Shown piece after piece: positions 1-64,000 of a DNA stretch of 64,000 nt. Source of the stretch: Acidobacteriota bacterium (GTDB taxonomy: Bacteria; Acidobacteriota; Blastocatellia; Pyrinomonadales; Pyrinomonadaceae); NCBI GenBank assembly GCA_020199835.1, contig JAIVJV010000004.1, positions 1 through 64,000 on the forward strand. Reading direction: 5' to 3'. How positions within the stretch are numbered: the first letter of the stretch is position 1; the number at the start of each line of letters is the position of its first letter. Position numbers and translations under genes: made by a program. The notes under the pieces were generated by a model, which did not search any database, was not told the origin of the DNA, and was given only the letters and a program-made list of their open reading frames with translations.

Positions 1-1020
1 GCGGTCGGAGTCTCTGACCCACAGGCCCAGTTCCGGTGTCGTGCGGCCGACCGCCTCTTCGCGCGTGTAGCCGGACATACGGGTAAAAGTTTCATTGACT
101 TCGAGGAGTCGACTGGTCTTCAGAGAGGTGATTGTCAGGGCCAGCGGGCTCGCCTGGAAGGCTTTGGCGAAACGCTCCTCGCTCTGACGCAACGCATCTT
201 CGGCCAGCCTACGTTCGGTGATGTCTCTGGTGAAGCAGCGCGTGTGATGGAACTCCCCGTTCTGTCGGCGCACGTTGGAGCTGATGAGGACATGCCTAAG
301 GGAGCCGTCCTTGCAGCGCAGCCGCGCTTCGTAGCTATGCAGCGTCTCGTCTCGCGTGAGCCGTCCGAGGATGTCCTCGATCACTTCAGAATCAGCGTGA
401 AACTCTGCGATGTGGTGTCCGATGTACTCTTCGCGCGTGTAGCCAAGTAGCTCAAGCTCCGCCTTATTCGCCCACAGGATGGTCCCATCCGCCGAGACCC
501 AGTGCAGCGCCACGGCCGAGTTCTCGATGAAATCCGTTAGTTCCTCCTCGCGGCTGCGTAGCGCCTCCTCTGCCCGCTTCCGCTCAGAGATGTCGCGCGC
601 AATCTTCGATGCCCCGATGATCTGGCCGTCCGGTCCTCTGATGGGCGAAACGGTTAGCGAGATGTCGACAAGCGAGCCATCCTTGCGGACACGCACGGTC
701 TCATAATGGTCAATGCGCTCGCCGCGCCTGAGACGGGCGAGGATGGTCGGCTCCTCGTCGGGGTGATCTTCGGGTATCAGCATGAGGACGGGCTTGCCGA
801 TCGCCTCCTCCGCCGTGTAGCCGAAGATGCGCTCCGCTCCCTTATTCCAGCTCGTGATGATGCCTTCGAGCGTCTTGGTGACGATGGCGTCGTCCGCCGA
901 CTCGATGATGGTGGAGAGCCAGTAAGGAGCCAGTTCGCTGCTTTGTAATTTGGCAAGCGAGTCTTTGGCGGATTTATTGTCAGGCAGGTCTTTTGGTGGA
1001 GGCCCGCTGGACATAGGCAT
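1..1020 (-). CDS. Multi-PAS sensor protein, 3' part outside window
   Basis: The reverse-strand frame is open from ATG at 1020 to the window edge, so only the N-terminal ~340 residues are visible. Three PAS/PAC repeats follow one another. Each has a GYT-x-EEA-type turn (FGYTAEEAIGK, LGYTREEYIGH, SGYTREEAVGR) and the first two end in RDIxER linkers (RDISERKRAEEAL, RDITERRLAEDAL). Such tandem PAS arrays sense small ligands, redox state or light and normally feed a C-terminal histidine kinase or GGDEF output. That output domain lies beyond position 1 and cannot be identified. No transmembrane segment is visible, so a cytoplasmic sensor is likely. The DNA is GC-richer than the following intergenic region. 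A second ATG two codons downstream (1014) is possible; neither has a strong ribosome binding site. Confidence 0.85.
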   Translation of the reverse strand, partial: MPMSSGPPPKDLPDNKSAKDSLAKLQSSELAPYWLSTIIESADDAIVTKTLEGIITSWNKGAERIFGYTAEEAIGKPVLMLIPEDHPDEEPTILARLRRGERIDHYETVRVRKDGSLVDISLTVSPIRGPDGQIIGASKIARDISERKRAEEALRSREEELTDFIENSAVALHWVSADGTILWANKAELELLGYTREEYIGHHIAEFHADSEVIEDILGRLTRDETLHSYEARLRCKDGSLRHVLISSNVRRQNGEFHHTRCFTRDITERRLAEDALRQSEERFAKAFQASPLALTITSLKTSRLLEVNETFTRMSGYTREEAVGRTTPELGLWVRDSDR

Positions 1021-1363
1021 ACTTATCAGTAGAACTGAAAGAAGTAGCGACGGGGGGAAGTTTAGGGGATTGTCGGACTATACCAAGTCCGCTCTGATAT
1101 TACCACGACTCCGCCGTGCTCCGAGCGGATTTCCGTGGCGATCAAGTTGTGTATTGGTCACTGGGGTTATGTCATAAATGATCGCCCAGCGCGAAGCGAG
1201 CCGCGAAAGCATCAGTTAGAACTCGCTCAAAAGTAAATCGTTGCACGTCTCATCGCTGAGATCAAAAGAAGATGCCTATTACCACCTTGCTGGGCGACCC
1301 GGAGGCGATGCGCCTTGACCGTATCCGTCCTGCTGAGAGGACGCCAGAGCGTTTTGCAATGCC

Positions 1364-1651
1364 ATGCTGGAAGCTGAGAACTGGAAGATCGTGTTTGGGG
1401 AAGGGCATCCGATTTTAGCCCTAACACTCGCGTATCAACTTATTGCGCTAAAGCAGTCTCTCCAGCCCGAACGCAAAGGCATACCAGAGGCTATCGCCGG
1501 ATTGGATCTGGCTATTGACAGTCTTTACCCTCATACTGATTTCTACAAGGTGAGCCACAGACTATTTTCTGCCGACAACTGGAGGGAACTATCAAGCCTG
1601 AGCAAGAAGAAAAACTCCGGCAGCTTAGCGCTGAAAGCGGCAGCAATATAG
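1364..1651 (+). CDS. Hypothetical 95-aa ORF in a gene-poor stretch (1021-1876)
   Basis: This ORF has no recognised domain. The middle is leucine-rich and helical (LALTLAYQLIALKQSL), and the tail is a lysine/serine run. The frame is open upstream from 1337 without another start, and no clear ribosome binding site precedes the ATG, so it may be a fragment of a decayed gene or chance. Nothing else convincing was seen between 1021 and 1876. Confidence 0.25.
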   Translation: MLEAENWKIVFGEGHPILALTLAYQLIALKQSLQPERKGIPEAIAGLDLAIDSLYPHTDFYKVSHRLFSADNWRELSSLSKKKNSGSLALKAAAI

Positions 1652-1876
1652 CGTTAATTCGTTGCGCCGTTTCCGTTCCTGATCGTGATCGCTCATTCGC
1701 TGTGTCAGAATTGTGGCAGGAATAAATAGAACGCCGCTGTCATTAAAGGGAAGCAGATGTGAACAGATGTAAAAACCCTTGATTTCGCTCGTGGCTGCAT
1801 CTCGATTCAAAATCAATTACTAACGTTTACCCGTCCCGCGTGATTCTTGGTCCCAAGGTCGGTTATGGGAAGAGCA

Positions 1877-2320
1877 CTAAGCCATTGCGATAGATCGCAT
1901 TAAAACTCCTGGATAGCGGGCAACGGTTCGTTGAAGTTTATCCAACTGGCCCAAAAGAATAATCGCGGGCGAATATTTTCGGAAACCCACATTTGAAAAC
2001 TCCGTCATACTTCTAAGCTCGTAAATCGCCTTTGGCCTTAACAGGTGGGCTGAAGTTATCACAATCGCTAGCACGACCTCATTCTTTGAGTGCTCGTCAA
2101 ACAACCGACAGAGTTGTTCACCTCTCTTGTAGAGTCGCCATGCGGGCTGTGTCCCTAGAGCAGCAATGAGGCGCGTAGCGACCGTTCCCGCATCCTCACC
2201 TCGGCTTGAAACATCTAGCTCGACCATCCGAATGTTTTGCAAATCACCATCCTCCGCAGGCAATGCAAAGCCGACAGCAACACCTTTCTGTGAGTTGAAG
2301 ATCAGTTCTTCTTTTGTCAT
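1877..2320 (-). CDS. Degenerate ExeA/TniB-like AAA ATPase fragment
   Basis: The 147-residue product aligns by eye with the second half of ExeA/TniB/MuB-type AAA ATPases. The region SAHLLRPKAIYELRSMTEF corresponds to the Walker B helix of that family (usually a DEAHLL-type motif), and PAIILLGQLDKLQRTVARYP corresponds to the sensor strand (usually LVLVGQPEL). Two essentials are missing. There is no Walker A loop, since the protein starts too late, and the Walker B acidic pair is replaced (ITSAHLL). In transposons and type II secretion these ATPases pick targets or power assembly. This copy should not hydrolyse ATP. It is either a decayed gene or a non-catalytic regulatory relative. It stands alone, with no transposase next to it. 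Confidence 0.6.
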   Translation of the reverse strand: MTKEELIFNSQKGVAVGFALPAEDGDLQNIRMVELDVSSRGEDAGTVATRLIAALGTQPAWRLYKRGEQLCRLFDEHSKNEVVLAIVITSAHLLRPKAIYELRSMTEFSNVGFRKYSPAIILLGQLDKLQRTVARYPGVLMRSIAMA

Positions 2321-2485
2321 GAATTGTTACCCCATTGTGAGATTTTTAGCGTAGCGCAAGTCAGACTGCTTACGATACCACGTTCTCGAAGTTTGTCGGT
2401 AAAAACCACGGAGCAGTTTCGCCCCTAGTCTGCCGTCCCTAGAGGTCCGAAAAGCGGGACTGAAAGCGTTTATTGCACCTGCTGG

Positions 2486-2543
2486 AAGAACCTGAGCATT
2501 TCTGCCGTAGCGTCAGTAAAAAGTTGCGAAGATTCTCCACTGT
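2486..2543 (+). repeat. Dispersed repeat A, copy 1
   Basis: About 58 bp matching 10252-10310 in the same orientation, with four mismatches and one single-base indel by eye. It is non-coding here. In both places a PASTA-domain sequence lies on the reverse strand to its right, suggesting that a larger module was duplicated. Confidence 0.8.
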
Positions 2544-2993
2544 GGACTTATTTCCAGAGTGGACGCATTGCCTCTTGAGCGGATGTAATCGGACACATGC
2601 CAATCAGACGGATCGAAAATGAGATCCTCGCAGAAATAACCTTCCAGAGTTGTTCTAAACTGAGAACGCCCTGGCAAGGGCCGAATTGCGTTGTGAGTTT
2701 GGCGGCGAGAGATTCGGCGGATGATCACCTTTTTTCTCAGTTTCCCAGGTTTTCGCCTCTATGGCGCAACCTGCTCGCAAGCTTTAGGATAGTCGCGTTG
2801 GCAACGGCCACCGCTCGGCATTGCCAAACAGCCTCGAACTCCTCAGGTATTGGGAAGCTGGGACCCTCGCAAAAATAACCTTTCGCGGGTCTGCAATACT
2901 TTGATCGCGGCGGAAGCTGAACTGAAAGTCTAGCATTTGGTAGCATCCGGCCCGATGAATGAAGCCATCAACGAAAGGATTAGATAACCTCAC

Positions 2994-3104
2994 ATGAACG
3001 AAACGAAAGCACCCGCGCCAATTGAAGTTTGCTGCACCCTGTATTTGGCAAAGGTTAATGACTATCTTCTGTTTCTCACCGAGGAATTGAGGAGGGTCCA
3101 CTAA
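2994..3104 (+). CDS. Small 36-aa polypeptide upstream of a small membrane protein
   Basis: An ATG-initiated 36-codon frame whose TAA stop shares its last base with the ATG of the next small gene (TAATG arrangement), the usual sign of translational coupling. The product has a CC pair and ends in a charged helix (LTEELRRVH). No family is recognised. An AAAGGA-like sequence lies about 14 bases upstream, a little far for an ideal ribosome binding site. It may be a leader peptide for the gene behind it. The stretch from 2547 to 2990 shows only overlapping ORFs without convincing coding character. Confidence 0.4.
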   Translation: MNETKAPAPIEVCCTLYLAKVNDYLLFLTEELRRVH

Positions 3105-3268
3105 TGGAGTGGATTATTTATATCGTTGTCGCACTGGTTGTACTCGATAAGTTGCGCTCAATCACTCTTCGTCTCGGAATACTCGAATTGCACTTTGGAT
3201 TCGGTGAAGGTCGATTCCTGAAAACAGAAACGAAACCCGAATCTGACGAGAAGTTACTCAAGGACTAA
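3104..3268 (+). CDS. Small 54-aa single-pass membrane protein
   Basis: The ATG is preceded by a perfect AGGAGG at 3090-3095, seven bases upstream, which makes expression credible despite the short length. The N-terminus is one hydrophobic helix (residues 3-15, IIYIVVALVVL) and is followed by a basic turn, an amphipathic stretch and an acidic/lysine tail (KTETKPESDEKLLKD). This is typical of small bitopic membrane proteins. No family is recognised. It overlaps by one base the 36-codon ORF upstream, and the two probably share a transcript. Confidence 0.6.
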   Translation: MEWIIYIVVALVVLDKLRSITLRLGILELHFGFGEGRFLKTETKPESDEKLLKD

Positions 3269-3478
3269 AACCGAAAGGCAGGTTGGACCGGCCTTTTAAG
3301 GTTACGCGAAAGCATTCAGCTTTCAAGGTCACTGTCCTAACCCCAGCAACCAAACCCGATTGCAGCGCATTGTAGCGATACGAAAATCTGTCAATGCAAC
3401 AAGTCTTTACATCACTTTGGCGATTTGACTTGACGGTCCTGGCCGACGCTTTCCATATTCAAGCGTTCGCCGCTCAGT

Positions 3479-3571
3479 GTTGACACCGATCACAGTACCC
3501 CAATCTACACGCTCGCCGCCTTGGGGGCGTCTGAGTGATGATTGTTCCGGGTTCAATGGAAGATCATAGCG
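3479..3571 (-). pseudogene. PASTA-domain remnant (copy of the 10356-10712 gene)
   Basis: On the reverse strand this stretch reads as the C-terminal part of a PASTA module nearly identical to the intact gene at 10356-10712: RYDLPLNPGTIITQTP in one frame, then QGGERVDWGTVIGV in the next. An extra C in a run of five breaks the frame between them. No start, membrane anchor or upstream half remains. PASTA domains bind peptidoglycan or muropeptides in other proteins. This copy cannot make a protein. Confidence 0.75.
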
Positions 3572-3586
3572 TTTTTTCAAAGGAAC

Positions 3587-3946
3587 TTAGTCCTGAGGAA
3601 TGACATTCGTCTGAATGTTCGGATTCATCTTTAAATGTTCAATTCTTCTTAACCTAGTAACGATCCATTCAAGTCGCCGTTTCGCATCGCTCCTTGCGGC
3701 ATTAAGTCTCGCCAGGTTGCGGTGGGGATCAAGTGGATCGCCTGCATACGAAAAATCCCGCGGAATCTCGCCACTGCCAAATCCCTCCGTGTATTCGCGC
3801 TGAGCAGCGAGGTACGCATTAAGATCATCTTCCGCGACTTTGATCAAACTCCAGATGTTAGGATCACTCCTCGTAAACGCTTCACCTACCTCGGAATAAG
3901 AATCATCAGCGGCAGCTTGAAGGCGATTCAACTCTTCAATCAGCAT
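3587..3946 (-). CDS. Hypothetical 119-aa helical protein
   Basis: The start is well supported: AGGAG sits eight bases before ATG 3946 on the reverse strand. The protein is largely alpha-helical and charged. The N-terminal helix (MLIEELNRLQAAADD) and the C-terminal arginine-rich helix (RSDAKRRLEWIVTRLRR) flank a glycine/proline linker near residues 55-72. There is no signal peptide or membrane segment, so it is predicted to be cytoplasmic. No family is recognised. It is transcribed away from the lipoprotein gene at 4482, with about 530 bp between them. Confidence 0.6.
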   Translation of the reverse strand: MLIEELNRLQAAADDSYSEVGEAFTRSDPNIWSLIKVAEDDLNAYLAAQREYTEGFGSGEIPRDFSYAGDPLDPHRNLARLNAARSDAKRRLEWIVTRLRRIEHLKMNPNIQTNVIPQD

Positions 3947-3972
3947 CGTTCCAAACTCCTCGTTAATCTTTT

Positions 3973-3983
3973 TACACTGTGTA
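3973..3983. promoter_or_regulatory. Possible operator palindrome (TACACTGTGTA)
   Basis: A perfect 11-bp inverted repeat about 27 bp upstream of the 3587-3946 gene, embedded in an AT-rich stretch. Repressors of several families bind this kind of palindrome. The assignment rests only on symmetry and position. The rest of 3947-4481 holds no convincing gene. Confidence 0.25.
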
Positions 3984-4481
3984 CAGAGTCCTGTGCAGAA
4001 TTGTTCATTATACCGAACGCGGAAAAATTCGTTGTGTGCGATGGACGCGGTGATTAGGCGGCTAGTTCAAAAGCGGAAGAGAAACGTTGTGTCCAATTTG
4101 TGTCCAGAATGAACAGCACAGCACGGAGACGCAACTGTGACCCACCGTAAAGAATGCAAAATGGGCCGAAATTCTTGGTGGCTGCAACTTTCGAAAAGGC
4201 AAATACTTAAGGTTTTGCCGGGATGGTGATTCGTGGCCCCAAGGTCGGTGAGTCTTGCGACAATCGCTACAGCAGATCTCTCAGCCGAGATAATATCGTC
4301 GGCTGCCCGGTTACGTAATCAAGCGCAAGGGGCAGTGGCATCCTAGATGCCCCAAGTGTCAGAACAAACAGATTGCCGGAATGGCGCTGCTCATCTATGC
4401 GGAAGGAAAACAAAGGGCTCACACCCCTTCACGTTTTTGTCCAGATCAAGATACACATAGTTCGGAGTCAGAGGAAAGCAG

Positions 4482-5399
4482 ATGAAAACATTCATACATG
4501 CAACGACTTGGATCATTTTCGTCCTTGCTGTTATGGGCTGTAAGCTTTCAAACATTGAACAAAGTAGGGCTGAACATGATTCGCGAGCTTCCATCACACC
4601 TACCCCCGTGGCGTCCCCTCAAAACTCCGCTTCTGATATTTCGTCTCTTGATGAAGGTGTCGTTTTACGATTTAAGGTTGAAACGAGTCGAACTTTGAAA
4701 CCAAGAATCATCGGCGAGACTAATCTTCCTGATGGAACTGAACTAATGGTTTCTCTGGATAGCAAATCCGTTAACTACAATGGCTCAGATAATACAACCG
4801 TCAATGGAGGACGCTTTCAGAGTGCCGAGTTTTCTTCAAACTATAATAATCTTAAGGCGGGACAGTATGTTGCTGAAGTTGTTATGCCAATACCCGCCGT
4901 ACAACCTCCTTCCGTGCGTGCCATAATTGGTGAAAACGGAGAAAAGCTCAAAGGTGCACTTGTTAAGCGAGAGGATGATTCTCCTTTGGGTTTATCAGTG
5001 CGTGTCGAGCAGCCATTCCAGCTTAAATCAGATGGAACGGTTGTTCTCGCGATAAATCAATCAGAGCTCGCAAACGCCGAAAAGAAAGCTATCGAAGTGC
5101 TGAAAGCATTAAAGAATCTTGAGCAGCAGGGTAGAAACATGGAGGCGCTCAGGAGTAAGGATAATCTGGATAATCTTAGACAATGTGGCGATTTGATGAG
5201 AGAGCGTCAGAGAATCGCCGATGAATTACGCACAAAGGCTGAATCAATTATCCAACCATATACAACCTATCTTACGCCCGCCGCTATTGAAGTGAAGTTA
5301 TGTGTATCCTGTTCTTCAGCAGCAATGGATAAGTGTAATAGAGCCAGATCATTACTCGACGAGGCAGAAAGTCGGGTAAAAGTGAGTCGAAGTAGGTGA
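4482..5399 (+). CDS. Predicted outer/inner membrane lipoprotein, unknown function
   Basis: The 305-residue product begins with a type II signal peptide: MKTFIHATTW, a hydrophobic core, then VMGC with the lipobox cysteine at residue 20. A Ser/Thr/Pro-rich linker (about 33-50) leads to a beta-rich domain (60-190) with a SLDEGVVLRFKVET start. A helical, charged coiled-coil-like segment follows (195-265), and the tail has four cysteines (VKLCVSCSS, DKCNR and the QCGDLM region). GAGGAAAG seven bases before the ATG is a fair ribosome binding site. The stop overlaps a GTG of the next frame, so the two genes are probably co-transcribed. No family is recognised. The Cys cluster could form disulfides in the periplasm. 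Confidence 0.75.
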   Translation: MKTFIHATTWIIFVLAVMGCKLSNIEQSRAEHDSRASITPTPVASPQNSASDISSLDEGVVLRFKVETSRTLKPRIIGETNLPDGTELMVSLDSKSVNYNGSDNTTVNGGRFQSAEFSSNYNNLKAGQYVAEVVMPIPAVQPPSVRAIIGENGEKLKGALVKREDDSPLGLSVRVEQPFQLKSDGTVVLAINQSELANAEKKAIEVLKALKNLEQQGRNMEALRSKDNLDNLRQCGDLMRERQRIADELRTKAESIIQPYTTYLTPAAIEVKLCVSCSSAAMDKCNRARSLLDEAESRVKVSRSR

Positions 5400-5425
5400 G
5401 TTTGAATCAAGGCGAAAGCCAAACA

Positions 5426-6190
5426 ATGAACATCGATAGAAATAACTTCGTCACGGATGAAGCGCTTCTGAACCGGGAGCATGCGCTGCGATCGAGCACG
5501 TTTGCAAAGAGGAATGCATTCACCAGTGACAATGCGAGGCGGCATTTCAACGAGGGATTTGTCCGTCGTCACTACATGTTGCAGTCGAGTCGGCTCTTCC
5601 TGTGCCAGCATTGTAACCCAAGTCGCAAGGAACCACTCTCCCCTTACGAAGCAACTGATTGCGCAATACATGTGAATGCATATTATCTTAATCTCCGTGG
5701 AGCGTTGGACAACCTTGCGTGGGTCCTACAGTACGAATGGCAGCTTCTGGCTGGTGTCCGGGAAGACGGCGGGCGTAGTAGACTGAGGTGCAATCTATTT
5801 GATCAAAGATTCCTTACGGCTCTGAAATCACAATATGCTGCATTGGCGTCCATGCTCGATGAGCACGGGAGCTGGGCAAGAGATTTTGCCGAGCTGCGAG
5901 ATCCAGCGGCCCATCGCGTTCCAATCTATGTCCCGCCTTCAGTCATCACGTCTCAAGAGCAGATGGACAAATTCCGTATCATTGAGGCGCAAGCAGACGT
6001 CGCTCCCTCTGAGCGAGGTGGTAGGACCCTCAGTGAAATTTACCGTGAGGCTCAAGCAGTTGCAGACTTCATGCCAGTCATGGTCCTATCTACTCCGCAA
6101 GGTTTAGTAATTCGCCCGATCAGCGAGCAGGTACGGTCCGATCACGACAGGTATCTCACAATTGCCAGGGCAATCGTCGATACGTTGTGA
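5426..6190 (+). CDS. HEPN-like protein (R-x4-H motif), unknown target
   Basis: A 254-residue cytoplasmic protein. The helical centre (residues ~83-110, YYLNLRGALDNLAWVLQYE) and the motif RDPAAH at residues 158-163, followed by RVPIYVPP, match the pattern of HEPN-superfamily proteins, in which an R-x4-6-H motif can form an RNase active site. An early CxxC (CQHC) is also present. HEPN proteins act in toxin-antitoxin, abortive infection and RNA-processing roles. Which applies here is unknown. An upstream GTG at 5396 overlaps the lipoprotein stop, but the ATG at 5426 is the more likely start. The gene lies inside the repeat-flanked accessory block. Confidence 0.6.
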   Translation: MNIDRNNFVTDEALLNREHALRSSTFAKRNAFTSDNARRHFNEGFVRRHYMLQSSRLFLCQHCNPSRKEPLSPYEATDCAIHVNAYYLNLRGALDNLAWVLQYEWQLLAGVREDGGRSRLRCNLFDQRFLTALKSQYAALASMLDEHGSWARDFAELRDPAAHRVPIYVPPSVITSQEQMDKFRIIEAQADVAPSERGGRTLSEIYREAQAVADFMPVMVLSTPQGLVIRPISEQVRSDHDRYLTIARAIVDTL

Positions 6191-6591
6191 TCATTGTCCA
6201 ACAAGCGCGTGTAGACGATCGGCGAACAGCGTCCGCCCGGACCTCGCTCCCGCTGTCCACCGCGCCTGACGCGTAACATCATGTTGCTTTCTAACGCGAA
6301 CACACTAATTGACATGGAGGAATATGATTGGTCTAGGTTGACGGATCTTCAACTCGTACGCTTTGCCGAGTGTTTTGTCAATGGAGTATGTGGGGAAAAA
6401 CTGTCTCGGTCTTGAATGGAAAAAGGCGTATAAAGGCGTAAACCGATGCAATCGTCATGGCTGCGATCCGCGATAAATGTTAGTAAAACTGGTCACAACG
6501 TAACAGGCGCACTGTTAGGTTGCAGGTTTCGGAACTGTGAGGTCGGGCTCGACTTGCCGTGGGCGATTGTGTAATTTTCTTAACTTAAGTC
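6191..6591. other. 400-bp non-coding stretch with a long imperfect inverted repeat
   Basis: No gene is visible. Positions ~6203-6280 can fold into a long imperfect hairpin: ACAGCG pairs with CGCTGT around a TCCG/CGGA inner hairpin, with outer CGCGT/ACGCG arms. It resembles an attC-like or terminator-like structure, but a paired core site is lacking on one side. It could be the 3' end of the upstream transcript. Confidence 0.3.
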
Positions 6592-6626
6592 TTGACAAGT
6601 TTAACGTGTTCAACCTATAGTTTAAC
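6592..6626 (+). promoter_or_regulatory. Sigma70-type promoter with three GTTYAAC repeats
   Basis: A consensus -35 box TTGACA (6592-6597) and a TATAGT -10 box (6616-6621) are 18 bp apart, giving a start of transcription near 6628 and a leader of about 205 bases for the operon that begins at 6833. Three copies of GTT(T/C)AAC lie at 6599-6605, 6608-6614 and 6620-6626, inside the spacer and over the -10 box. A protein bound there would block RNA polymerase, so this looks like a repressor-controlled promoter. Confidence 0.65.
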
Positions 6627-6832
6627 TCAGAGACGCTTACCTCAACTGTCTCGGCGTCTTGTCCTTAGTGGCAGGTGATGCTTTGAACCGTGCTACATAG
6701 AAAAAGTAACAACTGAAACCGGCACTCGTTCGCGATTTCTTTTTGGGTTGAGACCACCTTCGCGAATTGATTTCTTAACTTCCCTGCACAGACCGAAGGA
6801 GCGTTCGTTCCTGCCCAAGTTGGGAGAACTTT

Positions 6833-7513
6833 TTGGACATAAGCGCTTTAGTAATTCGCATTATTTTTCTCCTGTTACCCGGCGCTGTAGCGGCAAGCAT
6901 CTATTGGAAGATGAAGGGGAGGGCTACCCGGAAAGACTGGGAAGACTTTCTTGAGGTAATCGTGTTCTCATTATTTAGCTACGCCGTCTACGCCTCAATT
7001 GTCCATTTGATAAACTGGAACTGGAGTGCAGGAGTTCAATTCACGGCCTTCGATGCTTTCTTTGACGATAGAGTAGCAGTCAGATGGCAGGATATATTTT
7101 TCTCGTCTTTGGCAGGGGTGTGCGTTGCTCTGATAGCTTCCTATTCATATCAATTCAAAATAATAAATAAGTTCGGTAAGTTGGTCGGAGCCACACAAAG
7201 ATTTGGCGACGAAGATGTGTGGGACTTTGTACATCGCAGCCCCGATGTGAGAGGCAGTTGGGTCATCGTCCGGGATCACAAACTAAACTTATATTACACG
7301 TGCTGGATACAAGCCTTTTCTGATTCCGGCAAGGAACGTGAATTACTGTTGAGAGAAGTCGATGTTTATGATGATGCGTCGGCAGAATGGCGGTACAGTA
7401 CGCCAGTAATGTACCTGTCCCGAAAACAGGACGAGTTGACTATCGAAATACTGTCTGTGCCAGATCAGAATGAACTGACTACGGAACCAAGAGAAACTGG
7501 TCCAGAAACGTAA
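6833..7513 (+). CDS. DUF6338-like membrane protein
   Basis: The 226-residue product starts at a TTG with GGGAGA six bases before it. Three hydrophobic segments occupy the N-terminal half (about residues 4-24, 42-60 and 88-108). A soluble C-terminal domain of about 110 residues follows. The layout fits the DUF6338 family as I know it: hydrophobic start with LLPGAVAASIYWK, then a WDFVHRS-x-GSWVIVRDHK beta domain with CWIQAFSDSGKERELLLREVDVY. Its biochemical role is unknown. It is the first gene of a tightly packed operon with three tiny genes directly behind it (14 bp gap). Confidence 0.65.
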   Translation: MDISALVIRIIFLLLPGAVAASIYWKMKGRATRKDWEDFLEVIVFSLFSYAVYASIVHLINWNWSAGVQFTAFDAFFDDRVAVRWQDIFFSSLAGVCVALIASYSYQFKIINKFGKLVGATQRFGDEDVWDFVHRSPDVRGSWVIVRDHKLNLYYTCWIQAFSDSGKERELLLREVDVYDDASAEWRYSTPVMYLSRKQDELTIEILSVPDQNELTTEPRETGPET

Positions 7514-7527
7514 AAGGAGATTACACA

Positions 7528-7677
7528 TTGGGAAGACGAGCCAGTAATCAATCGAGGAGCGGGCGCGGTCAATTTGGTGAAGAAGGACGCAAACCATCAA
7601 CGCCGAAACCGACTTCACCACCGCCCTCGCAACGAGTAACATCGCAACCAAAGTCCGACAAATCGAAAGGAGAGTGA
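7528..7677 (+). CDS. Tiny disordered Pro/Ser/Gly-rich protein 1 (49 aa)
   Basis: A TTG start sits eight bases after AAAGGAGA. The product is strongly basic and low-complexity, rich in Ser, Pro, Gly, Arg and Lys (GRRASNQSRSGRGQF, then KPSTPKPTSPPPSQ), with no hydrophobic stretch, and is expected to be intrinsically disordered. It is the first of three consecutive tiny genes of similar composition, all with ribosome binding sites or coupled starts. This argues they are real. Its stop lies one base before the ATG of the next gene. No homologue is recognised. Confidence 0.6.
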   Translation: MGRRASNQSRSGRGQFGEEGRKPSTPKPTSPPPSQRVTSQPKSDKSKGE

Positions 7678-7678
7678 T

Positions 7679-7840
7679 ATGGCAAATCGTGGTATCGGTG
7701 GTCTAAGTGATCGCGTTTCGCGTCCGACAGAACGTGAGGGGCAAAGAACTGAAGTTAATCCGCGGCCTTCATCGCAAAAGCCGAGTGGGGCACCGCCGGC
7801 GCAAAAAACAGGGGGCTCTTCAAAGGGCGGTGGAAAATGA
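7679..7840 (+). CDS. Tiny disordered Pro/Ser/Gly-rich protein 2 (53 aa)
   Basis: The ATG follows AAAGGAGA by five bases. The N-terminus (MANRGIGGLSDRVSRP) could form a short helix. The rest is disordered (PRPSSQKPSGAPPAQKTGG) and ends in a Gly-rich tail, SSKGGGK. The ATG of the third tiny gene overlaps its stop (ATGA), so translation is coupled. Glycine-ending tails are a feature of small protein modifiers such as Pup and UBact, but the last residues here do not match those families, so no function is assigned. Confidence 0.6.
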   Translation: MANRGIGGLSDRVSRPTEREGQRTEVNPRPSSQKPSGAPPAQKTGGSSKGGGK

Positions 7841-8004
7841 CGTGCAAAGATGTATCACGCGTTCCGATAAAAGAGGGACATCAAAAGGGAAACACTAATC
7901 CACCTCCAAGAACTCCCAAACCTGATGTGTCGCCCCCCTCACAAGGCCGACCCTCGTCTCCAACTGGTCAGCCGCCAGCAGGTGGCTCCTCCGATTCTCG
8001 GTAG
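7837..8004 (+). CDS. Tiny disordered Pro/Ser/Gly-rich protein 3 (55 aa)
   Basis: It starts at the ATGA overlap with the preceding gene. The composition is again Pro/Ser/Gly/Gln-rich (NPPPRTPKPDVSPPSQG, then GQPPAGGSSDSR), and one cysteine is at residue 3. The protein is expected to be disordered and to lack a signal peptide. Similar composition but different sequence from the two genes before it suggests paralogous or functionally parallel polypeptides. The next gene starts 19 bp downstream. Confidence 0.6.
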   Translation: MTCKDVSRVPIKEGHQKGNTNPPPRTPKPDVSPPSQGRPSSPTGQPPAGGSSDSR

Positions 8005-8023
8005 TGATGGGCGATGAATTAGA

Positions 8024-8998
8024 ATGACCCTCCATCTTACTCAAGTCTCTAACCTCTACACTCTACAGGTTGGAGACCGTCTCATCTCCGGGCGCATAAA
8101 CGACCCGCTGGCTAACAAACAAATTATCTGCTGGGCACGTGACGCTATAGTGACGTTAGGCTATAGCGGCCTCGCGTATGACATGGATAACTCCGATAGA
8201 TCAAACTCCACCGACGAATGGATAACATCGAGATTGTTGGGTGCTGCGATTCCTCGCGGTCGTGACGGGATCAGACCAGTGACTTTCGGTGGCATTGATA
8301 ACCACCGCTGGATGGACATCGGCGAGTCGATCCAAACTCTCAAGAAGGAGTTGCAACGGTCATTTGAAAACTTGCCCAAGCGTCTAGCCGACTATCCATT
8401 TGAGTTGACTATCGCAGGTTGGCACATGCCTAGTCGAAAGCGCATTCGTCCTTTTGTAGCCGAAATTCGAAAACAGTTGAATGAGAGGTCAGTTAAGGTG
8501 GAGTTTCCGATGCGCGGCCGTTGCTTCGGGAATGGTTTCGCCGTCTTAGCTACTCCCGGCGGTTATCTGACGAAGCCTGAAGAAACCGAGCTGCGCATAT
8601 TCTTACGCTCAGGTGAGTTTTCACCAAGAGAGCGAGCCGAAAAAGCGGAAGAAAAACTGGTGAAAACCATCCGATCAGTCGCGACGAGAGAACCACTGAG
8701 AATAGGATCGCACTGCATGTCAGTTATGCTTCCACCACCGACCAGCGGCGCTGCCATTCGAGTTTGCTTTCATCCCGCGACCGAACATCGAGCGGTGTTT
8801 CGAAGCAGTGCGCGCCAATGGGAATCCCCTGTAGCGTATACACCCTGGGTAATAGGTCGAGGGCGATTCCTAGCGCCCTCAGTCATTGCTGGTGCGGGGA
8901 AGACATCTTATATAATGGGTCCCTTTACGATCGAGTTCAACGGGCCGACCGCTGGACGCTTTTCGTTTATTGGTGCACAGTCGAGAACCTATAAATAG
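8024..8998 (+). CDS. Predicted Ntn-hydrolase-like (proteasome-fold) protein
   Basis: A 324-residue protein starting MTLHLTQVSNLYTL, then QVGDRLISG and IICWARDAIVTLGYSGLAYD. This pattern (Thr at residue 2, early beta strand, DR followed by a turn, then a second strand with GYSG) resembles the start of proteasome-type Ntn-hydrolases, where a processed N-terminal Thr is the nucleophile. This is inference from pattern, not a firm family call. The C-terminal half (about residues 160-320) is a separate domain without recognised motifs. There is no signal peptide. It follows three disordered tiny proteins in the same operon, which makes a substrate or cofactor relationship conceivable. Confidence 0.5.
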   Translation: MTLHLTQVSNLYTLQVGDRLISGRINDPLANKQIICWARDAIVTLGYSGLAYDMDNSDRSNSTDEWITSRLLGAAIPRGRDGIRPVTFGGIDNHRWMDIGESIQTLKKELQRSFENLPKRLADYPFELTIAGWHMPSRKRIRPFVAEIRKQLNERSVKVEFPMRGRCFGNGFAVLATPGGYLTKPEETELRIFLRSGEFSPRERAEKAEEKLVKTIRSVATREPLRIGSHCMSVMLPPPTSGAAIRVCFHPATEHRAVFRSSARQWESPVAYTPWVIGRGRFLAPSVIAGAGKTSYIMGPFTIEFNGPTAGRFSFIGAQSRTYK

Positions 8999-9060
8999 TC
9001 AATCACGCTCGAACCTGCGATCTCTCAAGATAATCGAACCTCAAATGCGGTCAATGCCTC

Positions 9061-10158
9061 ATGAGTCAACGAGAACGCCTCAGAGAACTTGCCTTAACGG
9101 TCAATGAAGGCTTGACCGCGTACATCGCCGTTCACAACGAAATCTTTGAAGAAGCAGCGACGGCCAAGAGCTTGCTTAAGAACCTCGCAGGAAAAGGTGT
9201 ACTTATGTCCAAGTTGCTTGAGGACTGCGAGGCGCTAGTGCCGTTATGGGATGACATCAGTGAAGAATTGGAGGACTTCAAGTCATCCGACTACTTACTC
9301 TTGTCCGAAGACGAAAGAGGTTTCTTCGACATCCTGTCTCGCTATGTCGAGGCTCTTCAAAAGACAGTCACCGCCCTCGTGGATCGTCAGCGGCTAATGA
9401 ACGAAGGAGCTAAAGGCGGACGAAATAATCCAATGACTTGGACCGCTCATCGGGAGAAAGAAGATCTCTATCAACAGGCTGTCAATGAATACATCGCTGT
9501 AGGTGAGAAATTGAATGAGGCTCGTTATGTAGTTTTTGGTGAACATTCAGAGACGACGGTGTCTCTGGATGCTCAGTGTGCATCAGCTTTCACAATCATA
9601 AGCAGAACGGTACGCGATGATGCTCACTGGCGGGCCTTCGGCTTTAAGAAGTGCCCGCACCGTGGCAAGATTTTCCAGGGACTGGTCCCTGCTGCAAAAC
9701 TTGAACGCGAAACCACGCTTCTTCGGGAGTTATGCGGCGCAAGCTTTGGCGCTATCTGTCGATGGACCGTAGAGCAAGACCAGTTTCCGCACCGGGAGGT
9801 CTTTATAGCCAAGCTGATCGAATACGTGATAGACGGCGTCGCTGAACCGCTTTGGCCCGTTTTTCGATTCGTCACTCGCCGAGACGCAATTGATTTCATT
9901 CAAAAAGCATGCGCTGACTATGTGCAAACTGACGATCGTGATCGCCCGCAAGTGTTTTTAAATCGCTGCGCGGAGCATATGGGACAACTAGTACCAAAGG
10001 CTTGGATAGTTGGCGCTGCGTGGCTCTTTTCTCATCCAAAGTCGTACGTGTTTAACACGGCCCTTTCACTGACGGATGCGGGGATCGCAAGTAATTACGA
10101 GAATGATATTGAACTCAATGACCACGAGTTCCTGACCATTGTTGAGAATATGCTTTGA
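9061..10158 (+). CDS. Unknown 365-aa helical protein, last gene of the operon
   Basis: No family is recognised. The first ~170 residues are helical and acidic (SKLLEDCEALVPLWDDISEEL, EDERGFFDILSRYVEAL), suggestive of a coiled-coil or four-helix bundle. The second half contains several Cys and Trp residues (KKCPHRGKIF, RELCGASFGAICRW) and an aromatic segment WIVGAAWLFSHPKSYVF. It lacks a signal peptide and obvious membrane spans. It lies 62 bp after the Ntn-like gene on the same strand and is probably expressed from the 6592 promoter. Confidence 0.6.
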   Translation: MSQRERLRELALTVNEGLTAYIAVHNEIFEEAATAKSLLKNLAGKGVLMSKLLEDCEALVPLWDDISEELEDFKSSDYLLLSEDERGFFDILSRYVEALQKTVTALVDRQRLMNEGAKGGRNNPMTWTAHREKEDLYQQAVNEYIAVGEKLNEARYVVFGEHSETTVSLDAQCASAFTIISRTVRDDAHWRAFGFKKCPHRGKIFQGLVPAAKLERETTLLRELCGASFGAICRWTVEQDQFPHREVFIAKLIEYVIDGVAEPLWPVFRFVTRRDAIDFIQKACADYVQTDDRDRPQVFLNRCAEHMGQLVPKAWIVGAAWLFSHPKSYVFNTALSLTDAGIASNYENDIELNDHEFLTIVENML

Positions 10159-10251
10159 AAAGGCGGTCAACTCAGGATGGCTAGCCACCATTTCTACTCG
10201 TTGAAAGGTGGAATCGGCTTGCCAAACTAGAGCGCTGCTTGTAACCGTTGC

Positions 10252-10310
10252 AAGAAACTGAGCATTTCTGCCGGTAGCGTTAGCAAAAAGTTGCGAAGAT
10301 TGTCCACTGT
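10252..10310 (+). repeat. Dispersed repeat A, copy 2
   Basis: This is the second copy of the 58-59 bp element at 2486-2543, in direct orientation. It begins 46 bp beyond the stop of the reverse-strand PASTA gene. Together with the PASTA remnant at 3479-3571 it brackets the accessory genes between 2.5 and 10.3 kb. Confidence 0.8.
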
Positions 10311-10355
10311 AGGCTGCCAATCGGTGAGGTGCTAATCTTGCGCAGGTTGGCTCCA

Positions 10356-10712
10356 TTAGCGCCGCCGATCGTCGGCGCTCAACGTGACTCCGATCACGGT
10401 GCCGCAATCTACACGCTCGCCGCCTTGAGGCGTCTGAGCGATGATTATTCCCGGCTCAAGCTGGAGGTCGTGCCGATTGGCAAGAACACGGATCTTGAGA
10501 TTCGCGTCGCGCACTTTGATTTGCGCTGTCTGGTAGGTCATGCCTACCAGCACGGGAACCGATGTTTGTGGTGGTCGTGAGAGTCGTTCGCGCCTAACTG
10601 ATATGGCAAGTGGCACCAGGGCGATTGCGGGCAGCACTACGAAACTGACAAACGCAATCGCAGTGAGAGTAGCTATTAGCAGCGGCTTCTTGCCACGGAT
10701 GCGATAGCCCAA
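10356..10712 (-). CDS. Membrane-anchored single-PASTA-domain protein
   Basis: A 118-residue product with one N-terminal transmembrane helix (about residues 11-36, LLIATLTAIAFVSFVVLPAI) followed by one PASTA domain. The domain reads VPVLVGMTYQTAQIKV, LKIRVLANRHDLQLEPG, IIIAQTPQGGERVDCGT, then VIGVTLS, matching the V-P-x-hydrophobic-x-G start and the I-x-x-Q-x-P-x-x-G core. PASTA domains bind peptidoglycan fragments or beta-lactams, usually in PknB-type kinases or PBPs. Here there is no partner domain. The start is a TTG and no better start was found before the upstream stop. Two ruined copies of the same module exist at 3479-3571 and near 15400-15527. Confidence 0.75.
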   Translation of the reverse strand: MGYRIRGKKPLLIATLTAIAFVSFVVLPAIALVPLAISVRRERLSRPPQTSVPVLVGMTYQTAQIKVRDANLKIRVLANRHDLQLEPGIIIAQTPQGGERVDCGTVIGVTLSADDRRR

Positions 10713-10995
10713 AAGCAGTCCTAGTATGAAGCATTGTTAGTCTCTCCAGTTTTTATGGAATAGAGAATTACGTCGTGCGTACTGCCTGCGATAGGGAGCG
10801 AATGAAAACAGAGTTGCCGGGATCTTGAGTGCGATGGGCGCGGTGATCACGCCGCAAGGTTCAAAGGAATCCAGATCCTATCGGTCTCGTGATAATCCTT
10901 ACCCGTGCGGCTTCCATTGAGAGTGATAGACCGCTGCTTTGTAAGATCGGTTCTCTGGGACAGCAGCAGGAATGAGGAAGAATTTCACGGCTGAA

Positions 10996-11110
10996 TGACG
11001 CCAAATTCCGACCTAGCGTCAACCTTGCGGTCAACGTTGAAACCCACCTTTGTAAGCGACTGAGAACGCTAGAGTTGTGAGCTTTGGCCCAATTACTGAG
11101 CCAAGCGGGC
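10996..11110 (+). repeat. Dispersed repeat B, copy 1
   Basis: About 115 bp with clear similarity to 32461-32574 in the same orientation. The best conserved blocks are GTCAACCTT...GTCAACGTT and the last 35 bases, ending TTACTGAGCCAAGCGGGC. It is non-coding in both places. The surrounding stretch 10713-11556 contains no gene. It also has a CGGGGG/CCCCCG hairpin followed by a GCGTT/AACGC hairpin at 11279-11312 with no T-tract. Confidence 0.7.
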
Positions 11111-11556
11111 GTAAAATCAACCACTTACAGCGGGTAGGAAATAACTGGACCGGTCATCCAGCCGAAGTCTTGATTGATTTGAACGCATCTTAAACTAGGA
11201 GTGCTCGCTTGCGCTAGCGGTAGGAGCAAACGCTTGAAAGTATTTGGTTGTATTTTGCTATTCAAGTCCGAAAGGGAACGGGGGTGAACCGGCCCCCGCG
11301 TTGCGAACGCGAGTGAGTTTGGTCCATTTGTTAGGCCGTTGGATCTATTGACCTAAATTCAACAAACCAGCCGTCGGAAGGATAATTCGCGTGATAGTCG
11401 CTTAATCCTTCCCTTTGGTGAGAATGACGTGTCGCCCGGCATCTTTGTCGGAGCGCCCTCAGACTTCGAGGCTGCTGCGCAGCCTCGCGATGTCGCGTTG
11501 CGGAGGGGGCGCCGAATTGTCTTTTTGTAATCGCGGCTGAAGTACGATGGATTCTC

Positions 11557-11741
11557 TTAGCCGACTTTGAAACTGGCGGCGGCGAGGTCGCCGGCGAGCA
11601 TCAGCCGGCGGGCGTCCTGCAGGCGGATCTGTTTTTGGTACTGCAATGGACTCATTGCCGTGACGCTTTTGAAGTGGTGATGGAAGTCTGAAACGCTCAT
11701 CCCCAAGTCATGGGCCACATTTTCGCGAAGTGTGGCTTGGG
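11557..11741 (-). pseudogene. AraC-family regulator remnant (HTH domain fragment)
   Basis: On the reverse strand the translation gives AQATLRENVAHDLGMSVSDF, HHHFKSVTAMSPLQYQKQIR and LQDARRLMLAGDLAAASFKV before a stop. This is the first helix-turn-helix and linker helix of an AraC/XylS C-terminal domain. The second helix-turn-helix, normally following GYESPSQFSREY, is missing, and no effector domain is found upstream, so the fragment is truncated at both ends. It sits just beyond the 3' end of the hybrid kinase gene. Confidence 0.7.
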
Positions 11742-11893
11742 CATCGCGTGAACTGAACCATAGGCCAGCCCACTATCTAAAGAACGCTCGCGTCCGAAAA
11801 GCCGCCAGTGGCGATGGCTCTCCCGCTATTATGATGAAGCAGGTAGGCTTTGCCCAATCGACCCTCTTGCGTAACGGGGAAGTGAGGCCCCGG

Positions 11894-13639
11894 TCATTCT
11901 CTGCCGGTCCGCCCAGCGAGCGTGGCGACCACCGTCACCAGCTCAACGGGATCGACGGGCTTCCCGATGTGTATCTGGAAACCCGCACGGAGTACTCTCA
12001 GGCGATCTTCCGGTCGCGCGTATGCTGTTAGCGCGGCGGCCGGCGTCGAACCGCCGCGCTCTGCCGGCAGCGCCCGCACTTTGCGAATCAATGAGTAGCC
12101 GTCCTCCCCCGGCATCCCGAGATCGCTGGCCAGCACGTCGGGCCGCTCCCGTTCGAGCGCGGCCAAGCCCTCCGCCGCTGAGCAGGCCGTGATCACCCGG
12201 GCGCCACACTTCTCGAGCATGGCCCTGACAACATCGCACGTGTCTTGCTCGTCGTCGACGACCAGCACCCGCAAGCCGTCGAGCCCCGGCGGGCACTTGA
12301 AATCCACCTCTCCGCCGGCCGCCGAGTGCGTGCGCCTCTCACCGTCAGGCGACAGGTCGAAAGTGCCCAGGGCCATGAGCGGCAGCCTCACCGTAAAGAT
12401 CGCGCCGAGGCGTTCGCCGGCGCTCTCCACTTCCGCTGTTCCGCCGTGCATCTCCACGATTTGGCGCACGATGGCGAGTCCCAACCCGAGCCCGCCGTAT
12501 GTCCTGGTGCTGGATGAGTCGGCCTGCCTGAAGCGCTCGAAGACGTGGGGCAGAACCTCCGAGCGGATCCCCTGCCCGGTGTCCGAGACGACAACCTCAG
12601 CGTGCGAGTCCGTGTGCTCCAACCTGATCTCGACGCACCCGCCCTTCGGCGTGAACTTGACCGCGTTCGACACTAGGTTCCAGATCACCTGCTGCAGGCG
12701 GACCGGGTCGCCGGCGACGACGTTCGCGCCCGAGTCGAGCACCCGCCGGAGGCGGACGCCTTTGGCTGCGGCCGCGGGGATGACGGCGTCTATCGCCTCC
12801 TGGACCACGTCGGCGAGGTTCACCGGGCGCACCTCCAAACGGAGCTTCCCCGTTGCTATGCGCGAGACGTCGAGGATGTCTTCGATGAGCTGCGACTGCG
12901 CTTTCGCGTTGCGCTCGATACTCTCGATCCCGCGCCGCGCGGCAGCCTCATCGAGCCCGCCGGCGCTGAGCAGGCGCGCCCACCCGAAGATCGCCGTCAT
13001 GGGCGTGCGCAGCTCGTGCGAGAGCGTGGCGAGAAACTCGTCCTTGACGCGGTTCGCCGCCTCCGCCTCGGCGCGCGCCGCCTCTAACTTTTCGTTGAGT
13101 TCTCGGACGGCTTGGACCTCCACCTTCCGGCGGTAAACCTCAGTCTCCATGTGTTCGGCCCGCGTGCGCAACTCCTCGGTGAGTTTATCCTGCGCGACCC
13201 CCTGCTGCTTAAGGCGCACGAAGTCGGTGACGTCCTCGACGCGATGGATGATGTAGGCGACCTCGCCGCCCTCGCCGAAGACCGGCGAGTTGACCGGACT
13301 CCAATACCGCTCCTCGAACTGCCCGCCCTCGGCTGCCGGCCGCCTCACGTCATACTTCTGTACGGCCATCGCGTCCGGCACCCGGTTCCGCAGCACCCGG
13401 TCGAGCGACGCGCTCAGGTTCTTAACGCCCGTCGCTTCCGGGTCATTGGGGTTATCGGGGAAGACGTCGAAAAGGCCGCGCCCGAGGATCTCCTCGCGCC
13501 GGGTCATGGTCGCGCGCAGGTAGGCGTTGCTGACGGCGACGATGGTGAGGTCAGGCGCGAGGACGAGGTACAGCCCAGGCGCCGACTCGAACAGCTTGTG
13601 AAAGTCAGGTGTCTGGGAAGCGGGGAAAGTTTCTGCCAT
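11894..13639 (-). CDS. Hybrid PAS histidine kinase with C-terminal receiver
   Basis: The 581-residue protein has a PAS domain at residues ~15-140 and a coiled-coil linker at 145-198. A HisKA domain carries phospho-acceptor His208 in SHELRTPM, and a HATPase_c domain follows (N box [10 protein letters not shown]1 DTGQGI, G2 GLGLGLAI, to ~420). A receiver domain (about 455-575) carries Asp506 in [12 protein letters not shown] and Lys in IGKPVDP. No membrane helix is seen, so this is a soluble two-component hybrid kinase that senses a cytoplasmic signal and passes phosphate internally. The coding sequence is markedly GC-richer than both neighbours, which suggests recent acquisition. No output regulator is adjacent, apart from the AraC fragment downstream. 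Confidence 0.9.
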
Positions 13640-13845
13640 ACAAAGTACTCAGACCTGCCAGCGTATTTTCGAGTGAGTGGACCATGCGGGCGGTGCAAAA
13701 TTTGATACTTTATACAATTCGCGCCCTTTGTAAAGAGCAATTTGCGTTGCGCTGCGTGGCAGGAGGGGCTGGCTCCGCTCTGCCTATAAGCGCGACGGTA
13801 ATCAGGTATTTGACAGGTTAGGGGGAACTTGAAGAAGTTAGCTCG

Positions 13846-14220
13846 CTACAGAGCGGCACTTCCCAGAACCCAACTAGCCTGACATTCATTACAGATTTCT
13901 TCTGTAGGTCCCGTCACGCTTTCGCCATAATGTGTGGGCCATGCGGTCACGCTATGTTGAACGTGTCGCTCCCGGCTTGTGCTCGCCGCCCTTCCAGCTT
14001 CATCGCGATTAAAACGCAGAAGATCTGTAAGAGTGTGGTAATGGAAACTGTTCCGGCGGGCGCTTGGCCATTTGAGTAGTCCGGCGGTCCTTCGCTCATT
14101 CTTGTCGTTGTAGAGCTGCCAATACTCCGCGAACTGAGTTGCGTTCATCCACTCTCGCGTGGGGATCATTTGACTCCATACCCGACTGATGTGATCGGAG
14201 CAGCGCCGACAGCTCAACAT
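13846..14220 (-). CDS. Hypothetical 124-aa protein, possibly a fragment
   Basis: The N-terminal part, MLSCRRCSDHISRVWSQMIP then NATQFAEYWQLYNDKNERR, looks protein-like, with a CxxC and an aromatic helix. The second half is less convincing (TSRERHVQHSVTAWPTHYGE). No family is recognised and no ribosome binding site is clear. It lies in a stretch full of decayed genes and may itself be a truncated gene that now reads into unrelated sequence. Confidence 0.3.
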   Translation of the reverse strand: MLSCRRCSDHISRVWSQMIPTREWMNATQFAEYWQLYNDKNERRTAGLLKWPSARRNSFHYHTLTDLLRFNRDEAGRAASTSRERHVQHSVTAWPTHYGESVTGPTEEICNECQASWVLGSAAL

Positions 14221-14385
14221 GCTCGCCGGCTTCTATGATACGTCAGCCTTATCACCGGCTTGCGCCGGAGAATACGTGTAGCTCAAGGTAAAGAGATGAA
14301 AGACGAGTGGCGATTGACTAAGTTTTACATCCGTATCGCGTGTTAACTGGGAGGCCGTGCGTGGCACGCGCATTAACGGCAGCTC

Positions 14386-14890
14386 TCAGACTGTCTCTGC
14401 CTCCCCCACTTTCCTGAGAGCGAGTGGAAAGAAAGATGGGCCTGATTCTCCATTTTCTTCGGCACGGACTGAAACTGGCGCATCATCATCACTGAAATAT
14501 GTAATCTCCCGCGGCTGTTTCTCCTCAAACGCCGTGAACGCATTCTTGCTAAGGCCCGAAACATAACGACCGTAAGTGTCAGTCACGGTAACGGTCAGCG
14601 TAATCAGATCCGTGTTTACGATTACCATCCAGTTCACTACCGAGCTTGGGTTGCGGCGATGGAGATGCCGTTGGGGCTGCTGGTTTTTGCTCCGGCTTCT
14701 CCTGAGCGATTGCCGTACTCAGCGAACTAACGATCGCCAAACCTAACACTAAAGCTGAAGCGAATGCGCAGAAGGCCGCGTATCGCGGCGAGCCTAATTC
14801 GACCCGCACAGATCGGCGGAACAATAACGAGACGAGAGCTGAACTGAAGATCTCCGCGAGACCTCGGTAGAACATCTCCACGATACCCAA
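14386..14890 (-). pseudogene. VWA-domain secreted protein remnant (frameshifted, truncated)
   Basis: Two overlapping reverse-strand frames together give the start of an acidobacterial-type von Willebrand factor A protein. The first frame encodes a signal-like hydrophobic segment and a Pro-rich linker (ALVLGLAIVSSLSTAIAQEK, then PEQKPAAPTASPSPQPKLGS). The second frame carries VNTDLITLTVTVTDTYGRYV, SGLSKNAFTAFEEKQPREIT and FSDDDAPVSV, which normally leads into the VWA fold with its DxSxS metal site. The frame shifts near 14630, and the VWA domain itself is lost after DAPVSV. The protein was probably exported. No functional product is expected. Confidence 0.7.
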
Positions 14891-15006
14891 AGGTAATACG
14901 AGTGCGTTTATCTTACTGGGGAGACTTGCTAATCGGGCTTAAACTTTGATGTGAAATTACATAGCAGCGCCGACAGGAGAAATCTATTATACGTTGGTAT
15001 AAGTCG

Positions 15007-15527
15007 GTGTATCGCGCTGCTCTGAAACCAAAGAGAGTTACTGGAGTTGCGATACAAGTAAACAACGACGTGAGTAGCCCTGATTTGTACGGGTTGTTGT
15101 CGTGGGTAATATTCATTTTGCGCCCTCAACAGCGAACCCGAAGTTGGGGTTTGCAAGTGATTGGAGTGACGTATCCGCCGCAGACACTCGCGGAAGTGCG
15201 CCGGTTCGTTCGAAGAGCAAAGGTGAACTATCCTGTCGGCCTTGGGACCAAAGAAACGAAGTTGCTCTTCAGTGCAAGCGAAACACTGCCGATGACGATC
15301 GTGATTGGTAGGGACGGAAGAACTCGGGATATTATCGAAGGTATCCTGTTGCCAGAGGAGTTTGAGCAGAAGATAAAACCGATCCTCAATGGAAACTGTA
15401 GTTGCCACTTGCCGCCCGCGTATCCTCGCCAAACGTTACGATCTCCCGCTAGACCTGATTGCCACTTAAACACCCTCCAGGGGGTGAAATGGTGGAGTAT
15501 GGAACTTCAGTTGGCGTTACGCTAAGT
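15007..15527 (+). pseudogene. TlpA-like thioredoxin plus PASTA remnant
   Basis: The forward frame from 15007 contains the second half of a TlpA/AhpC-type thioredoxin fold: LQVIGVTYPPQTLAEVRRFV, KVNYPVGLGTKETKLLFSAS, TLPMTIVIGRDGRTRDIIEG and LPEEFEQKIKPIL. The cis-Pro strand (LPMTIVIGRDG) is intact, but the upstream CxxC strand is scrambled, with hydrophobic fragments in different frames. Beyond the thioredoxin part, other frames give LAKRYDLPLDLIAT, a stop, then TPPGGEMVEYGTSVGVTLS, a third copy of the PASTA tail also seen at 3479 and 10356. The original protein would have been an exported thiol-disulfide reductase. This copy is dead. Confidence 0.6.
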
Positions 15528-15578
15528 ACAGCATCCCTAAAGTTCAGCCGCGATAGGGTCTCTCATATACGTCGGTCG

Positions 15579-16460
15579 CTACTTCATCTTTTCCGCCATG
15601 TCAATGAACGTTTGTGCCGCCCGACCAAGGTGCTTGTCTTTTCTGTAGACGATCTTTAACTCACGACGGATCTCAAGACCACTAACACGGACGGCAACTA
15701 AGCTCTTGGCTTGCAGTTCCGTTTCCACAGCAAATCTGGATATGAAAGCAATGCCCAGCCCACTCTGTACCGCCTTTTTCACTGATTCAGGATTTTCCAT
15801 TTCCATGATCGGCTCCATCGTTACACCCGAGTTCTGCAAGTAATTAACGATCGTTGCCCGTGTGGCCGAGCCAACTTCACGGAGTATGAATTTTTGCTTT
15901 TGAAGAGAATTGGGCTTCACCGATTTCTGTCGGGCGAAATTGTGATCAGGAGGAACAATCAGCACTAACTGATCCACCTTCCACGGTAATGCAGCCACTT
16001 CATCACCAACCAAGTGCCCGCCGACAAATCCAAAATCGAATTCATTGTTAAGAACACCCGCCTCGACTTGCCGAGTGTCCTTGATGCGCAAAAGTATTTC
16101 GATGTTTGGGTGCTGCGCCTTAAAAGATGCAACTGCCTTCGGTATGAGGTACATGCCGGGAGTCGTGCTCGCACCGATTCTTAAGGAACCACGTTCCAAG
16201 CCTTGTAACTCCTGAATACATTGCCTGGCATCTTCGACCGCAGCCATCACTCGACGAGCGTGAGGGATCAGCGACAAACCAGCCTCTGTTAGCGCAATCT
16301 TTTTGCCGAGTTGTTCAAATAACTTTAGGCCAACCTCATTTTCGAGTTGACGAATGCGCACCGAGACACTTGGCTGGGCAAGATTCACCTCCTCACCGGC
16401 GCGTGTGAAATTCAAATGCTTCGCTACGCTGAGAAAAACTTCCAAGTTCCGAACGTCCAT
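15579..16460 (-). CDS. LysR-family transcriptional regulator
   Basis: The product has a typical LysR length of about 293 residues from ATG 16460 (MDVRNLEVFL; an ATG three codons earlier is possible). The N-terminal winged helix-turn-helix is complete (LSVAKHLNFTRAGEEVNLAQ, PSVSVRIRQLENEVGLKLFE, ALTEAG), followed by the linker helix. A periplasmic-binding-like effector domain spans residues ~90-290 (GSLRIGASTTPGMYLIPKAV). The effector domain resembles the CysL/CbbR branch, but the inducer cannot be named. It is divergent from the secreted protein gene at 16557, with about 95 bp between them, so it may control that gene and the run behind it. Confidence 0.9.
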   Translation of the reverse strand: MDVRNLEVFLSVAKHLNFTRAGEEVNLAQPSVSVRIRQLENEVGLKLFEQLGKKIALTEAGLSLIPHARRVMAAVEDARQCIQELQGLERGSLRIGASTTPGMYLIPKAVASFKAQHPNIEILLRIKDTRQVEAGVLNNEFDFGFVGGHLVGDEVAALPWKVDQLVLIVPPDHNFARQKSVKPNSLQKQKFILREVGSATRATIVNYLQNSGVTMEPIMEMENPESVKKAVQSGLGIAFISRFAVETELQAKSLVAVRVSGLEIRRELKIVYRKDKHLGRAAQTFIDMAEKMK

Positions 16461-16556
16461 ACCGATCATTGTAAGTCACTATCATAACTATCGGAACAAT
16501 TCATTTCTCTAATGCTCGCGTTAAGACTACGATGCGCCGTTAATGGAGGACCAACC

Positions 16557-17102
16557 ATGACCTTATTCAGCGTCGTGTGGCTCGCCGCTGCCTTGGTGAT
16601 TTCTTCGCTCGCTGGTGAACAAACTACGACTACTGCCTCAAATGCCTGGGAGCCTCTGAAGTTCTTTGTCGGTAAATGGGAGGGAACAGGAAAAGGTAAG
16701 CCAGGCACCTCGCGAATCGAACGCGAGTATCAGTTCGTACTGAACAATAAGTATCTCAACGTTCAGAGCCGTTCGGTCTACGATCCGCAGCCCAACAATC
16801 CAAAAGGTGAGATCCATGAAGAGTGGGGAATGATCAGCTTCGACAAGAGCCGAAAGCAGTTTGTCTTCCGACAATTTCACGTTGAAGGTTTTGTGAATCA
16901 ATACGTAACGACGAGCATTAGCACGGACGGCAAAACAATCGTCTTCACTTCCGAAGGAATTGAGAACATTCCCGCTGGCTGGCGCGCTCGAGAAACATAC
17001 AAAATCATCAGCCCGGATGAATTCATTGAAACCTTCGAATTAGCAGGGCCAGGAAAGGATTTTGAAATCTATTCAGAGGGCCGCCTCACACGAAGGAAAT
17101 AA
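16557..17102 (+). CDS. Secreted DUF1579/nitrobindin-like beta-barrel protein
   Basis: The ATG at 16557 follows GGAGG by eight bases; the longer frame from 16512 is less likely. A signal peptide spans residues 1-20 (FSVVWLAAALVISSLAGEQ). The rest is a beta-rich domain starting WEPLKFFVGKWEGTGKGKPG and continuing with EREYQFVLNNKYLNVQSRSV, the opening seen in DUF1579 and related calycin-like proteins. Family members bind small hydrophobic ligands or have unknown roles. The protein probably acts in the periplasm. It lies 35 bp before the methyltransferase gene. Confidence 0.7.
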   Translation: MTLFSVVWLAAALVISSLAGEQTTTTASNAWEPLKFFVGKWEGTGKGKPGTSRIEREYQFVLNNKYLNVQSRSVYDPQPNNPKGEIHEEWGMISFDKSRKQFVFRQFHVEGFVNQYVTTSISTDGKTIVFTSEGIENIPAGWRARETYKIISPDEFIETFELAGPGKDFEIYSEGRLTRRK

Positions 17103-17137
17103 GGGCGCGATTTAGATTCAGAAGGAGCCTATGAATA

Positions 17138-17986
17138 ATGAGTCAGGTACAACTTAGCGACACTTTGCGCGAGTGGCGCGAGTCAGCAAAGTATTGGGAA
17201 ACGCACGCGCGAACCATACAGAAAATGTTCGCGCCCCTTACATCGGCACTGATCGAAGAGGCTGGCATCATTGAGGGCGACGCAGTATTAGACGTTGCCG
17301 GAGGTCCAGGTGAACCATCACTCACGATCGCGGCGAAGGTTGGTCCTGCCGGGTTCGTAATGTGCACAGATGCCGTCGCTGAAATGGTAGCTGCCGCAGA
17401 GAGCGAGGCGGCTCGTCGTGGGGTGAAGAATATTCAATTTCAACAATGTCAGGCGGATTCTTTGCCGTTCGAAAATAACTCCTTCGACGCAGCCGTTAGT
17501 CGCCTGGGAGTGATGTTTTTTCCTGATCCCGTCGCGGCTTTACGCGAGATGCTGCGCGTCACCAAAAAGGAAGGCACGTTATCGTTTGCAGTTTGGCATG
17601 AGAGCAACGCGAATCCATTCGCATACATAGTCACGGATGTTGTCTCACGTCACATGAAAACTCAGCCCGCTGATCCAGACGCGCCGGGTGCATTCAGGTT
17701 CGCTGAACCTGGCAAGCTCGTTCGAGTTCTTGCCGAAGCAGGTGCAGTCCACGTTCGAGAACGGTTATTAAAGTTTCAAATCGAAGCTCCTATTTCCCGC
17801 GAAGAGTTTTGGGAAATGCGTTCTGCCACATCGGGGACGCTTAGAGAAAAGTTGGATGCACTCTCTTCCGATCTACGTCTGACAATTGCAAACGAAGTAA
17901 AGGAAGCAGTGGCTGAGTACTTTCCCAATGAACAAATGAGCTTCCCGGCACAAATGCTTATTGTCTCGGGAGATAAATCCAACTAA
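17138..17986 (+). CDS. Class I SAM-dependent methyltransferase (UbiE-like)
   Basis: A 282-residue cytosolic enzyme with a Rossmann methyltransferase core. Motif I is AVLDVAGGPGEPSLTIA (about residues 48-64). An acidic residue at the end of beta-2 lies in VMCTDAVAEMV, and motifs II/III appear as QADSLPFENNSFDAAVSRLG and ALREMLRVTKKEGTLSFAVW. This is the ubiquinone/menaquinone C-methyltransferase-like subgroup, which methylates small molecules. The substrate is unknown. A GGAG lies about 12 bases before ATG 17138. It probably shares a transcript with the preceding secreted protein and the PQQ-propeller gene 10 bp downstream. Confidence 0.85.
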   Translation: MSQVQLSDTLREWRESAKYWETHARTIQKMFAPLTSALIEEAGIIEGDAVLDVAGGPGEPSLTIAAKVGPAGFVMCTDAVAEMVAAAESEAARRGVKNIQFQQCQADSLPFENNSFDAAVSRLGVMFFPDPVAALREMLRVTKKEGTLSFAVWHESNANPFAYIVTDVVSRHMKTQPADPDAPGAFRFAEPGKLVRVLAEAGAVHVRERLLKFQIEAPISREEFWEMRSATSGTLREKLDALSSDLRLTIANEVKEAVAEYFPNEQMSFPAQMLIVSGDKSN

Positions 17987-17996
17987 GGAAAGACAA

Positions 17997-19127
17997 ATGA
18001 AGACAGACCGATTTCTAGGTTCGGTTTTTGCGTTGTTAACTCTAGCGAGTCTGAGTTGTGCTCAGCCGAAAGGAGTTGCGCAACGCCAACCGGCTGCACC
18101 ACAGCTCATTTGGAAGTACGACACTGGCGGTTGAATCTTCTCAGTCCCCACGGTCGTGGAGGATACGGTCTTCATCGGCTCATGCGCTGGTATCTTTTAC
18201 GCCTTCAATAAAGCTACAGGCGAGGTGCGCTGGAGTTACAACATTCGCCAGGATGGCAAACAGATAAGCTTTCATGGCAACCCATTAGTTGTGGATGACA
18301 TGATCCTCATCGGCACCGATCATAATTGTGTACCTGATGGCGTTGGTCACGTCTATGCTTTTGACATAAAGACAGGCAAAGTGCGTTGGAAGTATAAAAC
18401 GACCAGCGTACCCACTGATATTGTTCGCATCGGCGAGAATGTCTATTTCGGCAGCTTCCAGGACAACTGGTATGCGCTAAGACTTCGGACTGGTGAGTTG
18501 GTCTGGAAGTTTTCAACCGGCGCATCGAATGACAACTGTGATTTCGTCAGATCCCCGGTCGCTGATCAAACGTCCCTTTATTTAACAGGACTTGATGGTT
18601 TCGTTTACGCGCTCGATGCGATGTCCGGTCGCATTGTCTGGAAGCGAAAACTGCGGGTGCCACCATCTACCGCCTTGGCTCTAAAAGACACGATGCTGTT
18701 TGTGGGCGCCAACGACAATCGCATTTATCGCTTGAACACAGAGACCGGTAATATCGTCGCCGATCTATCCGTTGAAGCGCGGCCCCTTGGACGAATTACG
18801 TTGACGGCTAATGGGCTAATGGCGCTTCTTGATAATAGCTCCGAACGTTTCGGATATGTTGTCTCACTCACTACCGATCTAAAACCGATCTGGCAACAAA
18901 AATTTTCTCCGGAATGGGCATCAGAACGCCCGAACTTGTGGGGCAAATCGGTCGTCGTGGGCAACTGTCGTGGTGAAGTTGCAGCATTAAGCGCCTTCGA
19001 CGGTACATCACAGTGGAAGCTGAGTCTAAAAGGCTGCGTCAGAAGCATTGGGAATTCTGAAAACAGACTCTTCATTGGAGTTCAAGAAGGAACGATCTAC
19101 GGATACGAGTTTCTCCCGCGAAAATAG
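17997..19127 (+). CDS. Secreted PQQ-like beta-propeller protein with an in-frame TGA
   Basis: The frame runs from ATG 17997 to 19127 (376 residues) with one TGA at 18132-18134, codon 46. The N-terminus is a signal peptide (GSVFALLTLASLSCAQPKG). The rest is a PQQ/WD40-like propeller with repeated blades: IFYAFNKATGEVRWSYNIR, VYAFDIKTGKVRWKY, WYALRLRTGELVWKF, VYALDAMSGRIVWKRK and IYRLNTETGNIV. The frame and blade pattern continue undisturbed after the TGA, so the stop is either a recent point mutation (for example CGA or TGG to TGA) or is recoded. A short hairpin at 18145-18163 with a GGTC loop follows the TGA. Such periplasmic propellers bind PQQ or assist assembly. Confidence 0.75.
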
Positions 19128-19153
19128 ACAAGTTACTTGAAGGAGACGAACAG

Positions 19154-19630
19154 ATGAACCGCATAATCCTGATCGTAGGGTTGACCATTGGTGTTGCCGC
19201 ATTTGTCATTGGCCAGGAAGTAGCCCACCCACCGAATCACGGCTTCTTCCAAACCGCCGATATGAAATGGGTAGATGGGCCAGGATCTCTGCCAAAAGGC
19301 GCCAAGGTTGCTTTGCTTGAAGGAAATCCAACACAAGAGGGACCGTTTACGATGCGTCTGCAATTGCCGGACGGTTTTAAGATACCGCCGCACTGGCATC
19401 CTGCGGTCGAGCACGTAACTGTGATCTCAGGGACGTTCAACCTCGGCATGGGAGACAAATTTGAAGCTTCTTCAGGGCGCGCGCTTACGGCTGGATCTTT
19501 CGCATTCATGCCGCCAAGTATGAGGCACTTCGCTTGGACCAACGGTGAAACGATAATTCAGGTACACGGCATAGGGCCGTGGAAGATCAATTACGTAAAT
19601 TCAGCAGACGACCCGCGGAACAAGAAGTAA
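19154..19630 (+). CDS. Secreted cupin-domain protein
   Basis: A 158-residue protein with a signal peptide (IILIVGLTIGVAAFVIGQE) and a single cupin fold. The metal-binding motif 1 reads PPHWHPAVEHVTVISG, with His-x-His and a Glu, and motif 2 includes GSFAFMPPSMRHFAW. The Fe/Mn/Zn-binding triad is therefore present. Related ChrR-like cupins have quercetinase-like or unknown enzymatic roles. The location is periplasmic. GGAG nine bases before the ATG supports the start, and the gene lies 26 bp after the propeller gene on the same strand. Confidence 0.85.
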   Translation: MNRIILIVGLTIGVAAFVIGQEVAHPPNHGFFQTADMKWVDGPGSLPKGAKVALLEGNPTQEGPFTMRLQLPDGFKIPPHWHPAVEHVTVISGTFNLGMGDKFEASSGRALTAGSFAFMPPSMRHFAWTNGETIIQVHGIGPWKINYVNSADDPRNKK

Positions 19631-19848
19631 GAATCACCAAGCAGGAAAGTACGAGGCAAAATCAATCTTGTAACAAAAGAGGTGTGCTTCAATGAAACGA
19701 AGACTTGTAATCGCGCGCGCCGCCGCGAAGGCGAGACCAGACGCGCGACGTTTAGCAGAGTGCTCGCGATTTGAAGACAGCGCTTCTGACCAGGGGAGTG
19801 AGTTAGTGACCTTGAATTTGTTCGCGCGACACAGAGCATGCGCGCGTA

Positions 19849-22800
19849 CTAATCTCTGGCGGGCGCGAGCTGATGGCCTTGCGGGTATTCGCGTGCTGCC
19901 GTAGGCGCTTCAGCGCGTCCGTACTTCAAGTACAGCGCTGGAATAACAATCATGTTGAGAAATGTCGAGGTGAAGATTCCTCCAAGTATAACTACAGCCA
20001 TTGGCTGCTGAATCTCCTTGCCTGGTTCACCAACACCCCAAGCCAACGGGATCAATCCGACGCCCGTGACGAGCGCCGTCATCAGGATTGGGCTCAGCCG
20101 CTCCATCGAACCCTGCAGTATTGCGTCACGAAAACTCACACCCTCTTCCACCATCAAGTGCGAGTAGTGACTTATAAGCATGATGCCGTTGCGCGTGGCG
20201 ATGCCGAAGAGCGTAATGAAGCCAACGAGTGAGGCGATTGACAGCGTACCGCCTGAGAGAAACACAACAACTACGCCTCCGATCAGCGCGAGCGGTAGAT
20301 TCGCCATGACCAGGAATGCGGAGCGTACGGATTTGAGTGCGATATAAAGCAAAAGGAAGATGCCCGCAATGGCAACAATGGACAGCAAAATGATCTGCCG
20401 CGACGCTTTTTCCTGAGACTCGAATTGCCCGCCGTACTGCACGAAGTATCCTTGCGGCAACCGCACCTTCTGTGCGATGGCGCCGCGCACATCCTCGATG
20501 ACGCTTCCCAAATCGCGACCGGCCACGTTGGCCTGAATGATGATACGCCGTTGGACGTTTTCGCGATTGATTGTGTTCGGCCCCTGGTCCAATTTCACTT
20601 CCGCGACCTGGCCGATCGGCACCGCCGTTCCCGTTGGCGTGTCTATAAGCGTTGCCGCGATTGATCCAACGGACTGTCGTGCTGAGTCGTTAAAGCGCAC
20701 CAGCACGTCGTAGGTCTTTTGCTCGTCCAGCACCTGCGATACGACGTGACCGTTAAATGCCCCATCCACCGTATCGGCAAGGTGTTCGGCGCGTAAGCCC
20801 ACGGCGGCTGCGGCTTGGCGGTTCATGTTGACCTGTACTTGCGGCACTCCGACCTGTGGCTCAACGAGGAGATCAACGATCCCGTCAACTCCTTCCATGG
20901 CTTCACGAATCTCTCCGGCCTTGGCACGGAGCGTGGCGAGGTCAGGTCCAAACAGCTTGATGGCAATCTGGGCGCGCGTGCCCGACAGCAGATGATCTAT
21001 TCGATGCGAAATAGGCTGGCCCACTTCCACATCAATTCCAGGAATGCGAGAAAGCTTTTCTCTAACCTCTGCTGTCACTTCTTCGTGTGAGCGGTCGCTT
21101 TCTTTCAAAACAACTTCGAGCTCGTTCGCGTTTACTCCCGCAGCGTGCTCGTCAGCTTCAGCACGCCCGGTCCGGCGTGTTGTGGAAACCACTTCAGGAA
21201 CTTCATGTAAGGTTCTGTCTACGACATTGCCTATCCGCACAGACTCCTGAAGCGACGTTCCTGGAGGCAGAGTAGCAAGCACGTTATACGAACCTTCGTT
21301 AAAGGGCGGCAGGAACTCGCGACCCATAAAGGGGAAGAGCAGCACCGCAACCAGGAGCATCGTGGCGGAGGTCCCGATGATTTTGTAAGGGTGACGCAGC
21401 GTCCAATTTAATATGCGCGCGTAACGTCGCTTCAGCCAGGCTACAAGCCGCGAATCTTTCTCGTCATGTAGCAGCTTTGAATGCCCGAGCATGTAATAAC
21501 AAAGCACTGGTGTCACAGTCAGCGCGACGATTAGCGAGGCTGTAATGGAAATGATGTAAGCAAAAGCAAGCGGCGCAAACATGCGTCCCTCGAAGCCGCC
21601 AAGACTGAAAAGGGGGAGGAAAACAAGGACGATGATAAGCGTGGCAAACAGTATCGAGTTTCTAATCTCGCTGGAGGCTTTGAACACAACTGTTAAGACC
21701 GGCTCAGGAGAGGGCGAGTGGCCGTTCTGCTTGAGACGGCGAAAGACATTCTCGACATCAATGATCGCGTCGTCCACGAGAGCACCGATAGCGATGGCGA
21801 GGCCGCCCAGAGTCATCGTGTTTACCGTGATGCCGAAGTAGCTCATCACGAGTATTGCCGTCACAAGTGATAGCGGAATGGCCGTCAGGCTTACGAAGGT
21901 GGTGCGGAAGTTCCAAAGGAAGAGGAACAACACTATCGTCACCATTATGGCGCCCTCAATCAAAGACCGCTTAACGTTGCCGATAGCGCGTCTGATGAAA
22001 TCGGCCTGCTGAAACGCCTTGGTGTCGATCACTACATCTGACGGCAAACTGGCTTTTAGATCCGCGAGCGTCTTTTCAATGGCGTCCGTAACCGCCAGCG
22101 TGTTGGCATCCGGCTGCTTCTGAATGGTGGCGACGACCGCAGGCTGCATGTTAAAGCCGCCATCGCCTCGCTGTTGCGCGGCTCCAAGTTGTACGGTGGC
22201 GACATTCGCAACCAGAATGGGAGCACCATCGCGCACTGTAATAACCGAGTTTGCGATGTCTTCTGGTGACTGAACGCGTGCCCGACCGCGGATAAGGAAC
22301 TCCTCATTCGGACGCTCCAGAAAACCACCCGAAGCATTGGCATTGGAAGCGGCAACCGCTTCCGTCACTTGTTCAAGAGTCAGTCCGTAGTCTGCGAGCT
22401 TCGCAGGATCCACCAGTACTTGAAATTGCTTCTTCTCGCCTCCAATGATCACAACCTGGGAGACGCCCGGCACACCGAGCAGACGCGGACGTACCACCCA
22501 GTCCGCGAGACTGCGCACCTCCATCGAAGAGGTCGCCTTTCCCGTCATCGACAGCATCATGATCTCGCCCATCGTCGATGAGATTGGTCCAAGTAAGGGA
22601 GGCGATACACCTTCGGGCATTCTTACCTGTTGTAACTTTTCGGTGACCAACTGGCGAGCGCGAAAGATGTCAGTGCCGAAGTCAAACTCGATGAAGACCA
22701 GTGAGATGCCGATTGCCGAATTTGAACGCACGCGGTGCACTCCTGCCGTGCCGTTCATCGCCGATTCGATTGGCAAGGTGACGAGGGACTCGACCTCCTC

Positions 22801-22974
22801 GGGAGCAAGACCGTGAGACTCAGTAACGATTGTCACTGAAGGCGCGGTCAGATCAGGAAAGACATCTATGGGCGAACGCAGGGTGACAATGCCCCCGTAA
22901 ATGAGCAATGCGCCTGCGGCAATCATCACCAGGAGTCGGTTATGTAAGGACCACTGGATAATCTTATTCAGCAT
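19849..22974 (-). CDS. czcA: CzcA-type heavy-metal RND efflux pump
   Basis: The full-length 1041-residue HME-RND inner-membrane pump exports divalent or monovalent metal ions using the proton gradient. It starts MLNKIIQWSLHNRLLVMI (TM1) and has the DVFPDLTAPSVTIVTES porter entry. The TM4 proton-relay segment GALVDDAIIDVENVFRRL carries Asp401, Asp402, Asp406 and Glu408. The second half repeats the fold (ALIGGVVVVFLSGG, GFITLFGIATRNGIMLISHY). The methionine triad typical of Cu(I)/Ag(I) pumps was not evident, so Zn/Co/Cd/Ni are more likely substrates, though this is uncertain. It is the last gene of a six-gene operon, 63 bp after czcB. Confidence 0.93.
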   Translation of the reverse strand: MLNKIIQWSLHNRLLVMIAAGALLIYGGIVTLRSPIDVFPDLTAPSVTIVTESHGLAPEEVESLVTLPIESAMNGTAGVHRVRSNSAIGISLVFIEFDFGTDIFRARQLVTEKLQQVRMPEGVSPPLLGPISSTMGEIMMLSMTGKATSSMEVRSLADWVVRPRLLGVPGVSQVVIIGGEKKQFQVLVDPAKLADYGLTLEQVTEAVAASNANASGGFLERPNEEFLIRGRARVQSPEDIANSVITVRDGAPILVANVATVQLGAAQQRGDGGFNMQPAVVATIQKQPDANTLAVTDAIEKTLADLKASLPSDVVIDTKAFQQADFIRRAIGNVKRSLIEGAIMVTIVLFLFLWNFRTTFVSLTAIPLSLVTAILVMSYFGITVNTMTLGGLAIAIGALVDDAIIDVENVFRRLKQNGHSPSPEPVLTVVFKASSEIRNSILFATLIIVLVFLPLFSLGGFEGRMFAPLAFAYIISITASLIVALTVTPVLCYYMLGHSKLLHDEKDSRLVAWLKRRYARILNWTLRHPYKIIGTSATMLLVAVLLFPFMGREFLPPFNEGSYNVLATLPPGTSLQESVRIGNVVDRTLHEVPEVVSTTRRTGRAEADEHAAGVNANELEVVLKESDRSHEEVTAEVREKLSRIPGIDVEVGQPISHRIDHLLSGTRAQIAIKLFGPDLATLRAKAGEIREAMEGVDGIVDLLVEPQVGVPQVQVNMNRQAAAAVGLRAEHLADTVDGAFNGHVVSQVLDEQKTYDVLVRFNDSARQSVGSIAATLIDTPTGTAVPIGQVAEVKLDQGPNTINRENVQRRIIIQANVAGRDLGSVIEDVRGAIAQKVRLPQGYFVQYGGQFESQEKASRQIILLSIVAIAGIFLLLYIALKSVRSAFLVMANLPLALIGGVVVVFLSGGTLSIASLVGFITLFGIATRNGIMLISHYSHLMVEEGVSFRDAILQGSMERLSPILMTALVTGVGLIPLAWGVGEPGKEIQQPMAVVILGGIFTSTFLNMIVIPALYLKYGRAEAPTAAREYPQGHQLAPARD

Positions 22975-23037
22975 GATCTCTTGCCTGGGAATTCGCGCCT
23001 TATGATTGGATCACCCGCGCTGGGCCAATCTGATCAC

Positions 23038-24417
23038 CTACGTCTCATGCGTATGGGCTCCAGCCTCTGCTGGTTTTAGCTCCTGAAGTTTTAGTTGGTA
23101 AGCGCCTTGAGTCACCACGCGCTCTCCTTTATTGAGGCCCGAGAGCACGGCGACGTTAGCACCCATCTCGTCCCCGATGATTACTTCGCGGCGTTCAAAC
23201 TCTTCTCCTGAGAGCAGCACGTACACAATCTTCTTGCCTTCATGTTCCAGCACGGCTTCTTTGGGAATTAATATCGCCGTGACTTGTTCACCCGCGTCGA
23301 GTCGCACATTGGCTTGCATTCCGAGTCTTAGTGCGCGACCGGCGTTTGGCAATTGAAAGATCACTTTACTGGCTCGGGTTTGCTCGTCGATTACGGCCCC
23401 TATGTCCAGCACAACACCTTTGAATTCCTGATCGGGATAAGCCGGTGTAGTAAAAGTGGCGGAAACACTTCCGCCCAGGCGATTGAGATCCCGCTCAAAG
23501 ATCGGGGCTTCCACCCATACCGTATTGAGATTGCTGATCTCAACTATTGCTTCACCTGGCTGTACCTGTTCTCCGATCGACTTATTTACTTTGGTGACGT
23601 AACCGCTTAGTGGAGCGCGAACCGTGTAGCTCGCATTTGCACTGCCTACGCCGCGCCGAGCGTCAGCTACTGCGGGTGAAGACGTCAAAGCCTCGAGGCG
23701 CTTAACGGCAGCGTCGTAACCGGCCTTCGCGGCTTTTAGATCCGCCTCGGCTGCCTGGAGTTGGCGTTCGGAAAAAGCCTTCCGCTCATATAGACGCTGT
23801 GCGCGTGCGGCCTCCTTTGTTGCCAGGTCCAGACGAACGCGCGCTGCTTCGACTTCGCCGGAAGCCGTGCGCCGATCAGCCTCGAGACGCGCGTTCTCCA
23901 GGTTCAATGACGCAGCCGCCGCCCGCACCTGCGCCTGTTCAGCAGACGTGGCGGTTTGCTGAATGACAGCTATGGTTTGACCTTGCGCGACTTGCTGGCC
24001 CACTCGTGGCAAGTTTCTTCCCGAAAGTATCCCGCCCACGGGCGGGGCGACTACTGCCTGGCTATTCGCAGATGGAATGACGCGGCCGGTGGCGGTGATT
24101 TGACGTGCGACCGTTTGTTCCTCAACGAGAGCCAGCTTCATCCGAATCAGCCACTGTTGCTCCATCAGAAACCTGACGGTTCCGGTATTAGTAGCGGCCG
24201 AGGGCGCTTCAATCGTTCGCTGCCTGGTCGGGCGTAACCAAAAGAATGCAAACAGAATGAGAACGATTGCGAATATGGCCACTGCAGCGACAATCACCAC
24301 AACAGTGCGGCGTGAGGCAGCGCCCTTGGGCTCAGGGTTCAAGGTATGCTCATCTGACCCTCGCACCTGCTTTGGTTTTCCGGCGCGTTCTTCGTTGGGT
24401 TCGTGCGGTGTGCTCAT
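23038..24417 (-). CDS. czcB: CzcB-type periplasmic adaptor of the metal efflux pump
   Basis: A 459-residue membrane fusion protein joining the RND pump to the outer-membrane channel. A cytoplasmic start precedes one transmembrane helix (about residues 39-63, VVVIVAAVAIFAIVLILFAF). After it come a lipoyl half (GRNLPRVGQQVAQGQTIAVI), a long alpha-hairpin (about 165-250, rich in Ala/Glu/Lys), the second lipoyl half (VRAPLSGYVTKVNKSIGEQV), and beta-barrel and membrane-proximal domains. The N-terminal metal-binding extension of some CzcB proteins is absent. Its ATG overlaps the czcC stop side by four bases (ATGA type), indicating coupled translation. Confidence 0.9.
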   Translation of the reverse strand: MSTPHEPNEERAGKPKQVRGSDEHTLNPEPKGAASRRTVVVIVAAVAIFAIVLILFAFFWLRPTRQRTIEAPSAATNTGTVRFLMEQQWLIRMKLALVEEQTVARQITATGRVIPSANSQAVVAPPVGGILSGRNLPRVGQQVAQGQTIAVIQQTATSAEQAQVRAAAASLNLENARLEADRRTASGEVEAARVRLDLATKEAARAQRLYERKAFSERQLQAAEADLKAAKAGYDAAVKRLEALTSSPAVADARRGVGSANASYTVRAPLSGYVTKVNKSIGEQVQPGEAIVEISNLNTVWVEAPIFERDLNRLGGSVSATFTTPAYPDQEFKGVVLDIGAVIDEQTRASKVIFQLPNAGRALRLGMQANVRLDAGEQVTAILIPKEAVLEHEGKKIVYVLLSGEEFERREVIIGDEMGANVAVLSGLNKGERVVTQGAYQLKLQELKPAEAGAHTHET

Positions 24418-25706
24418 AATTTGATGTCGGTGCCTGTTGCCAGCTCCAATTGAAAAATGCTCGTGTAGTAATCAAAAATCGCGCGGTAGTAGTTGGCCCG
24501 AATTTCCGTTCTGGTTTTCTGTGCTTCAATTAGAGTGATAAGCTCCGCTGCGCCTTCCTGGTACGCGCCGAGTTGAATCTCACGTGACTCATCAGCCTGC
24601 CTCAAGAGACCCGCTTCATAAGCTCTCACCTGCTCGCGTGCAGCTTCGTAGGCTCGATATGCCGTTTCTACTTCAGCGAGTGCCCGATTACGAACCAGCC
24701 GCAGGTTTGTCTCAGCTACTTTTTGCTGCGCTTGAGCGCGCGCGATAGCGGATTGATTGCGATCGCCAAAAGGCAGCGGCACGGTAACACCAGCTAACAC
24801 TGTGTTGTCGACGCCGACTCTCTTATAGCCGACGTACGGAGTAACCTCGCCCTTGCCACGCGAACGTTCCAGTTTAATCGATGACTCCGCCAGCGCCACT
24901 TCGGCCAAAGCTACTTTCACTTCCGGACGATTGGCTAACGCTGTCTCCCTTAGCTGTGCTAGAGCGAGGCTGATCACCGGCACTTGTAGCTGGTTGCTAA
25001 CTTCGACTCTGGCGGCACGCTCAAAGTCAGGATCGCCAATCAATTCAAGCAGGCGAATCTTTGCTTTCCTGAATGCCAGTTCTGCATTAGCCACAGCGAA
25101 GTCGAACTTAGTCCGTTCTAATCGAACCTTCAAAAGATCTCCCTCAGCGATGAATCCTTCTTCAAAACGAACCGTATTGAACTTCACGAGCCCTTCAAAG
25201 TTGTCGCGGTTCTCCTGTTCAATGCCAAGAAGAACTCGTCCTAATACCGATTCGTAGTAGCTTCGCTTGAGATCGAAGAGTTGGCGTCGTAATACTTCCG
25301 TCAACCGCGCTTCCGAAACCGAAACAGTTCGGTCTGCTACTTCCATTCGGAGAGTCTTCCGATTGCCCAACTCAATCGGTTGGGCCACTAGTAACCCATA
25401 TTCATGAAGCCTGCTCGCCGGCGTCTCCCCGGAGACACGCAGATTCTCCGCACTTACTGTCAACCCTGGACGCGGATTCAGTCGGGCACCGACTCTTTCC
25501 GCTGCCGCAACATCCACTTCCAGACGCGCTGCTTCGACTGCCAGATTCTTGCGGACGAACTGTTCCGTAACCGTTTCCAGCGAAAGGTAATCAGTTTGCG
25601 GGTGAGCAGCGACCGGTGTTCGAACTGCTGAGGGTGTTTGGCCCGATACACTCGCCGACAACAAGAGCGTCAGCATAAACCGTGTAATTGTTCGAAGGCT
25701 CTTCAC
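24414..25706 (-). CDS. czcC: CzcC/TolC-type outer-membrane channel
   Basis: A 430-residue outer-membrane factor. The signal peptide is FMLTLLLSASVSGQ, and two TolC repeats follow with long helices rich in Ala, Glu and Arg (LEVDVAAAERVGARLNPRPG; ALAEVETAYRAYEAAREQVR). The TolC-typical LNPRPGLTVSAENL motif and the closing IFDYYTSIFQLELATG are present. The trimer forms the tunnel through which the CzcBA complex expels metal. It lies 13 bp after the FixH-like gene and overlaps czcB by four bases, within one operon. Confidence 0.9.
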   Translation of the reverse strand: MKSLRTITRFMLTLLLSASVSGQTPSAVRTPVAAHPQTDYLSLETVTEQFVRKNLAVEAARLEVDVAAAERVGARLNPRPGLTVSAENLRVSGETPASRLHEYGLLVAQPIELGNRKTLRMEVADRTVSVSEARLTEVLRRQLFDLKRSYYESVLGRVLLGIEQENRDNFEGLVKFNTVRFEEGFIAEGDLLKVRLERTKFDFAVANAELAFRKAKIRLLELIGDPDFERAARVEVSNQLQVPVISLALAQLRETALANRPEVKVALAEVALAESSIKLERSRGKGEVTPYVGYKRVGVDNTVLAGVTVPLPFGDRNQSAIARAQAQQKVAETNLRLVRNRALAEVETAYRAYEAAREQVRAYEAGLLRQADESREIQLGAYQEGAAELITLIEAQKTRTEIRANYYRAIFDYYTSIFQLELATGTDIKL

Positions 25707-25719
25707 AGGTTCGTTTTTC

Positions 25720-26175
25720 CTACTCCACCGTAAAATCTGTTAGTTTCATGCGCTCGTCGATCTTCGTATTCCTGACGTGAAACTCGATGTCGTAATTACC
25801 GTTAGTGGGAATGGCTACATCAGCCACGTAAATGCCCGTCACCTTTCCGACCCGCGCTTTAGTTTGCATTACTTCAGCTCCACTCTTTGCACGACTGATC
25901 AAAGTCACCTCAGCTTTTTCTACCGGTGTGCCGTCACTAAGGTCGGTAAGGTGGATCAAAAACTGGCTCGGCTCGCCCGCCTTCAGCGGCTCATATTCAA
26001 AGAAGTTTTCAATCCGGTCGGTAAATTCGGTGCGCGCGATCATCTCTTCTTCGTGCTCTGCCTCGGATTTAGGAGATGAGCCACACGCCGCACACGCTAC
26101 GACCATAAGGAAACAAAGAAGCCACGCGCCCCGACGACCGGCGGTAGTTTTTAAGGAGAGAAAAGTTGTCTGCAT
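25720..26175 (-). CDS. FixH/YtkA-like lipoprotein in the metal-efflux operon
   Basis: The ATG at 26175 is chosen; a TTG nine bases upstream would add three residues. The signal sequence WLLCFLMVVACAACGSS contains a lipobox-like ACAAC, so the protein is probably lipid-anchored in the periplasm. The domain, about 100 residues and beta-rich, has EPSQFLIHLTDLSDGTPVEK then VTGIYVADVAIPTNGNYDIE, the pattern of FixH/YtkA-like immunoglobulin-fold proteins seen in many metal-resistance loci. A His/Glu-rich piece (EAEHEEEM) may bind metal. Its role is likely accessory to the pump. It lies 24 bp after the M56 protease gene. Confidence 0.75.
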   Translation of the reverse strand: MQTTFLSLKTTAGRRGAWLLCFLMVVACAACGSSPKSEAEHEEEMIARTEFTDRIENFFEYEPLKAGEPSQFLIHLTDLSDGTPVEKAEVTLISRAKSGAEVMQTKARVGKVTGIYVADVAIPTNGNYDIEFHVRNTKIDERMKLTDFTVE

Positions 26176-26198
26176 TTCCGACAAGGCTTGTCCTTAAT

Positions 26199-27302
26199 CT
26201 ATCTCAGGATTTCTATCAGCGTTTCAGTGGCGTGATGCACTGACATAGGGGCGTAAAAAAGGATGCCTGACAGAACGACGAGGCTGGCACCAAAAAGAAA
26301 GGCGCTGACTCTAACAGTGGAAGGTTCGATCTTGCGAGTGTCGTCGGTGACTGGTGCGTCCACTAAAGTCAGCAGCCGATCCACGCGACGTTGAAAAGTT
26401 ACCGCATTATCCGAAACGAAACCCGAGACTATGGCCTGTGCTGCAACGGACTCAGAAACAATTTGGCCGATCATAGTTTGGCGCCGTAACTTCACCAGCG
26501 CTTCCGCTATGTCCAGCGGTTCGGAGGTACGCCGAGCGGCGATCTCATCACATATCATTTCTACTTCGGTCGCGCGCCAGCTGACGAGTGCCCGTGAAAG
26601 CGGGAATGCCAGTGAACTGTAACTGCACAGTGACAGCAGTAACTTGATTAGATTGTCTCGACGTTCGTGATGTGCTGCTTCATGTTCCAACACACCGGTT
26701 AATTCCACCGGAGTGAGCGTATTTAACAAACCTGAGGATAGAATCAATTTGGAATGGCGAAAGCCCCACACAAATGAGAGCGGGTAATCGCTCATGACCA
26801 AACCCACGGAGAGCCCGCATTTCTTCGCGATCCCGTTCACCAGGGCAACTTGATTGGAGGGTGGTGGGGCGGCTTTCATGTCCAATTGCTTTACCACACG
26901 TCCCACGCGCCAAGCTCCACGAATGTTGGACCAGGCGACGCCGGCTGCAATCGCGGCTACAAAACCGGCCAGCGAGTACGCAAGCGCTGGCTCAATCGCA
27001 ACCGTCAACGCACCTAGCAGGTGTATCTCATGAAGCGGTGCAGCGTGCTGGGCTGCGAAGGCTTCGGCTGTCATCCACAATCTTGGCAACAACGCAGCAC
27101 TCACCAGCCACATTGAAGCAAGTGGTGGGATAGCGAGCGCGGCAGTATAGAGATGCGCAAGGCTTCCAGGCTGAGCCCGCCAAATTTTTCGGATCGTGAT
27201 TTTCCTTACGATCAGAGCGATCACAAACATGCCCAGGCTGATAAGCGTGCCGAAGAGCACAAAGTTTTCGATCGCCGCGATGAATAGGGAAGTTCCGAGC
27301 AC
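26199..27302 (-). CDS. M56-family (BlaR1/MecR1-like) membrane metalloprotease
   Basis: A 367-residue integral membrane protein with N-terminal helices (about 12-32, 52-72 and 105-125). The zinc-protease motif HEAAH is at residues 207-211, within VLEHEAAHHERRDN. Further helices flank the motif, including one near residue 340. The extracytoplasmic penicillin-binding sensor of true BlaR1 is missing, so it must sense another signal. In known systems activation of the protease leads to inactivation of the BlaI-type repressor. The neighbouring BlaI-like gene 21 bp upstream and the exporter behind make metal sensing plausible. The start is a GTG. Confidence 0.88.
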   Translation of the reverse strand: MLGTSLFIAAIENFVLFGTLISLGMFVIALIVRKITIRKIWRAQPGSLAHLYTAALAIPPLASMWLVSAALLPRLWMTAEAFAAQHAAPLHEIHLLGALTVAIEPALAYSLAGFVAAIAAGVAWSNIRGAWRVGRVVKQLDMKAAPPPSNQVALVNGIAKKCGLSVGLVMSDYPLSFVWGFRHSKLILSSGLLNTLTPVELTGVLEHEAAHHERRDNLIKLLLSLCSYSSLAFPLSRALVSWRATEVEMICDEIAARRTSEPLDIAEALVKLRRQTMIGQIVSESVAAQAIVSGFVSDNAVTFQRRVDRLLTLVDAPVTDDTRKIEPSTVRVSAFLFGASLVVLSGILFYAPMSVHHATETLIEILR

Positions 27303-27323
27303 TGTCTTTACCGTTGTCCTGTC

Positions 27324-27755
27324 CTACTTGTTTGAGCGCTGTCGTCGCTTCTCGTGAATCTTTGCTTCCAATTGATCCAACCCGTCCGGATCATTGCTAA
27401 TGAGATCCACAAATGTCGAAAGGGCAGTCTCTGCAGAGTGTCCGATGAGTGCACCTAATACTTCTTGAGCCATCGCGCGCCCAAACTGTTCACGGGTGTA
27501 GCGCGGCGAATAAACATAGGCCTTAGCTTGCTTCTCACGCAGCAAATATCCTTTGCGGTACATTCGGTCGAGCGTAGTCAACACGGTTGTGTGAGCGATG
27601 TCGCGCTTAGCCCGCAACCGCTCCTCGACTTCGTTAACAGTCTGTCCCGAGTCCGCCCAAAGGATCTCCATTACTGCGGATTCCAACTCGCCAAGCACGT
27701 GGGCGGTGCCGCGAGCTCCTGGCCTGAATCCGCGAAGAGCTATTTTAGTGTGCAC
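27324..27755 (-). CDS. BlaI/MecI/CopY-family repressor
   Basis: A winged helix-turn-helix repressor: LGELESAVMEILWADSGQTV, NEVEERLRAKRDIAHTTVLT, LDRMYRKGYLLREKQAKAYV, then a C-terminal dimerisation helix region (MAQEVLGALIGHSAETALS). The family represses beta-lactamase or copper genes until cleaved or bound by metal. It is the first gene of a six-gene operon (repressor, M56 protease, FixH-like, czcC, czcB, czcA). The start is uncertain: GTG 27755 is used here, and a second GTG at 27698 begins closer to the conserved LGELE. A TTGACG box just upstream of 27755 could be part of its promoter. Confidence 0.85.
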   Translation of the reverse strand: MHTKIALRGFRPGARGTAHVLGELESAVMEILWADSGQTVNEVEERLRAKRDIAHTTVLTTLDRMYRKGYLLREKQAKAYVYSPRYTREQFGRAMAQEVLGALIGHSAETALSTFVDLISNDPDGLDQLEAKIHEKRRQRSNK

Positions 27756-27796
27756 TCGTTGCGTCAATATGTCTTTCCCAAGTCTGGATCTAATCG

Positions 27797-27838
27797 AGGG
27801 CACAGTGTAGAGTGTCGCACCAACTACAGTCAATAGTT
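27797..27838. promoter_or_regulatory. Possible BlaI-type operator region
   Basis: Between the repressor gene and the divergent genes lie TGTAGA (about 27806), CTACAG and the imperfect inverted repeat CAACTA...TAGTTG (27821-27839). BlaI-family operators are built from TACA/TGTA half sites, so this is a reasonable place for autoregulation. The assignment is weak. Confidence 0.3.
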
Positions 27839-27850
27839 GAAGAGTTGCCT

Positions 27851-28036
27851 ATGGAACTGACGAGGGTCGCTCACGCATTAGGCGGATTGAATATCACCGC
27901 TGATGAGCACTGGAGTTCGACGATCCTGTTCGATGGAGTGCGCGTGCATCCTCTGGTGAATTACACACGCGGCCGTCACCAGCTTGGAGTAAGTTTCGAG
28001 CGAGGCCGTAATCCCGGCTTGAGCTACAGCATTTAG
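27851..28036 (+). CDS. Hypothetical 61-aa ORF, possible beta-barrel tail
   Basis: The ATG frame starts at 27851. The C-terminal part reads VNYTRGRHQLGVSFERGRNP then GLSYSI, with alternating hydrophobic residues ending in an aromatic/hydrophobic residue, reminiscent of the last strands of outer-membrane barrels. No signal sequence or good ribosome binding site is present, so this may be a remnant. It lies just before the CDF transporter gene. Confidence 0.3.
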   Translation: MELTRVAHALGGLNITADEHWSSTILFDGVRVHPLVNYTRGRHQLGVSFERGRNPGLSYSI

Positions 28037-28052
28037 TTTTGAGGTGATCTCC

Positions 28053-28700
28053 ATGAGCACTGGCGTCGTTCTTCCTGAAACGAACCGGGCGGTGGCCGTG
28101 AGACGTGGTCGTTATCTCGAGTACTTCACCATCGCCTATAACAGTCTTGAGGGTCTGATAGCGCTTGTGGCCGGCGTGGTTGCGGGCAGCATTGCTCTTG
28201 TTGGGTTTGGCTTCGACAGCTTAATCGAAGTCACGTCAGGAACAGTTCTGCTGTGGCGGTTGCGTGCCGACGTTGATGAATCGCGCCGCGAACGAGTTGA
28301 AGCAGTTAGTCTGAGAGTCGTCGGTGCTTGTTTCGTGGTGTTAGCGATCTATGTAACTTACGATTCCATAAAGTCGCTAGTCAGAGGGGACGCGCCCGAT
28401 GAAAGTGTGGTCGGTATTGTTCTGGCCGCGGTTTCGCTGGTAATCATGCCATTGCTGGTTCGCGCAAAGCGAAAAGTGGCTCGCACCATAAATAGCGGAG
28501 CTTTGATGGCGGATTCCAAACAGAGCGAGCTTTGCACTTATCTATCGGCGATCTTACTTGGTGGGTTACTTCTGAATGCTTTGCTCGGCTGGTGGTGGGC
28601 TGATCCAGTGGCCGCTTTGATTATGGTTCCGCTAATAGTTAAAGAAGGCATTGATGCCCTGCGTGGTGAAACTTGTTGCGATGAAGGAGCGTGTCATTGA
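28053..28700 (+). CDS. Cation diffusion facilitator-type transporter
   Basis: About 215 residues from ATG 28053. There are five or six hydrophobic segments, and metal-site signatures are in place: GFGFDSLIEVTSG in TM2, ALMADSKQSELCTYLS in TM5 and WWADPVAALIMVP in TM6. The cytoplasmic C-terminal domain of classic CDF proteins is absent. Instead the protein ends in a short Cys/His tail (ETCCDEGACH) able to bind metal. The family exports Zn, Cd, Co or Fe in exchange for protons. Its position next to the divergent RND efflux operon supports a role in metal homeostasis. The conserved substrate residues do not decide which metal. Confidence 0.8.
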   Translation: MSTGVVLPETNRAVAVRRGRYLEYFTIAYNSLEGLIALVAGVVAGSIALVGFGFDSLIEVTSGTVLLWRLRADVDESRRERVEAVSLRVVGACFVVLAIYVTYDSIKSLVRGDAPDESVVGIVLAAVSLVIMPLLVRAKRKVARTINSGALMADSKQSELCTYLSAILLGGLLLNALLGWWWADPVAALIMVPLIVKEGIDALRGETCCDEGACH

Positions 28701-28936
28701 TACTGAATCCGCAGAATACGTATATCGCCTTGCTTCTCGTCCAAGCTCTTCACTTGCTTCACCACCGACTCGCTAAACGTCATATCAGCTTCGCAGAAGT
28801 TATTTCCGCTGTCGTGCTTTGCGCGCCACCCTGGCTGCCACTCCCAGCGCCACTGTTCGTCGCTACGCACATCACTCTGATCGTGGTCCAGCTTGTCGGT
28901 AGCCTTTGGATAAAGAGGCTCTCGCCGGAATGGTAA
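28691..28936 (+). CDS. Small 81-aa membrane protein
   Basis: The start GTG overlaps the end of the CDF gene and follows GAAGGAGC, so the two are coupled. Hydrophobic segments at about residues 10-25, 36-52 and 56-72 (LFVATHITLIVVQLVGSLWI) predict two or three membrane spans. A His pair, LHHRLAKRH, lies between them. No family is recognised. Context suggests an accessory role in metal transport. Confidence 0.55.
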   Translation: MSLILNPQNTYIALLLVQALHLLHHRLAKRHISFAEVISAVVLCAPPWLPLPAPLFVATHITLIVVQLVGSLWIKRLSPEW

Positions 28937-29000
28937 GTTTTCAGTTCCGAAAAGCGATGGGCCAACGGGATAACATCACCCGAAAAGCGAGTGACAGCCT

Positions 29001-29058
29001 ATGGTCATAGCAAAATCGTTGCTTTTCTTTTTGGCAGCCGGCTTGTGCGAAATCGGTT
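29001..29058 (+). pseudogene. ynfA: ynfA (UPF0060) 5' fragment
   Basis: The ATG at 29001 begins MVIAKSLLFFLAAGLCEIG, which matches the first 19 residues of the YnfA/UPF0060 small membrane protein family. The expected GGYLVW continuation is missing. From about 29059 the DNA instead encodes the N-lobe of a protein kinase in another frame. The rest of ynfA and the start of the kinase gene were lost together, most simply by one deletion. Confidence 0.75.
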
Positions 29059-29205
29059 ACGCGCGACGAAGAGCGGCTGCGCCGGTTCAGGCAAGAAGCG
29101 TTTACGGCGTCTTCGCTGAACCATCCAAACATCCTGACGATTTTTGAAATTGGCCAACAGGGCGATACCCATTTCATCGCAACTGAATACATCGACGGCC
29201 AATCG

Positions 29206-31713
29206 TTGCGCCAGCTTATCACTCCAGAACCCGTCCACCTTTATCAAGTTCTAGACTGGGGAACCCAGATCGCCTCCGCTCTTGCGGCCGCACATACTGC
29301 AGGGATCATTCATCGCGACATTAAACCCGACAACATCATGGTTCGTCGCGACGGCTATGTGAAGGTGCTTGATTTCGGTCTGGCTAAGTTAAGTGAATAC
29401 AAGAAACTTGCCAGCGATCCGGAAGCAGCAACGGTACAAGTTATTCAAACCGATCCCGGCAAGGTCATGGGAACGGTTAGTTACATGTCACCCGAGCAGA
29501 CACGAGGCCTCGAACTGGATGCGCGCACCGACATCTGGAGTTTGGGAGTGATTCTCTATGAAATAATCGCAGGTCGACTACCTTTCGAGGGGCTCAGTGC
29601 CAGCGATGTGGTTGCATCCATATTACGAACTGAACCGGTGCCATTGCAGCGTTTCTCGCGGGACGTTCCCGATGAACTACAGCGCATTGTTCGCAAGGCC
29701 TTACAGAAGGACCCTGACGAGCGCTATCACTTGGCGAAGGAAATGGCTATCGACTTGAAGAACCTTCGTCGCGACCTTGAACTGAATGCCGAAATTGAGC
29801 GCTCGGTTCAACCTGTCGGTTCAGCCGATCGAAGGTCAGGCATGCAGAATCGGACGCACATGAGTCTCTCACGGTCCGTTTCAGATACGGCACCTGTACC
29901 TCATCAACGATCGACCACAAGCGCAGAACCGTTTCTCAAAGATTCGCGGCGGTATTCAACCGCTTCGAAACTGGTTGCAGCTGGCATTATTTTCACACTG
30001 ATCGTCGCAGCTGTTGTGATCACAACTTACTGGGTGAATGGCACACGCTCAGTTGAGCCCGCGACGAACATGCGAATTACCCAACTTACAACTACTGGCA
30101 GGGTCGACCAAGCCGTCATCTCTCCTGACGGGAAATACATTGTTCATGCGGCGGCTGTAAATGGACTGCAGAGTCTACGCGTGCGTCAGGTAAACACAAA
30201 CAGCGACGTAGAAGTCGTAGCGCCTTCAGATGTGCGTTACGACAAGCTAATTTTTTCACCTGATGGCGATTTCGTTTATTACGTGGCCACTCACAGGAAC
30301 AGTATCTCTTCAGACCTTTATGCGATTCCTGCTTTAGGCGGTAGTGCTAGAAAGTTAATTTCGAACGTAACGAGCGCCGTGACCTTGTCGCCAGATGGGC
30401 AGAATGTTGCGTTCATACGCAACATGGCTGACGTCGGCGAGGACGTCGTGGTCGTTGCCGCGGCAACTGGAACGAACGAGCGCAAGATTGCTGTGCGTAA
30501 ACTACCGAACTTCTTTGGCTCGCTTACATGGTCACCAAAAGGGAATTCGCTTGTTTGTGCTGCTGGCAGTTTCGTACCTGCCTACAACACGTATCTCGTG
30601 GAAATTCCACTTGATGATCCAAAAGAAAAACAGCTTGGCAGTCAAACTTGGCCGTCCATGGGGGAGATAGCGTGGGTTCCCGATTCTAGTGGATTGGTCT
30701 TTACTGCTTCCGATCCGGAGTTCGCCGCTCTCGCTTCGCAACAACTTTGGTACGTTGGATACCCGGACGGTGATGTACGTCGAATTACAAACGATCTGAA
30801 CACCTATCGCGCCGTTAGTGTCACGTTGGACTCAAAGAGATTGGTGACCCTCCAGTCAGCGTCTACCTGCAACCTCTGGGTGGCTAATAACTCGGATTGG
30901 AATCAACCGACGCAAGTCACGACCGGTTCCAGACTTGATGGCCGTGAAGGAGTAGCTTATTTGACGGGCGGACAGGTGGTCTATTCCTCGACGGTTAGCG
31001 GCCATATGGATTTGTGGGTAATGAATGCCGATGGTAGCAATCAGCGTCAGCTGACAGCCAATTTGCGCAACAATACTCAGCCCGTAGTCACTCGCGACGG
31101 ACGATACGTTCTCTTTCGTTCTGATCGATCGGGAACGGCTAACATCTGGCGCATGGACATGGACGGTACGAATCCGCGACAGCTTACGAGTGGTAGTGGC
31201 GAAGTGAATCCACACTGTACACCCGATGCAAAATGGGTTGTGTACACCTTGTTGGGTGCGGGGAAGCCGACGATCTGGCGTGTGTCGATCGATGGTGGGG
31301 CACCGGAAAAGATTATCGACGGATACGCAACTAACCCGGTTGTTTCTCCTGACGGCAATTGGATCGCCTGTTCTTATCGTGAACAGACCCACGCTCCGAT
31401 GAAGATAGGTCTATTTAGCATAAATGGCGGTGCACCGATTCGTACTTTCGAAATAGCAGCCATGCCCGTAGTTGATCCTGCCAGCTCCGGCCTTCGGTGG
31501 ACTCAGGATGGCCGCGCATTAACGTATGTCCTGACAGCAGGTGACGTTTCTAACGTGTGGAGCCAGCCTGTTTCAGGCGGACCCGCGAAACAACTTACGA
31601 GCTTTAAATCCAGTCGAATTTTCTCGTTCGATTGGTCATCTGACGGCCAGCAATTGATCCTCAGCCGCGGTACAGTAACAAGTGATGTGGTATTGATCAG
31701 CAACTTTCGCTAA
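29206..31713 (+). CDS. Ser/Thr protein kinase (N-lobe truncated) with TolB-like propeller
   Basis: From TTG 29206 the product is 835 residues. The kinase catalytic loop HRDIKPDN (residues 36-43), DFGLAKL, the SPEQTRG activation segment and the C-lobe are complete. One membrane helix follows (about 262-282), then an extracytoplasmic WD40/TolB-type propeller (about 290-835) with repeated ISPDGKYIVHAA, FSPDGDFVYYVA and TRDGRYVLFRSDRSGTANIW blades. The homology extends upstream in frame to about 29068 (DEERLRRFRQEAFTASSLNH), but no start codon lies there, and the Gly-rich loop and ATP-binding Lys are gone. The kinase is thus likely inactive, while the propeller may still be made. The lesion coincides with the ynfA junction. 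Confidence 0.85.
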   Translation: MRQLITPEPVHLYQVLDWGTQIASALAAAHTAGIIHRDIKPDNIMVRRDGYVKVLDFGLAKLSEYKKLASDPEAATVQVIQTDPGKVMGTVSYMSPEQTRGLELDARTDIWSLGVILYEIIAGRLPFEGLSASDVVASILRTEPVPLQRFSRDVPDELQRIVRKALQKDPDERYHLAKEMAIDLKNLRRDLELNAEIERSVQPVGSADRRSGMQNRTHMSLSRSVSDTAPVPHQRSTTSAEPFLKDSRRYSTASKLVAAGIIFTLIVAAVVITTYWVNGTRSVEPATNMRITQLTTTGRVDQAVISPDGKYIVHAAAVNGLQSLRVRQVNTNSDVEVVAPSDVRYDKLIFSPDGDFVYYVATHRNSISSDLYAIPALGGSARKLISNVTSAVTLSPDGQNVAFIRNMADVGEDVVVVAAATGTNERKIAVRKLPNFFGSLTWSPKGNSLVCAAGSFVPAYNTYLVEIPLDDPKEKQLGSQTWPSMGEIAWVPDSSGLVFTASDPEFAALASQQLWYVGYPDGDVRRITNDLNTYRAVSVTLDSKRLVTLQSASTCNLWVANNSDWNQPTQVTTGSRLDGREGVAYLTGGQVVYSSTVSGHMDLWVMNADGSNQRQLTANLRNNTQPVVTRDGRYVLFRSDRSGTANIWRMDMDGTNPRQLTSGSGEVNPHCTPDAKWVVYTLLGAGKPTIWRVSIDGGAPEKIIDGYATNPVVSPDGNWIACSYREQTHAPMKIGLFSINGGAPIRTFEIAAMPVVDPASSGLRWTQDGRALTYVLTAGDVSNVWSQPVSGGPAKQLTSFKSSRIFSFDWSSDGQQLILSRGTVTSDVVLISNFR

Positions 31714-31828
31714 TCGGTCTCATAGTTCTGACATAAAGCGAATCACCGTATCCACTGGTTAGAAACTTCAGCATCTCCGACGCGCTTGAATTCAATCTCG
31801 TGAAAGGAATCGCGACTATTCATCTAAT

Positions 31829-32422
31829 CTACGTTAAGGCGTTGAGTGCGGCTCTAATATCCTCGTTGGTTGGTCTTTCCTGATAGTTCGATTCAACTTT
31901 CATCCACGTTATGCGGCCCGTCTTGTCAATGACATAAACCGTTGGACGAGGAATACCTTCAAAATTCTGGCCGTTATAGTCGGGATCTCGAATCCCAAAT
32001 GCATCGATTACCCGATGTCCCGGATCCGATAAAATCTGGTAATCAATCTTACCTTTGCCATCAGCGGCGATCTTTGCGGCAAATTCTCTACTTTGTGTTG
32101 GAGTGTCAACACTAATTGCTAGCAGATTAAGAGCCTCGTTTGGTTTCTTCAGGAAGCGCAGCTCAGCTAACTGCTGAGCACAGTATGGTCACCAATTGCC
32201 TCGGTAGAACGCGAGGACGGTTGGAGCGCTTCCGCGCAACGCCGACAGAATTACCTTTTCCCCGTTTTGATCTTCAAGTGTGAAATTCGGAGCCATCTCA
32301 CCGATCTTCAGTGGTTCGTTTCGAGGCTGCAGTTCAGCGTCGAGTCCTGAATTGAGTTTTGAGTTTGAGCAGGACAGTGCAATGAGAAAAAGTAACAATG
32401 CGGCAGCCAACTTTATCTTCAT
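31829..32422 (-). CDS. Redoxin/AhpC-TSA lipoprotein, candidate selenoprotein (UxxC)
   Basis: A 197-residue frame from ATG 32422 has a lipoprotein signal (MKIKLAAALLLFLIALSC). The redoxin core is PLKIGEMAPNFTLEDQNGEK, TVLAFYRGNW, then TGA (32189-32191, codon 78), PYCAQQLAELRFL, LLAISVDTPTQSREFA and PRPTVYVIDKTGRITW. Relatives have the peroxidatic cysteine exactly where the TGA stands (GNWCPYC). The frame stays open for 119 codons after it, with normal family motifs. A perfect 7-bp hairpin with an AGTTA loop begins nine bases after the TGA. Selenocysteine at the active site (UxxC) is therefore likely, giving a periplasmic peroxide or thiol reductase. The alternative is a nonsense mutation. Confidence 0.75.
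32161..32179 (-). promoter_or_regulatory. SECIS-like hairpin downstream of the redoxin TGA
   Basis: On the reverse strand GCTCAGC (32179-32173) pairs perfectly with GCTGAGC (32167-32161) around the loop AGTTA. The loop begins 16 nucleotides after the TGA and has G in its second position followed by U. This meets the usual bacterial SECIS pattern: apical loop 16-37 nt after UGA with a G among the first two loop bases. Confidence 0.55.
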
Positions 32423-32460
32423 ATTAATAACCGGACAAGACAAAATAAGTGGGGGTTTAA

Positions 32461-32574
32461 TGATGCCAATTTGTGACCTGCCGTCAACCTTCCCGTCAAC
32501 GTTAAAACTCAGCATTAGCAGTAACTAAAAGGCTCAGGTTGTGAGCGTGAGCCCATTTACTGAGCCAAGCGGGC
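32461..32574 (+). repeat. Dispersed repeat B, copy 2
   Basis: This 114-bp stretch matches 10996-11110 in the same orientation. It lies directly upstream of the reverse-strand redoxin gene and ends at the same TTACTGAGCCAAGCGGGC block. Its function is unknown. Confidence 0.7.
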
Positions 32575-32704
32575 AATCTTGTCTATCAGGTCGCTATCAT
32601 ACCGCAATCTTCTGCTTTTTCCGAAGGTTTACCCTTTTCCTCAACTGTTCCCAGTGTTCCCGAAATTTCCTTTGGTTCCGCGCAAAAGAGGCAGGAATAG
32701 GCTA

Positions 32705-32860
32705 ATGCAAAGACGTCTGACACCATTGATGCTGCCTGAAGCCGCTGATAAAATCCGCGCCCAGTCTTTGTTGCCAGTTCGCAGCCAAACGGAAATTGAT
32801 CGGTCCTTGAACAAAGATGAGGAAGTTCATAGGACCGTCAACGACATTGTGTTCGGCTAG
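32705..32860 (+). CDS. Hypothetical 51-aa ORF
   Basis: An ATG frame following GGAATAGG. It reads RRLTPLMLPEAADKIRAQSL then SQTEIDRSLNKDEEVHRTV, a charged helical polypeptide without a recognised family. Located between repeat B and the TPR fragment, it may be a remnant. Confidence 0.3.
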   Translation: MQRRLTPLMLPEAADKIRAQSLLPVRSQTEIDRSLNKDEEVHRTVNDIVFG

Positions 32861-32865
32861 TTATT

Positions 32866-33064
32866 ATGATTCATCGGAGGACAATTTCAGCGATCTCACA
32901 TGCCAAACAGGGCCGTCCAGCCCAGGCGGAAAAGCTATTCCGCCGGGCGATCGTGCACGCTCCGAAACACCTCGGTGCGCGTATCAACCTGGGTGAGTTG
33001 TTGATCACAACAAATCGCGGCGAGCAAGCCCGCACTGTCTTACATGAAGCGCATAAACTGGCTC
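32866..33064 (+). pseudogene. TPR-domain protein fragment
   Basis: The ATG at 32866 begins one to two tetratricopeptide repeats (AISHAKQGRPAQAEKLFRRA, IVHAPKHLGARINLGELLIT, RTVLHEAHKLAP). After KLAP the sequence abruptly becomes the C-terminal end of a sugar-binding protein in another frame. The remaining repeats of the TPR protein are gone. This looks like one side of a deletion junction near 33064. Confidence 0.65.
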
Positions 33065-33256
33065 CATCTACGCCACCGTCGTGCAACAACCTTACGAGTT
33101 TGGTTACCAGGCGATAAGGATGATGCGCGACTATCTGAAAGGTGAGAAGTCGGCGATGCCTGCAAGCAAACAAGTATTCATACCTGCACTGGTGGTTAAG
33201 CAAGACACTGTCGAGAGGAGTTCACTAAGAAGATCAATCAACTCCGCGGACGGTGA
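33065..33256 (+). pseudogene. Sugar ABC transporter substrate-binding protein, 3' fragment
   Basis: The frame gives SIYATVVQQPYEFGYQAIRM, MRDYLKGEKSAMPASKQVFI, PALVVKQDTVE and, after a one-base shift at ~33217, [12 protein letters not shown] before a TGA at 33254. This is the last ~60 residues of a ribose/xylose-type periplasmic binding protein. The frameshift is a GGG to GG contraction. The fragment lies 14 bp before xylose isomerase, so a xylose uptake and use operon probably existed here. Confidence 0.65.
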
Positions 33257-33270
33257 TTAAGGAGGGAGAA

Positions 33271-34437
33271 ATGGAAAACGAGAAGTACACACCGCGCCCC
33301 GAGCATAAATTCAGTTTTGGGCTTTGGACGGTTGGTAATCGTGGCCGCGATCCATTTGGCGATGCGGTCCGGCCCCCACTCACGCCGGTGGAGGCGGTGC
33401 GTATGTTGGGCGAGATTGGCGCCTACGGCGTCAACTTTCACGATAACGACCTGGTCCCCATTGACGCCACGCCTCAGGAGCGTGACCGGATCGTGAATGA
33501 GTTTCGTCGAGCTTGTGAAGAAAACGGAGTGGTGGTCCCGATGGCCACTGTCAATCTTTTTTACGATCCTGTTTTTCGTGACGGTGCTTTCACGGCCAAT
33601 GACAAATCCGTGCGCGCCTACGCGCTGCAAAAGACTATGCGGGCCATGGATTTGGGGGCTGAGTGTGGCGCAAAAATCTTCGTGTTGTGGGGCGGGCGTG
33701 AAGGTGTCGAAACCGATGGCTGCCGTCGTCCTGACGATGCGGTAAAGAGATTAAGAGAGGCGCTGAATTATCTGTGTGAGTATTCCCTCGACAGAAAGTA
33801 CGACTACAAGTTTGCTCTCGAGGCGAAACCCAACGAGCCGCGCGCTGACATCTACATGCCTACTACCGGGGCATATCTCGCTCTGATTTCTACGCTGGAC
33901 CGGCCGGAGATGGTTGGGGTTAATCCGGAAGTCGCGCACGAACACATGGCCGGACTCAACATGACGCACGCCGTGGCCCAGGCTTGGGAGGCGGGCAAAC
34001 TCTTTCATGTCGATCTAAATGATCAAATTCCGGGCCGCTATGATCAGGACTTGCGGTTTGGATCGGCCAATCCCAGAGCCGCATTCTGGCTCGTCAAGTT
34101 TCTCGAAGATGTTGGGTACACCGGACCTCGCCACTTCGACGCGCACGCCTATCGCACTGAAGACTACGAAGGCGTGAAGGAATTCGCTCGCGGTTGCATG
34201 CGCACGTATTTGATCCTGAAGGAGAAAGCCGCGCAGTGGAACGGCGATACGGAAATTAGAGCGCTGCTTGCCGGTATATCTGAGACAGCTGGGGATGAAC
34301 GTGGAAACAAGTTCTCGACGCAGCATGCGAGCGAGTTATTGTCCGCTACTTTTGATCGCGCCGGGTTGGCAAGTCGTGGCCTGAACTATGAGCGGCTCGA
34401 TCAGCTCACGATCGACATTCTGTTAGGAGTCAGGTGA
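33271..34437 (+). CDS. xylA: Xylose isomerase
   Basis: The 388-residue enzyme is the length of the short actinobacterial-type xylose isomerases. It converts D-xylose to D-xylulose (and glucose to fructose) in the cytoplasm with two divalent metals. Key motifs are visible: NFHDNDLVP with the catalytic His and Asp, [17 protein letters not shown] with metal-binding Glu and catalytic Lys, [16 protein letters not shown], and [20 protein letters not shown] with metal ligands. AAGGAGG before ATG 33271 decides the start over an ATG 18 bases earlier. It follows the sugar-binding protein fragment and overlaps the glycosidase remnant by four bases, so it is the intact member of a degraded pentose operon. 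Confidence 0.93.
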
Positions 34438-35110
34438 ACCGCACTTCGATGACGGCAATCTTGTATCGATCGCAGGTTGCTATCTGTGTTCTGTTGTTGA
34501 GTGTCGCCGCGGCCAACGGGCAGCAGAGACCCGTAGTCCGCGACCGAATTCAGCGCGAAGCAAAAGTGTTTGAGCTGGACGAAGTGCGCCTGCGCGAAAG
34601 TCCGTTTAAACGCGCCATGATGCGCGACGCAGAGTATCTGCTGCGTCTCGAACCCGATCGATTACTGAGCTGGTTCAGAAAAGAAGCAGGACTCAAACCA
34701 AAAGGTGAGGTCTACGGAGGCTGGGAAGCCCGAGGCATTGCCGGTCATTCGCTTGGTCACTATCTATCCGCCTGCGCAATGATGTTTGCCTCCACGGGTG
34801 ATGCGCGCTTTCGCGAACGCGTGAGCTACATCGTCAATGAGCTTGAGGTTATTCAACGAGCCCACGGTAATGTTATGTAGCCGCTATTCCGAACGGTAAA
34901 AAGCTCTTTGCTGAAGTTGCGGCGGGCGAAATCCGTTCACAGGGTTCGATCTGAACGGCGCCTGGGTTCCTGGTATACGTTGCACAAGCTATTTGCCGGT
35001 TTGCTCGACGCTAATCGCTATTGCCGAAATCGACAAGCCCTGAGCATTGCCATCAAACTTGCGAGCTGGACCAACTCCACTGTGGGTGGGCTAACGGACG
35101 AACTTCATCA
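34434..35110 (+). pseudogene. GH127-like beta-L-arabinofuranosidase remnant
   Basis: A GTG start overlaps the xylA stop (GTGA). The signal peptide (VAICVLLLSVAAANGQ) is followed by FELDEVRLRESPFKRAMMRD, GWEARGIAGHSLGHYLSACA and, across frameshifts, IPNGKKLFAEVAAGEIRSQG and WYTLHKLFAGLLDANRYC, the opening of DUF1680/GH127 glycosidases. Three one-base losses at about 34872, 34943 and 34970 are each a homopolymer contraction and could be assembly errors. But the gene also stops short, running into the convergent yihY gene at about 35110 with most of the catalytic domain missing. It is thus truly truncated. Confidence 0.75.
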
Positions 35111-35119
35111 TTCTTACGT

Positions 35120-36064
35120 TTATTGCGCTCCTGCCGAGCGTGCCCTTGCGCTTTCACTGGGAAGCCTCTCACCTGGCGCTTTTGTCTCAGGGTCTCTGGT
35201 GCGAGATGCGGCTTGCTCGATGATGGCGTTAACTTCGCCGCCGATAAGAATCGTCACGCCTGTCAAGTAAAGCCACAGCATCAGAATGATGACCGCCCCC
35301 AGTGAGCCATAGACCACGCTGTAATTGTTATAAAAGTCGAGATATGAGCCGAACAGAAAGGAGACGAGCAACCAGAGTACGAGGCCAGTCATTGCGCCAG
35401 GGGAGAGCCAGCGTAGTTGTTTTATATTCTGGTCCGGCGCAAAGTAGTAGATTAGCGCAAAGGCCATAAACACTATTACGAAAACGAACACCCATCGCAA
35501 GACCTTCCACACTGTTGTAAATGCTGCGCCGAAACCGTAGTGGTTCGCGATCGCTTCAGCAATGCGGCTGCCGTAAAACATCAGCGCCAGCGCGGTGATA
35601 ACCAGCACAACGAGCACAATCGTCAGAAAAATAGCCAGCAGAGTTCTTCTCCACCACGCGCGGGTCTCTTTCACGTCGTAGGCGACGTTTAACCCCTCGA
35701 TGATCGCGCCCATGCCGGAGGAAGCGAACCACAGTGAAGTCAGCAGACCGAACCACAGTGTACCGCCGCTGCGTTCTTGACTGATCTCATCGATTGTCGT
35801 GTTGATCAGATCAAAAGCGGAGACAGGCACAATTGCGCTCAGATAAGTGAGCAGATTGCGGCGCAACTCCGTTCCAGGGTCGGCGAAGTAACCCAGGAGA
35901 GCCGTCAGGAAGAGCAGTAGCGGAAAGAGCGCGAGCAGAAAGTAGAAGGAAAGAATCGCGGCACGGTTAAGCACGTCGTCCGTGTTGACTTTCGTCCAGA
36001 GGTGCTTAGCGAACGTCTTCCATCGCCACCCGCTGATTCTCCAACCTCGTGTCGCCCACATCAT
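35120..36064 (-). CDS. YihY/virulence factor BrkB family membrane protein
   Basis: A 314-residue integral membrane protein with six hydrophobic segments. The family hallmark at its start is DVLNRAAILSFYFLLALFPL, continuing with ALLGYFADPG, GLLTSLWFASSGMGAIIEGL and NVAYDVKETRAWWRRTLLAI, ending VILMLWLYLTGVTILIGGEV, NAIIE. Members were once called RNase BN, but this is now considered wrong; the function is unknown and transport is suspected. The C-terminal tail is disordered and charged. It is convergent with the broken glycosidase and monocistronic. Confidence 0.9.
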   Translation of the reverse strand: MMWATRGWRISGWRWKTFAKHLWTKVNTDDVLNRAAILSFYFLLALFPLLLFLTALLGYFADPGTELRRNLLTYLSAIVPVSAFDLINTTIDEISQERSGGTLWFGLLTSLWFASSGMGAIIEGLNVAYDVKETRAWWRRTLLAIFLTIVLVVLVITALALMFYGSRIAEAIANHYGFGAAFTTVWKVLRWVFVFVIVFMAFALIYYFAPDQNIKQLRWLSPGAMTGLVLWLLVSFLFGSYLDFYNNYSVVYGSLGAVIILMLWLYLTGVTILIGGEVNAIIEQAASRTRDPETKAPGERLPSESARARSAGAQ

Positions 36065-36690
36065 GCTTATTGCCGATTCGCGTTTGACGAGTGCCTTACG
36101 TAATATTCAGTTCAAAGTATTCAGCACCGCGAATAAACTCTACTTCTCTAACGCCGTGTAACTTAAGCGAAGAGTCAAGTCCAACCATGGTTATCTCCTC
36201 TGCGGAATGACACCGCGAGGAGCCACAAGGCTCATACAGGGACATCTTTAACTGTCTGTTAGTTGCACCTTAGACCAAGCAAGCTGAGTCGTCTGTGCGT
36301 TGCGCCGCATATGGTCTTTAGTAAGCGATTATCAATCAAAACATATATGTGTGTTGTCGCACTGACGGCTAGCATTGCCGCTTGTAATATCAATTTGGTA
36401 GACGCGATCTTTCAGCCCTGAGGCATGAATGTGACACTGAGCAGATCCTGGTAGCTCCGGTCCACAGCAAAGAGTATTTGGCACTGTATGTACTACGTAA
36501 CGCTTAAGAATCAACTTAAAAGCATAACGGGAATACCGCTGCGTTCATGCCATTGTTTCACATTGGTGCGGTCGCCGCTCTCTTTGTGTTCAGTTGGATT
36601 AGAAATGACGGAAGCGCGCAGGATTAAACGGAAGAATAAATTCCCCGTATTTGCGGCTGAGAGCGTTGCAGTCCTAAGAAAGCCGGACTA
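36065..36690. other. Non-coding stretch of about 625 bp
   Basis: No convincing gene, RNA or repeat is visible between yihY and the hybrid kinase. Short ORFs on both strands lack ribosome binding sites and protein-like composition. The region is AT-richer than its neighbours and probably holds the divergent promoters. Confidence 0.4.
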
Positions 36691-38961
36691 TTGGATAAAG
36701 CCCTGACCTACGTTGACGTCATTGCGACCTTACGAGAGCCGTTCGTAGTTCTCGGACACGACCTGCGCATCAAGACAGCGAACCGCTCTTTCTACAAGTC
36801 GTTTCATGTCACGCAGGAGGAAACGGACAACCACGCGCTCTATGACCTGGCCGATGGCGCGTGGGGGAGTCCTGGCCTGCGGGCACTGCTGGCTAAAGTC
36901 TCCTCCCTCAACCACTCGGTCGAAGATGTTGAAGTTGAACATACCTCTCCGACCATCGGACGCAGGACCATGTTGCTCAACGCCCGGGCCATTTCCTCCA
37001 AATGGCACAAACCACGAACTGATCCTACTCGCCATTGAAGACATCACCGAACGCAAGCAGCTGGAAGCCGCTGCGAAGGTTTCCGAAGTTCGTTACCGGC
37101 GGCTCTTCGAGGCTGCGAAAGACGGCATACTAATTCTCAACGTCAGCAGCGGTAAAATCGTTGACGCCAACCCGTTCATGTCTGATTTGCTTGGATACCC
37201 TAAGGAGTATTTCCTGGAGAAGGAGCTCTGGGAGATCGGTCTATTTCAAGACATTAAAGCTAGTCAAGTCGCTTTCAAAGCATTACAAACGCGTGGCTAT
37301 CTCCGCTATGACCACCTTCCTCTGAAAACGAATCACGGCGGGCAGATTGCGGTGGAGCTTGTCAGCAACGTCTATCAGGAGGACCACCAGGACGTTATTC
37401 AATGCAATATTCGGGACATCAGCGAGCGCAGCCGGCTGGAAAAGGCACTGGTGATTCCGAAGTGCGCTACCGGCGACTCTTTGAGACGGCGCAGGATGCG
37501 ATCCTAATCCTCGACGAACCGTCAGGAAAAATCCTTGATGCCAATCCTTTTATCAAAGAGATGCTGGGCTATTCGCATGCCGAGATCGTTGGAAAGGAAG
37601 GCTGGGAGATCGGTATGTTCCGAGACGCTGAGGAGAACAAAGCCGCTTTCCGCGAACTGCAAGCCAAGGGCTATATTCGTTACGAGCACTTGCCGCTTAA
37701 AACCAGGGACGGGAAGCTTATCGAAGTCGAATTTGTCAGCAATGTCTACCAAGTGGACCAACGCAACGTTATTCAATGCAACATTCGAGACATCACTGAA
37801 CGCAGCCGTCTGGAGCGGCAGACACACGAGCAAGCAGAAGCTTTAGCAGAACTTCACCATCGTAAAGACGAGTTCCTGGCCATGCTTTCCCATGAACTGC
37901 GCAACCCCCTCTCAGCGATCTCCAGCGCGCTGCATGTTCTTCGTCTTCAGGGCAACGAGAATCCCATCCAACAGCGAGCCATGACCACCATGGAGGGTCA
38001 AGTAGGGCAACTGGCACATCTCGTTGATGACTTATTAGAAGTCTCCCGTGTTATCACGGGGAGAATTCAGCTTCAATTGGAATGCCTGGACCTGCGGAGC
38101 ATAGCCCACCAGGCAGTCGAGGCTGTGCGTCCTCTGATCGAGCGACAGAGGCATGAACTTTCGGTGTCGCTACCGGCTGAACCTGTCTGGGTACAAGGTG
38201 ACCCCACTCGACTGGAGCAAGTCGTTGTAAACCTACTCAACAATGCCGCCAAATATTCGGACGAAGGTGGACATATGCGGTTGACCGTGGAGCAAGGCGA
38301 CGGTGAAGTTGAAGCGGTGCTGCGTGTGCGGGATACCGGAGTGGGGATCGCTCCCGAACTGCTGCCCCGCATCTTTGATCTCTTCACGCAGGCGGATAGA
38401 ACGCTGGATCGTTCGGAAGGAGGCTTGGGCATCGGGTTGAGCCTGGTGCAAAAGCTCGTAGAGTTGCACAGCGGAAAGGTCTCCGCTCACAGTGCTGGAT
38501 TGCGGCAAGGAAGCGAGTTCATCGTGCGCCTGCCCGCCCTCTCTACTGAAGGCTCGCCAATCGCTCTCGCACCCATTGAAAGAGGTAAGCTGTCCATGCA
38601 AACAGTACGTGTACTTGTAGTTGATGACAACGTAGATGTGGCTGATATGATTGTTATGCTACTGCAGTTAGTCGGGCATGAGGCTAAAGCCGCTTACTCC
38701 GGTCAGAGCGCTCTGGAAACGGCAACTGAGTATAAACCCGACGTCGTGTTGCTGGATATTGGCATGCCAAATATGAACGGTTATGAAGTAGCGCGACGAC
38801 TGCGTCGGGAACCACAAACAAAAGACGTAAGGGTGATTGCCATGACCGGCTACGGGCAGGACTCCGACCGCCTACGCTCTCAAGAAGCGGGCTGCGACCA
38901 TCACTTAGTCAAGCCAGTTGATACGCAGAAACTTCAAGACCTGCTCGCGAGACGGGTGTGA
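36691..38961 (+). CDS. Three-PAS hybrid histidine kinase, two frameshifts
   Basis: Three overlapping frames join into one gene. PAS1 lies at 36691-37030 (REPFVVLGHDLRIKTANRSF). After a shift near 37000, PAS2 follows to ~37445 (DGILILNVSSGKIVDANPFM). After a second shift at ~37450 come PAS3 (DAILILDEPSGKILDANPFI), HisKA with SHELRNPLSAI, HATPase_c (NLLNNAAKYS, DTGVGI, GLGIGLSLV) and a receiver domain (VVLLDIGMPNMNGYE, LVKPVDTQ). PAS2 and PAS3 are near-duplicates. The second shift is a GGG to GG contraction, so the gene may be intact in the organism. It is a soluble sensor with internal phosphotransfer. The start is a TTG. Confidence 0.8.
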
Positions 38962-39287
38962 GCAACCAGGATGGAGCTGCCAACAGTGATAGCGGTGACG
39001 ATGAAAGCGATGGCGAGCGATGAGTAGAAACAGTCCTTAGCTCTCATTGAAGTCCTATGAACTCCACGATCGAGACTCGATTGCGGTAAACCTCGCGAGA
39101 CTCAATGGAGGATCTGATTCCGCCTCGCTTTCGTGACACCTTTAGACGGCTCTTCGATGAGGTTGGACGAACGTGAAATCAGTCGACAATCAGATTGTCG
39201 TTTTGGAGTCAGTTGAACTATGTGCGATCCAGTGTTCGGTGATGCCGCAGCGACTAGAGAGAGGGATGCTTGAGCACTTTGTCAGAC

Positions 39288-39316
39288 GAAGAAAAGAGGG
39301 TGGAAGTCCACCCTCT
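39288..39316 (-). terminator. Rho-independent terminator of the 39338-39658 gene
   Basis: A 10-bp perfect stem (AGAGGGTGGA with its complement, two-base loop) at 39295-39316 is followed on the reverse strand by TTTTCTTC. It lies 22 bp after the stop of the reverse-strand gene. Confidence 0.75.
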
Positions 39317-39337
39317 CTGAGTAGAGATACGTCTGCT

Positions 39338-39658
39338 TTACGCTGTTTTCGCAGCTGCGAGCTTGTGAAGCGTTGAAGTGGCAAGCTCAGCTACCCCAAC
39401 TCTGGGCGTTCCCTCCACCAGACTAGTGAGGGTCTTCAATACCTCAGGATACCCTGAGACATTGTAGGCTTCCGCCTCTTCTTTAGTGTCCCAGAAGCTG
39501 ATAGCAATGGCTTCCGAGCGGTCCGCGGCGACGAAAGTCATCTCATCGCGGAATCCCTTTTGTTTACGCAGGAGTGGCAAAATCTTGCTCTCAACAACGT
39601 TGGTAAACTCGGTGGTGGCGTTCGGCTTCAGTTCCATTATGACATGGCGTGTAAACAT
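39338..39658 (-). CDS. ABM-like dimeric alpha-beta barrel protein
   Basis: A 106-residue cytosolic protein. It starts MFTRHVIMELKPNATTEFTN, continues with ILPLLRKQKGFRDEMTFVAA and AIAISFWDTKEEAEAYNVSG, then YPEVLKTLTSLVEGTPRVG. This is the ferredoxin-like fold of antibiotic biosynthesis monooxygenase (ABM) domains, which oxidise small aromatics or act as stress-related dimers. The exact substrate is unknown. AAGGAG eight bases before ATG 39658 supports the start, and a strong terminator follows, so it is monocistronic. Confidence 0.85.
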   Translation of the reverse strand: MFTRHVIMELKPNATTEFTNVVESKILPLLRKQKGFRDEMTFVAADRSEAIAISFWDTKEEAEAYNVSGYPEVLKTLTSLVEGTPRVGVAELATSTLHKLAAAKTA

Positions 39659-39935
39659 GGTTAGCTCCTTCGGTTGTTTGGCTATGGACTTCAGGTGATC
39701 TGGGTGATTCCAGAGGAGCTGAGAAGAGAGTAAGCTTGAACTCGGTTCGCCGGGAACCCTATCACGTACCTGCGCGTTTACCTAATCAGGTCTATTCGAA
39801 ACAGGCAAGTGCTCGAAACCCGCGGTCCAACTGATTACTTCGCAACGCTGCTGCTTCGGCCGCCGGTGACTCTCTTCTAAAACAGCTTGATTTGAGAGGG
39901 ATCACTTGAACGATTTATAGACCACGTTGGAGGCG

Positions 39936-40226
39936 CTATTCAAGCGATGATCCACGATTCAAGAGACCCGCGAATTCGTTGCTCAACTCCTGTGCACGAC
40001 TGCGAGCGTAGCGCAGCTTATAAAACGTAAGAGTAGATACTTCTGCTGCCGTTGGTTGCCTGAAGCTTGCTTCGGCTGCCTGGACCTTCACGAGGCTTAG
40101 CTGCGGGTCCTTTTCAGCATTTAATGAATTAATAATTTCCACTTGGACTCTCTCGCCTGCTTTCCTCGTTTTCCAGATGGTCGAATCGTATAGCAATTCC
40201 GAGAGCAGAGGTCTGTGCTCTAACAC
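39936..40226 (-). CDS. Hypothetical 96-aa helical protein
   Basis: No family is recognised. The product is mainly helical and charged (NAEKDPQLSLVKVQAAEASF, LTFYKLRYARSRAQELSNEF), without signal peptide or membrane span. A clear ribosome binding site is not seen, so the start is uncertain and the ORF may be a fragment of a longer protein such as an efflux adaptor helix. Confidence 0.35.
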   Translation of the reverse strand: MLEHRPLLSELLYDSTIWKTRKAGERVQVEIINSLNAEKDPQLSLVKVQAAEASFRQPTAAEVSTLTFYKLRYARSRAQELSNEFAGLLNRGSSLE

Positions 40227-40342
40227 ACATAGGCCTAGGTGGTGATCTCAGACAGTGTGTCATTTACAATGATAACGAACGACGGAGGGGATCGATCCGG
40301 GGGCCTCGTTGGAGCCAACCCGTCTCAGAGTTAACAAGAACT

Positions 40343-40549
40343 ATGCGAATAATAGAAATAACAATAGGCATAATCCTGTTAGGTGGTGCAGCATGGACCA
40401 CGGTTAAGACGTATAAAGGGCGCGGCATCTCGTCGATTCTCGTACTTGCGTTCGCCGTCTTCCTCGTAGCCCTGGGTTTGTCTTTTCTCTTTGGTGCATT
40501 TGGCGAGATGGTGCGCAACTTGAGGTTCGGGAGCGAGTGGCTCAAATGA
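40343..40549 (+). CDS. Small 68-aa two-pass membrane protein
   Basis: Two hydrophobic helices (residues 3-19, IIEITIGIILLGGAAWT, and 30-54, SSILVLAFAVFLVALGLSFL) are joined by a basic turn (KTYKGRG), and the tail is soluble (MVRNLRFGSEWLK). This is a plausible small inner-membrane protein of unknown role. The ribosome binding site is weak (ACAAGAA). Confidence 0.5.
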   Translation: MRIIEITIGIILLGGAAWTTVKTYKGRGISSILVLAFAVFLVALGLSFLFGAFGEMVRNLRFGSEWLK

Positions 40550-40882
40550 AGAAAACCCAGTCGAAGAAAACCTATTTCATACTGTCGTGACTTAACAACG
40601 ACAACCATCGCATCGCGCGCTAAGCCTCGTCCGCGTTGGGTATGTGTGTGTTAGCGCACAGACCTTCCCTCCTGCGAGTGGTATAAGTCATTAGCTTCCT
40701 TTCGAAATTACGTTTCGACATCCGGGATCGGGCCAGCAACCTTCTTCTTGAGCCGCCTTGTAATTCTCCAGAGAGGCCTACGAAGTTGTCCTCTCAGTAT
40801 CCACCGCCGTTTTATCTATCAGGCTGTAGGATTCTCAGGTGCAATTTATGTATTCCGACGTGTAGAAACTGAAAGAAGAAAA

Positions 40883-42808
40883 ATGTCGATCTTAAAAAGC
40901 ACTGTTTCAGTGTTCGTCCTGTTAACGTTTTCAATTGTCATCGGCTTGAGCATACAGGCGCAGGCACAGCCTACCCGTAATAACACCCGTCAGGTCGGCA
41001 ACATCCTACAACGCCTCGAGCGAAGCTCCAGCAGATTCCGCAACAGTCTCAATGTGGCACTGGTCCAGGGGAGCGTCGATCAAACGCGGCCTCAAAACGA
41101 TGTCAGCACTTTCGAATCCGGCTTTGAGCTCGCTATTAAGCAGTTCAGGGATCAGCTCACTCGCCGGCTTGCAGTTGCGGCGGACGTTGAGAACATTCTA
41201 CAAAAGGCGTCGCCGATCAATAGCTTCATAACTCAAAATATCCTAAACCCTCGAGTCAAGAATGACTGGTCATTGGTTCGAACAGATCTGAAGACGCTGG
41301 CGAGTGCGTATGGCGTCAATTGGCAGTGGAACCAAATAACTCCGATGAAGGTTGAGGCAAATGGATCGTTCCGATTGTCCGAGAGCGAACTCAATCAGCT
41401 AATTCAGCGGGTCGAGAACGGCGGCGACACGTTTCGTGTAAGTCTTACCGACGCTTTTTTCCGCCGACCTTACGATCGGACCAGAAGCGAGGGCAACATG
41501 AATGATGCTCTGCGAGGCTTTAAAAAGGCGACCGATCAATTGCGCATTCGCTTCGATGCCAGGCAGTTGGTGACGGACGACGTCCGACGCCTGCTCGACC
41601 AGGCCACGCCACTCGACAATTTCATGCGCGACAACCCACTTACCAATCGCGCCAAAAGCGATTGGTCCACATTGCGCGGGGATCTAAGCGTCCTGGCCAG
41701 CGCGTATGACGTAACGCCGAGTTGGGGAAACAACCCTTCTTTACAAACTGGAAACAAGAGCACTAATCGCCTGACCGGAACTTTTAAATTGGATTCGGCT
41801 CGCAGTGACAACCCGCGCGACAAAGCGCAGCGCGCAACTCAGAATTTACGTACCGACGAACGGCAGCAAGTCGCCGACCAAATTCTGGCGCGACTCGAAT
41901 CTCCCGAGATGCTGATGATCGAGCGCCGCGGTACAACGATGAATATTGCTTCGACGCTAGCGCCACAATCAACATTCGAGGCAGACGGCCGCGAGCGTCA
42001 AGAACAACTTCCCAACGGCAGATCGACCAAGGTAATAGCGACGTTGCGTGGGGAGCAGTTAGTAGTGAGTTCGAATGGCTATAAAGAGAATGATTTTAAT
42101 GTCACTTTCGATGCCAGTGAAAACGACCGGAGTCTGCGAGTGCGGCGGGAGATCTATTCCGACCGACTAACTCAACCCGTAGTGGTTGATAGTGTTTATG
42201 ACCGGACCGCCGATGTAGCGCAGTGGAGCATCTATAACGATTCGCGGCCGGTTCTGGGTAACGCCGGTGCGACCAGCGGTGAATTCATTGTGCGAGATGG
42301 TGAGACTCTAGTGGCCATTTTGAACAATGATCTCACCACAAAGCTGTCGCAGCAGGGTGACCTGTTCACCATGACCGTGCGCGACCCCAGTCAATTCGGG
42401 GGGGCAGTTATCGAAGGGACCGTCGGCAGTGTAGACCAGGGAGGACGGTTAAGTGGCCGGTCAGGGATATCGCTCAATTTCGAGAGGATTCGGTTAACGA
42501 ACGGGCAGACCTATAAATTCTCTGGAGTACTCGGGAATGTGCGATTGCTGAATGGCGACACTGTCAAGGTTGACAACGAAGGAAGTGCGCAAGGCAACAA
42601 CAAGACCACGCAAACGATCCAACGCGCGGGCATTGCTACGGCTGTCGGCGCCATCATCGGCGCCATTGCCGGTGGTGGGAAAGGCGCAGCGATCGGTGGG
42701 GTCATTGGCGCTGCAGGCGGAGCCGGTACAGTTTTTATTCAGGGTAAAGACAACCTCGAGCTGCCGGTCGGCACAGAACTAACAATTCGTGCTAGTGGTC
42801 CGAGGTAG
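40883..42808 (+). CDS. Secreted protein with duplicated helical module and glycine zipper
   Basis: The ATG at 40883 begins a signal peptide (TVSVFVLLTFSIVIGLSIQA, then QAQ). The mature protein has two copies of a ~110-residue helical module. Copy 1 at about 37-150 carries ILQKASPINSFITQNI and WSLVRTDLKTLASAYGVNW; copy 2 at about 168-290 carries LLDQATPLDNFMRDNP and WSTLRGDLSVLASAYDV. A beta-rich part follows (350-560), then a glycine zipper (TAVGAIIGAIAGGGKGAAIG) that probably inserts in the outer membrane or promotes oligomerisation. The product is 641 residues. No function is recognised. An upstream ATG at 40748 is judged unlikely because it would bury the signal peptide. Confidence 0.8.
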   Translation: MSILKSTVSVFVLLTFSIVIGLSIQAQAQPTRNNTRQVGNILQRLERSSSRFRNSLNVALVQGSVDQTRPQNDVSTFESGFELAIKQFRDQLTRRLAVAADVENILQKASPINSFITQNILNPRVKNDWSLVRTDLKTLASAYGVNWQWNQITPMKVEANGSFRLSESELNQLIQRVENGGDTFRVSLTDAFFRRPYDRTRSEGNMNDALRGFKKATDQLRIRFDARQLVTDDVRRLLDQATPLDNFMRDNPLTNRAKSDWSTLRGDLSVLASAYDVTPSWGNNPSLQTGNKSTNRLTGTFKLDSARSDNPRDKAQRATQNLRTDERQQVADQILARLESPEMLMIERRGTTMNIASTLAPQSTFEADGRERQEQLPNGRSTKVIATLRGEQLVVSSNGYKENDFNVTFDASENDRSLRVRREIYSDRLTQPVVVDSVYDRTADVAQWSIYNDSRPVLGNAGATSGEFIVRDGETLVAILNNDLTTKLSQQGDLFTMTVRDPSQFGGAVIEGTVGSVDQGGRLSGRSGISLNFERIRLTNGQTYKFSGVLGNVRLLNGDTVKVDNEGSAQGNNKTTQTIQRAGIATAVGAIIGAIAGGGKGAAIGGVIGAAGGAGTVFIQGKDNLELPVGTELTIRASGPR

Positions 42809-42878
42809 GGGTGACCGATGGCGGATCGAAGCGCCCCGATCTAACGCCGCGTTTCGATTGAGATCAGAAAGTAGAGCA

Positions 42879-43313
42879 ATGGATCAGAACGCAACTTTGA
42901 ATGGCAGGATCGAGCAAGAGTTCGAAGACCTGGATCGTGGATGGGTTGCTGCTTACCTGCAGGGTACTACGGACCTGTTCGACCGTGTATGGGCGGATGG
43001 CTTCATCTTTACATCTCCTTTTGGTCAATTTACCAACAAGGAACGGGAGATCGCGGACATCAAGTCCGGAGCTCTATCGTTCGAGTCGCTCGCTACCGGC
43101 GATATTACAGTGAAAGTTTATGGAAATACCGCTGTGATGGCTGGGAGCCTTACGATGAAAGGACGCTACAAAGATCGAGACATCAGCGGTCAATACAGCT
43201 ATACCAATGTATTGGGAAGGCAACAGCAAGAGTGCTGGCGGATAGTGGCTTCACACGCGGCTCGCCTTAGCCGCAATCAACAGAATCGCCGCGGCCTGGG
43301 TAGTCGAGTTTAA
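42879..43313 (+). CDS. DUF4440/SnoaL-like (NTF2-fold) protein
   Basis: About 144 residues from ATG 42879 (MDQNATLNGRIEQEFEDLDR). The pattern of an N-terminal helix with GWVAAYLQGTTDLFDRVWAD, then GFIFTSPFGQFTNKEREIAD, VKVYGNTAVMAGSLTMKGRY and QYSYTNVLGRQQQECWRIVA is that of DUF4440, a cone-shaped NTF2-like fold that binds small ligands or acts as a small hydrolase or isomerase. There is no signal peptide. It lies 70 bp after the glycine-zipper gene on the same strand. Confidence 0.75.
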   Translation: MDQNATLNGRIEQEFEDLDRGWVAAYLQGTTDLFDRVWADGFIFTSPFGQFTNKEREIADIKSGALSFESLATGDITVKVYGNTAVMAGSLTMKGRYKDRDISGQYSYTNVLGRQQQECWRIVASHAARLSRNQQNRRGLGSRV

Positions 43314-43578
43314 GAAATGCCGTCGAGGCGAATCTCTCATCGCCTTCGAAAGTTTGTTCAAAAACGTACTCTTGTCGTCAGCACGGACAGATTAAAAAGA
43401 CCCGATTCACAGACAAGTGAAGAAAAACCCTCCTGGACCACTTGGGCCAAGCGCGGCGCAGTAGGCAGCGTTTGCAACAGCGAGCGAATCAGAAGAACTA
43501 GGCAGGAGATCGTTAATCCTGTTAGAGTTCCACCGTAAAACACGACACGAATTGATAAACAAAGGTGCTTCGCGATCC

Positions 43579-44892
43579 ATGTCAACCCGTTCATTCGCTA
43601 TATCGATCTTTTTACTGATTCTTATCGGCGCATCATCGCACAACGTCAAGAGCCAGCCGGCCGAACGTGGGCTCAAGGTTGGGGAAGTAAAAACGTTACC
43701 CGGCCATGCCAAACGTTACGCGCTGATCATCGGCGTGGACCAGTATGCAGACACGCAGATCACAACTCTTGGCGGCGCCAGCAACGACGCCAAGGCACTC
43801 GCAAATGCCCTTATTCAATACGCCGGTTTTCCGGGCGAGCAGGTGACTCTGCTTGCCTCAGATCAGCCAGCCGAACGTCAACCGACGCGCGGCAATATCT
43901 TGCGCCGTTTGTCGAACATGGCTGCCGTCATTCCTCCCGATGGCCTTTTACTGATCTCGTTCGCGGGACACGGCATCGAACGCGGCGGGCAGGCGTTCCT
44001 GCTTCCTTCCGACTCACAAGTCAGCAACGACGTCGACCTACTCGAACAAACCGCGATTAATGTCACGCAGATAAAAGACAGGGTAAAGAAGATCGGCGTC
44101 AGACAAGTGCTGATGATTCTCGACGCCTGTCGCAACGATCCAGTCGGCCGCGCCAACGCCGATAATCCGCTCACCGCCGCCTACACGCGCGGGTTCAATT
44201 TTGATCTGCGGAATCGTGAGGTGCAGGCATTCGCCACGCTCTATGCGACCGAAGTGGGACACCGCGCCTACGAGTACAAAGAGAAGAGGCAAGGCTATTT
44301 CACGTGGGTTTTAGTTGAAGCTTTACGCGGCGGCGCCGCAAACGCCAAAGGCGAAGTAACACTGGCAGCGCTGGTGAAGTACTTGCAGGAACGAGTACCA
44401 AAGCGCGTGTTGCAGGATCTTGGACCAGGCAAAGATCAAAAGCCGTTTGCGGTGGTTGAGGGTTATCGCGCAGATGAGCTCGTCATCTCCATACGCGACG
44501 CAAAGGCGTTGGCCTCGCAGCCGTATGTAGCCGACATGAGTACCCAAAGCAATGCTCCGGGAAGAGACACATCGATCGAACTAAAAGCGCCTGACGCAAA
44601 GTCGTCACTCGAAGGCACCACCTGGACCGGCAACAGACCTGAAACAGGTGAGTACACGATAAAGTTTCTGAAGGACGGTCAGCTTCAATACATCATTAAC
44701 GTTATGCAGAACGGTGCCACCTCGCCTCGCATAGTAAAAGGCACCTGGAAGCAATCCGGTGACGAAATTCAAATCACCATCGGCAACTCCTATTCAGTCT
44801 TGCAGGGCACGATCGAAGGTGGCGTGATGAAAGGTAACGCGACGAATCAGGACGGGTTGTCGTGGAAATGGACTCTGTTCAAGAAGGATTGA
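43579..44892 (+). CDS. Secreted caspase-like (C14) protease
   Basis: A 437-residue protein from ATG 43579. The signal peptide (FAISIFLLILIGASSHNVKS) precedes a caspase/metacaspase p20-like domain: YALIIGVDQYADTQI, His131 in LISFAGHGIE and Cys184 in LMILDACRNDP. Both members of the catalytic dyad are thus present. The C-terminal ~100 residues (TTWTGNRPETGEYTIKFLKD, IVKGTWKQSGDEIQITIGNS) form a beta-sandwich/lipocalin-like domain. Bacterial homologues cleave after Arg, Lys or Asp and take part in stress or programmed death, but here export suggests a periplasmic role. The start at 43552 is less likely. Confidence 0.87.
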   Translation: MSTRSFAISIFLLILIGASSHNVKSQPAERGLKVGEVKTLPGHAKRYALIIGVDQYADTQITTLGGASNDAKALANALIQYAGFPGEQVTLLASDQPAERQPTRGNILRRLSNMAAVIPPDGLLLISFAGHGIERGGQAFLLPSDSQVSNDVDLLEQTAINVTQIKDRVKKIGVRQVLMILDACRNDPVGRANADNPLTAAYTRGFNFDLRNREVQAFATLYATEVGHRAYEYKEKRQGYFTWVLVEALRGGAANAKGEVTLAALVKYLQERVPKRVLQDLGPGKDQKPFAVVEGYRADELVISIRDAKALASQPYVADMSTQSNAPGRDTSIELKAPDAKSSLEGTTWTGNRPETGEYTIKFLKDGQLQYIINVMQNGATSPRIVKGTWKQSGDEIQITIGNSYSVLQGTIEGGVMKGNATNQDGLSWKWTLFKKD

Positions 44893-45143
44893 TCTACAAC
44901 GCAACTTCTAAGCTACTTGAGAAGACTTTTCTTTCCATCACTAAACTGGCAAAGAGTGTCTGAAAGTCTCAATTAAGATCAACTAATCACGATAGCCCGT
45001 CAATAATTAAGCTTGTTCCGATTCCATGCCGGATGATTTATTGCTGTGGTTGATCAGCCGGCAATAGAATACGCGAAACTCTTCGACGTTTAGGGTCACC
45101 CCTCATCGGCGTCGTGGACGCAGCCATAAACTCAACGCCGCGC

Positions 45144-45944
45144 TCAATATGCGAACGACTGGTACCGCTCCGTCTCAGGCAGTTCGTCCAGTGATTCCAC
45201 AATCGGGTTGAAACGCAGCAACTGGCGACCACGAGCTGAAAGCTTTTCAAACGTCGCGCGCGGAATTTGAATGGAAACCTCAGGCCGGAAAAGCCAGCGG
45301 CGAGAATAACCGATCACCACCATAGGCCGCGGCTCCGTTGTGTAGTTCGGAGTGCCACGATGGAGTCCACGAACATCCCGAATCATCACATCACCTAATT
45401 TCATCGTCATCGGTTCCAAGGTAACTTCGCCGCGCTGAAGCCGATGCAGACCCTCCTCCTTTGACATCATGTGCGTCCGCCGAGCGACCTCGAATGGACC
45501 GTTTTCCATAGTGACGTCGACAAGCGGAAAGTTTACCGCGAGTTGATAAGGCGGAGTCTCCTGTCCAGTTTCAGGGAAGAGCGGCAGCGTGTCGCGGTGT
45601 ATGTCCTGAGTCGTTGATCCAAGCAGCGGCGTATCGGTCGCAAGCTGACACATTAAAGCATCTGTACCGACAAGCTGCTCGACTACGGCGAGAACATCGT
45701 CGTCCTCGTAGATGCACGCATCGGCGAACGGATCAGTGAACGGCAGTGTCACGTAGTATCGTGACGGGCCGCGGTTTTTCAGGTGCCCCTCACGCCCAAT
45801 ATGTCGTTCGAGTAGAGGAAGAAAGCTTTGACGCCAGTGATGGAGCTTCTCGGGTGAAAACTGTTCAGGTAGAACACAGAATCCATCTGTTATAACCGAC
45901 TGTGCAAATTGTTGGATCTCAGTGCAATTGTATCGAGCAGCCAT
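45144..45944 (-). CDS. Phytanoyl-CoA dioxygenase (PhyH) family enzyme
   Basis: A 266-residue Fe(II)/2-oxoglutarate dioxygenase of the PhyH family. The HxD iron motif is His116-Arg-Asp118 in TTQDIHRDTLPLF, the distal iron ligand is His195 in VRGLHRGTPNYT, and Arg206 in PRPMVVIGYSR fits the 2-oxoglutarate-binding Arg. Members hydroxylate fatty-acyl, halogenated or amino-acid-like substrates in the cytoplasm. The substrate is unknown here. A 64-codon ORF ends ten bases upstream on the same strand. Confidence 0.87.
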   Translation of the reverse strand: MAARYNCTEIQQFAQSVITDGFCVLPEQFSPEKLHHWRQSFLPLLERHIGREGHLKNRGPSRYYVTLPFTDPFADACIYEDDDVLAVVEQLVGTDALMCQLATDTPLLGSTTQDIHRDTLPLFPETGQETPPYQLAVNFPLVDVTMENGPFEVARRTHMMSKEEGLHRLQRGEVTLEPMTMKLGDVMIRDVRGLHRGTPNYTTEPRPMVVIGYSRRWLFRPEVSIQIPRATFEKLSARGRQLLRFNPIVESLDELPETERYQSFAY

Positions 45945-45954
45945 AAACTATTTT

Positions 45955-46149
45955 CTAGCGCGCAGCAATTTGAACAATCACTACCGCCACTAGAATAAAA
46001 CCTCTCAACACAAGTTGCCACACGTAACACGGCCATACTCGCGCACCGCCGCGTGGTTCGAAAGTGGGATTGCGAAGTCCCGCAACCGAAACGAGCCACT
46101 GCCTATCGGCTGAGTTTCTTCGATAAATCCACTCACCCTCTGTTGGCAC
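45955..46149 (-). CDS. Small membrane-anchored ORF upstream of phyH-like gene
   Basis: A GTG-initiated 64-codon frame. The soluble N-terminal part reads EGEWIYRRNSADRQWLVSVA, and a C-terminal hydrophobic helix reads VLRGFILVAVVIVQIAA. It ends ten bases before the dioxygenase start, consistent with an operon. No ribosome binding site is clear, so the call is tentative. Confidence 0.4.
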   Translation of the reverse strand: MPTEGEWIYRRNSADRQWLVSVAGLRNPTFEPRGGARVWPCYVWQLVLRGFILVAVVIVQIAAR

Positions 46150-46221
46150 GGAGTTTGAGTCGCGCGCTTTAATTCCTCAGCTCAAGCAGTACGTATGACT
46201 TAACTTTCAAGGAGAATACTG

Positions 46222-46674
46222 ATGACAAGATCCATTTTCTTAGGCCTGGTGTTCTTGCTGTTCGCCGTTCCCGTCGCCGCTCAACAGGAAGCAAACGCAG
46301 ATCGCGAAGCGGTGCGTCAGGCGGTACTGGATTACGTTGAAGGAATCTATAACGTCCAGCCGGAGAGAATTGAACGTAGTGTCAGCCCGAACCTTGCCAA
46401 GCTGGGCTTCTATCGTCCCGCCACTGAAACTACCTACCGCCCGGGAAGGTCCATGGCTTTTCAGCAGTTAGTGGAGATCGCGAAGACCTACAACAAGGAA
46501 GGCAAGCTACGGAAAGACGCACCGAAAGATATCCAAATCTACGACGTGTTGGACCAGACTGCGTCCGTGAAGCTGACTGCCGAGTGGGGCATTGACTACA
46601 TGCACCTCGCGAAGATGGATGGCAAATGGATGATCATCACCGTCCTGTGGCAGAGCCATCCCGCCAAAAAGTAA
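46222..46674 (+). CDS. Secreted lumazine-binding-like (NTF2-fold) protein
   Basis: A 150-residue protein with a signal peptide (IFLGLVFLLFAVPVAAQQ) and an NTF2-like fold: DREAVRQAVLDYVEGIYNVQ, PERIERSVSPNLAKLGFYRP, YDVLDQTASVKLTAEWGIDY, then MHLAKMDGKWMIITVLWQSH. This is the putative lumazine-binding family (PF12893-like). It is likely periplasmic and binds a small ligand. TCAAGGAGA before the ATG supports the start. It lies 20 bp before the first ADOP permease gene. Confidence 0.8.
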   Translation: MTRSIFLGLVFLLFAVPVAAQQEANADREAVRQAVLDYVEGIYNVQPERIERSVSPNLAKLGFYRPATETTYRPGRSMAFQQLVEIAKTYNKEGKLRKDAPKDIQIYDVLDQTASVKLTAEWGIDYMHLAKMDGKWMIITVLWQSHPAKK

Positions 46675-46694
46675 ACGTCAACGGGAATCAGATC

Positions 46695-49130
46695 ATGGAA
46701 ACACTACTCCGAGACCTCCGTTACGGCGCGCGCATGCTGATCAAAAATCCGGTGTTTACTGCGGTTGCCGTGCTGTCTCTCGCACTTGGCATCGGCGCGA
46801 ACACCGCCGTGTTCAGCGTGATCAATGCTGTTCTGCTGAAGTCACTGCCCTTTAAGGATCCGGAAAGTCTCGTGCTGGTGTGGGGTGATGCCGGAAGCGA
46901 AGATCGGCTGAAAGGCCGCAATCAACTCTCGGCCACAGACGTAGCAGATTTTCGCAGTCAGACCACCACGTTAGAAGAGATCTCACCGTACATGGGTTGG
47001 TTTCCAATTATGTCCGGCGACAGCGAAGCAGAGAGGATTCCCGCTATTCAGGTCGGCGACGGCTTCTTCAAAGTGATGCGTGGTACTCCCATGCTCGGAC
47101 GGATTTTTACTCCTGAAGAACAGGAAGAGGGGAAGGATTTCGTCATCGTCCTGGGCCACCAGTTGTGGCAACGCCGTTTCAACAGTGATTCGAATATTGT
47201 AGGCAAGTCCGTATTGCTTAACAGCCGGGCCTACACGATTGTCGGCGTTATGGGTCCTGACTTTCATCCTCTACCCGCGAGCTTGGTATATCCGCAGGGC
47301 CAGCTTTATCGACCGATTGCCGAGCCGTACGACAATAAGGAGCGTAGCTCGCGGCACGTCCGAGCCGTTGCTAGGTTAAAGAGCGCAATGACAATCGATC
47401 AGGCGCACGTCGAGATCGCTACGATCGCAAGTCGTCTCGAGCAGCAACACCCGACCACAAACAAAAATCAGAGTGCGAGAGTCGTTTCAATAACAGACGA
47501 TACAGTTGGGGGACTCAAACGTACCTTGTGGCTCGTTTTCGGAGCTGTGGTTTTTGTTTTACTCGTTGCGTGTGCAAACGTGGCCAACCTCTTACTGGCT
47601 CGAGCTACCGCGAGATACAAAGAGATTACTATTCGCGCCGCGATCGGAGCCGGACGACGACGGCTGATACAACAACTGCTTACCGAAAGTTTGATCCTGT
47701 CCTTGCTGGGTGGTGGTGTCGGGTTACTCCTGGCCGTCTGGGGCACTAAAGCTATCGGCTCTCTCGCTTCGCGAATCAATCCCGTTTTTGACAACATCTC
47801 GATAGACACTCGAACTGTTCTGTTCACGCTTTCAGTGTCGATTCTCACGGGCATCATTTTTGGTCTTGTCCCAGCGTTACAAGTCTCGAAGCCAAACCTT
47901 GCCGGATGGTTAAAGGATGGACGGAGTTCGGGAGGCTCTGCGAGCCGGAATCGCTTTCGTGGCGCACTCGTTATCGCTGAAGTAGCGTTGACACTCGTGT
48001 TACTTGTTTGTGCCGGGCTGCTTATCAGAACAGTGGTTCGTCTGCGAAATGTTGACGTCGGGTTCAACGCAAACAATGTCCTCACCATGAATATTGGCCT
48101 GCCTAATGCCAAGTATCCCAAGCCGGAAAATGTCGTCGCATTTTTTAAGGAGGCCACCGACCGGATCGGCGCGCTGCCTGGCGTTAAGGCTGCCGGGATA
48201 ACGAGTGTTCTTCCGTTAAGCGACAACTTTGATGGACGTGGATTGTTGGTTGAAGATCATCCAAAGCCCGAAGGCGACGAGATCAGTGTGGATCTTTACG
48301 TCGTCACTCCTGGATATCTGACGGCGATGGAGATTCCACTCAGGCATGGACGAACCATCTCGAATCACGACACGCAGGAATCTGCGAAAGTTGCTCTGAT
48401 CAATCAGCGAATGGCCGATCAGTTGTGGCCCAATCAGGATCCGGTTGGACGACGAATCAAGTTTCCGGGCAGCGAACGTAATCCGCAACCCTGGCGCACG
48501 ATCGTTGGTGTGGTAAGTGACGTTTCGCAGTACTCGCTGGATAAAGAGCCACCAATGCAGATGTATCTCCCTCACAGTCAGTTTCCGACGTCGTTCGACA
48601 ACATCGTCGTTAAGACGGAGGGCGATCCTTACAGCGTTCTCGGCGCCGTCCGGCGAGAGATTGTCGCGATCGATAAGGACCAGGCTGTTTACAACGTAGT
48701 TACGCTCGCGGAATTGCATAGTGACTCGATCGCATTGAGACGATTTCTCATGCTCCTGTTGATCGTTTTCGCCGGTCTCACACTCACACTCGCAGCGGTT
48801 GGGATCTACGGAGTGATGTCGTACGCCGTAACCCAACGCACGCAGGAGATCGGGATCCGTATGGCGCTTGGGGCGCGCCCGGCCGACGTTTTGAAGTTGG
48901 TTGTTAAAGGCGGGATCGTGTTGGCACTGAGTGGAGTAGGAATCGGAGTAGTGATCGCTTTCGGCTTAACGCGATTGATGGAAGCGGTACTCTTCGGAGT
49001 TGCACCAACTGACGCGTTGACATTCGTGATTGGCTCGTTGGCTCTGGTCGCGGTTGCGGGTCTGGCTTGCTATGTTCCCGCAAGACGAGCAACGAAGGTC
49101 GATCCGGTAATGGCAATGAGAGAAGAGTGA
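46695..49130 (+). CDS. ADOP-type MacB/FtsX permease 1
   Basis: From ATG 46695 the product is 811 residues. It has the acidobacterial duplicated orphan permease layout: an N-terminal [20 protein letters not shown] tag and TM1 ([20 protein letters not shown]), a MacB periplasmic core (about 45-250), and an FtsX block ([19 protein letters not shown]). A second core follows, and then a second FtsX block ([39 protein letters not shown]). No ATPase gene is adjacent, as usual for ADOPs. They are thought to act in efflux or envelope mechanotransmission. It is directly followed by a second ADOP gene 11 bp downstream. Confidence 0.92.
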
Positions 49131-49141
49131 AGGAGGTAAAC

Positions 49142-51579
49142 GTGCAAACGTTCTGGCAAGACATCCGGTTCGGCGTGCGAATGCTTTTGAAGAACCCGGG
49201 GTTCACAATCGTTGCCGTCCTCACTCTGTCACTTGGCATCGGTGCGAACACAGCGATCTTTAGCGTTGTCAGCGCGGTGCTACTGCGCGATCTTCCATTT
49301 CCAGACTCAGACCGCATCGTCACCCTTTGGGAAAATAACCTGAACGATGGGCTGGAGCGCGACGACGTATCGCCGGCCAATTTTATCGATTGGCGCGAAC
49401 GGCAGACTTCGTTTCAGGAACTGGCGTTGGCGAATCCCTACAGCCTTGATTACATCGCCGATGGCGAGCCGCTTGTCTTCCGCTCTGCTTTGGTTTCAAA
49501 GGGATTTTTTGAGGTGTTAGGGGCGAATCCTCTGCACGGCCGTGTGTTCGCTCCGGAGGAATACGAGGAAGGGAAGAACAAGGTCGTCGTTCTGGGCTAC
49601 GGTTTGTGGCAACGCAGATTTGGCGGAGACCACAACGTCATCGGTAGGAAGGTAACGTTGGATGACGAGCCAATGACGGTTGTGGGCGTGATGGGACCGG
49701 AGTTCCGACTCCACCTCTTTGACATCGAAGAGGAGATTTATGGCCCACAAGTTATAACGGAGAGTTTAAAGGCCCAACGCAAAGCGACGTATCTAAAAGT
49801 TCTCGGACGATTGAAGCCGGACGTTACTGTGGACCAGGCACGCGCCGAGATGAACGCGATCGCGACAAACCTGGCCACTGAATACCCGGTGACTAACACC
49901 GGCATTGGTGTCACCGCGGTTACTCTTCCCGAGCATTTGAAAGGGAAATGGCGACCCGCCTTGTTGATCCTTCTGGGTGCAGTTGGTTTTGTTCTTCTGA
50001 TTGCCTGCACAAACGTTGCGAACCTTCTGCTGGCCCGCGGCGCCGAACGTGAACGCGAATTTGCCATTCGCGGAGCCATGGGAGCGGGACGTGGCCGCCT
50101 CGTTCGTCAGCTATTCGTCGAGAGTCTGCTGATCGCAGTCCTCGGTTGCGGAGTGGGACTACTGCTCGCGCATTGGTGTATGCAACTCATCGTCGCTTTC
50201 AATCCGGGGGATATTCCGCGTATCGAGCAGGTCCAACTCGATGCGTTGACGCTTGTGTTCGTCACCGCAGCGGCATTTTTCGCGGCTTTAATCTTTGGCA
50301 TCGCTCCGGCCCTTCAATTCTCAGCACCTAACCTCCAACGCTGTCTCAAAGAGTCAGGCCACACCGTGTCGGCTGGTTGGAACGCCAACGATTACGCGCT
50401 GGTCTGGTCATCACGGAAATTGCACTCGCCGTCGTCCTGTTAATAGGGGCAGGTTTGCTGGTGCGCAGTTTTGTCGCCTTAACCAATGTCGATCCGGGAT
50501 TCTCGCCAGATCGTGTAGCTTCTCTTCAGATTTTTATATGGGGTCGATACCGGACACCGGACGCGCGCGCTGCATATGTAAACGAAACGCTGGAACGGAT
50601 CGAAGCTTTGCCAGATGTTGCGGCCGCTGGCGTAACAACCGCGATTCCGCTACTGGAAAGCAGTGCGACGACATCGGTGCCGCTACAGATTGAAGGACAG
50701 CCGCCACTACCATCGGGTCAGGAACCTGTAGCCCAAATCAGTGTTGCAACAGGCGGATATTTTCGGGCAATCGGCGCACAGCTTTTACGCGGGCGCGTAT
50801 TTAATCAGTTCGACACTAAAGACTCTGCGAAGGTTGCGGTAATCAATGACACGATGGCGGAACGTTACTGGCCCAACGAGGACCCGGTGGGTAGGCGTTT
50901 TACGTTGCGTAGCATCGGCCGTGGTGAACAGGGACCAGTAACATTGGAGATTGCGGGCGTTGTCAACGATTCTCGTCAGGACGGTTTGGACAAAAATCCG
51001 CTGCCGGAGTTTTTCCGGCCGCATTCTCAATCTCCGTCAGGTTCGCTGATATTCGTCGTGCGCGCCGGTAACGATGCAGCCGCCCTGATTCCCGCATTGA
51101 AGGAAAGTATCTGGCAGTCGAGTCCGGACCTCCCGTTCTACTCCGTAACGACGATGGATCGGCTTGTGTGGGATTCTCTAAAAGCAAGACGTTTCAATCT
51201 TGCTCTGTTAGGTGGCTTCGCGGCACTTGCACTCATACTCGCGCTCACCGGTGTGTACGGTGTGATGAGCTTTGTGACCCGGCAACGCACACACGAGATT
51301 GGAGTGCGTGTAGCTCTGGGTGCGAAAACGAGTGATGTCGCACGGCTCGTGCTCGGTCATGGATTTCGGATCGCAATGATTGGAACGCTCATTGGCGCAG
51401 CCGCTGCCTTTGCTTTAACTCGATTGATGACATCGTTGTTGTTCGGCGTGGCTGCGAGCGACCCGGTAACATTTGTGCTGGTTATGTTGCTACTGCCATC
51501 TGTGGCACTGCTTGCGTGCTACCTGCCGGCACGGCGAGCGATGAGGATCGATCCGTTGGTAGCGCTGAGACACGAATAG
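49142..51579 (+). CDS. ADOP-type MacB/FtsX permease 2 (one frameshift)
   Basis: The GTG at 49142, after AGGAGGTAAAC, begins [20 protein letters not shown] then [20 protein letters not shown], the ADOP N-terminus. Core, FtsX block ([20 protein letters not shown]), second core and second FtsX block ([20 protein letters not shown]) are all present. The frame shifts at ~50381, where GGTTGGAACGCC should read GGTTGGAAACGCC (AAA to AA contraction). Restoring it joins HTVSAGW to [13 protein letters not shown]. The gene is probably intact in the organism, and the lesion is a likely assembly error or recent mutation. It is paralogous to the preceding gene. Confidence 0.85.
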
Positions 51580-51587
51580 AGACAGAA

Positions 51588-52295
51588 CTATCTTTCACCT
51601 TCAGATGCGAGGCGCGACTGCGTAATCCATCGCTCCTCGTTCACACCAAACACAAGCAGCCAGAAAATCGTTGCGGCTGCGCCTAACAGTCCGACGAGTG
51701 CGGCGATGGGAAATGCACGGTTTCCCAGCGGCGGGTAAAGAAACGTCAGCCAGCCTAAGCCTGAAACGAACGACAACACTCCGAGCCACCGTGGCAGAAA
51801 CGTTGAGCGGAAAACCAAGTAGCCGCCCAGGAGAGTTGAGAATCCGAAAAAGCCCAAAGCCGCACCAGCGCCGCGATCATTCACTGTAAGAAGAATGAGC
51901 GCCACGGACTGCAACTGTTCCGCACTCAATCCTACGAAAGCCGCCGGGCGGTCTAGCAGGTACAACGGAACGATATAGAAAACGCGGGCGAACGTTTTGA
52001 TGATGCAGCCGGTGACTTCCAAAAAGAGCGCCAGCAAAGCGACGGTTTTGTTTACGGGCTTCAGCAATTGATAGAAGAGCACGGCGGTAGTGACCTGGCA
52101 GGCCATCTCTATGAGATAGACGGTGAAGCCCAACTCAAACAGACCTCTCTGCGTCAGGATGTTGTTGGCCGTAGCCGCAGCGTCGCTGAAGTTGATGAGT
52201 CTTCCGCTGACAAAGCCTTGAGCGAATATTCCGGCCAGGATTGTGAGCAAAAAGAACAGGCCGGTCATGCGTGCGAGAAAACGTGGAGAGGTCAT
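51588..52295 (-). CDS. DUF4386 membrane protein
   Basis: A 235-residue integral membrane protein with about six hydrophobic segments. It begins MTSPRFLARMTGLFFLLTIL, then AGIFAQGFVSGRLI, and carries FELGFTVYLIEMACQVTTAV, VNKTVALLALFLEVTGCIIK and FLPRWLGVLSFVSGLGWLTF, the arrangement of DUF4386 proteins. The function is unknown. It overlaps the preceding secreted-protein gene by four bases (ATGA) and is convergent with the ADOP genes, ending nine bases after their stop. Confidence 0.85.
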   Translation of the reverse strand: MTSPRFLARMTGLFFLLTILAGIFAQGFVSGRLINFSDAAATANNILTQRGLFELGFTVYLIEMACQVTTAVLFYQLLKPVNKTVALLALFLEVTGCIIKTFARVFYIVPLYLLDRPAAFVGLSAEQLQSVALILLTVNDRGAGAALGFFGFSTLLGGYLVFRSTFLPRWLGVLSFVSGLGWLTFLYPPLGNRAFPIAALVGLLGAAATIFWLLVFGVNEERWITQSRLASEGER

Positions 52296-52819
52296 TTTGT
52301 TCGTCGAAATTCGCCGCGCGCCTCGATCGACTTACCGTCTGGTAGCACGTAAGTCACCTCGACGATGTGGTTGTTTGCGTCAACCATCGTGAACATCATG
52401 CGCTTCATGAGTCCTCGCTGCGTGCCTCCGGCGACATCGAGGAAGGTGAACTCTACGCTCTTTCCATCCGCTGTTAACTTGCCTTCAAAGCGCGGCCGGT
52501 TTCCCTCGCCCCCGTAATGCGTCAGCAACAGACGATCACCTTCCAAATACATCAACGTGATCTTATTTGTCGAGGCCATAAACGCGTCGTGCATGATCGC
52601 GCTACCGGCGGAAGTCACGCGAATCGTCACCTGCGTGGACAAATCGCCGATGGTTCCTTCCCATGAACCTGCCAACGTTTTCAGTTGGTCAAAAGCCTTC
52701 TTGGCGTCAGACTGCGCACCCTCGATTTTCGGCGGATTAGCCTGGGCAAAGACGAAAGCGGCTGGCGCCAGAAGACCGATTAGAAGTGCGGGCATTAGCG
52801 TTCGTAAGTGTTTCTTCAT
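52292..52819 (-). CDS. Secreted lipocalin-like/DUF1579-type protein
   Basis: From ATG 52819 the product is 175 residues. The signal peptide is MKKHLRTLMPALLIGLLAPA then AFVFAQ. The mature beta-rich domain has FDQLKTLAGSWEGTIGDLST, ITLMYLEGDRLLLTHYGGEG, RPRFEGKLTADGKSVEFTFL and HIVEVTYVLPDGKSIEARGE, resembling calycin-fold proteins that carry small hydrophobic ligands. AAGGAG before the ATG supports the start, and the longer frame from 52930 is unlikely. It overlaps the DUF4386 gene, so the two are co-expressed. Confidence 0.8.
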   Translation of the reverse strand: MKKHLRTLMPALLIGLLAPAAFVFAQANPPKIEGAQSDAKKAFDQLKTLAGSWEGTIGDLSTQVTIRVTSAGSAIMHDAFMASTNKITLMYLEGDRLLLTHYGGEGNRPRFEGKLTADGKSVEFTFLDVAGGTQRGLMKRMMFTMVDANNHIVEVTYVLPDGKSIEARGEFRRTK

Positions 52820-53028
52820 TGGTTGTTCTCCTTCAATGCTTGAGGAGGCTATAGCCTTTGAAGTTTTAAGTCTCCACACGCTGTAACCAGATTGTAAAAA
52901 GTTGTACCGAAGAACATTTACACTTCTCATGGCAGTCTGCTACTCTGTGCGCCCTCCCGATCCAGACCAGACCGACAACCTCCCGCGAAGTTTCACTTAG
53001 CCCCTGCACCAAGCCAAAGGAGGCGCAA

Positions 53029-55773
53029 ATGATTCGTAAGATTTTGATCTTCACCGTTCTCGCTGTGACCGCTGCGGCTGCCATAGTCTTACCGTTCTGG
53101 AAGTCAGATGCTGCGCAACAGCGGCCGGCAATAGAACCCCCCAACAGATCTGCTGCTCGCGCCCTGCCAAACTTCGACATTCGCCTGGCTGGCCGTGGCG
53201 AGTTTAATGACATGGACCTTGGCTCAACTTCCGGCAGGCAAGCTGCGATGCAGAACGCTGCGACTCGCTCTCGAGCTTCAGCAGTTGAGCAATTCCGTTC
53301 GTCTCTCGCACCCGAGAAGGCTGCAAACGTTCGCGCAGCAGTTAACGAAGCAGGCGCAATGAAGAACTTCTTCATCGATGGCGCCGCTCTTTCAGAACCA
53401 CGATCGGACACCGCCGATAACGTCGCCCGCAGTTTTCTTGCGCGACATAGCTCGCTCTTTGCGCTTTCGCCCGCCGGTATCGAAGAGTTAAAACTGGAAA
53501 ACGAAGATAACGACCAGGGAACTACTTTCCTGAACTACACGCAGACCGTCGGTGGTCTAAAGGTATTTGAAGGAGAGGTCCAGGTTGTTGTTAACAAGAA
53601 CGGCGAAGTACTCAACGTCCGCCAGGGACTTCTAGCCGATGGCCCACCACTCCGGCGCAACGGAGCGATGAGCGAAGCAAAAGCCATCGCGAAAGCGTTC
53701 GAACATGCGGGCAGAACTGTGTTCCCATCTTTTGTGGAGAGATATTCCCGAGCGTCAACGACGGAAATGTCACGCTTCGCCAATCCGCTGGATCTAAATC
53801 TCGAGGAAGTGCTCTCGGAACAGAACGTAGTCAGAGTCGGCGGTGAGAGCCGTTTGGCCTGGCACGTCTTTGCGGAGGTCGGCCCGGAAGAGTGGTATGA
53901 AATTCTGCTCGACGCTTACACCGGCGAGCTGCTGCTTCGTCACAACCTTTATGTGCATCAAGCGCAAGGCACGGTTTACACCGAAGCGCCTGACAAAGGC
54001 GCACGCCAACTCGTTTCATTCATCGGAGACACCGTCATCAACACGGCGGCTGGCTGGATGGGAACCTCGACCGTAACCACCGGCAACAACGTCGAGGCTT
54101 ACCTTGATACGAACGCTGACAATTTGCCCGATGCTAACAACACCACGGGTCTCTCAAACGGCCATGCTTCTTCCTCGACGCAGAATTTCACCTTTGCTTT
54201 CTCCACTACAGTCGACCCGCGGACGCAGCAGGCGGCTGTTGTGACGAACCTTTTTTACTACAACAACATCATGCACGACTTCTCGTACAACCTTGGCTTT
54301 ACCGAGACCGCGCGCAACTTCCAGGTCAACAACTTCGGCCGTGGGGGCACCGGTAACGACTCGGTTCGAGCGGAAGCTCAGGATGGCTCGGGAACAAACA
54401 ATGCAAACTTCGCGACGCCGCCAGACGGTTCACGCCCGCGCATGCAACAGTTTCTGTTCACCGCGGCCACTCCTGACCGCGATAGTTCGGTTGATGGCGA
54501 CGTTGTGTTCCACGAATACGGGCACGGCATCTCAAACCGGCTAATTGGCAACGGCAGTACCGCTTTAAGCGGTACACAGTCAGGAGCAATGGGGGAAGGT
54601 TGGTCTGACTACTGGGCCATCACACTCAACAACGATGGTGCTGTTGGCGAGTACTCCACCGGTAATCCGAACGGTATTCGGCGGGCTGCTTATTCTGTTC
54701 CCGCCGCGACCGTGCATGATTCTTACGCAGACGTCGGGGCGGGAGGCTTCCAGGTTCACCGAGACGGCGAAGTCTGGGCCGCGACTCTTTGGGATCTGCG
54801 AACGCAGCTTGGCGCCGCAACAACGGACCGCCTTGTGCTCAACGGGATGAAGTTCACACCTACTCGTCCATCATTCCTGAACGCACGCGACGGCATCCTT
54901 CAAGCAGATCAAAATTTGAATGGCGGAGCAAATCGCTGCGCAATCTGGACAGTGTTTGCACGTCACGGCATGGGAGTTTCGGCGGTTGGTAACGATGGAA
55001 CAACTCACGTTGCCGCAACTGACCTGCCACCAGACTGCGGAGGCACTTGTTCCTTCTCAATCAATCCAACCAGCGCGAGCTTTGCGGCGGCTGGCGGATC
55101 AGCAAGTGTGACAGTGACTACGAGTGCTGGTTGTAATTGGACCGCAGCGAGCAACAACTCGTTCATCGCGATCACGTCCGGAGCTAGTGGTTCTGGTAGT
55201 GGAACAGTGAGCTACTCTGTGGCCGCAAACACTTCCTCGCTTTCGAGAAGCGGTTCATTAACGATTGCGGGTTTGACGCACAGCGTCTCTCAGGCGGGCA
55301 CTGGGGGCGGGTGTACAAACACGATTGTTAACCCGGGCTTCGAAACCGGTACGACGCCATGGACCTTCAGTGGCCAGGTAAGCCGCAGCACGGGAACATT
55401 CCCGCATAGCGGAACTGCCTATGCGATCCTTAACGGAGTGAATAGTACGAGTGGGACTCTGTTCCAAACGGTAACTGTTCCGAGTAATGGCTGTACGAAT
55501 CTTCAGTTCTGGCTAAACATCACAACCAATGAGGCGGCTGGAGCAGCAGTTTTCGATCGTCTCTTCATTGAAGTCCGAAATACGGCAGGGACGTTGCTGG
55601 CAACGCTAGCGACGTTTAGTAATCAGAATAGCGGCACGGCGGGAGTGTATGTTCTGAGAGGACCGTTCAATCTCAGTTCGTTCGCCGGACAGACAGTGCG
55701 CATTCAATTCCGCGGAACGAATGACGTCACGTTGCCAACGAGTTTCAGAGTTGACGACGTGTCGCTGCAGTAA
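53029..55773 (+). CDS. Secreted M36 fungalysin metalloprotease with BACON domain
   Basis: A 914-residue exported protease. A signal peptide (ILIFTVLAVTAAAAIVLPFW) is followed by an inhibitory FTP propeptide (about 125-260, TVGGLKVFEGEVQVVVNKNG). The M36 catalytic domain has the zinc motif HEYGH at residues 495-499 (His495, His499, catalytic Glu496) and Glu523 in GEGWSDYW as third ligand. A BACON domain (about 675-765, CSFSINPTSASFAAAGGSAS) and a C-terminal jelly-roll, carbohydrate- or adhesion-like domain (770-914) follow. It probably degrades extracellular protein. CAAAGGAGGC before the ATG is a strong ribosome binding site. A terminator follows at 55800. Confidence 0.92.
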   Translation: MIRKILIFTVLAVTAAAAIVLPFWKSDAAQQRPAIEPPNRSAARALPNFDIRLAGRGEFNDMDLGSTSGRQAAMQNAATRSRASAVEQFRSSLAPEKAANVRAAVNEAGAMKNFFIDGAALSEPRSDTADNVARSFLARHSSLFALSPAGIEELKLENEDNDQGTTFLNYTQTVGGLKVFEGEVQVVVNKNGEVLNVRQGLLADGPPLRRNGAMSEAKAIAKAFEHAGRTVFPSFVERYSRASTTEMSRFANPLDLNLEEVLSEQNVVRVGGESRLAWHVFAEVGPEEWYEILLDAYTGELLLRHNLYVHQAQGTVYTEAPDKGARQLVSFIGDTVINTAAGWMGTSTVTTGNNVEAYLDTNADNLPDANNTTGLSNGHASSSTQNFTFAFSTTVDPRTQQAAVVTNLFYYNNIMHDFSYNLGFTETARNFQVNNFGRGGTGNDSVRAEAQDGSGTNNANFATPPDGSRPRMQQFLFTAATPDRDSSVDGDVVFHEYGHGISNRLIGNGSTALSGTQSGAMGEGWSDYWAITLNNDGAVGEYSTGNPNGIRRAAYSVPAATVHDSYADVGAGGFQVHRDGEVWAATLWDLRTQLGAATTDRLVLNGMKFTPTRPSFLNARDGILQADQNLNGGANRCAIWTVFARHGMGVSAVGNDGTTHVAATDLPPDCGGTCSFSINPTSASFAAAGGSASVTVTTSAGCNWTAASNNSFIAITSGASGSGSGTVSYSVAANTSSLSRSGSLTIAGLTHSVSQAGTGGGCTNTIVNPGFETGTTPWTFSGQVSRSTGTFPHSGTAYAILNGVNSTSGTLFQTVTVPSNGCTNLQFWLNITTNEAAGAAVFDRLFIEVRNTAGTLLATLATFSNQNSGTAGVYVLRGPFNLSSFAGQTVRIQFRGTNDVTLPTSFRVDDVSLQ

Positions 55774-55799
55774 CGCGTTTCAGATTAGACGCAAAATCG

Positions 55800-55838
55800 A
55801 GAGCGGAGGCGTTTAAGACGTCTCCGCTCTACGTTTTT
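55800..55838 (+). terminator. Rho-independent terminator after the M36 protease gene
   Basis: AGAGCGGAG (55800-55808) pairs perfectly with CTCCGCTCT (55822-55830) and is followed by ACG and five T residues (55834-55838), 26 bp after the stop codon. Confidence 0.85.
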
Positions 55839-55934
55839 AGGTCGTGTTTTCTCTGCTGTAAAACCTGCATGAAACAAAAACACGCCGTTTGTCATTAGAG
55901 TTAGAGACACATCGTAAAGCCGGAGGTCCCGCGG

Positions 55935-55975
55935 GTGTTGAAAGTGTTGACAACACGATCCCAGCCCAGTAAAGT
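55935..55975 (+). promoter_or_regulatory. Promoter with perfect GTGTTG-A-CAACAC palindrome
   Basis: TTGACA (55947-55952) and TAAAGT (55970-55975), 17 bp apart, form a good promoter with a start near 55982. The -35 box is buried in the 13-bp perfect palindrome at 55944-55956, and one more GTGTTG half-site lies at 55935-55940. A dimeric repressor bound there would block the -35 box, so the three genes behind are probably kept silent until a signal. Confidence 0.6.
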
Positions 55976-56071
55976 GCGCGCGCTCAGTGTTCACGACTCT
56001 CCGTTCGCCTCGCCCATCGAACGCCGGCCAGAGCGGCCCCACCGGCCGTCACACTCTGGAGTTGATTCTCA

Positions 56072-56944
56072 ATGAAGAACAAGCGCAAGTCCCAAGCCTC
56101 TGATCCTTTGGCGAAAATCTGGTGGCATAACCTCGAATTTGATGTCTCACAGGAAAACGTACCTCCCGAGGTCTATAAGAACTTTCTGTCCGTCATACAG
56201 CGGTTTGTAAAAGCAAAGCGCAAAAAGGCACGTCCTGTCGAGAGCATTATCGAGGCGCTGGGTGAACCACCAGTGCGCTTTTCATTAATGGGACGACCGG
56301 CGCCAGCTACTGAGCCATTGAGTCGTATCGTGGATGCTCTCTCGTTTTCCCTTTACAACATCGATAAACGACTTGGACTGGGGCCTAATCCAGAAGAGAC
56401 TGTCTGGAACATGTTCAGAAACGGCGACATCGTTCCCAAACGCCATTTTGTTGGGGAATTGAGGTCGGCTCGCAATCTCTTCTGGGGAACGCCAACGAGT
56501 CGCCTCGAGCCTCTCTCTGACAAACAGGAAATCCGCCCGAATGAGTACGTGGTGCATCCGCCGGAGAAGGCCGATGAGGTGGCGACTGAAATCCGCAATC
56601 TGCTTGGTCTGAGTTACCTCAACGAAGGCGTGGGCCTTTACCGCATCGACATTCCGAAAGAGAAACTGAAGAACGTCAAGATCTGCGCCCCAACCACGCT
56701 CGACTCCTCTCCACGTTGCGTCTTTCTTCCGCCTGAGAAAACAAAGCATTACGGCCTCACTCTAAATCTCACTAACCTTGGGCCTGGCGCCGAGGAAGTG
56801 GTCGTCGAACCGATCAGGTTTACGGAAGAGTTCACAGTCACTCAGATCGGATTTGTGAAGGGACCTTTGCCGAATGACCAGGCAGTCTGGAATGCGCTTG
56901 CAGTTATCGTGAAAGATCGTCGCGCCAGGCGCGAGGCGAATTAG
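56072..56944 (+). CDS. Unknown protein, first gene of the PIN/helical-repeat cluster
   Basis: A 290-residue soluble protein without a recognised family. The N-terminal ~25 residues include a basic start (MKNKRKSQASDPL) and IWWHNLEFDVSQENVPPEVY. The middle, ESIIEALGEPPVRFSLMGRP and DALSFSLYNIDKRLGLGPN, appears alpha/beta, and the end, LTLNLTNLGPGAEEVVVEP, is beta-rich. No catalytic motif is obvious. CTGGAG ten bases before ATG 56072 supports the start. It lies 20 bp before the helical-repeat gene and is controlled from the palindrome promoter. It could be the sensor or regulator of the cluster. Confidence 0.6.
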   Translation: MKNKRKSQASDPLAKIWWHNLEFDVSQENVPPEVYKNFLSVIQRFVKAKRKKARPVESIIEALGEPPVRFSLMGRPAPATEPLSRIVDALSFSLYNIDKRLGLGPNPEETVWNMFRNGDIVPKRHFVGELRSARNLFWGTPTSRLEPLSDKQEIRPNEYVVHPPEKADEVATEIRNLLGLSYLNEGVGLYRIDIPKEKLKNVKICAPTTLDSSPRCVFLPPEKTKHYGLTLNLTNLGPGAEEVVVEPIRFTEEFTVTQIGFVKGPLPNDQAVWNALAVIVKDRRARREAN

Positions 56945-56964
56945 TTCTTTGGAGCGTCGCGTAT

Positions 56965-58059
56965 ATGCCGAAGAAAGACTCAGATAAGAAACCACAAAAG
57001 TATAAACCTTCAGACTTAGCGGGTCCGCTTGACTGGATTAATTCACGTTCGTATGGAGAACTAAAACGGTGGCTGAGAGAGGCAATTCAACACCGGTTAT
57101 TTCTGCCGGTAGTGATTCCTCACAATGTCATGCCGGCAGCGCATCTTACTCGACTGCTGATAAAAAGCGAGCCGCACACGAAGACCTACCTGCGAACGAT
57201 TATCCCGGAACTCATTAAAGAGTGGGGCAGGAACGACAGTCCTCAATCGCTCGACGACCTACTCATCCTGTGCGGGAATCTGAATTGTAATGAAGCGGAA
57301 ACAGCGATCTCGCGAATCGTTACCGAGAAACTGGCCCACACGCCTGTTGATATTGAATTACGTTTGCGTGCGCTCAACGTGTTGCAGGAAATTGGCACCG
57401 ACCGTTCGCTCCACGTCTTTAAGCGTTATCTCAGAGAGTTTGATTATGCAGCGGTTTGTTATCGCAGCTTATATCTTCTCAACCTTAATTTCGCTGTTAC
57501 TGAGTTGCAGGATCTGATGACGCTCTACGGATTCCATAACGCTACCGAGGAGTTGGAAGACGTGCTCAAGATCCTCTTCAAATACACTCTCACGCCTGCG
57601 GAACATATTTGCGTGTTGCAGCCCCTGGTGGAACTGACTCCGCCCGAGACTTTCATCGACGTATTGGAAACGCTTAAGGCACTGGACATCATTAACGAGA
57701 TGTTCATGGTCCAATTACCACCAATTTCCCGGGTCGAACTCATCAAGCAGATCTTAAAGCGTGGAAGAGAAGAAGATTCCGGGAGGATTACCGACTTGCT
57801 GAACGCCCTAGGCGCAACGTTGACTCCGCCCGACGATCTCTGGCCTGTGGCACCCGAAGCGCCCGAGGATGAAACAACAGAAACTCTAACTCAAGCTCCG
57901 GCTCGCGCAGGCCGTAAAGCTGCCTTTAAGCTTAGCTTCGGTGATGCAGGCAGTGTTCCGCTGATTACGGCTTCAGAGTTGGGCGTCGATAAAAGCTGGG
58001 CGTATAGTCGCAACTATATGCCTGACATCATGACAATGTTGGAAGGACCGCCAAACTGA
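56965..58059 (+). CDS. HEAT-like helical-repeat protein
   Basis: A 364-residue protein made largely of paired helices, as in HEAT/ARM scaffolds: AHLTRLLIKSEPHTKTYLRT, ELIKEWGRNDSPQSLDDLLI, TPVDIELRLRALNVLQEIGT, SLHVFKRYLREFDYAAVCYR. The tail (about 285-320) is Pro/Ala/Thr-rich and disordered. GGAG ten bases before the ATG fits. No family is recognised. Such scaffolds bind proteins or nucleic acids. Its place between an unknown protein and a PIN-like nuclease suggests a partner or adaptor of the nuclease. Confidence 0.6.
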   Translation: MPKKDSDKKPQKYKPSDLAGPLDWINSRSYGELKRWLREAIQHRLFLPVVIPHNVMPAAHLTRLLIKSEPHTKTYLRTIIPELIKEWGRNDSPQSLDDLLILCGNLNCNEAETAISRIVTEKLAHTPVDIELRLRALNVLQEIGTDRSLHVFKRYLREFDYAAVCYRSLYLLNLNFAVTELQDLMTLYGFHNATEELEDVLKILFKYTLTPAEHICVLQPLVELTPPETFIDVLETLKALDIINEMFMVQLPPISRVELIKQILKRGREEDSGRITDLLNALGATLTPPDDLWPVAPEAPEDETTETLTQAPARAGRKAAFKLSFGDAGSVPLITASELGVDKSWAYSRNYMPDIMTMLEGPPN

Positions 58060-58105
58060 ATTTACGAGCAGAGGTTTGCCAAAACTGATCTTCTACTAAG
58101 CCGTC

Positions 58106-60574
58106 ATGATAAGAGACAAAGATTCGAGAGAAGAAGTAGTTGTTGACTTAAGGTCTCATAGGAAGACCCTGCAACGATTCCGCGACCGCGTAAACGAACT
58201 CAAACTTGGCATTGAGTTTAAATCTCAAGAGCACAGCAAACTCTATTACTCCGTAGATTTCAGTGAAATCTACTCATATCTGCATTACGGTGATCCTGCG
58301 GTCCACTATTCCGGCCTCAACTTCTTTTCGAGCGGTGAGGACGGAAAAATAAAATCCGAGCAGCAACACTATCTCGCTCTGACCCACTTATTTGAATCAT
58401 TCTCGGAGGAGCCTCTCTATCTTCTTCAGCCTTACGTTCTTGAGATGTATTCGTACGCCAGGTCTCAGGCGCACCACTTCAGAAAGTCAAAGCGGACCCT
58501 GAGCGAGCTCATTTCGTCAGTCACAAATGGATTAAAGCCCGAGCATACGGCCCTACTTAAAACACCCGACCGGTTATCAGAAGAGCAGAAGATCGAGTTG
58601 TTGGAAATAATGAAGGCCGACTATCCCAGACTCTCGACTGATCTGCTCGAATTCGAGCGCTGGTTTACACGTAACGAAGAACTGAACACGCGCGGCCAAC
58701 TCCTTAAACAACTGCTCGCTAGTCGCAAGCTTTCACATCGTACGGACGAAATTCTAAAAGAGTGTGGCATTCGCGATACGGAAATTGAGAAACCTTCGTT
58801 GGAAGAAGAGAAGAAGGTGGTCGACGAGTTTCCACCTTTACGGTCCGACGAGGAGGATCGACAGTTCTCACGCCTGGTTGACGCGCGTGCCCTGTTGCTC
58901 CTTCGCAACATGAACCGTCTGCTTGAACGTCACAACGCGCGGCTCGTGCTAATCACGCGTGACCTGAAGAGTCCCAAGGTCGCCGAGAAGCTTCAAAGTT
59001 GGTTCGGCTGGAGTGACGTCAAAAATTATTTCTATGGGATTGAAGCAGTTTATCTCGATCTCCTACTCCAGCCCGCGGATAATAAACAGAAGCTCGAGTG
59101 GTTGAACAAAGCAGACAAGTCTTTGAAAGAAATGCTTGACTCCGTTGACTTGGTACGCAACGAAACGAGTGCCGATGAGTCAACAGAAATCTCAAGCGCT
59201 GCACGAGCCTTGCTGGAGCAAAACTCCAGGAAGTGGGATGAGCTGGTGGAGGTTCAGTTTATTCGCACCTCGCCTTCAGTAGAATGGCTCGGCTCGGACT
59301 TTGTGCAGAGGAGAGTGCTAACTGCCGCAAAGCGTCGCAACGATGCAGAGCAGCCTCAAGTTAAACCAGATGAAAGTCAGATGCTCACTCAGCTCGTGAC
59401 CTTTGTAGACTCGCCTGATTTTCAGGAGGTTGCCGCCGAAGACGCAGATAAGCTCTGGAACGGGATTGCCGCCGACGCCTTCGGTATGAACACGCTGGGT
59501 ATTTTCAGCGATCGACTCAGTGAGGTCATGGCACAGTTGAAAACGCTCCTGTCCAGCAAAGCAGACGATCCGGAAGTATTTCGAAAAGTAATAGCCAAGA
59601 GCAGAAGTTTTTTGAACATGCCGACGATTCATTTCGAAAACCGGCTTTACAACGAGTTCGTAAAAAATTTCGAACCTTGGCATTACGGAGAAGAAGAATT
59701 ACTCAATCAACTCGGACGATTACTCGAGGAGTTATTTTCACATGCAGCGAGCAATCTCGAGAAACCCGAGAATTGCCTGTTCCTGGCCTTTGTCATGGGC
59801 ATGCACGATTACTGGGATCCTGCCGTGGAGATGGCTGAGAATGGAAGTGAGCGTATCAAGGAAAGAAGATCTGAATTCGACTATTTTCTTGCGTATGCCA
59901 GGTATCGCAGAGTCGACATGCATAACTACGCTCCACTCGAAGCGCTCGAGCAATATAATCTGGCAGATCGGGATATTCGAGCGGCTCTTAAAGCGAACCC
60001 TTACGATCCACGTTATTTGGAACGACGAGGTGCTATCGCATTACGGTACCATCATACCGTGACGGGTTTACCCGAGGAGTCGCGCGCGGCACTGCCAATC
60101 ACCGATATCGCCAGCGTAACGGAGGCGAGAGGATTTCTAAAGCAAGCTGTCCATCGTGCCGGACACGATCGGAAGATAAGCGTGCGCGCTCTTAACAATC
60201 TGGCTTACTCGTACGGTACTAGTGACCCACCAGAGTTGCACGAGGCTGAAGAATGTATAAAGCAGATTGAAAGGGAGTTTGACGAGGCCACAAACGATCA
60301 CGACAACTCGCTGCCAAGTATTCAGCAATGGCCCTTCGTTATGGACACGGTCTGGTATATCGGCGCCCGGATCGCCTACACGCGTCGTGATGCGGAGGTA
60401 TTGAAACAGAAGCGGGGGCTTTTTGAAGTGGCGCTCGAAAAGGCCAACCTGTTGGAAGCTGAAGCAACTTCAATCGCCGAACACATTCGTGAAATTCAGC
60501 AGTGGCAGTTGGAGCTCGACGCTGCGAGCAACAATTCAACCCGCATTCCATCACCACATACCATCGGCAAGTGA
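58106..60574 (+). CDS. PIN-like nuclease fused to helical (TPR-like) domain
   Basis: An 822-residue protein. Residues ~45-60 (SKLYYSVDFSEIYSYLHYGD) and 255-290 (RLVDARALLLLRNMNRLLER, NARLVLITRDLKSP) match the first and later strands of PIN-like nucleases. The likely metal-binding acids are Asp51, Glu54, Asp259 and Asp286. A long helical insertion (about 75-245) separates them. The C-terminal 500 residues are helical, with TPR-like pairs at about 640-800 (NLADRDIRAALKANPYDPRY, ISVRALNNLAYSYGTSDPPE). PIN nucleases cut RNA in toxin-antitoxin and other conflict systems. The family assignment is pattern-based. It is the last gene of the cluster, 46 bp after the helical-repeat gene. Confidence 0.55.
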   Translation: MIRDKDSREEVVVDLRSHRKTLQRFRDRVNELKLGIEFKSQEHSKLYYSVDFSEIYSYLHYGDPAVHYSGLNFFSSGEDGKIKSEQQHYLALTHLFESFSEEPLYLLQPYVLEMYSYARSQAHHFRKSKRTLSELISSVTNGLKPEHTALLKTPDRLSEEQKIELLEIMKADYPRLSTDLLEFERWFTRNEELNTRGQLLKQLLASRKLSHRTDEILKECGIRDTEIEKPSLEEEKKVVDEFPPLRSDEEDRQFSRLVDARALLLLRNMNRLLERHNARLVLITRDLKSPKVAEKLQSWFGWSDVKNYFYGIEAVYLDLLLQPADNKQKLEWLNKADKSLKEMLDSVDLVRNETSADESTEISSAARALLEQNSRKWDELVEVQFIRTSPSVEWLGSDFVQRRVLTAAKRRNDAEQPQVKPDESQMLTQLVTFVDSPDFQEVAAEDADKLWNGIAADAFGMNTLGIFSDRLSEVMAQLKTLLSSKADDPEVFRKVIAKSRSFLNMPTIHFENRLYNEFVKNFEPWHYGEEELLNQLGRLLEELFSHAASNLEKPENCLFLAFVMGMHDYWDPAVEMAENGSERIKERRSEFDYFLAYARYRRVDMHNYAPLEALEQYNLADRDIRAALKANPYDPRYLERRGAIALRYHHTVTGLPEESRAALPITDIASVTEARGFLKQAVHRAGHDRKISVRALNNLAYSYGTSDPPELHEAEECIKQIEREFDEATNDHDNSLPSIQQWPFVMDTVWYIGARIAYTRRDAEVLKQKRGLFEVALEKANLLEAEATSIAEHIREIQQWQLELDAASNNSTRIPSPHTIGK

Positions 60575-60641
60575 TCTTTTTACTCAGACCTCGTGTCTGA
60601 TTAATCCAACATAAACACCGAAAGTTCTCTACGGCAACTTC

Positions 60642-60958
60642 ATGAGCGATTTAGTAATTGACAATGGTAGCAGTTTAGCCCGAAACACATGGGTGGTGGA
60701 TCCAAACCAGGAAAAGCGTGTCGATATCCAGCTGGCTGCGTATGAAGAGGTGTGCAACAGTTACCACGCGATTGACGATTTTCGCACTAAACTGCTTGGC
60801 ATTCTTCCGATTGCGTCGCTTGGCTTAGCCAGTTTCTTTGCGGCCGCATTCACACTTCATTATTTCTGTTTGAGATACGCGGCATTATCCGCTGTCATCA
60901 TCTGATTGAGCGCGGTGCGAAACTGGAGGAGTCCTTAAATGTTCAAGGGCAATTCATC
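60642..60958 (+). pseudogene. Membrane protein remnant (YEEVCNSYHAIDDFR family), frameshifted
   Basis: The frame begins MSDLVIDNGSSLARNTWVVD, then QLAAYEEVCNSYHAIDDFRT, KLLGILPIASLGLASFFAAA and FTLHYF. A CC to C contraction at ~60866 shifts it into FEIRGIIRCHHLIERGAKLE, ESLNVQGQFI, which is the expected continuation of this two-helix membrane protein family. After QGQFI the sequence becomes a subtilase. The gene is thus frameshifted and also truncated by a junction at about 60958. Its function is unknown; related two-helix proteins are suspected pore-forming effectors. Confidence 0.6.
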
Positions 60959-61321
60959 GTGTGCTCCAGTGACGCGGCGACTTATTCTCCTGCGGCAGTC
61001 GCGGAGGCGATAACAGTCGGCGCGACGAACCGGTTGGATACTCGAGCAGAGTTTTCTGATTACGGATCTACGCTGGATCTTTTTGCGCCCGGCGTGAGCA
61101 TTCCTTCGGCATGGATTGGCAGTGATCTGATGATTGCGACAGCCTCAGGCACGTCAATGGCAGCGCCGCACGTGGCCGGTGTGGTCGCGCTTTATCTGCA
61201 GAATCATAGGACCGCGTGTCCGTCCGCGGTGCGTTCAGCGCTTGTGGGCACTTCAACAACCGGTGTTGTTATTAACGGCGGACAGGAATCTCCAAACCGG
61301 TTGTTGTTTTCGAACTACTGA
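60959..61321 (+). pseudogene. Subtilase (S8) C-terminal fragment
   Basis: The frame reads DAATYSPAAVAEAITVGATN, RLDTRAEFSDYGSTLDLFAP and SGTSMAAPHVAGVVALYLQN, ending SPNRLLFSNY. The catalytic Ser motif (GTSMAAPH) is present, but the Asp and His parts, signal peptide and propeptide are missing. The fragment is directly joined to the tail of a membrane protein. It is the right-hand half of a deletion junction and cannot be an active protease. Confidence 0.8.
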
Positions 61322-61339
61322 ACTGCCGTCGCGTTTTGC

Positions 61340-61927
61340 TTAGGCGGCGATTGCGTGGATTGATCTTCGACGCAACGAGCAGCCACACGCAGCGCTGTGT
61401 TCTCCCTGTGGTGGGAACAGGTGGTAGTACATTCCGATCACCATCGGCATGAACACGGCCGCGTTGTAGAAGAGATGAATTTCTATTCGAAACTTCGGCA
61501 GCAGCATTTGCAGGAAACTGACCGGCACCGGCGAGCCGAACCAGTAATGTTGTGTCAGGGCTTGCCATTGCAGCACTGCATGCTCGATGTGATGCCAAAA
61601 CTGGATCACAAGCGCGATGGTCCACCATTTTCGTGAGGTTCCGGAGAAGCCTTTCCTGAATGTCCAAAGACCAACGAGCATCACGACGGCATAGCCGTAG
61701 TGCATGAGCTCGGAACTGACGAGCCACGGATAAAACAAGCCAAGAAAACCTCCCGCCTGTGGCCGCGGCCAGCCTAATACATAAATCTGATAAGCCTGGC
61801 TCAGATGTTCGGCCCAATGAGCGAGCACAATGAACATAAACAGATTGAGTGCGCGCTTGTGCCAAACACTATTCAACTTCTGATAAATACCAAACTCGGC
61901 GACTATCGGCACTGTACCTGCTGACAT
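61340..61927 (-). CDS. His-rich multi-pass membrane protein, unknown
   Basis: From ATG 61927 (MSAGTVPIVAEFGIYQKLNS) the product is 195 residues with four to five membrane helices. Histidine pairs recur near helix ends: LAHWAEHLSQAYQIYVLGWP, SSELMHYGYAVVMLV, LVIQFWHHIEHAVLQWQALT, FRIEIHLFYNAAVFMPMVIG, MYYHLFPP. These could bind heme or a di-metal centre. Similar conserved proteins occur in other bacteria without known function. AAGGAAG before the ATG supports the start. It lies downstream of the haloperoxidase-like gene on the same strand, with a hairpin in between. Confidence 0.7.
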   Translation of the reverse strand: MSAGTVPIVAEFGIYQKLNSVWHKRALNLFMFIVLAHWAEHLSQAYQIYVLGWPRPQAGGFLGLFYPWLVSSELMHYGYAVVMLVGLWTFRKGFSGTSRKWWTIALVIQFWHHIEHAVLQWQALTQHYWFGSPVPVSFLQMLLPKFRIEIHLFYNAAVFMPMVIGMYYHLFPPQGEHSAACGCSLRRRSIHAIAA

Positions 61928-62004
61928 CGAGCTTCCTTTTGAAAAATGTTTTGAGTAACGGCTGAGCAAGGGAGGCGCGGAACTATAAACCTTTTGGGTC
62001 GGAA

Positions 62005-62041
62005 CAGCGTGGCATTTTTTGCTTCCAAAAACGCCACGCTG
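62005..62041. terminator. Strong stem-loop between haloperoxidase-like gene and His-rich membrane gene
   Basis: CAGCGTGGC (62005-62013) pairs with GCCACGCTG (62033-62041), and five more T:A pairs extend the stem inward. There is no T-tract after it on either strand, so it may be an attenuator, processing site or terminator of the 62075-63415 gene. Confidence 0.45.
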
Positions 62042-62074
62042 GACTAACCGAATTTGTTCCAGCGAGCCAACTTG

Positions 62075-63415
62075 CTAGTGCGATTTTGATCGTTTTCGCA
62101 GAGCGTGCTTCGAGACGAACTGCGCGATCTGACGACCCATTCGCGCGCCTGCCTTATCAGAGTTGCGAAAGTGGATTCCCGAATACACGCGAGCGTCGAT
62201 TACTTCCTCAACTGCGTCATTGAAAGTGTTCCAGCTACGAGTAATGCCCGTTAACGTGACTGCAATCGGCCCCGCATTATCACCAAACTCAGAGTCCAGG
62301 ATCTTCGCCATCGCGCTGCTATTTGCGGTGTGGCCTGATGGATATTCAGGATGTGGCGGAGTGGCGACGAATGGTTGCCACGTCACATTGCCGGCAGTGA
62401 GATCATTGTCGTCGAAGTCCCCCATTCTGATGGCCGGCTGCGGCCGCCAGAAGTTATAAAAATACTTCGCCTCCCAGCAGGCAATGCTCGCGTCGGCTGC
62501 GGCCAGATAGAACAGTGCAAACACCCGAGCTTTGCCTGACAGATCGAGGTTACGTGTAAGCACAACCTGCGTCAGAACGTTGTTCCAAATCGCGGTCGGA
62601 GATGCACGCCAGAAAGTCGCGATTTGACTCTGTTCAGCCTTGCGAGTCGAACCAGTGGCTATGCCAATCTGTTTGATTTCGTTGTAGTCTTTTGTGTACT
62701 GCTCGCTATCGAGAGCCGGCGGCGGCTCTGGCCGAAACTGTGACCCGCTCCGAAGCACAAACGGAGTAACGTTGCCGAAGCCGGGCAGCAAGGCCGGAGC
62801 GTTGTTCAGTCTTGCCCAGACGCCGGGGTCGCCAGCGCCAGGAGCGTCGTAAGCAAATTGTGCCTCGCCTGCGCGATCGTTGGCGCGCAACGAAAGGATC
62901 GCCGCCGCGGCGGCACGACCGTACTCGATTCCCGAATCTGAAGGCGAGAGACCGTTGGCTGCTAGTGAGTTCACGTAGCGATCGTCAAGCAATGTGTCAT
63001 GGCCTGAAAACAGATTTTTCAACGTGTGATGGGCGGCTGCAATAGCCGCCGCCTGAGGCGACGCACTTTCAGGCGCCGACGAGGGTGACAGGTACGTTTC
63101 ATATTCGCCCGTAATGCCATTAACGGCATCGTGCACGGCTACGTGAAAGATCGCCATAGCACGCGTTTGCTGAACCGGCGCCAGAGCGGATGCGGGTAGT
63201 AGTGATAGCGCAGCTGCTTGCTGATTCCATTCCATCACGACATCAGTAGCCTGTGCAGGCACGGGTGTCGCGGCGGGTTGAGAAGATAGTCTCGAACAAG
63301 CGTTGCGACCAGTGGCGGAGGCGTCGCTCCACCACGGGAACGCGGTTATCATCGACACCACGATGCCGAGACCCAGTGTTAACTTCAATCCTTTACTTAA
63401 TGTTTTGGCTCTCAT
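62075..63415 (-). CDS. Vanadium-dependent haloperoxidase-like (PAP2 superfamily) protein
   Basis: A 446-residue exported protein. The signal sequence is LKLTLGLGIVVSMITAFPWW. The vanadate/phosphate site of the PAP2 superfamily is present: FWRPQPAIRMGDFDD, PPHPEYPSGHTANSS (second motif with catalytic His) and SGIHFRNSD (final His). An unrelated helical N-terminal half (about 80-270) is typical of bacterial vanadium chloro/bromoperoxidase-like proteins, which oxidise halides with hydrogen peroxide or act as phosphatases. Which activity is present cannot be decided. It is divergent from the ECF sigma gene, with 150 bp between them. Confidence 0.88.
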   Translation of the reverse strand: MRAKTLSKGLKLTLGLGIVVSMITAFPWWSDASATGRNACSRLSSQPAATPVPAQATDVVMEWNQQAAALSLLPASALAPVQQTRAMAIFHVAVHDAVNGITGEYETYLSPSSAPESASPQAAAIAAAHHTLKNLFSGHDTLLDDRYVNSLAANGLSPSDSGIEYGRAAAAAILSLRANDRAGEAQFAYDAPGAGDPGVWARLNNAPALLPGFGNVTPFVLRSGSQFRPEPPPALDSEQYTKDYNEIKQIGIATGSTRKAEQSQIATFWRASPTAIWNNVLTQVVLTRNLDLSGKARVFALFYLAAADASIACWEAKYFYNFWRPQPAIRMGDFDDNDLTAGNVTWQPFVATPPHPEYPSGHTANSSAMAKILDSEFGDNAGPIAVTLTGITRSWNTFNDAVEEVIDARVYSGIHFRNSDKAGARMGRQIAQFVSKHALRKRSKSH

Positions 63416-63565
63416 CTTTTCCTCTCTCGGTACTTATAGTTTTGAGTATTGCGCTGCGACGGTCGCGGAGTAGCGGCGCTCATGAGTTAAGGCGGGAATG
63501 GCTGAGAGAAACTGTAACGGGTTGTGGTAATTTCTTCGGGCCACGTACTGACGGGCCGATTTCCT

Positions 63566-64000
63566 ATGCCAGCTCAGCCTAACGAGATCACGCAGTTATT
63601 GGTTGCCTGGAGTGAAGGTGACGAATCAGCACTCGAGCAGTTGGCCCCACTGATCAACTCAGAGTTGCACCGGCTTGCCCACCATTACATGACGCGTGAG
63701 CGTCCCGGGCACTTGCTACAGACCTCTGCGCTCGTTAACGAGGCCTACGTTCGCTTGATCGATTGGAAAAATGTACGCTGGCAAAACCGGGCACACTTCT
63801 TTGGCGTTGCGGCGCAGATGATGCGCCGTATCCTCGTCGACTTCGCTCGAGACAGGCAGTACCTCAAGCGTGGCGGTGGCACGCTTCAAGTCTCGCTGAG
63901 TCAGGCGGCATCTTTCGTGATGCAGCGCGGCACTGACCTGGTGGCCCTGGATGAAGCGCTCACCGCGCTCGCTAAAATCGATCCACGCAAGGTGCGAGTG
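63566..64000 (+). CDS. ECF sigma factor, 3' part outside window
   Basis: The ATG at 63566 begins MPAQPNEITQLLVAWSEGDE, then SALEQLAPLINSELHRLAHH, QTSALVNEAYVRLIDWKNVR, AHFFGVAAQMMRRILVDFAR. This is the region 2 signature of the acidobacterial/planctomycete ECF group (ECF sigma family with LVNEAYLRL and MRRILVDFAR). The frame is open at the window edge after 145 codons, and region 4 begins near the end (LDEALTALAKIDPRK). In this group the sigma gene is often followed by a Ser/Thr kinase, but nothing downstream is visible. Confidence 0.9.
   Translation, partial: MPAQPNEITQLLVAWSEGDESALEQLAPLINSELHRLAHHYMTRERPGHLLQTSALVNEAYVRLIDWKNVRWQNRAHFFGVAAQMMRRILVDFARDRQYLKRGGGTLQVSLSQAASFVMQRGTDLVALDEALTALAKIDPRKVRV

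Follow-up and report, generated by a model that had tools for sequence, protein, structure and literature searches.

A gene for a DUF6338 protein has been described together with small proline-rich proteins in Pseudomonas stutzeri, where Pstu14405_12030 (DUF6338) stands in a putative operon with three such proteins of less than 50 aa (PMC10433244). These proteins were seen in strain ATCC 14405 by digest-free mass spectrometry (44-114 spectra), and the authors reported them as not conserved beyond P. stutzeri and perhaps as de novo genes. In Pfam, PF19865 (DUF6338) is named only as a family of unknown function. Other described systems that bear on the locus studied here are the archaeal SmAP and eukaryotic Sm and LSm proteins, the membrane effector Csx23 of type III CRISPR (PMC11014256), and the IetAS, TIR-caspase, CBASS and Gabija defence operons.

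We analysed a locus in the window, i.e. the whole stretch of 64,000 nucleotides from an Acidobacteriota bacterium (contig JAIVJV010000004.1). The original prediction described here an operon of a DUF6338-like membrane protein, three consecutive tiny disordered proteins, an Ntn-hydrolase-like protein and a helical protein. Indeed, all six open reading frames exist where they had been placed, and the observation is confirmed:
6592..6621 (+), sigma-70-like promoter match (11 of 12) upstream of the DUF6338 gene
6833..7513 (+), DUF6338-type membrane protein, 226 aa, TTG start; predicted N-out, with three membrane helices and a cytoplasmic C-terminal Sm-like domain
7202..7453 (+), predicted Sm/LSm-fold domain (model residues 124-207)
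7528..7677 (+), tiny Pro-rich protein 1, 49 aa, TTG start; divergent copy
7679..7840 (+), tiny Pro-rich protein 2, 53 aa, with a Gly-rich tail
7837..8004 (+), tiny Pro-rich protein 3, 55 aa, the canonical family member (EGxxxKGxxNPxPxxPKPxxxPPxQ)
8024..8998 (+), 324-aa protein, possible but unproven Ntn-hydrolase (Thr2, Asp18, Lys32); passenger, not part of the conserved unit
9061..10158 (+), 365-aa protein without a Pfam match over cut-off; passenger

The spacing is also as described, with AGGAG before tiny gene 1, GGAG before tiny gene 2 and an ATGA stop-start overlap of tiny genes 2 and 3. The proline content of the three proteins is 14, 11 and 22%, respectively. For the promoter match, 3 such sites were found against 3.5 expected by chance, and the only terminator-like site lies inside the last gene. 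The 226-aa protein aligns with positions 11-195 of the 205 positions of PF19865 (E 1.1e-4), but its score of 22.2 bits is below the cut-off of 26.5. We therefore call it DUF6338-type, although four of its six plasmid relatives are annotated as 'DUF6338 family protein'.

To test whether the tiny genes recur with the DUF6338 gene, we collected 60 DUF6338-type loci (48 genome contigs, 6 viral contigs and 6 plasmids) from many phyla; they are numbered here with the letter L. One contig (L050) ends inside the gene and was dropped. In the other 59 loci, an ORF of 42-125 aa follows directly. Since this count comes from a rule that takes the best ORF, it is not itself the test, and we used split-half HMMs instead. 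At 10 bits, these recognised 27 of 29 and 26 of 30 DUF6338 loci (53 of 59 together), against 0 of 193 control genes each. Simpler criteria were weaker: proline content alone was rejected as evidence because it picked out 53 of 59 DUF6338 loci but also 35 of 193 controls, and the loose and strict motifs were found in 52 and 40 of 59 loci against 10 and 1 of 193 controls. L003 is the same place as L038 and was left out of the 59, L106 (no intact DUF6338 gene annotated) was not counted, and L072 and L074 are identical copies. Short DUF6338 proteins were left out of the sets A2 and A4 (54 and 48 rows). The invariance of the GDE motif is partly built in, since the scan pattern contained it.

Among more distant DUF6338 genes, 7 of 9 phylum loci have a Pro-rich small ORF beside them, as judged by eye, whereas two (L013 and L014) lack a tiny gene. 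In 9 of 11 plasmid/E. coli loci, this ORF carries the motif xG[YFWH]x[PK], against 0 of 220 controls, although only 11 of 59 loci in the family nearest the window have the motif. The number of tiny genes varies from one to three: three tiny HMM hits were found in L085, and three Pro-rich ORFs, by eye, in Acinetobacter (L098), as in the window and in P. stutzeri. In L009, L010 and L012, the tiny gene lies upstream, which is an unusual order for a regulator coupled by translation.

An HMM made from the tiny proteins of 59 other loci placed tiny gene 3 first in the six-frame translation of the window (E 2.8e-5), and it was still first without the 7 closest relatives (E 0.0039). Tiny protein 2 was weak in this search (E 0.38; HMM score 12.7 bits). 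When compared with 2000 composition shuffles, both proteins scored higher than all of them, so that these two belong to the family of tiny DUF6338 partners beyond composition. Tiny protein 1 was not recognised, as 1605 of 2000 shuffles scored as high, but it resembles tiny proteins 2 and 3 pairwise (10 and 6 of 2000 shuffles as good).

The tiny and DUF6338 sequences co-vary (Mantel r 0.637, 0 of 2000 permutations; n 56, with 3 of the 59 loci left out). The tiny genes showed dN/dS values of 0.16, 0.23 and 0.20 in the 3 of 9 gene pairs with usable dS. Of 10 locus pairs with a DUF6338 identity printed as 0.70 or more, 8 share no flanking ORF, showing that the pair is the mobile unit. This unit occurs on plasmids, in a Vibrio stretch between DUF3265 genes and in viral contigs, and the genes overlap in 45 of 59 loci. 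These features would fit a toxin-antitoxin pair for plasmid or island maintenance, with DUF6338 as the toxin and the tiny proteins as antitoxins. However, several tandem tiny genes and chromosomal retention are unusual for an addiction pair, and the adjacency to signalling defence genes is not explained. We regard this possibility as unlikely.

The original prediction had built the unit round the proteolysis-like enzyme, and this was not supported. Neither the 324-aa nor the 365-aa protein has a relative in any DUF6338 locus collected at that stage. Searches with the 324-aa protein returned only itself in 97 related genomes, and nothing in the genome contigs, plasmids, phages and viral contigs. 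In the phylum sample (limit E 0.1), nothing but itself was found at E 0.001; the 47 other genomes scored 0.00125 or worse with short pieces, often with stops, which we take as chance. One true relative (38%) appeared only in a search of 162 genomes of the class; it stands in a sugar-transporter context without DUF6338 or tiny genes. A repeated phylum search with the alignment of these two sequences again found only the protein itself. For the 365-aa protein, two short relatives of about 50-60 residues were found in 396 genomes, without DUF6338 there, and no solved relative scored below E 0.97. The tiny genes are thus conserved with DUF6338 and not with the enzyme.

The fold of the 324-aa protein, which had been named as a point to check, is unproven. 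The protein had no Pfam match even at E 10, and the proteasome profile PF00227 found only another gene in the genome. A single-sequence AlphaFold model failed (pLDDT 33), and comparison of a two-sequence profile with HslV gave nothing (probability 0.1%), while a further hhalign run gave a different, also non-significant, hit; these attempts leave the Ntn fold undecided. The proteasome residues Thr1, Asp17 and Lys33 have possible counterparts in Thr2, Asp18 and Lys32, which are all kept in the one relative, but with only two sequences this does not settle the matter either way.

The idea that the tiny proteins are Pup/UBact-like tags worked on by this enzyme could draw on their small size and disorder, on the proteasome-like N-terminus of the neighbour and on an E1/JAB fusion gene next to the pair in Acinetobacter. 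It is not supported: 0 of 59 tiny proteins end in GG or GGx, those of the window end in KGE, GGK and DSR, and no Pup ligase (PF03136) was found in the 83%-complete genome. We consider it very unlikely. To summarize, the interpretation of the original prediction is partly supported, since the tiny genes do belong together and with the DUF6338 gene, recur beside it in other genomes and form an unusual arrangement.

We next examined the DUF6338-type protein. Its AlphaFold model (pLDDT 89.0) has three membrane helices and a domain with the N-terminal helix and five-stranded barrel of the Sm/LSm fold. In a VIA structure comparison, this domain matched the archaeal SmAP 1i4k with Z 10.3 and an rmsd of 1.8 over 71 aa, and Foldseek rows 1-35 were all Sm/LSm proteins or complexes (E 1.0e-3 to 8.0e-3). 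No sequence match to solved structures was found below E 0.14. Resemblance to MscS, which also has membrane helices followed by an Sm-like domain, was not tested, and the absence of MscS from the VIA list says nothing.

This fold raises the possibility of a membrane RNA hub, in which the Sm-like domain binds RNA in a ring and the disordered partners tune binding or cluster it, as a housekeeping or stress function unrelated to phage. PNPase upstream in L047/L055 and the S1-domain protein Tex downstream in L059 would agree with this. The Sm1 motif contacts RNA through an Asp and an Asn; the positions that match them by spacing are Ser163 and Glu170, invariant in 48 of 48 sequences each. This would speak against canonical uridine binding, but the mapping is our inference, made without a residue-level structural alignment, and does not decide whether the contact residues are present. 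Ring assembly and RNA binding were not assayed, as we predicted single chains only. The patchy distribution (9 of 396 genomes over cut-off) does not look like housekeeping, and we regard an RNA hub as unlikely.

The pair often sits beside anti-phage defence genes. IetA-IetS lies directly upstream in L039, from Anaerobacterium chartisolvens, and in L086; a ThsB-like TIR and a caspase were found in L097 and L028, GajA/GajB in L092, PLD_Helicase in L065, an oligonucleotide cyclase and, as annotated, SLATT in L105, and a ThiF+JAB fusion in L098. Several loci, however, lie beside housekeeping genes (PNPase, Tex, PheT, squalene-hopene cyclase), so that a general cell function is possible, and no control rate for defence genes near random genes was determined. 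Among the 109 nearest neighbours scanned, nearly all from the 210 selected, no Pfam family occurs more than 3 times. Neither the DUF6338 protein (at E 1) nor tiny proteins 2 and 3 matched a PADLOC model, the first tiny protein not having been submitted; absence from PADLOC does not exclude defence.

Some of these neighbours are peptidases, which suggests a protease-gated version, in which the tiny proteins are plugs or inhibitors that a neighbouring peptidase (IetS subtilase, caspase, JAB, perhaps the 324-aa protein) destroys on infection, releasing a DUF6338 membrane effector in the manner of bacterial gasdermins. IetS is 10-14 bp upstream in L039 and L086, and disordered chains are natural substrates. 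Yet most loci examined show no peptidase next to the pair, and the CD-NTase/SLATT and Gabija contexts have none. We made no enrichment test against a control, and a rough motif scan for peptidases missed the known subtilases and was not used. This version is unlikely in our view.

Our preferred explanation is a compact mobile module: a DUF6338-type inner-membrane protein carrying a cytoplasmic Sm-fold domain, plus one to three tiny intrinsically disordered proline-rich proteins made from the same message by overlapping or abutting genes. The computations show the conserved pairing, the predicted Sm fold, purifying selection in the three measurable pairs, joint inheritance, the exchange of genomic surroundings and the recurrent adjacency to phage-defence operons. 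It is only inferred that the tiny proteins are linear-motif ligands of the Sm-like domain, whose [DE]G-aromatic/KGG and PPxxP motifs would dock on the barrel or on a ring of barrels and set the state of the membrane protein; neither a complex nor a fold of the tiny proteins was modelled, and no functional data exist. The likeliest use would be as an accessory membrane effector with its own regulator or inhibitor, coupled to various infection sensors and acting by altering the membrane when the tiny proteins are removed, cleaved or displaced. In this view, the tiny gene of the window has been triplicated and the genes for the 324-aa and 365-aa proteins have been added behind it. We are nearly certain of the pairing and highly confident of the Sm fold; binding of the tiny proteins to the DUF6338 protein is somewhat more likely than not, a defence role only slightly so, and their action as inhibitors is less likely than not. 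The explanation as a whole is about as likely as not.

A more speculative and rather doubtful possibility is a so far unrecognised, cross-phylum immune effector, possibly a ring of membrane-anchored Sm-fold proteins whose helices line a pore, held silent by tiny proteins encoded at its stop codon and plugged as an interchangeable part into IetAS, TIR-caspase, CBASS-like, E1/JAB and Gabija-linked operons; where a peptidase is present, cutting the tiny proteins would be the trigger. The unit would explain a widespread family of unknown function and give a home to small Pro-rich proteins that annotation often leaves out. If the defence reading holds, it adds a transferable membrane effector with an unusual fold to several known immune systems, and the tiny proteins give a direct handle on how it is held in check.

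The original claim that no described system has this arrangement is nearly right. In text searches of an open-access library, no described system of this make-up was found, and DUF6338 itself occurred in one paper, the P. stutzeri study. Csx23 likewise has N-terminal membrane helices with a small cytoplasmic ligand-binding domain and acts in phage defence by membrane perturbation, but it is reported to have a novel fold that binds cA4 and to be a tetramer, and we saw no mention of a tiny partner or an Sm fold. Compared with archaeal SmAP and eukaryotic Sm and LSm proteins, the predicted Sm-like domain is attached to three membrane helices. The IetAS, TIR-caspase, CBASS and Gabija operons stand beside the pair in the loci named above, but the pair is an extra that moves independently. 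The P. stutzeri operon has the same make-up of a DUF6338 gene and three small proline-rich proteins; in contrast to the proposal that these are unconserved and perhaps de novo, we find the pairing in many phyla, with a shared motif, a predicted Sm fold for DUF6338 and defence neighbours.

The six ORFs were found at the positions given for them in the original prediction, so this observation held. The block from about 2.5 to 10.2 kb has a lower GC content (0.48-0.51) than the next 2-kb windows on the right (0.51-0.65) and the left side (0.55), and it is bracketed by direct repeats. This looks like an acquired stretch in the genome, which is an 83%-complete assembly of 4.87 Mb. In addition to the six ORFs, the following features of the window were recorded:

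2465-2548 and 10231-10315: first pair of direct repeats bracketing the low-GC block
3481-3526 and 10385-10430: second pair of direct repeats, encoding part of a PASTA-like sequence (GGERVDxGTVIGV) that recurs near 15.5 kb
4482-6190: a 305-aa lipoprotein-like ORF (VMGCKLSN near its start) overlapping the start of a 264-aa ORF, neither with a Pfam match over cut-off
8008-8028: a six-codon ORF (MGDELE) ending over the start codon of the gene for the 324-aa protein, which may be due to chance

The 226-aa membrane protein matched PF19865 (DUF6338) with an E value of 1.1e-4, which is under the curated cut-off. Its plasmid relatives in Methylobacterium, Agrobacterium, Acidiphilium and Vibrio are annotated as DUF6338, whereas those in Oceanimonas and Citrobacter are unnamed. 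To predict its structure, we used an alignment of 48 relatives and obtained an AlphaFold model with a mean pLDDT of 89.0 and a pTM of 0.74, consisting of helices 3-28, 35-64 and 85-107 (hydrophobicity maxima 2.33, 2.05 and 1.70), a short helix 129-135 and then five strands. In a Foldseek search with this model, rows 1-35 were all Sm/LSm proteins or complexes, the best at an E value of 1.0e-3, and a VIA comparison gave a Z score of 10.3 and an rmsd of 1.8 over 71 residues to the archaeal SmAP 1i4k. From the charge distribution, we infer that the first loop and the C-terminal part are cytoplasmic. Judged by spacing, which is our inferred mapping, Ser163 and Glu170 (48 of 48 each) occupy the places of the Sm1 Asp and Asn, and R197 (34 of 48) that of the Sm2 Arg. 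Tyr50, Ser163, Glu170 and Tyr194 are invariant; so is Gly125-Glu127, but these residues were required by the pattern used to scan for relatives.

To find out whether the tiny genes accompany the DUF6338 gene elsewhere, we collected 48 genome loci, 6 viral-contig loci and 6 plasmid loci. One of them (L050) ends inside the gene. In all 59 others, an ORF of 42-125 aa starts from 58 nt before to 45 nt after the DUF6338 stop, and 45 of them overlap it. The 59 encoded proteins have a median length of 57 aa, 16% Pro and 17% Lys+Arg, and none contains Cys. Their consensus is a short [E/D/N]G segment, K-G-G-x-N and a Pro-rich tail. In the Acidobacteria contig L038, the tiny gene (1240-1617) is a 125-aa ORF that looks like two tiny units fused. 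Split-half HMMs recognized 27 of 29 and 26 of 30 held-out loci at 10 bits or more, and 0 of 193 control genes in both halves. When the window was searched in six frames with an HMM of all 59, its third tiny gene was the first hit (E 2.8e-5), and it was still first without the seven closest relatives (E 0.0039). The second tiny gene is weaker (12.7 bits as a protein; 0 of 2000 shuffles as good), whereas the first is not recognized but resembles the other two.

DUF6338 identity and tiny-protein identity correlate (Mantel r 0.637, n 56, 0 of 2000 permutations), and the three of nine tiny-gene pairs that gave usable values had dN/dS ratios of 0.16, 0.23 and 0.20; in the other six pairs dS was saturated. 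Of ten locus pairs with a DUF6338 identity of 0.70 or more as printed, eight share no other ORF, and the two that do (L047/L055 and L072/L074) are near-identical sites. The distribution is patchy: PF19865 was found over cut-off in 9 of 396 genomes of the phylum sample, and relatives in 2 of 97. The copy number of the tiny genes varies, with three HMM hits in locus L085, two plausible ones in L060 and L065, and three Pro-rich ORFs in the Acinetobacter locus L098. In the Vibrio plasmid locus L026 (2872-3908), the DUF6338-tiny pair lies between two DUF3265 genes, as integron cassettes do.

We then looked at the wider family. Among nine more distant DUF6338 loci of the phylum, inspected by eye, seven have a Pro-rich small ORF beside the gene, either downstream (L002, L008, L011 and L015) or upstream (L009, L010 and L012); L013 and L014 do not. 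Among 11 plasmid and E. coli loci, 9 carry an xG[YFWH]x[PK] motif in a downstream small Pro-rich ORF, against 0 of 220 controls, and the two without it (L092 and L093) have ORFs of 90-91 aa ending in GPKIPPMKK.

The neighbouring genes include several associated with phage defence. IetA and IetS stand directly upstream of the pair in loci L039 and L086 (PADLOC E 3.1e-129 or better for the best models). ThsB-like TIR and caspase genes flank the pair in Proteus (L097, with tnsD/tnsE) and Citrobacter (L028), and an oligonucleotide cyclase and an annotated SLATT gene lie upstream in Mesorhizobium (L105). In A. soli (L098), an E1/JAB fusion lies 11 bp upstream, behind a WYL regulator and a metallohydrolase; the A. 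soli plasmid stretch L115 (2165-7754) reads WYL regulator, 104-aa protein, metallohydrolase, 312-aa protein, E1/JAB fusion, DUF6338 and tiny genes, that is, a ubiquitin-like-conjugation-type operon ending in the DUF6338 unit. GajA/GajB lie nearby in E. coli (L092), and a PLD_Helicase overlaps the DUF6338 gene start in L065. On an A. baumannii plasmid (L103, 2471-4428), the pair faces a DUF4062 gene, and DUF4062 proteins are reported in a 2026 preprint as antiphage NADases (PMC13174449). However, PNPase, Tex, PheT and squalene-hopene cyclase also occur as neighbours, no Pfam family was found in more than 3 of 109 neighbours, and the rate of defence genes was not compared with a control. A defence link is thus likely, but not shown.

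The interpretation offered in the original prediction was supported only in part. Conservation of the tiny genes beside homologues of the larger genes had been named in advance as a point on which it could fail, and the tiny genes do recur beside the DUF6338 gene, but neither the 324-aa nor the 365-aa protein had a relative in the DUF6338 loci collected at the time of that comparison. The 324-aa protein had been proposed to resemble proteasome-type Ntn-hydrolases at its start (Thr2). Its only clear relative (38%; L111, 3816-4790), which lies between parts of what look like sugar ABC-transporter genes, keeps Thr2, Asp18 and the Asn-Lys at 31-32, with Lys in that relative at the proteasome spacing. 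No profile comparison supports the assignment, nor does structure prediction, which had been suggested beforehand as a way of examining the fold, or comparison with HslV.

Taken together, our analysis demonstrated the conserved pairing, the predicted fold of the membrane protein, the joint inheritance of the two genes, selection on the tiny genes and the mobility of the unit. From this we infer that the tiny proteins bind the Sm-like domain and govern it, whereas a ring or pore, inhibition by the tiny proteins and triggering by a protease are speculative.

Three small Pro-rich proteins encoded in a putative operon with a DUF6338 gene in P. stutzeri have been detected by mass spectrometry and reported as not conserved beyond P. 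stutzeri and perhaps de novo genes (PMC10433244). The pairing found here argues against the de novo reading for the arrangement as a whole, although the P. stutzeri sequences themselves were not seen by us. The nearest functional analogue that we encountered is Csx23 (PMC11014256), which likewise has membrane helices plus a small cytoplasmic domain, but the fold of this domain is a different, novel one.

Follow-up and report, generated by a model that had tools for sequence, protein, structure and literature searches.

A very probable selenoprotein of the redoxin family, with selenocysteine first in a UxxC motif and a covarying SECIS-like hairpin, in an uncultured acidobacterium

We analysed a stretch of 64,000 nucleotides (hereafter, the window) from an uncultured soil-type acidobacterium. 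It holds a redoxin gene interrupted by one in-frame TGA, with the following features.

31829..32422, minus strand: redoxin gene (AhpC/TSA family), from the ATG at 32422 to the TAG at 31829, 197 codons with one in-frame TGA
32354..32422, minus strand: N-terminal hydrophobic segment with a lipoprotein-like Cys18, a putative export signal judged from the sequence
32189..32191, minus strand: putative selenocysteine (Sec) codon TGA (residue 78), which opens the UxxC motif; the same codon is TGA in homologues
32180..32182, minus strand: Cys81 codon, second residue of UxxC, invariant in 37 aligned homologues
32161..32179, minus strand: SECIS-like hairpin with a 7-bp stem (GCTCAGC/GCTGAGC) and the loop AGTTA; read, folded and covarying

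With the TGA read as Sec, the frame gives ...LAFYRGNW-U78-PYC81AQQLAEL... and contains no other stop. In a Pfam search with the read-through protein, PF00578 (AhpC-TSA) spans the TGA over residues 40-173 (E 3e-30), and PF08534 (Redoxin) matches more weakly (E 4.3e-20). The original prediction of a frame resembling AhpC/TSA redoxins on either side of a single TGA is thus borne out, as is its position for the gene, although the minus strand had been only implicit there. A coding-potential scan for in-frame TGAs in the window placed the redoxin TGA at rank 1; the six other hits, which encode nothing recognisable as a protein, resemble shadow frames.

We searched for homologues in 59 genomes, comprising the redoxin's own genome and relatives from the same genus, family and class. 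Nearly all close homologues have TGA at the Sec codon, and two further redoxin paralogues with TGA were identified in the own genome, giving three Sec paralogues in all. Overall, 95 distinct homologous stretches, drawn from several phyla, have TGA at this codon, and homologues with as little as 30-40% identity share it. When named GTDB genomes were searched with a pattern, TGA stood at this codon in 73 stretches, distributed over Pyrinomonadaceae and other Acidobacteriota, Chloroflexi/Dehalococcoidia, Desulfobacterota, Verrucomicrobiota, Gemmatimonadota and Myxococcota, a count that reflects spread and not frequency because the search pattern itself required TGA. Homologues in which Cys takes the place of Sec, as looked for in a selenoprotein family, do exist, and form a minority of those read (L031, L033, L034, L040). 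The original prediction had proposed checking whether homologues carry Cys or TGA here, and most retain TGA; its statement that relatives read GNWCPYC has to be corrected, as TGA predominates in the close relatives and Cys is the minority state. Comparison of the redoxin with seven homologues gave pN of 0.15-0.29 against pS of 0.77-0.87 on the 3' side of the TGA, with stronger constraint after the TGA than before it, indicating that the region beyond this codon is selected as protein.

The TGA (32191-32189) is followed by nine bases (32188-32180) and then by the two hairpin arms, GCTCAGC (32179-32173) and GCTGAGC (32167-32161), which enclose the loop AGTTA (32172-32168). The loop starts 16 nt 3' of the TGA and its second base is G. 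The geometry is therefore as first described, with a perfect 7-bp stem, an AGTTA loop, a 9-base gap, a loop at 16 nt and G in second place. Bacterial SECIS (bSECIS) elements have an apical loop approximately 16-37 nt after the UGA and a G within the first two loop positions, and the redoxin hairpin agrees with both the loop distance and the loop G. Folded as a single sequence, it has a z of -1.1 against dinucleotide shuffles, which is not significant; in 5% of synonymous recodings the stem is of equal or greater length, and 2.7% fold equally well or better. The hairpin on its own is only moderately unusual and not decisive, and the case consequently rests on conservation and covariation. A search with the Rfam model SECIS_1 (RF00031) gave no match anywhere, controls included, and is thus uninformative.

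When 18 sequences are aligned, 87% of the alignment cells pair with the hairpin in register, compared to 10-42% when it is slid. Among 58 distinct homologues that share the same peptide pattern, the codon in the 5' arm tracks the Ala codon in the 3' arm: CAG accompanies GCT in 12/12 cases, CGG accompanies GCC in 32/33, and CGC accompanies GCG in 11/12 (Fisher 4.5e-10 for CAG/CGG against GCT/GCC, a value that ignores relatedness among the homologues). The CAG/GCT form occurs in Acidobacteriota, including the redoxin studied here, in Desulfobacterota and in Verrucomicrobiota. As the change in the Ala codon is synonymous, the covariation of the stem is not explained by selection on the protein. 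The loop Leu is encoded by TTR (TTA/TTG) in 54/54 homologues and never by CTN, the form taken by 77% of Leu codons in a sample of the redoxin's own genome; the loop thus retains GUU. Subfamilies at a greater distance form a hairpin of their own with the loop AGTTG or AGTTA (for example, CTCCG-AGTTG-CGGAG). Cys homologues, in contrast, retain a stem of 0-2 bp in the same register; in one of them (L031) a 6-bp stem is possible, but around a different loop. Conservation of the hairpin had been named as a check on the original prediction, and we find that it covaries across the Sec homologues and is broken in the Cys homologues.

A search for the sel genes, likewise proposed at the outset, was largely but not wholly successful. 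The assembly (18 contigs, 83% complete) contains selA, a Sec-type selD and four tRNA-Sec genes (selC) with anticodon TCA. The selD gene has its own in-frame TGA (SCSG-U-AAKLSPS; L015:1402-2526, minus), which makes SelD a selenoprotein too, as is known elsewhere. For selB, we obtained no match over the cut-off in this 83%-complete assembly. The open frames of the two best sub-threshold SelB matches are LepA and TypA, and the remaining ones are weaker and look like other translation GTPases. selB is present in 51/59 genomes searched; it adjoins bshA in two relatives from the same genus (with the identity of bshA confirmed for one), and bshA was likewise not found here. The missing selB is thus most simply explained by a gap in the assembly, albeit unproven.

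These data bear on two ways in which the TGA might not encode Sec. An ordinary Cys redoxin could have recently acquired a nonsense mutation and become a pseudogene with a chance hairpin, and the failure to find selB and the modest z of the hairpin speak for this; however, a TGA common to homologues at 30-40% identity in several phyla, purifying selection 3' of the TGA and a covarying stem all contradict it, and we consider it very improbable, in agreement with the original prediction, which had thought a chance nonsense mutation unlikely. The TGA could alternatively be read as another amino acid, either genome-wide or by an ordinary suppressor tRNA. Nothing directly favours this reading, and we give it hardly any credence: TGA terminates 21/55 long open frames in the loci of this genome (shadow frames included), genes of the genome end in TGA, the Sec pathway is present, and the SECIS-like hairpin covaries.

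The redoxin is, from the sequence evidence, almost certainly a selenoprotein and not the product of a nonsense mutation. The central claim of the original prediction, a selenoprotein with a bacterial SECIS, is upheld by the Sec genes (selA, selD and tRNA-Sec), the conserved TGA and the covarying hairpin. The frame, the TGA conservation, the covariation, the Sec genes other than selB and the predicted fold come from sequence; Sec insertion itself is inferred. SerRS and SelA would make the Sec-tRNA, with selenophosphate supplied by SelD; the hairpin nine bases past the UGA would bind SelB carrying Sec-tRNA-Sec, allowing the ribosome to decode the UGA as Sec. In the finished enzyme, the selenolate of U78 would attack a disulfide or peroxide substrate, and C81 would resolve the product as an Se-S bond that a thiol donor would then reduce. 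We hold with high confidence that the gene would specify, via this proposed insertion mechanism, an exported redoxin that belongs to the Prx-like thiol:disulfide oxidoreductases and has Sec first in its UxxC motif.

The placement of the Sec within the active site differs from that first proposed. When the redoxin is aligned with the solved peroxiredoxins 2ywn and 2cx3, U78 matches the Thr/Ser of their TxxC and C81 matches the peroxidatic Cys; in an alignment with ResA, U78 matches the first Cys of CxxC. The TGA had been described as lying exactly at the peroxidatic cysteine, which is wrong in the canonical sense; the accompanying description of a UxxC with Cys kept three residues after the TGA is accurate (U78-P-Y-C81, with C81 invariant in the 37 homologues). 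With U78 on the Thr/Ser and C81 on the peroxidatic Cys, the motif is best regarded as a Trx/ResA-like UxxC. An AlphaFold2 model of the redoxin (pLDDT 93.2) has a peroxiredoxin fold. The nearest solved folds are Mycobacterium tuberculosis AhpE (TM-score 0.90 normalised by target, 28% identity), followed by PrxQ/BCP types, with ResA lower. In the model, a helix over residues 3-22 corresponds to the hydrophobic N-terminus, which includes the lipoprotein-like LSC18, and homologues carry similar N-terminal hydrophobic segments; judging from these three observations, the redoxin is probably exported, either periplasmic or lipid-anchored.

We favour a UxxC thiol:disulfide oxidoreductase built on a peroxiredoxin fold, whose proposed substrate and electron donor are conjectural. 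Peroxidase activity is possible, and the protein might instead be a selenoprotein that acts as a true peroxidase, a selenoperoxiredoxin. The ranking of peroxiredoxins, AhpE first, among the nearest folds and the alignment of C81 with the peroxidatic Cys speak for a true peroxidase. We nonetheless think it unlikely, although much less so than either explanation without Sec, as the Pro and Thr of PxxxTxxC are both replaced (by R74 and U78), the redoxin scores far below the cut-offs of the PrxU and AhpC models, and its UxxC resembles that of Trx/ResA.

We additionally noticed other genes with in-frame TGAs. A rhodanese-domain protein (VVYCSSPT-U-HASENAA; L066:13226-13615, minus) is a probable further selenoprotein, as is an AhpD/CMD-like protein with CxxU (NKCHY-U-INHHGEAL; L068:6527-7075, minus), whose gene adjoins a Sec redoxin paralogue (L068:5931-6524, plus). 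Another Sec redoxin paralogue adjoins a radical SAM/DUF3641 (ArsS-like) gene and an AhpD-like gene (L066:8206-9857), which suggests an arsenosugar-type cluster. In two genomes from another family of the same class, a tRNA-Sec lies directly beside the redoxin gene, at a distance of 14 bases from a Sec form in one (L074:2795-3507) and of 95 bases from a Cys form in the other (L075:2064-2818).

The four tRNA-Sec genes of the redoxin's genome (C15:157847, C6:100783, C6:98652 and C11:35942; loci L006, L007, L008 and L009 of genome G000) are non-identical; all have G73 and CCA and, as read from the alignment, the changes in their variable arms match. Most relatives have one tRNA-Sec gene. Table 3 of a 2017 survey gives at most two tRNA-Sec per bacterium with compensatory changes (PMC5330540), and four non-identical copies in one bacterium are, by this measure, unusual. 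A pair of duplicated genes encodes a protein with the motif WV(I/V)UPVIPDPRDGGIAQD (L067:4981-6036, minus, and L066:4505-5566, minus; also L164, L165 and L166), and each is preceded, at a few hundred bases and in the same orientation, by one of the tRNA-Sec copies; a third copy is 2 kb away from one of them. The motif genes adjoin a multihaem cytochrome c/TPR gene, and the same arrangement of tRNA-Sec and motif gene occurs in one relative (G016). This WVxUPVIPDPRxGGI family has TGA in four genomes (the own genome and three others) with a strong hairpin after it, and in two further genomes the homologues carry Cys and lack this hairpin. The protein has no Pfam match, an NCBIfam scan covering most of it was empty, and the family does not appear under another name in Table 1 of a 2026 review (PMC13188914). 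It may represent a new selenoprotein family, for which it is a candidate. In-frame TAA or TAG reported for some of its homologues prompted the idea of Sec at other stop codons; we rejected this because in those homologues the residue aligned with Sec is Cys, or Ala in the most divergent one. It is conceivable, though on balance somewhat doubtful, that the Sec system has expanded in this lineage, with additional tRNA-Sec genes moving together with selenoprotein genes, and that the redoxin, with its three Sec paralogues, would belong to an enlarged exported selenium redox network together with the WVxUPVIPDPRxGGI family, some of whose loci have a tRNA-Sec of their own.

Recognition of the Sec codon corrects an annotation that would otherwise be read as a short fragment or pseudogene, and extends the clear use of what are probably exported UxxC selenoproteins to an uncultured lineage of acidobacteria. 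The homologues also allow covariation in a bacterial SECIS to be tested cleanly codon by codon: where one arm changes an amino acid, the other changes synonymously. Following up the redoxin furthermore revealed four distinct tRNA-Sec genes in one genome, and a candidate for a new selenoprotein family.

Finally, we compared the redoxin with known selenoproteins and related enzymes. The canonical selenoperoxiredoxin PrxU (TxxU) shares the peroxiredoxin fold and a single active-site Sec; in PrxU, however, the Sec is at the peroxidatic position of PxxxTxxC, and in the alignment the redoxin has it three residues earlier, in place of the Thr, with the Cys kept. The peroxiredoxin-like group cd02970 (UxxS) shares the AhpC/TSA domain and a Sec in first place in the motif, but its second residue is Ser where the redoxin has Cys. 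M. tuberculosis AhpE, a 1-Cys peroxiredoxin, has the same fold, although without a CxxC or UxxC. Closer counterparts are found among the predicted selenoproteins in Table 1 of the 2026 review (PMC13188914), which lists "Redoxin family protein, PF08534, UxxC", credited to PMC2398784 and PMC5029168, and "Prx-like thiol:disulfide oxidoreductase, PF00578, UxxC/UxxU". The former (representative HEU0032618.1) shares the redoxin/AhpC-TSA domain and one Sec in UxxC, and shows no difference when compared by its table description only, other than that the redoxin scores higher as PF00578. The latter (representative WP_010940744.1), likewise compared by description only, shares both the best Pfam family, PF00578, and the UxxC. 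Enzymes of the redoxin's kind are therefore already known as selenoproteins, and the redoxin, with its PF08534/PF00578 domain and a predicted Sec in UxxC, fits the listed UxxC families and would join them.
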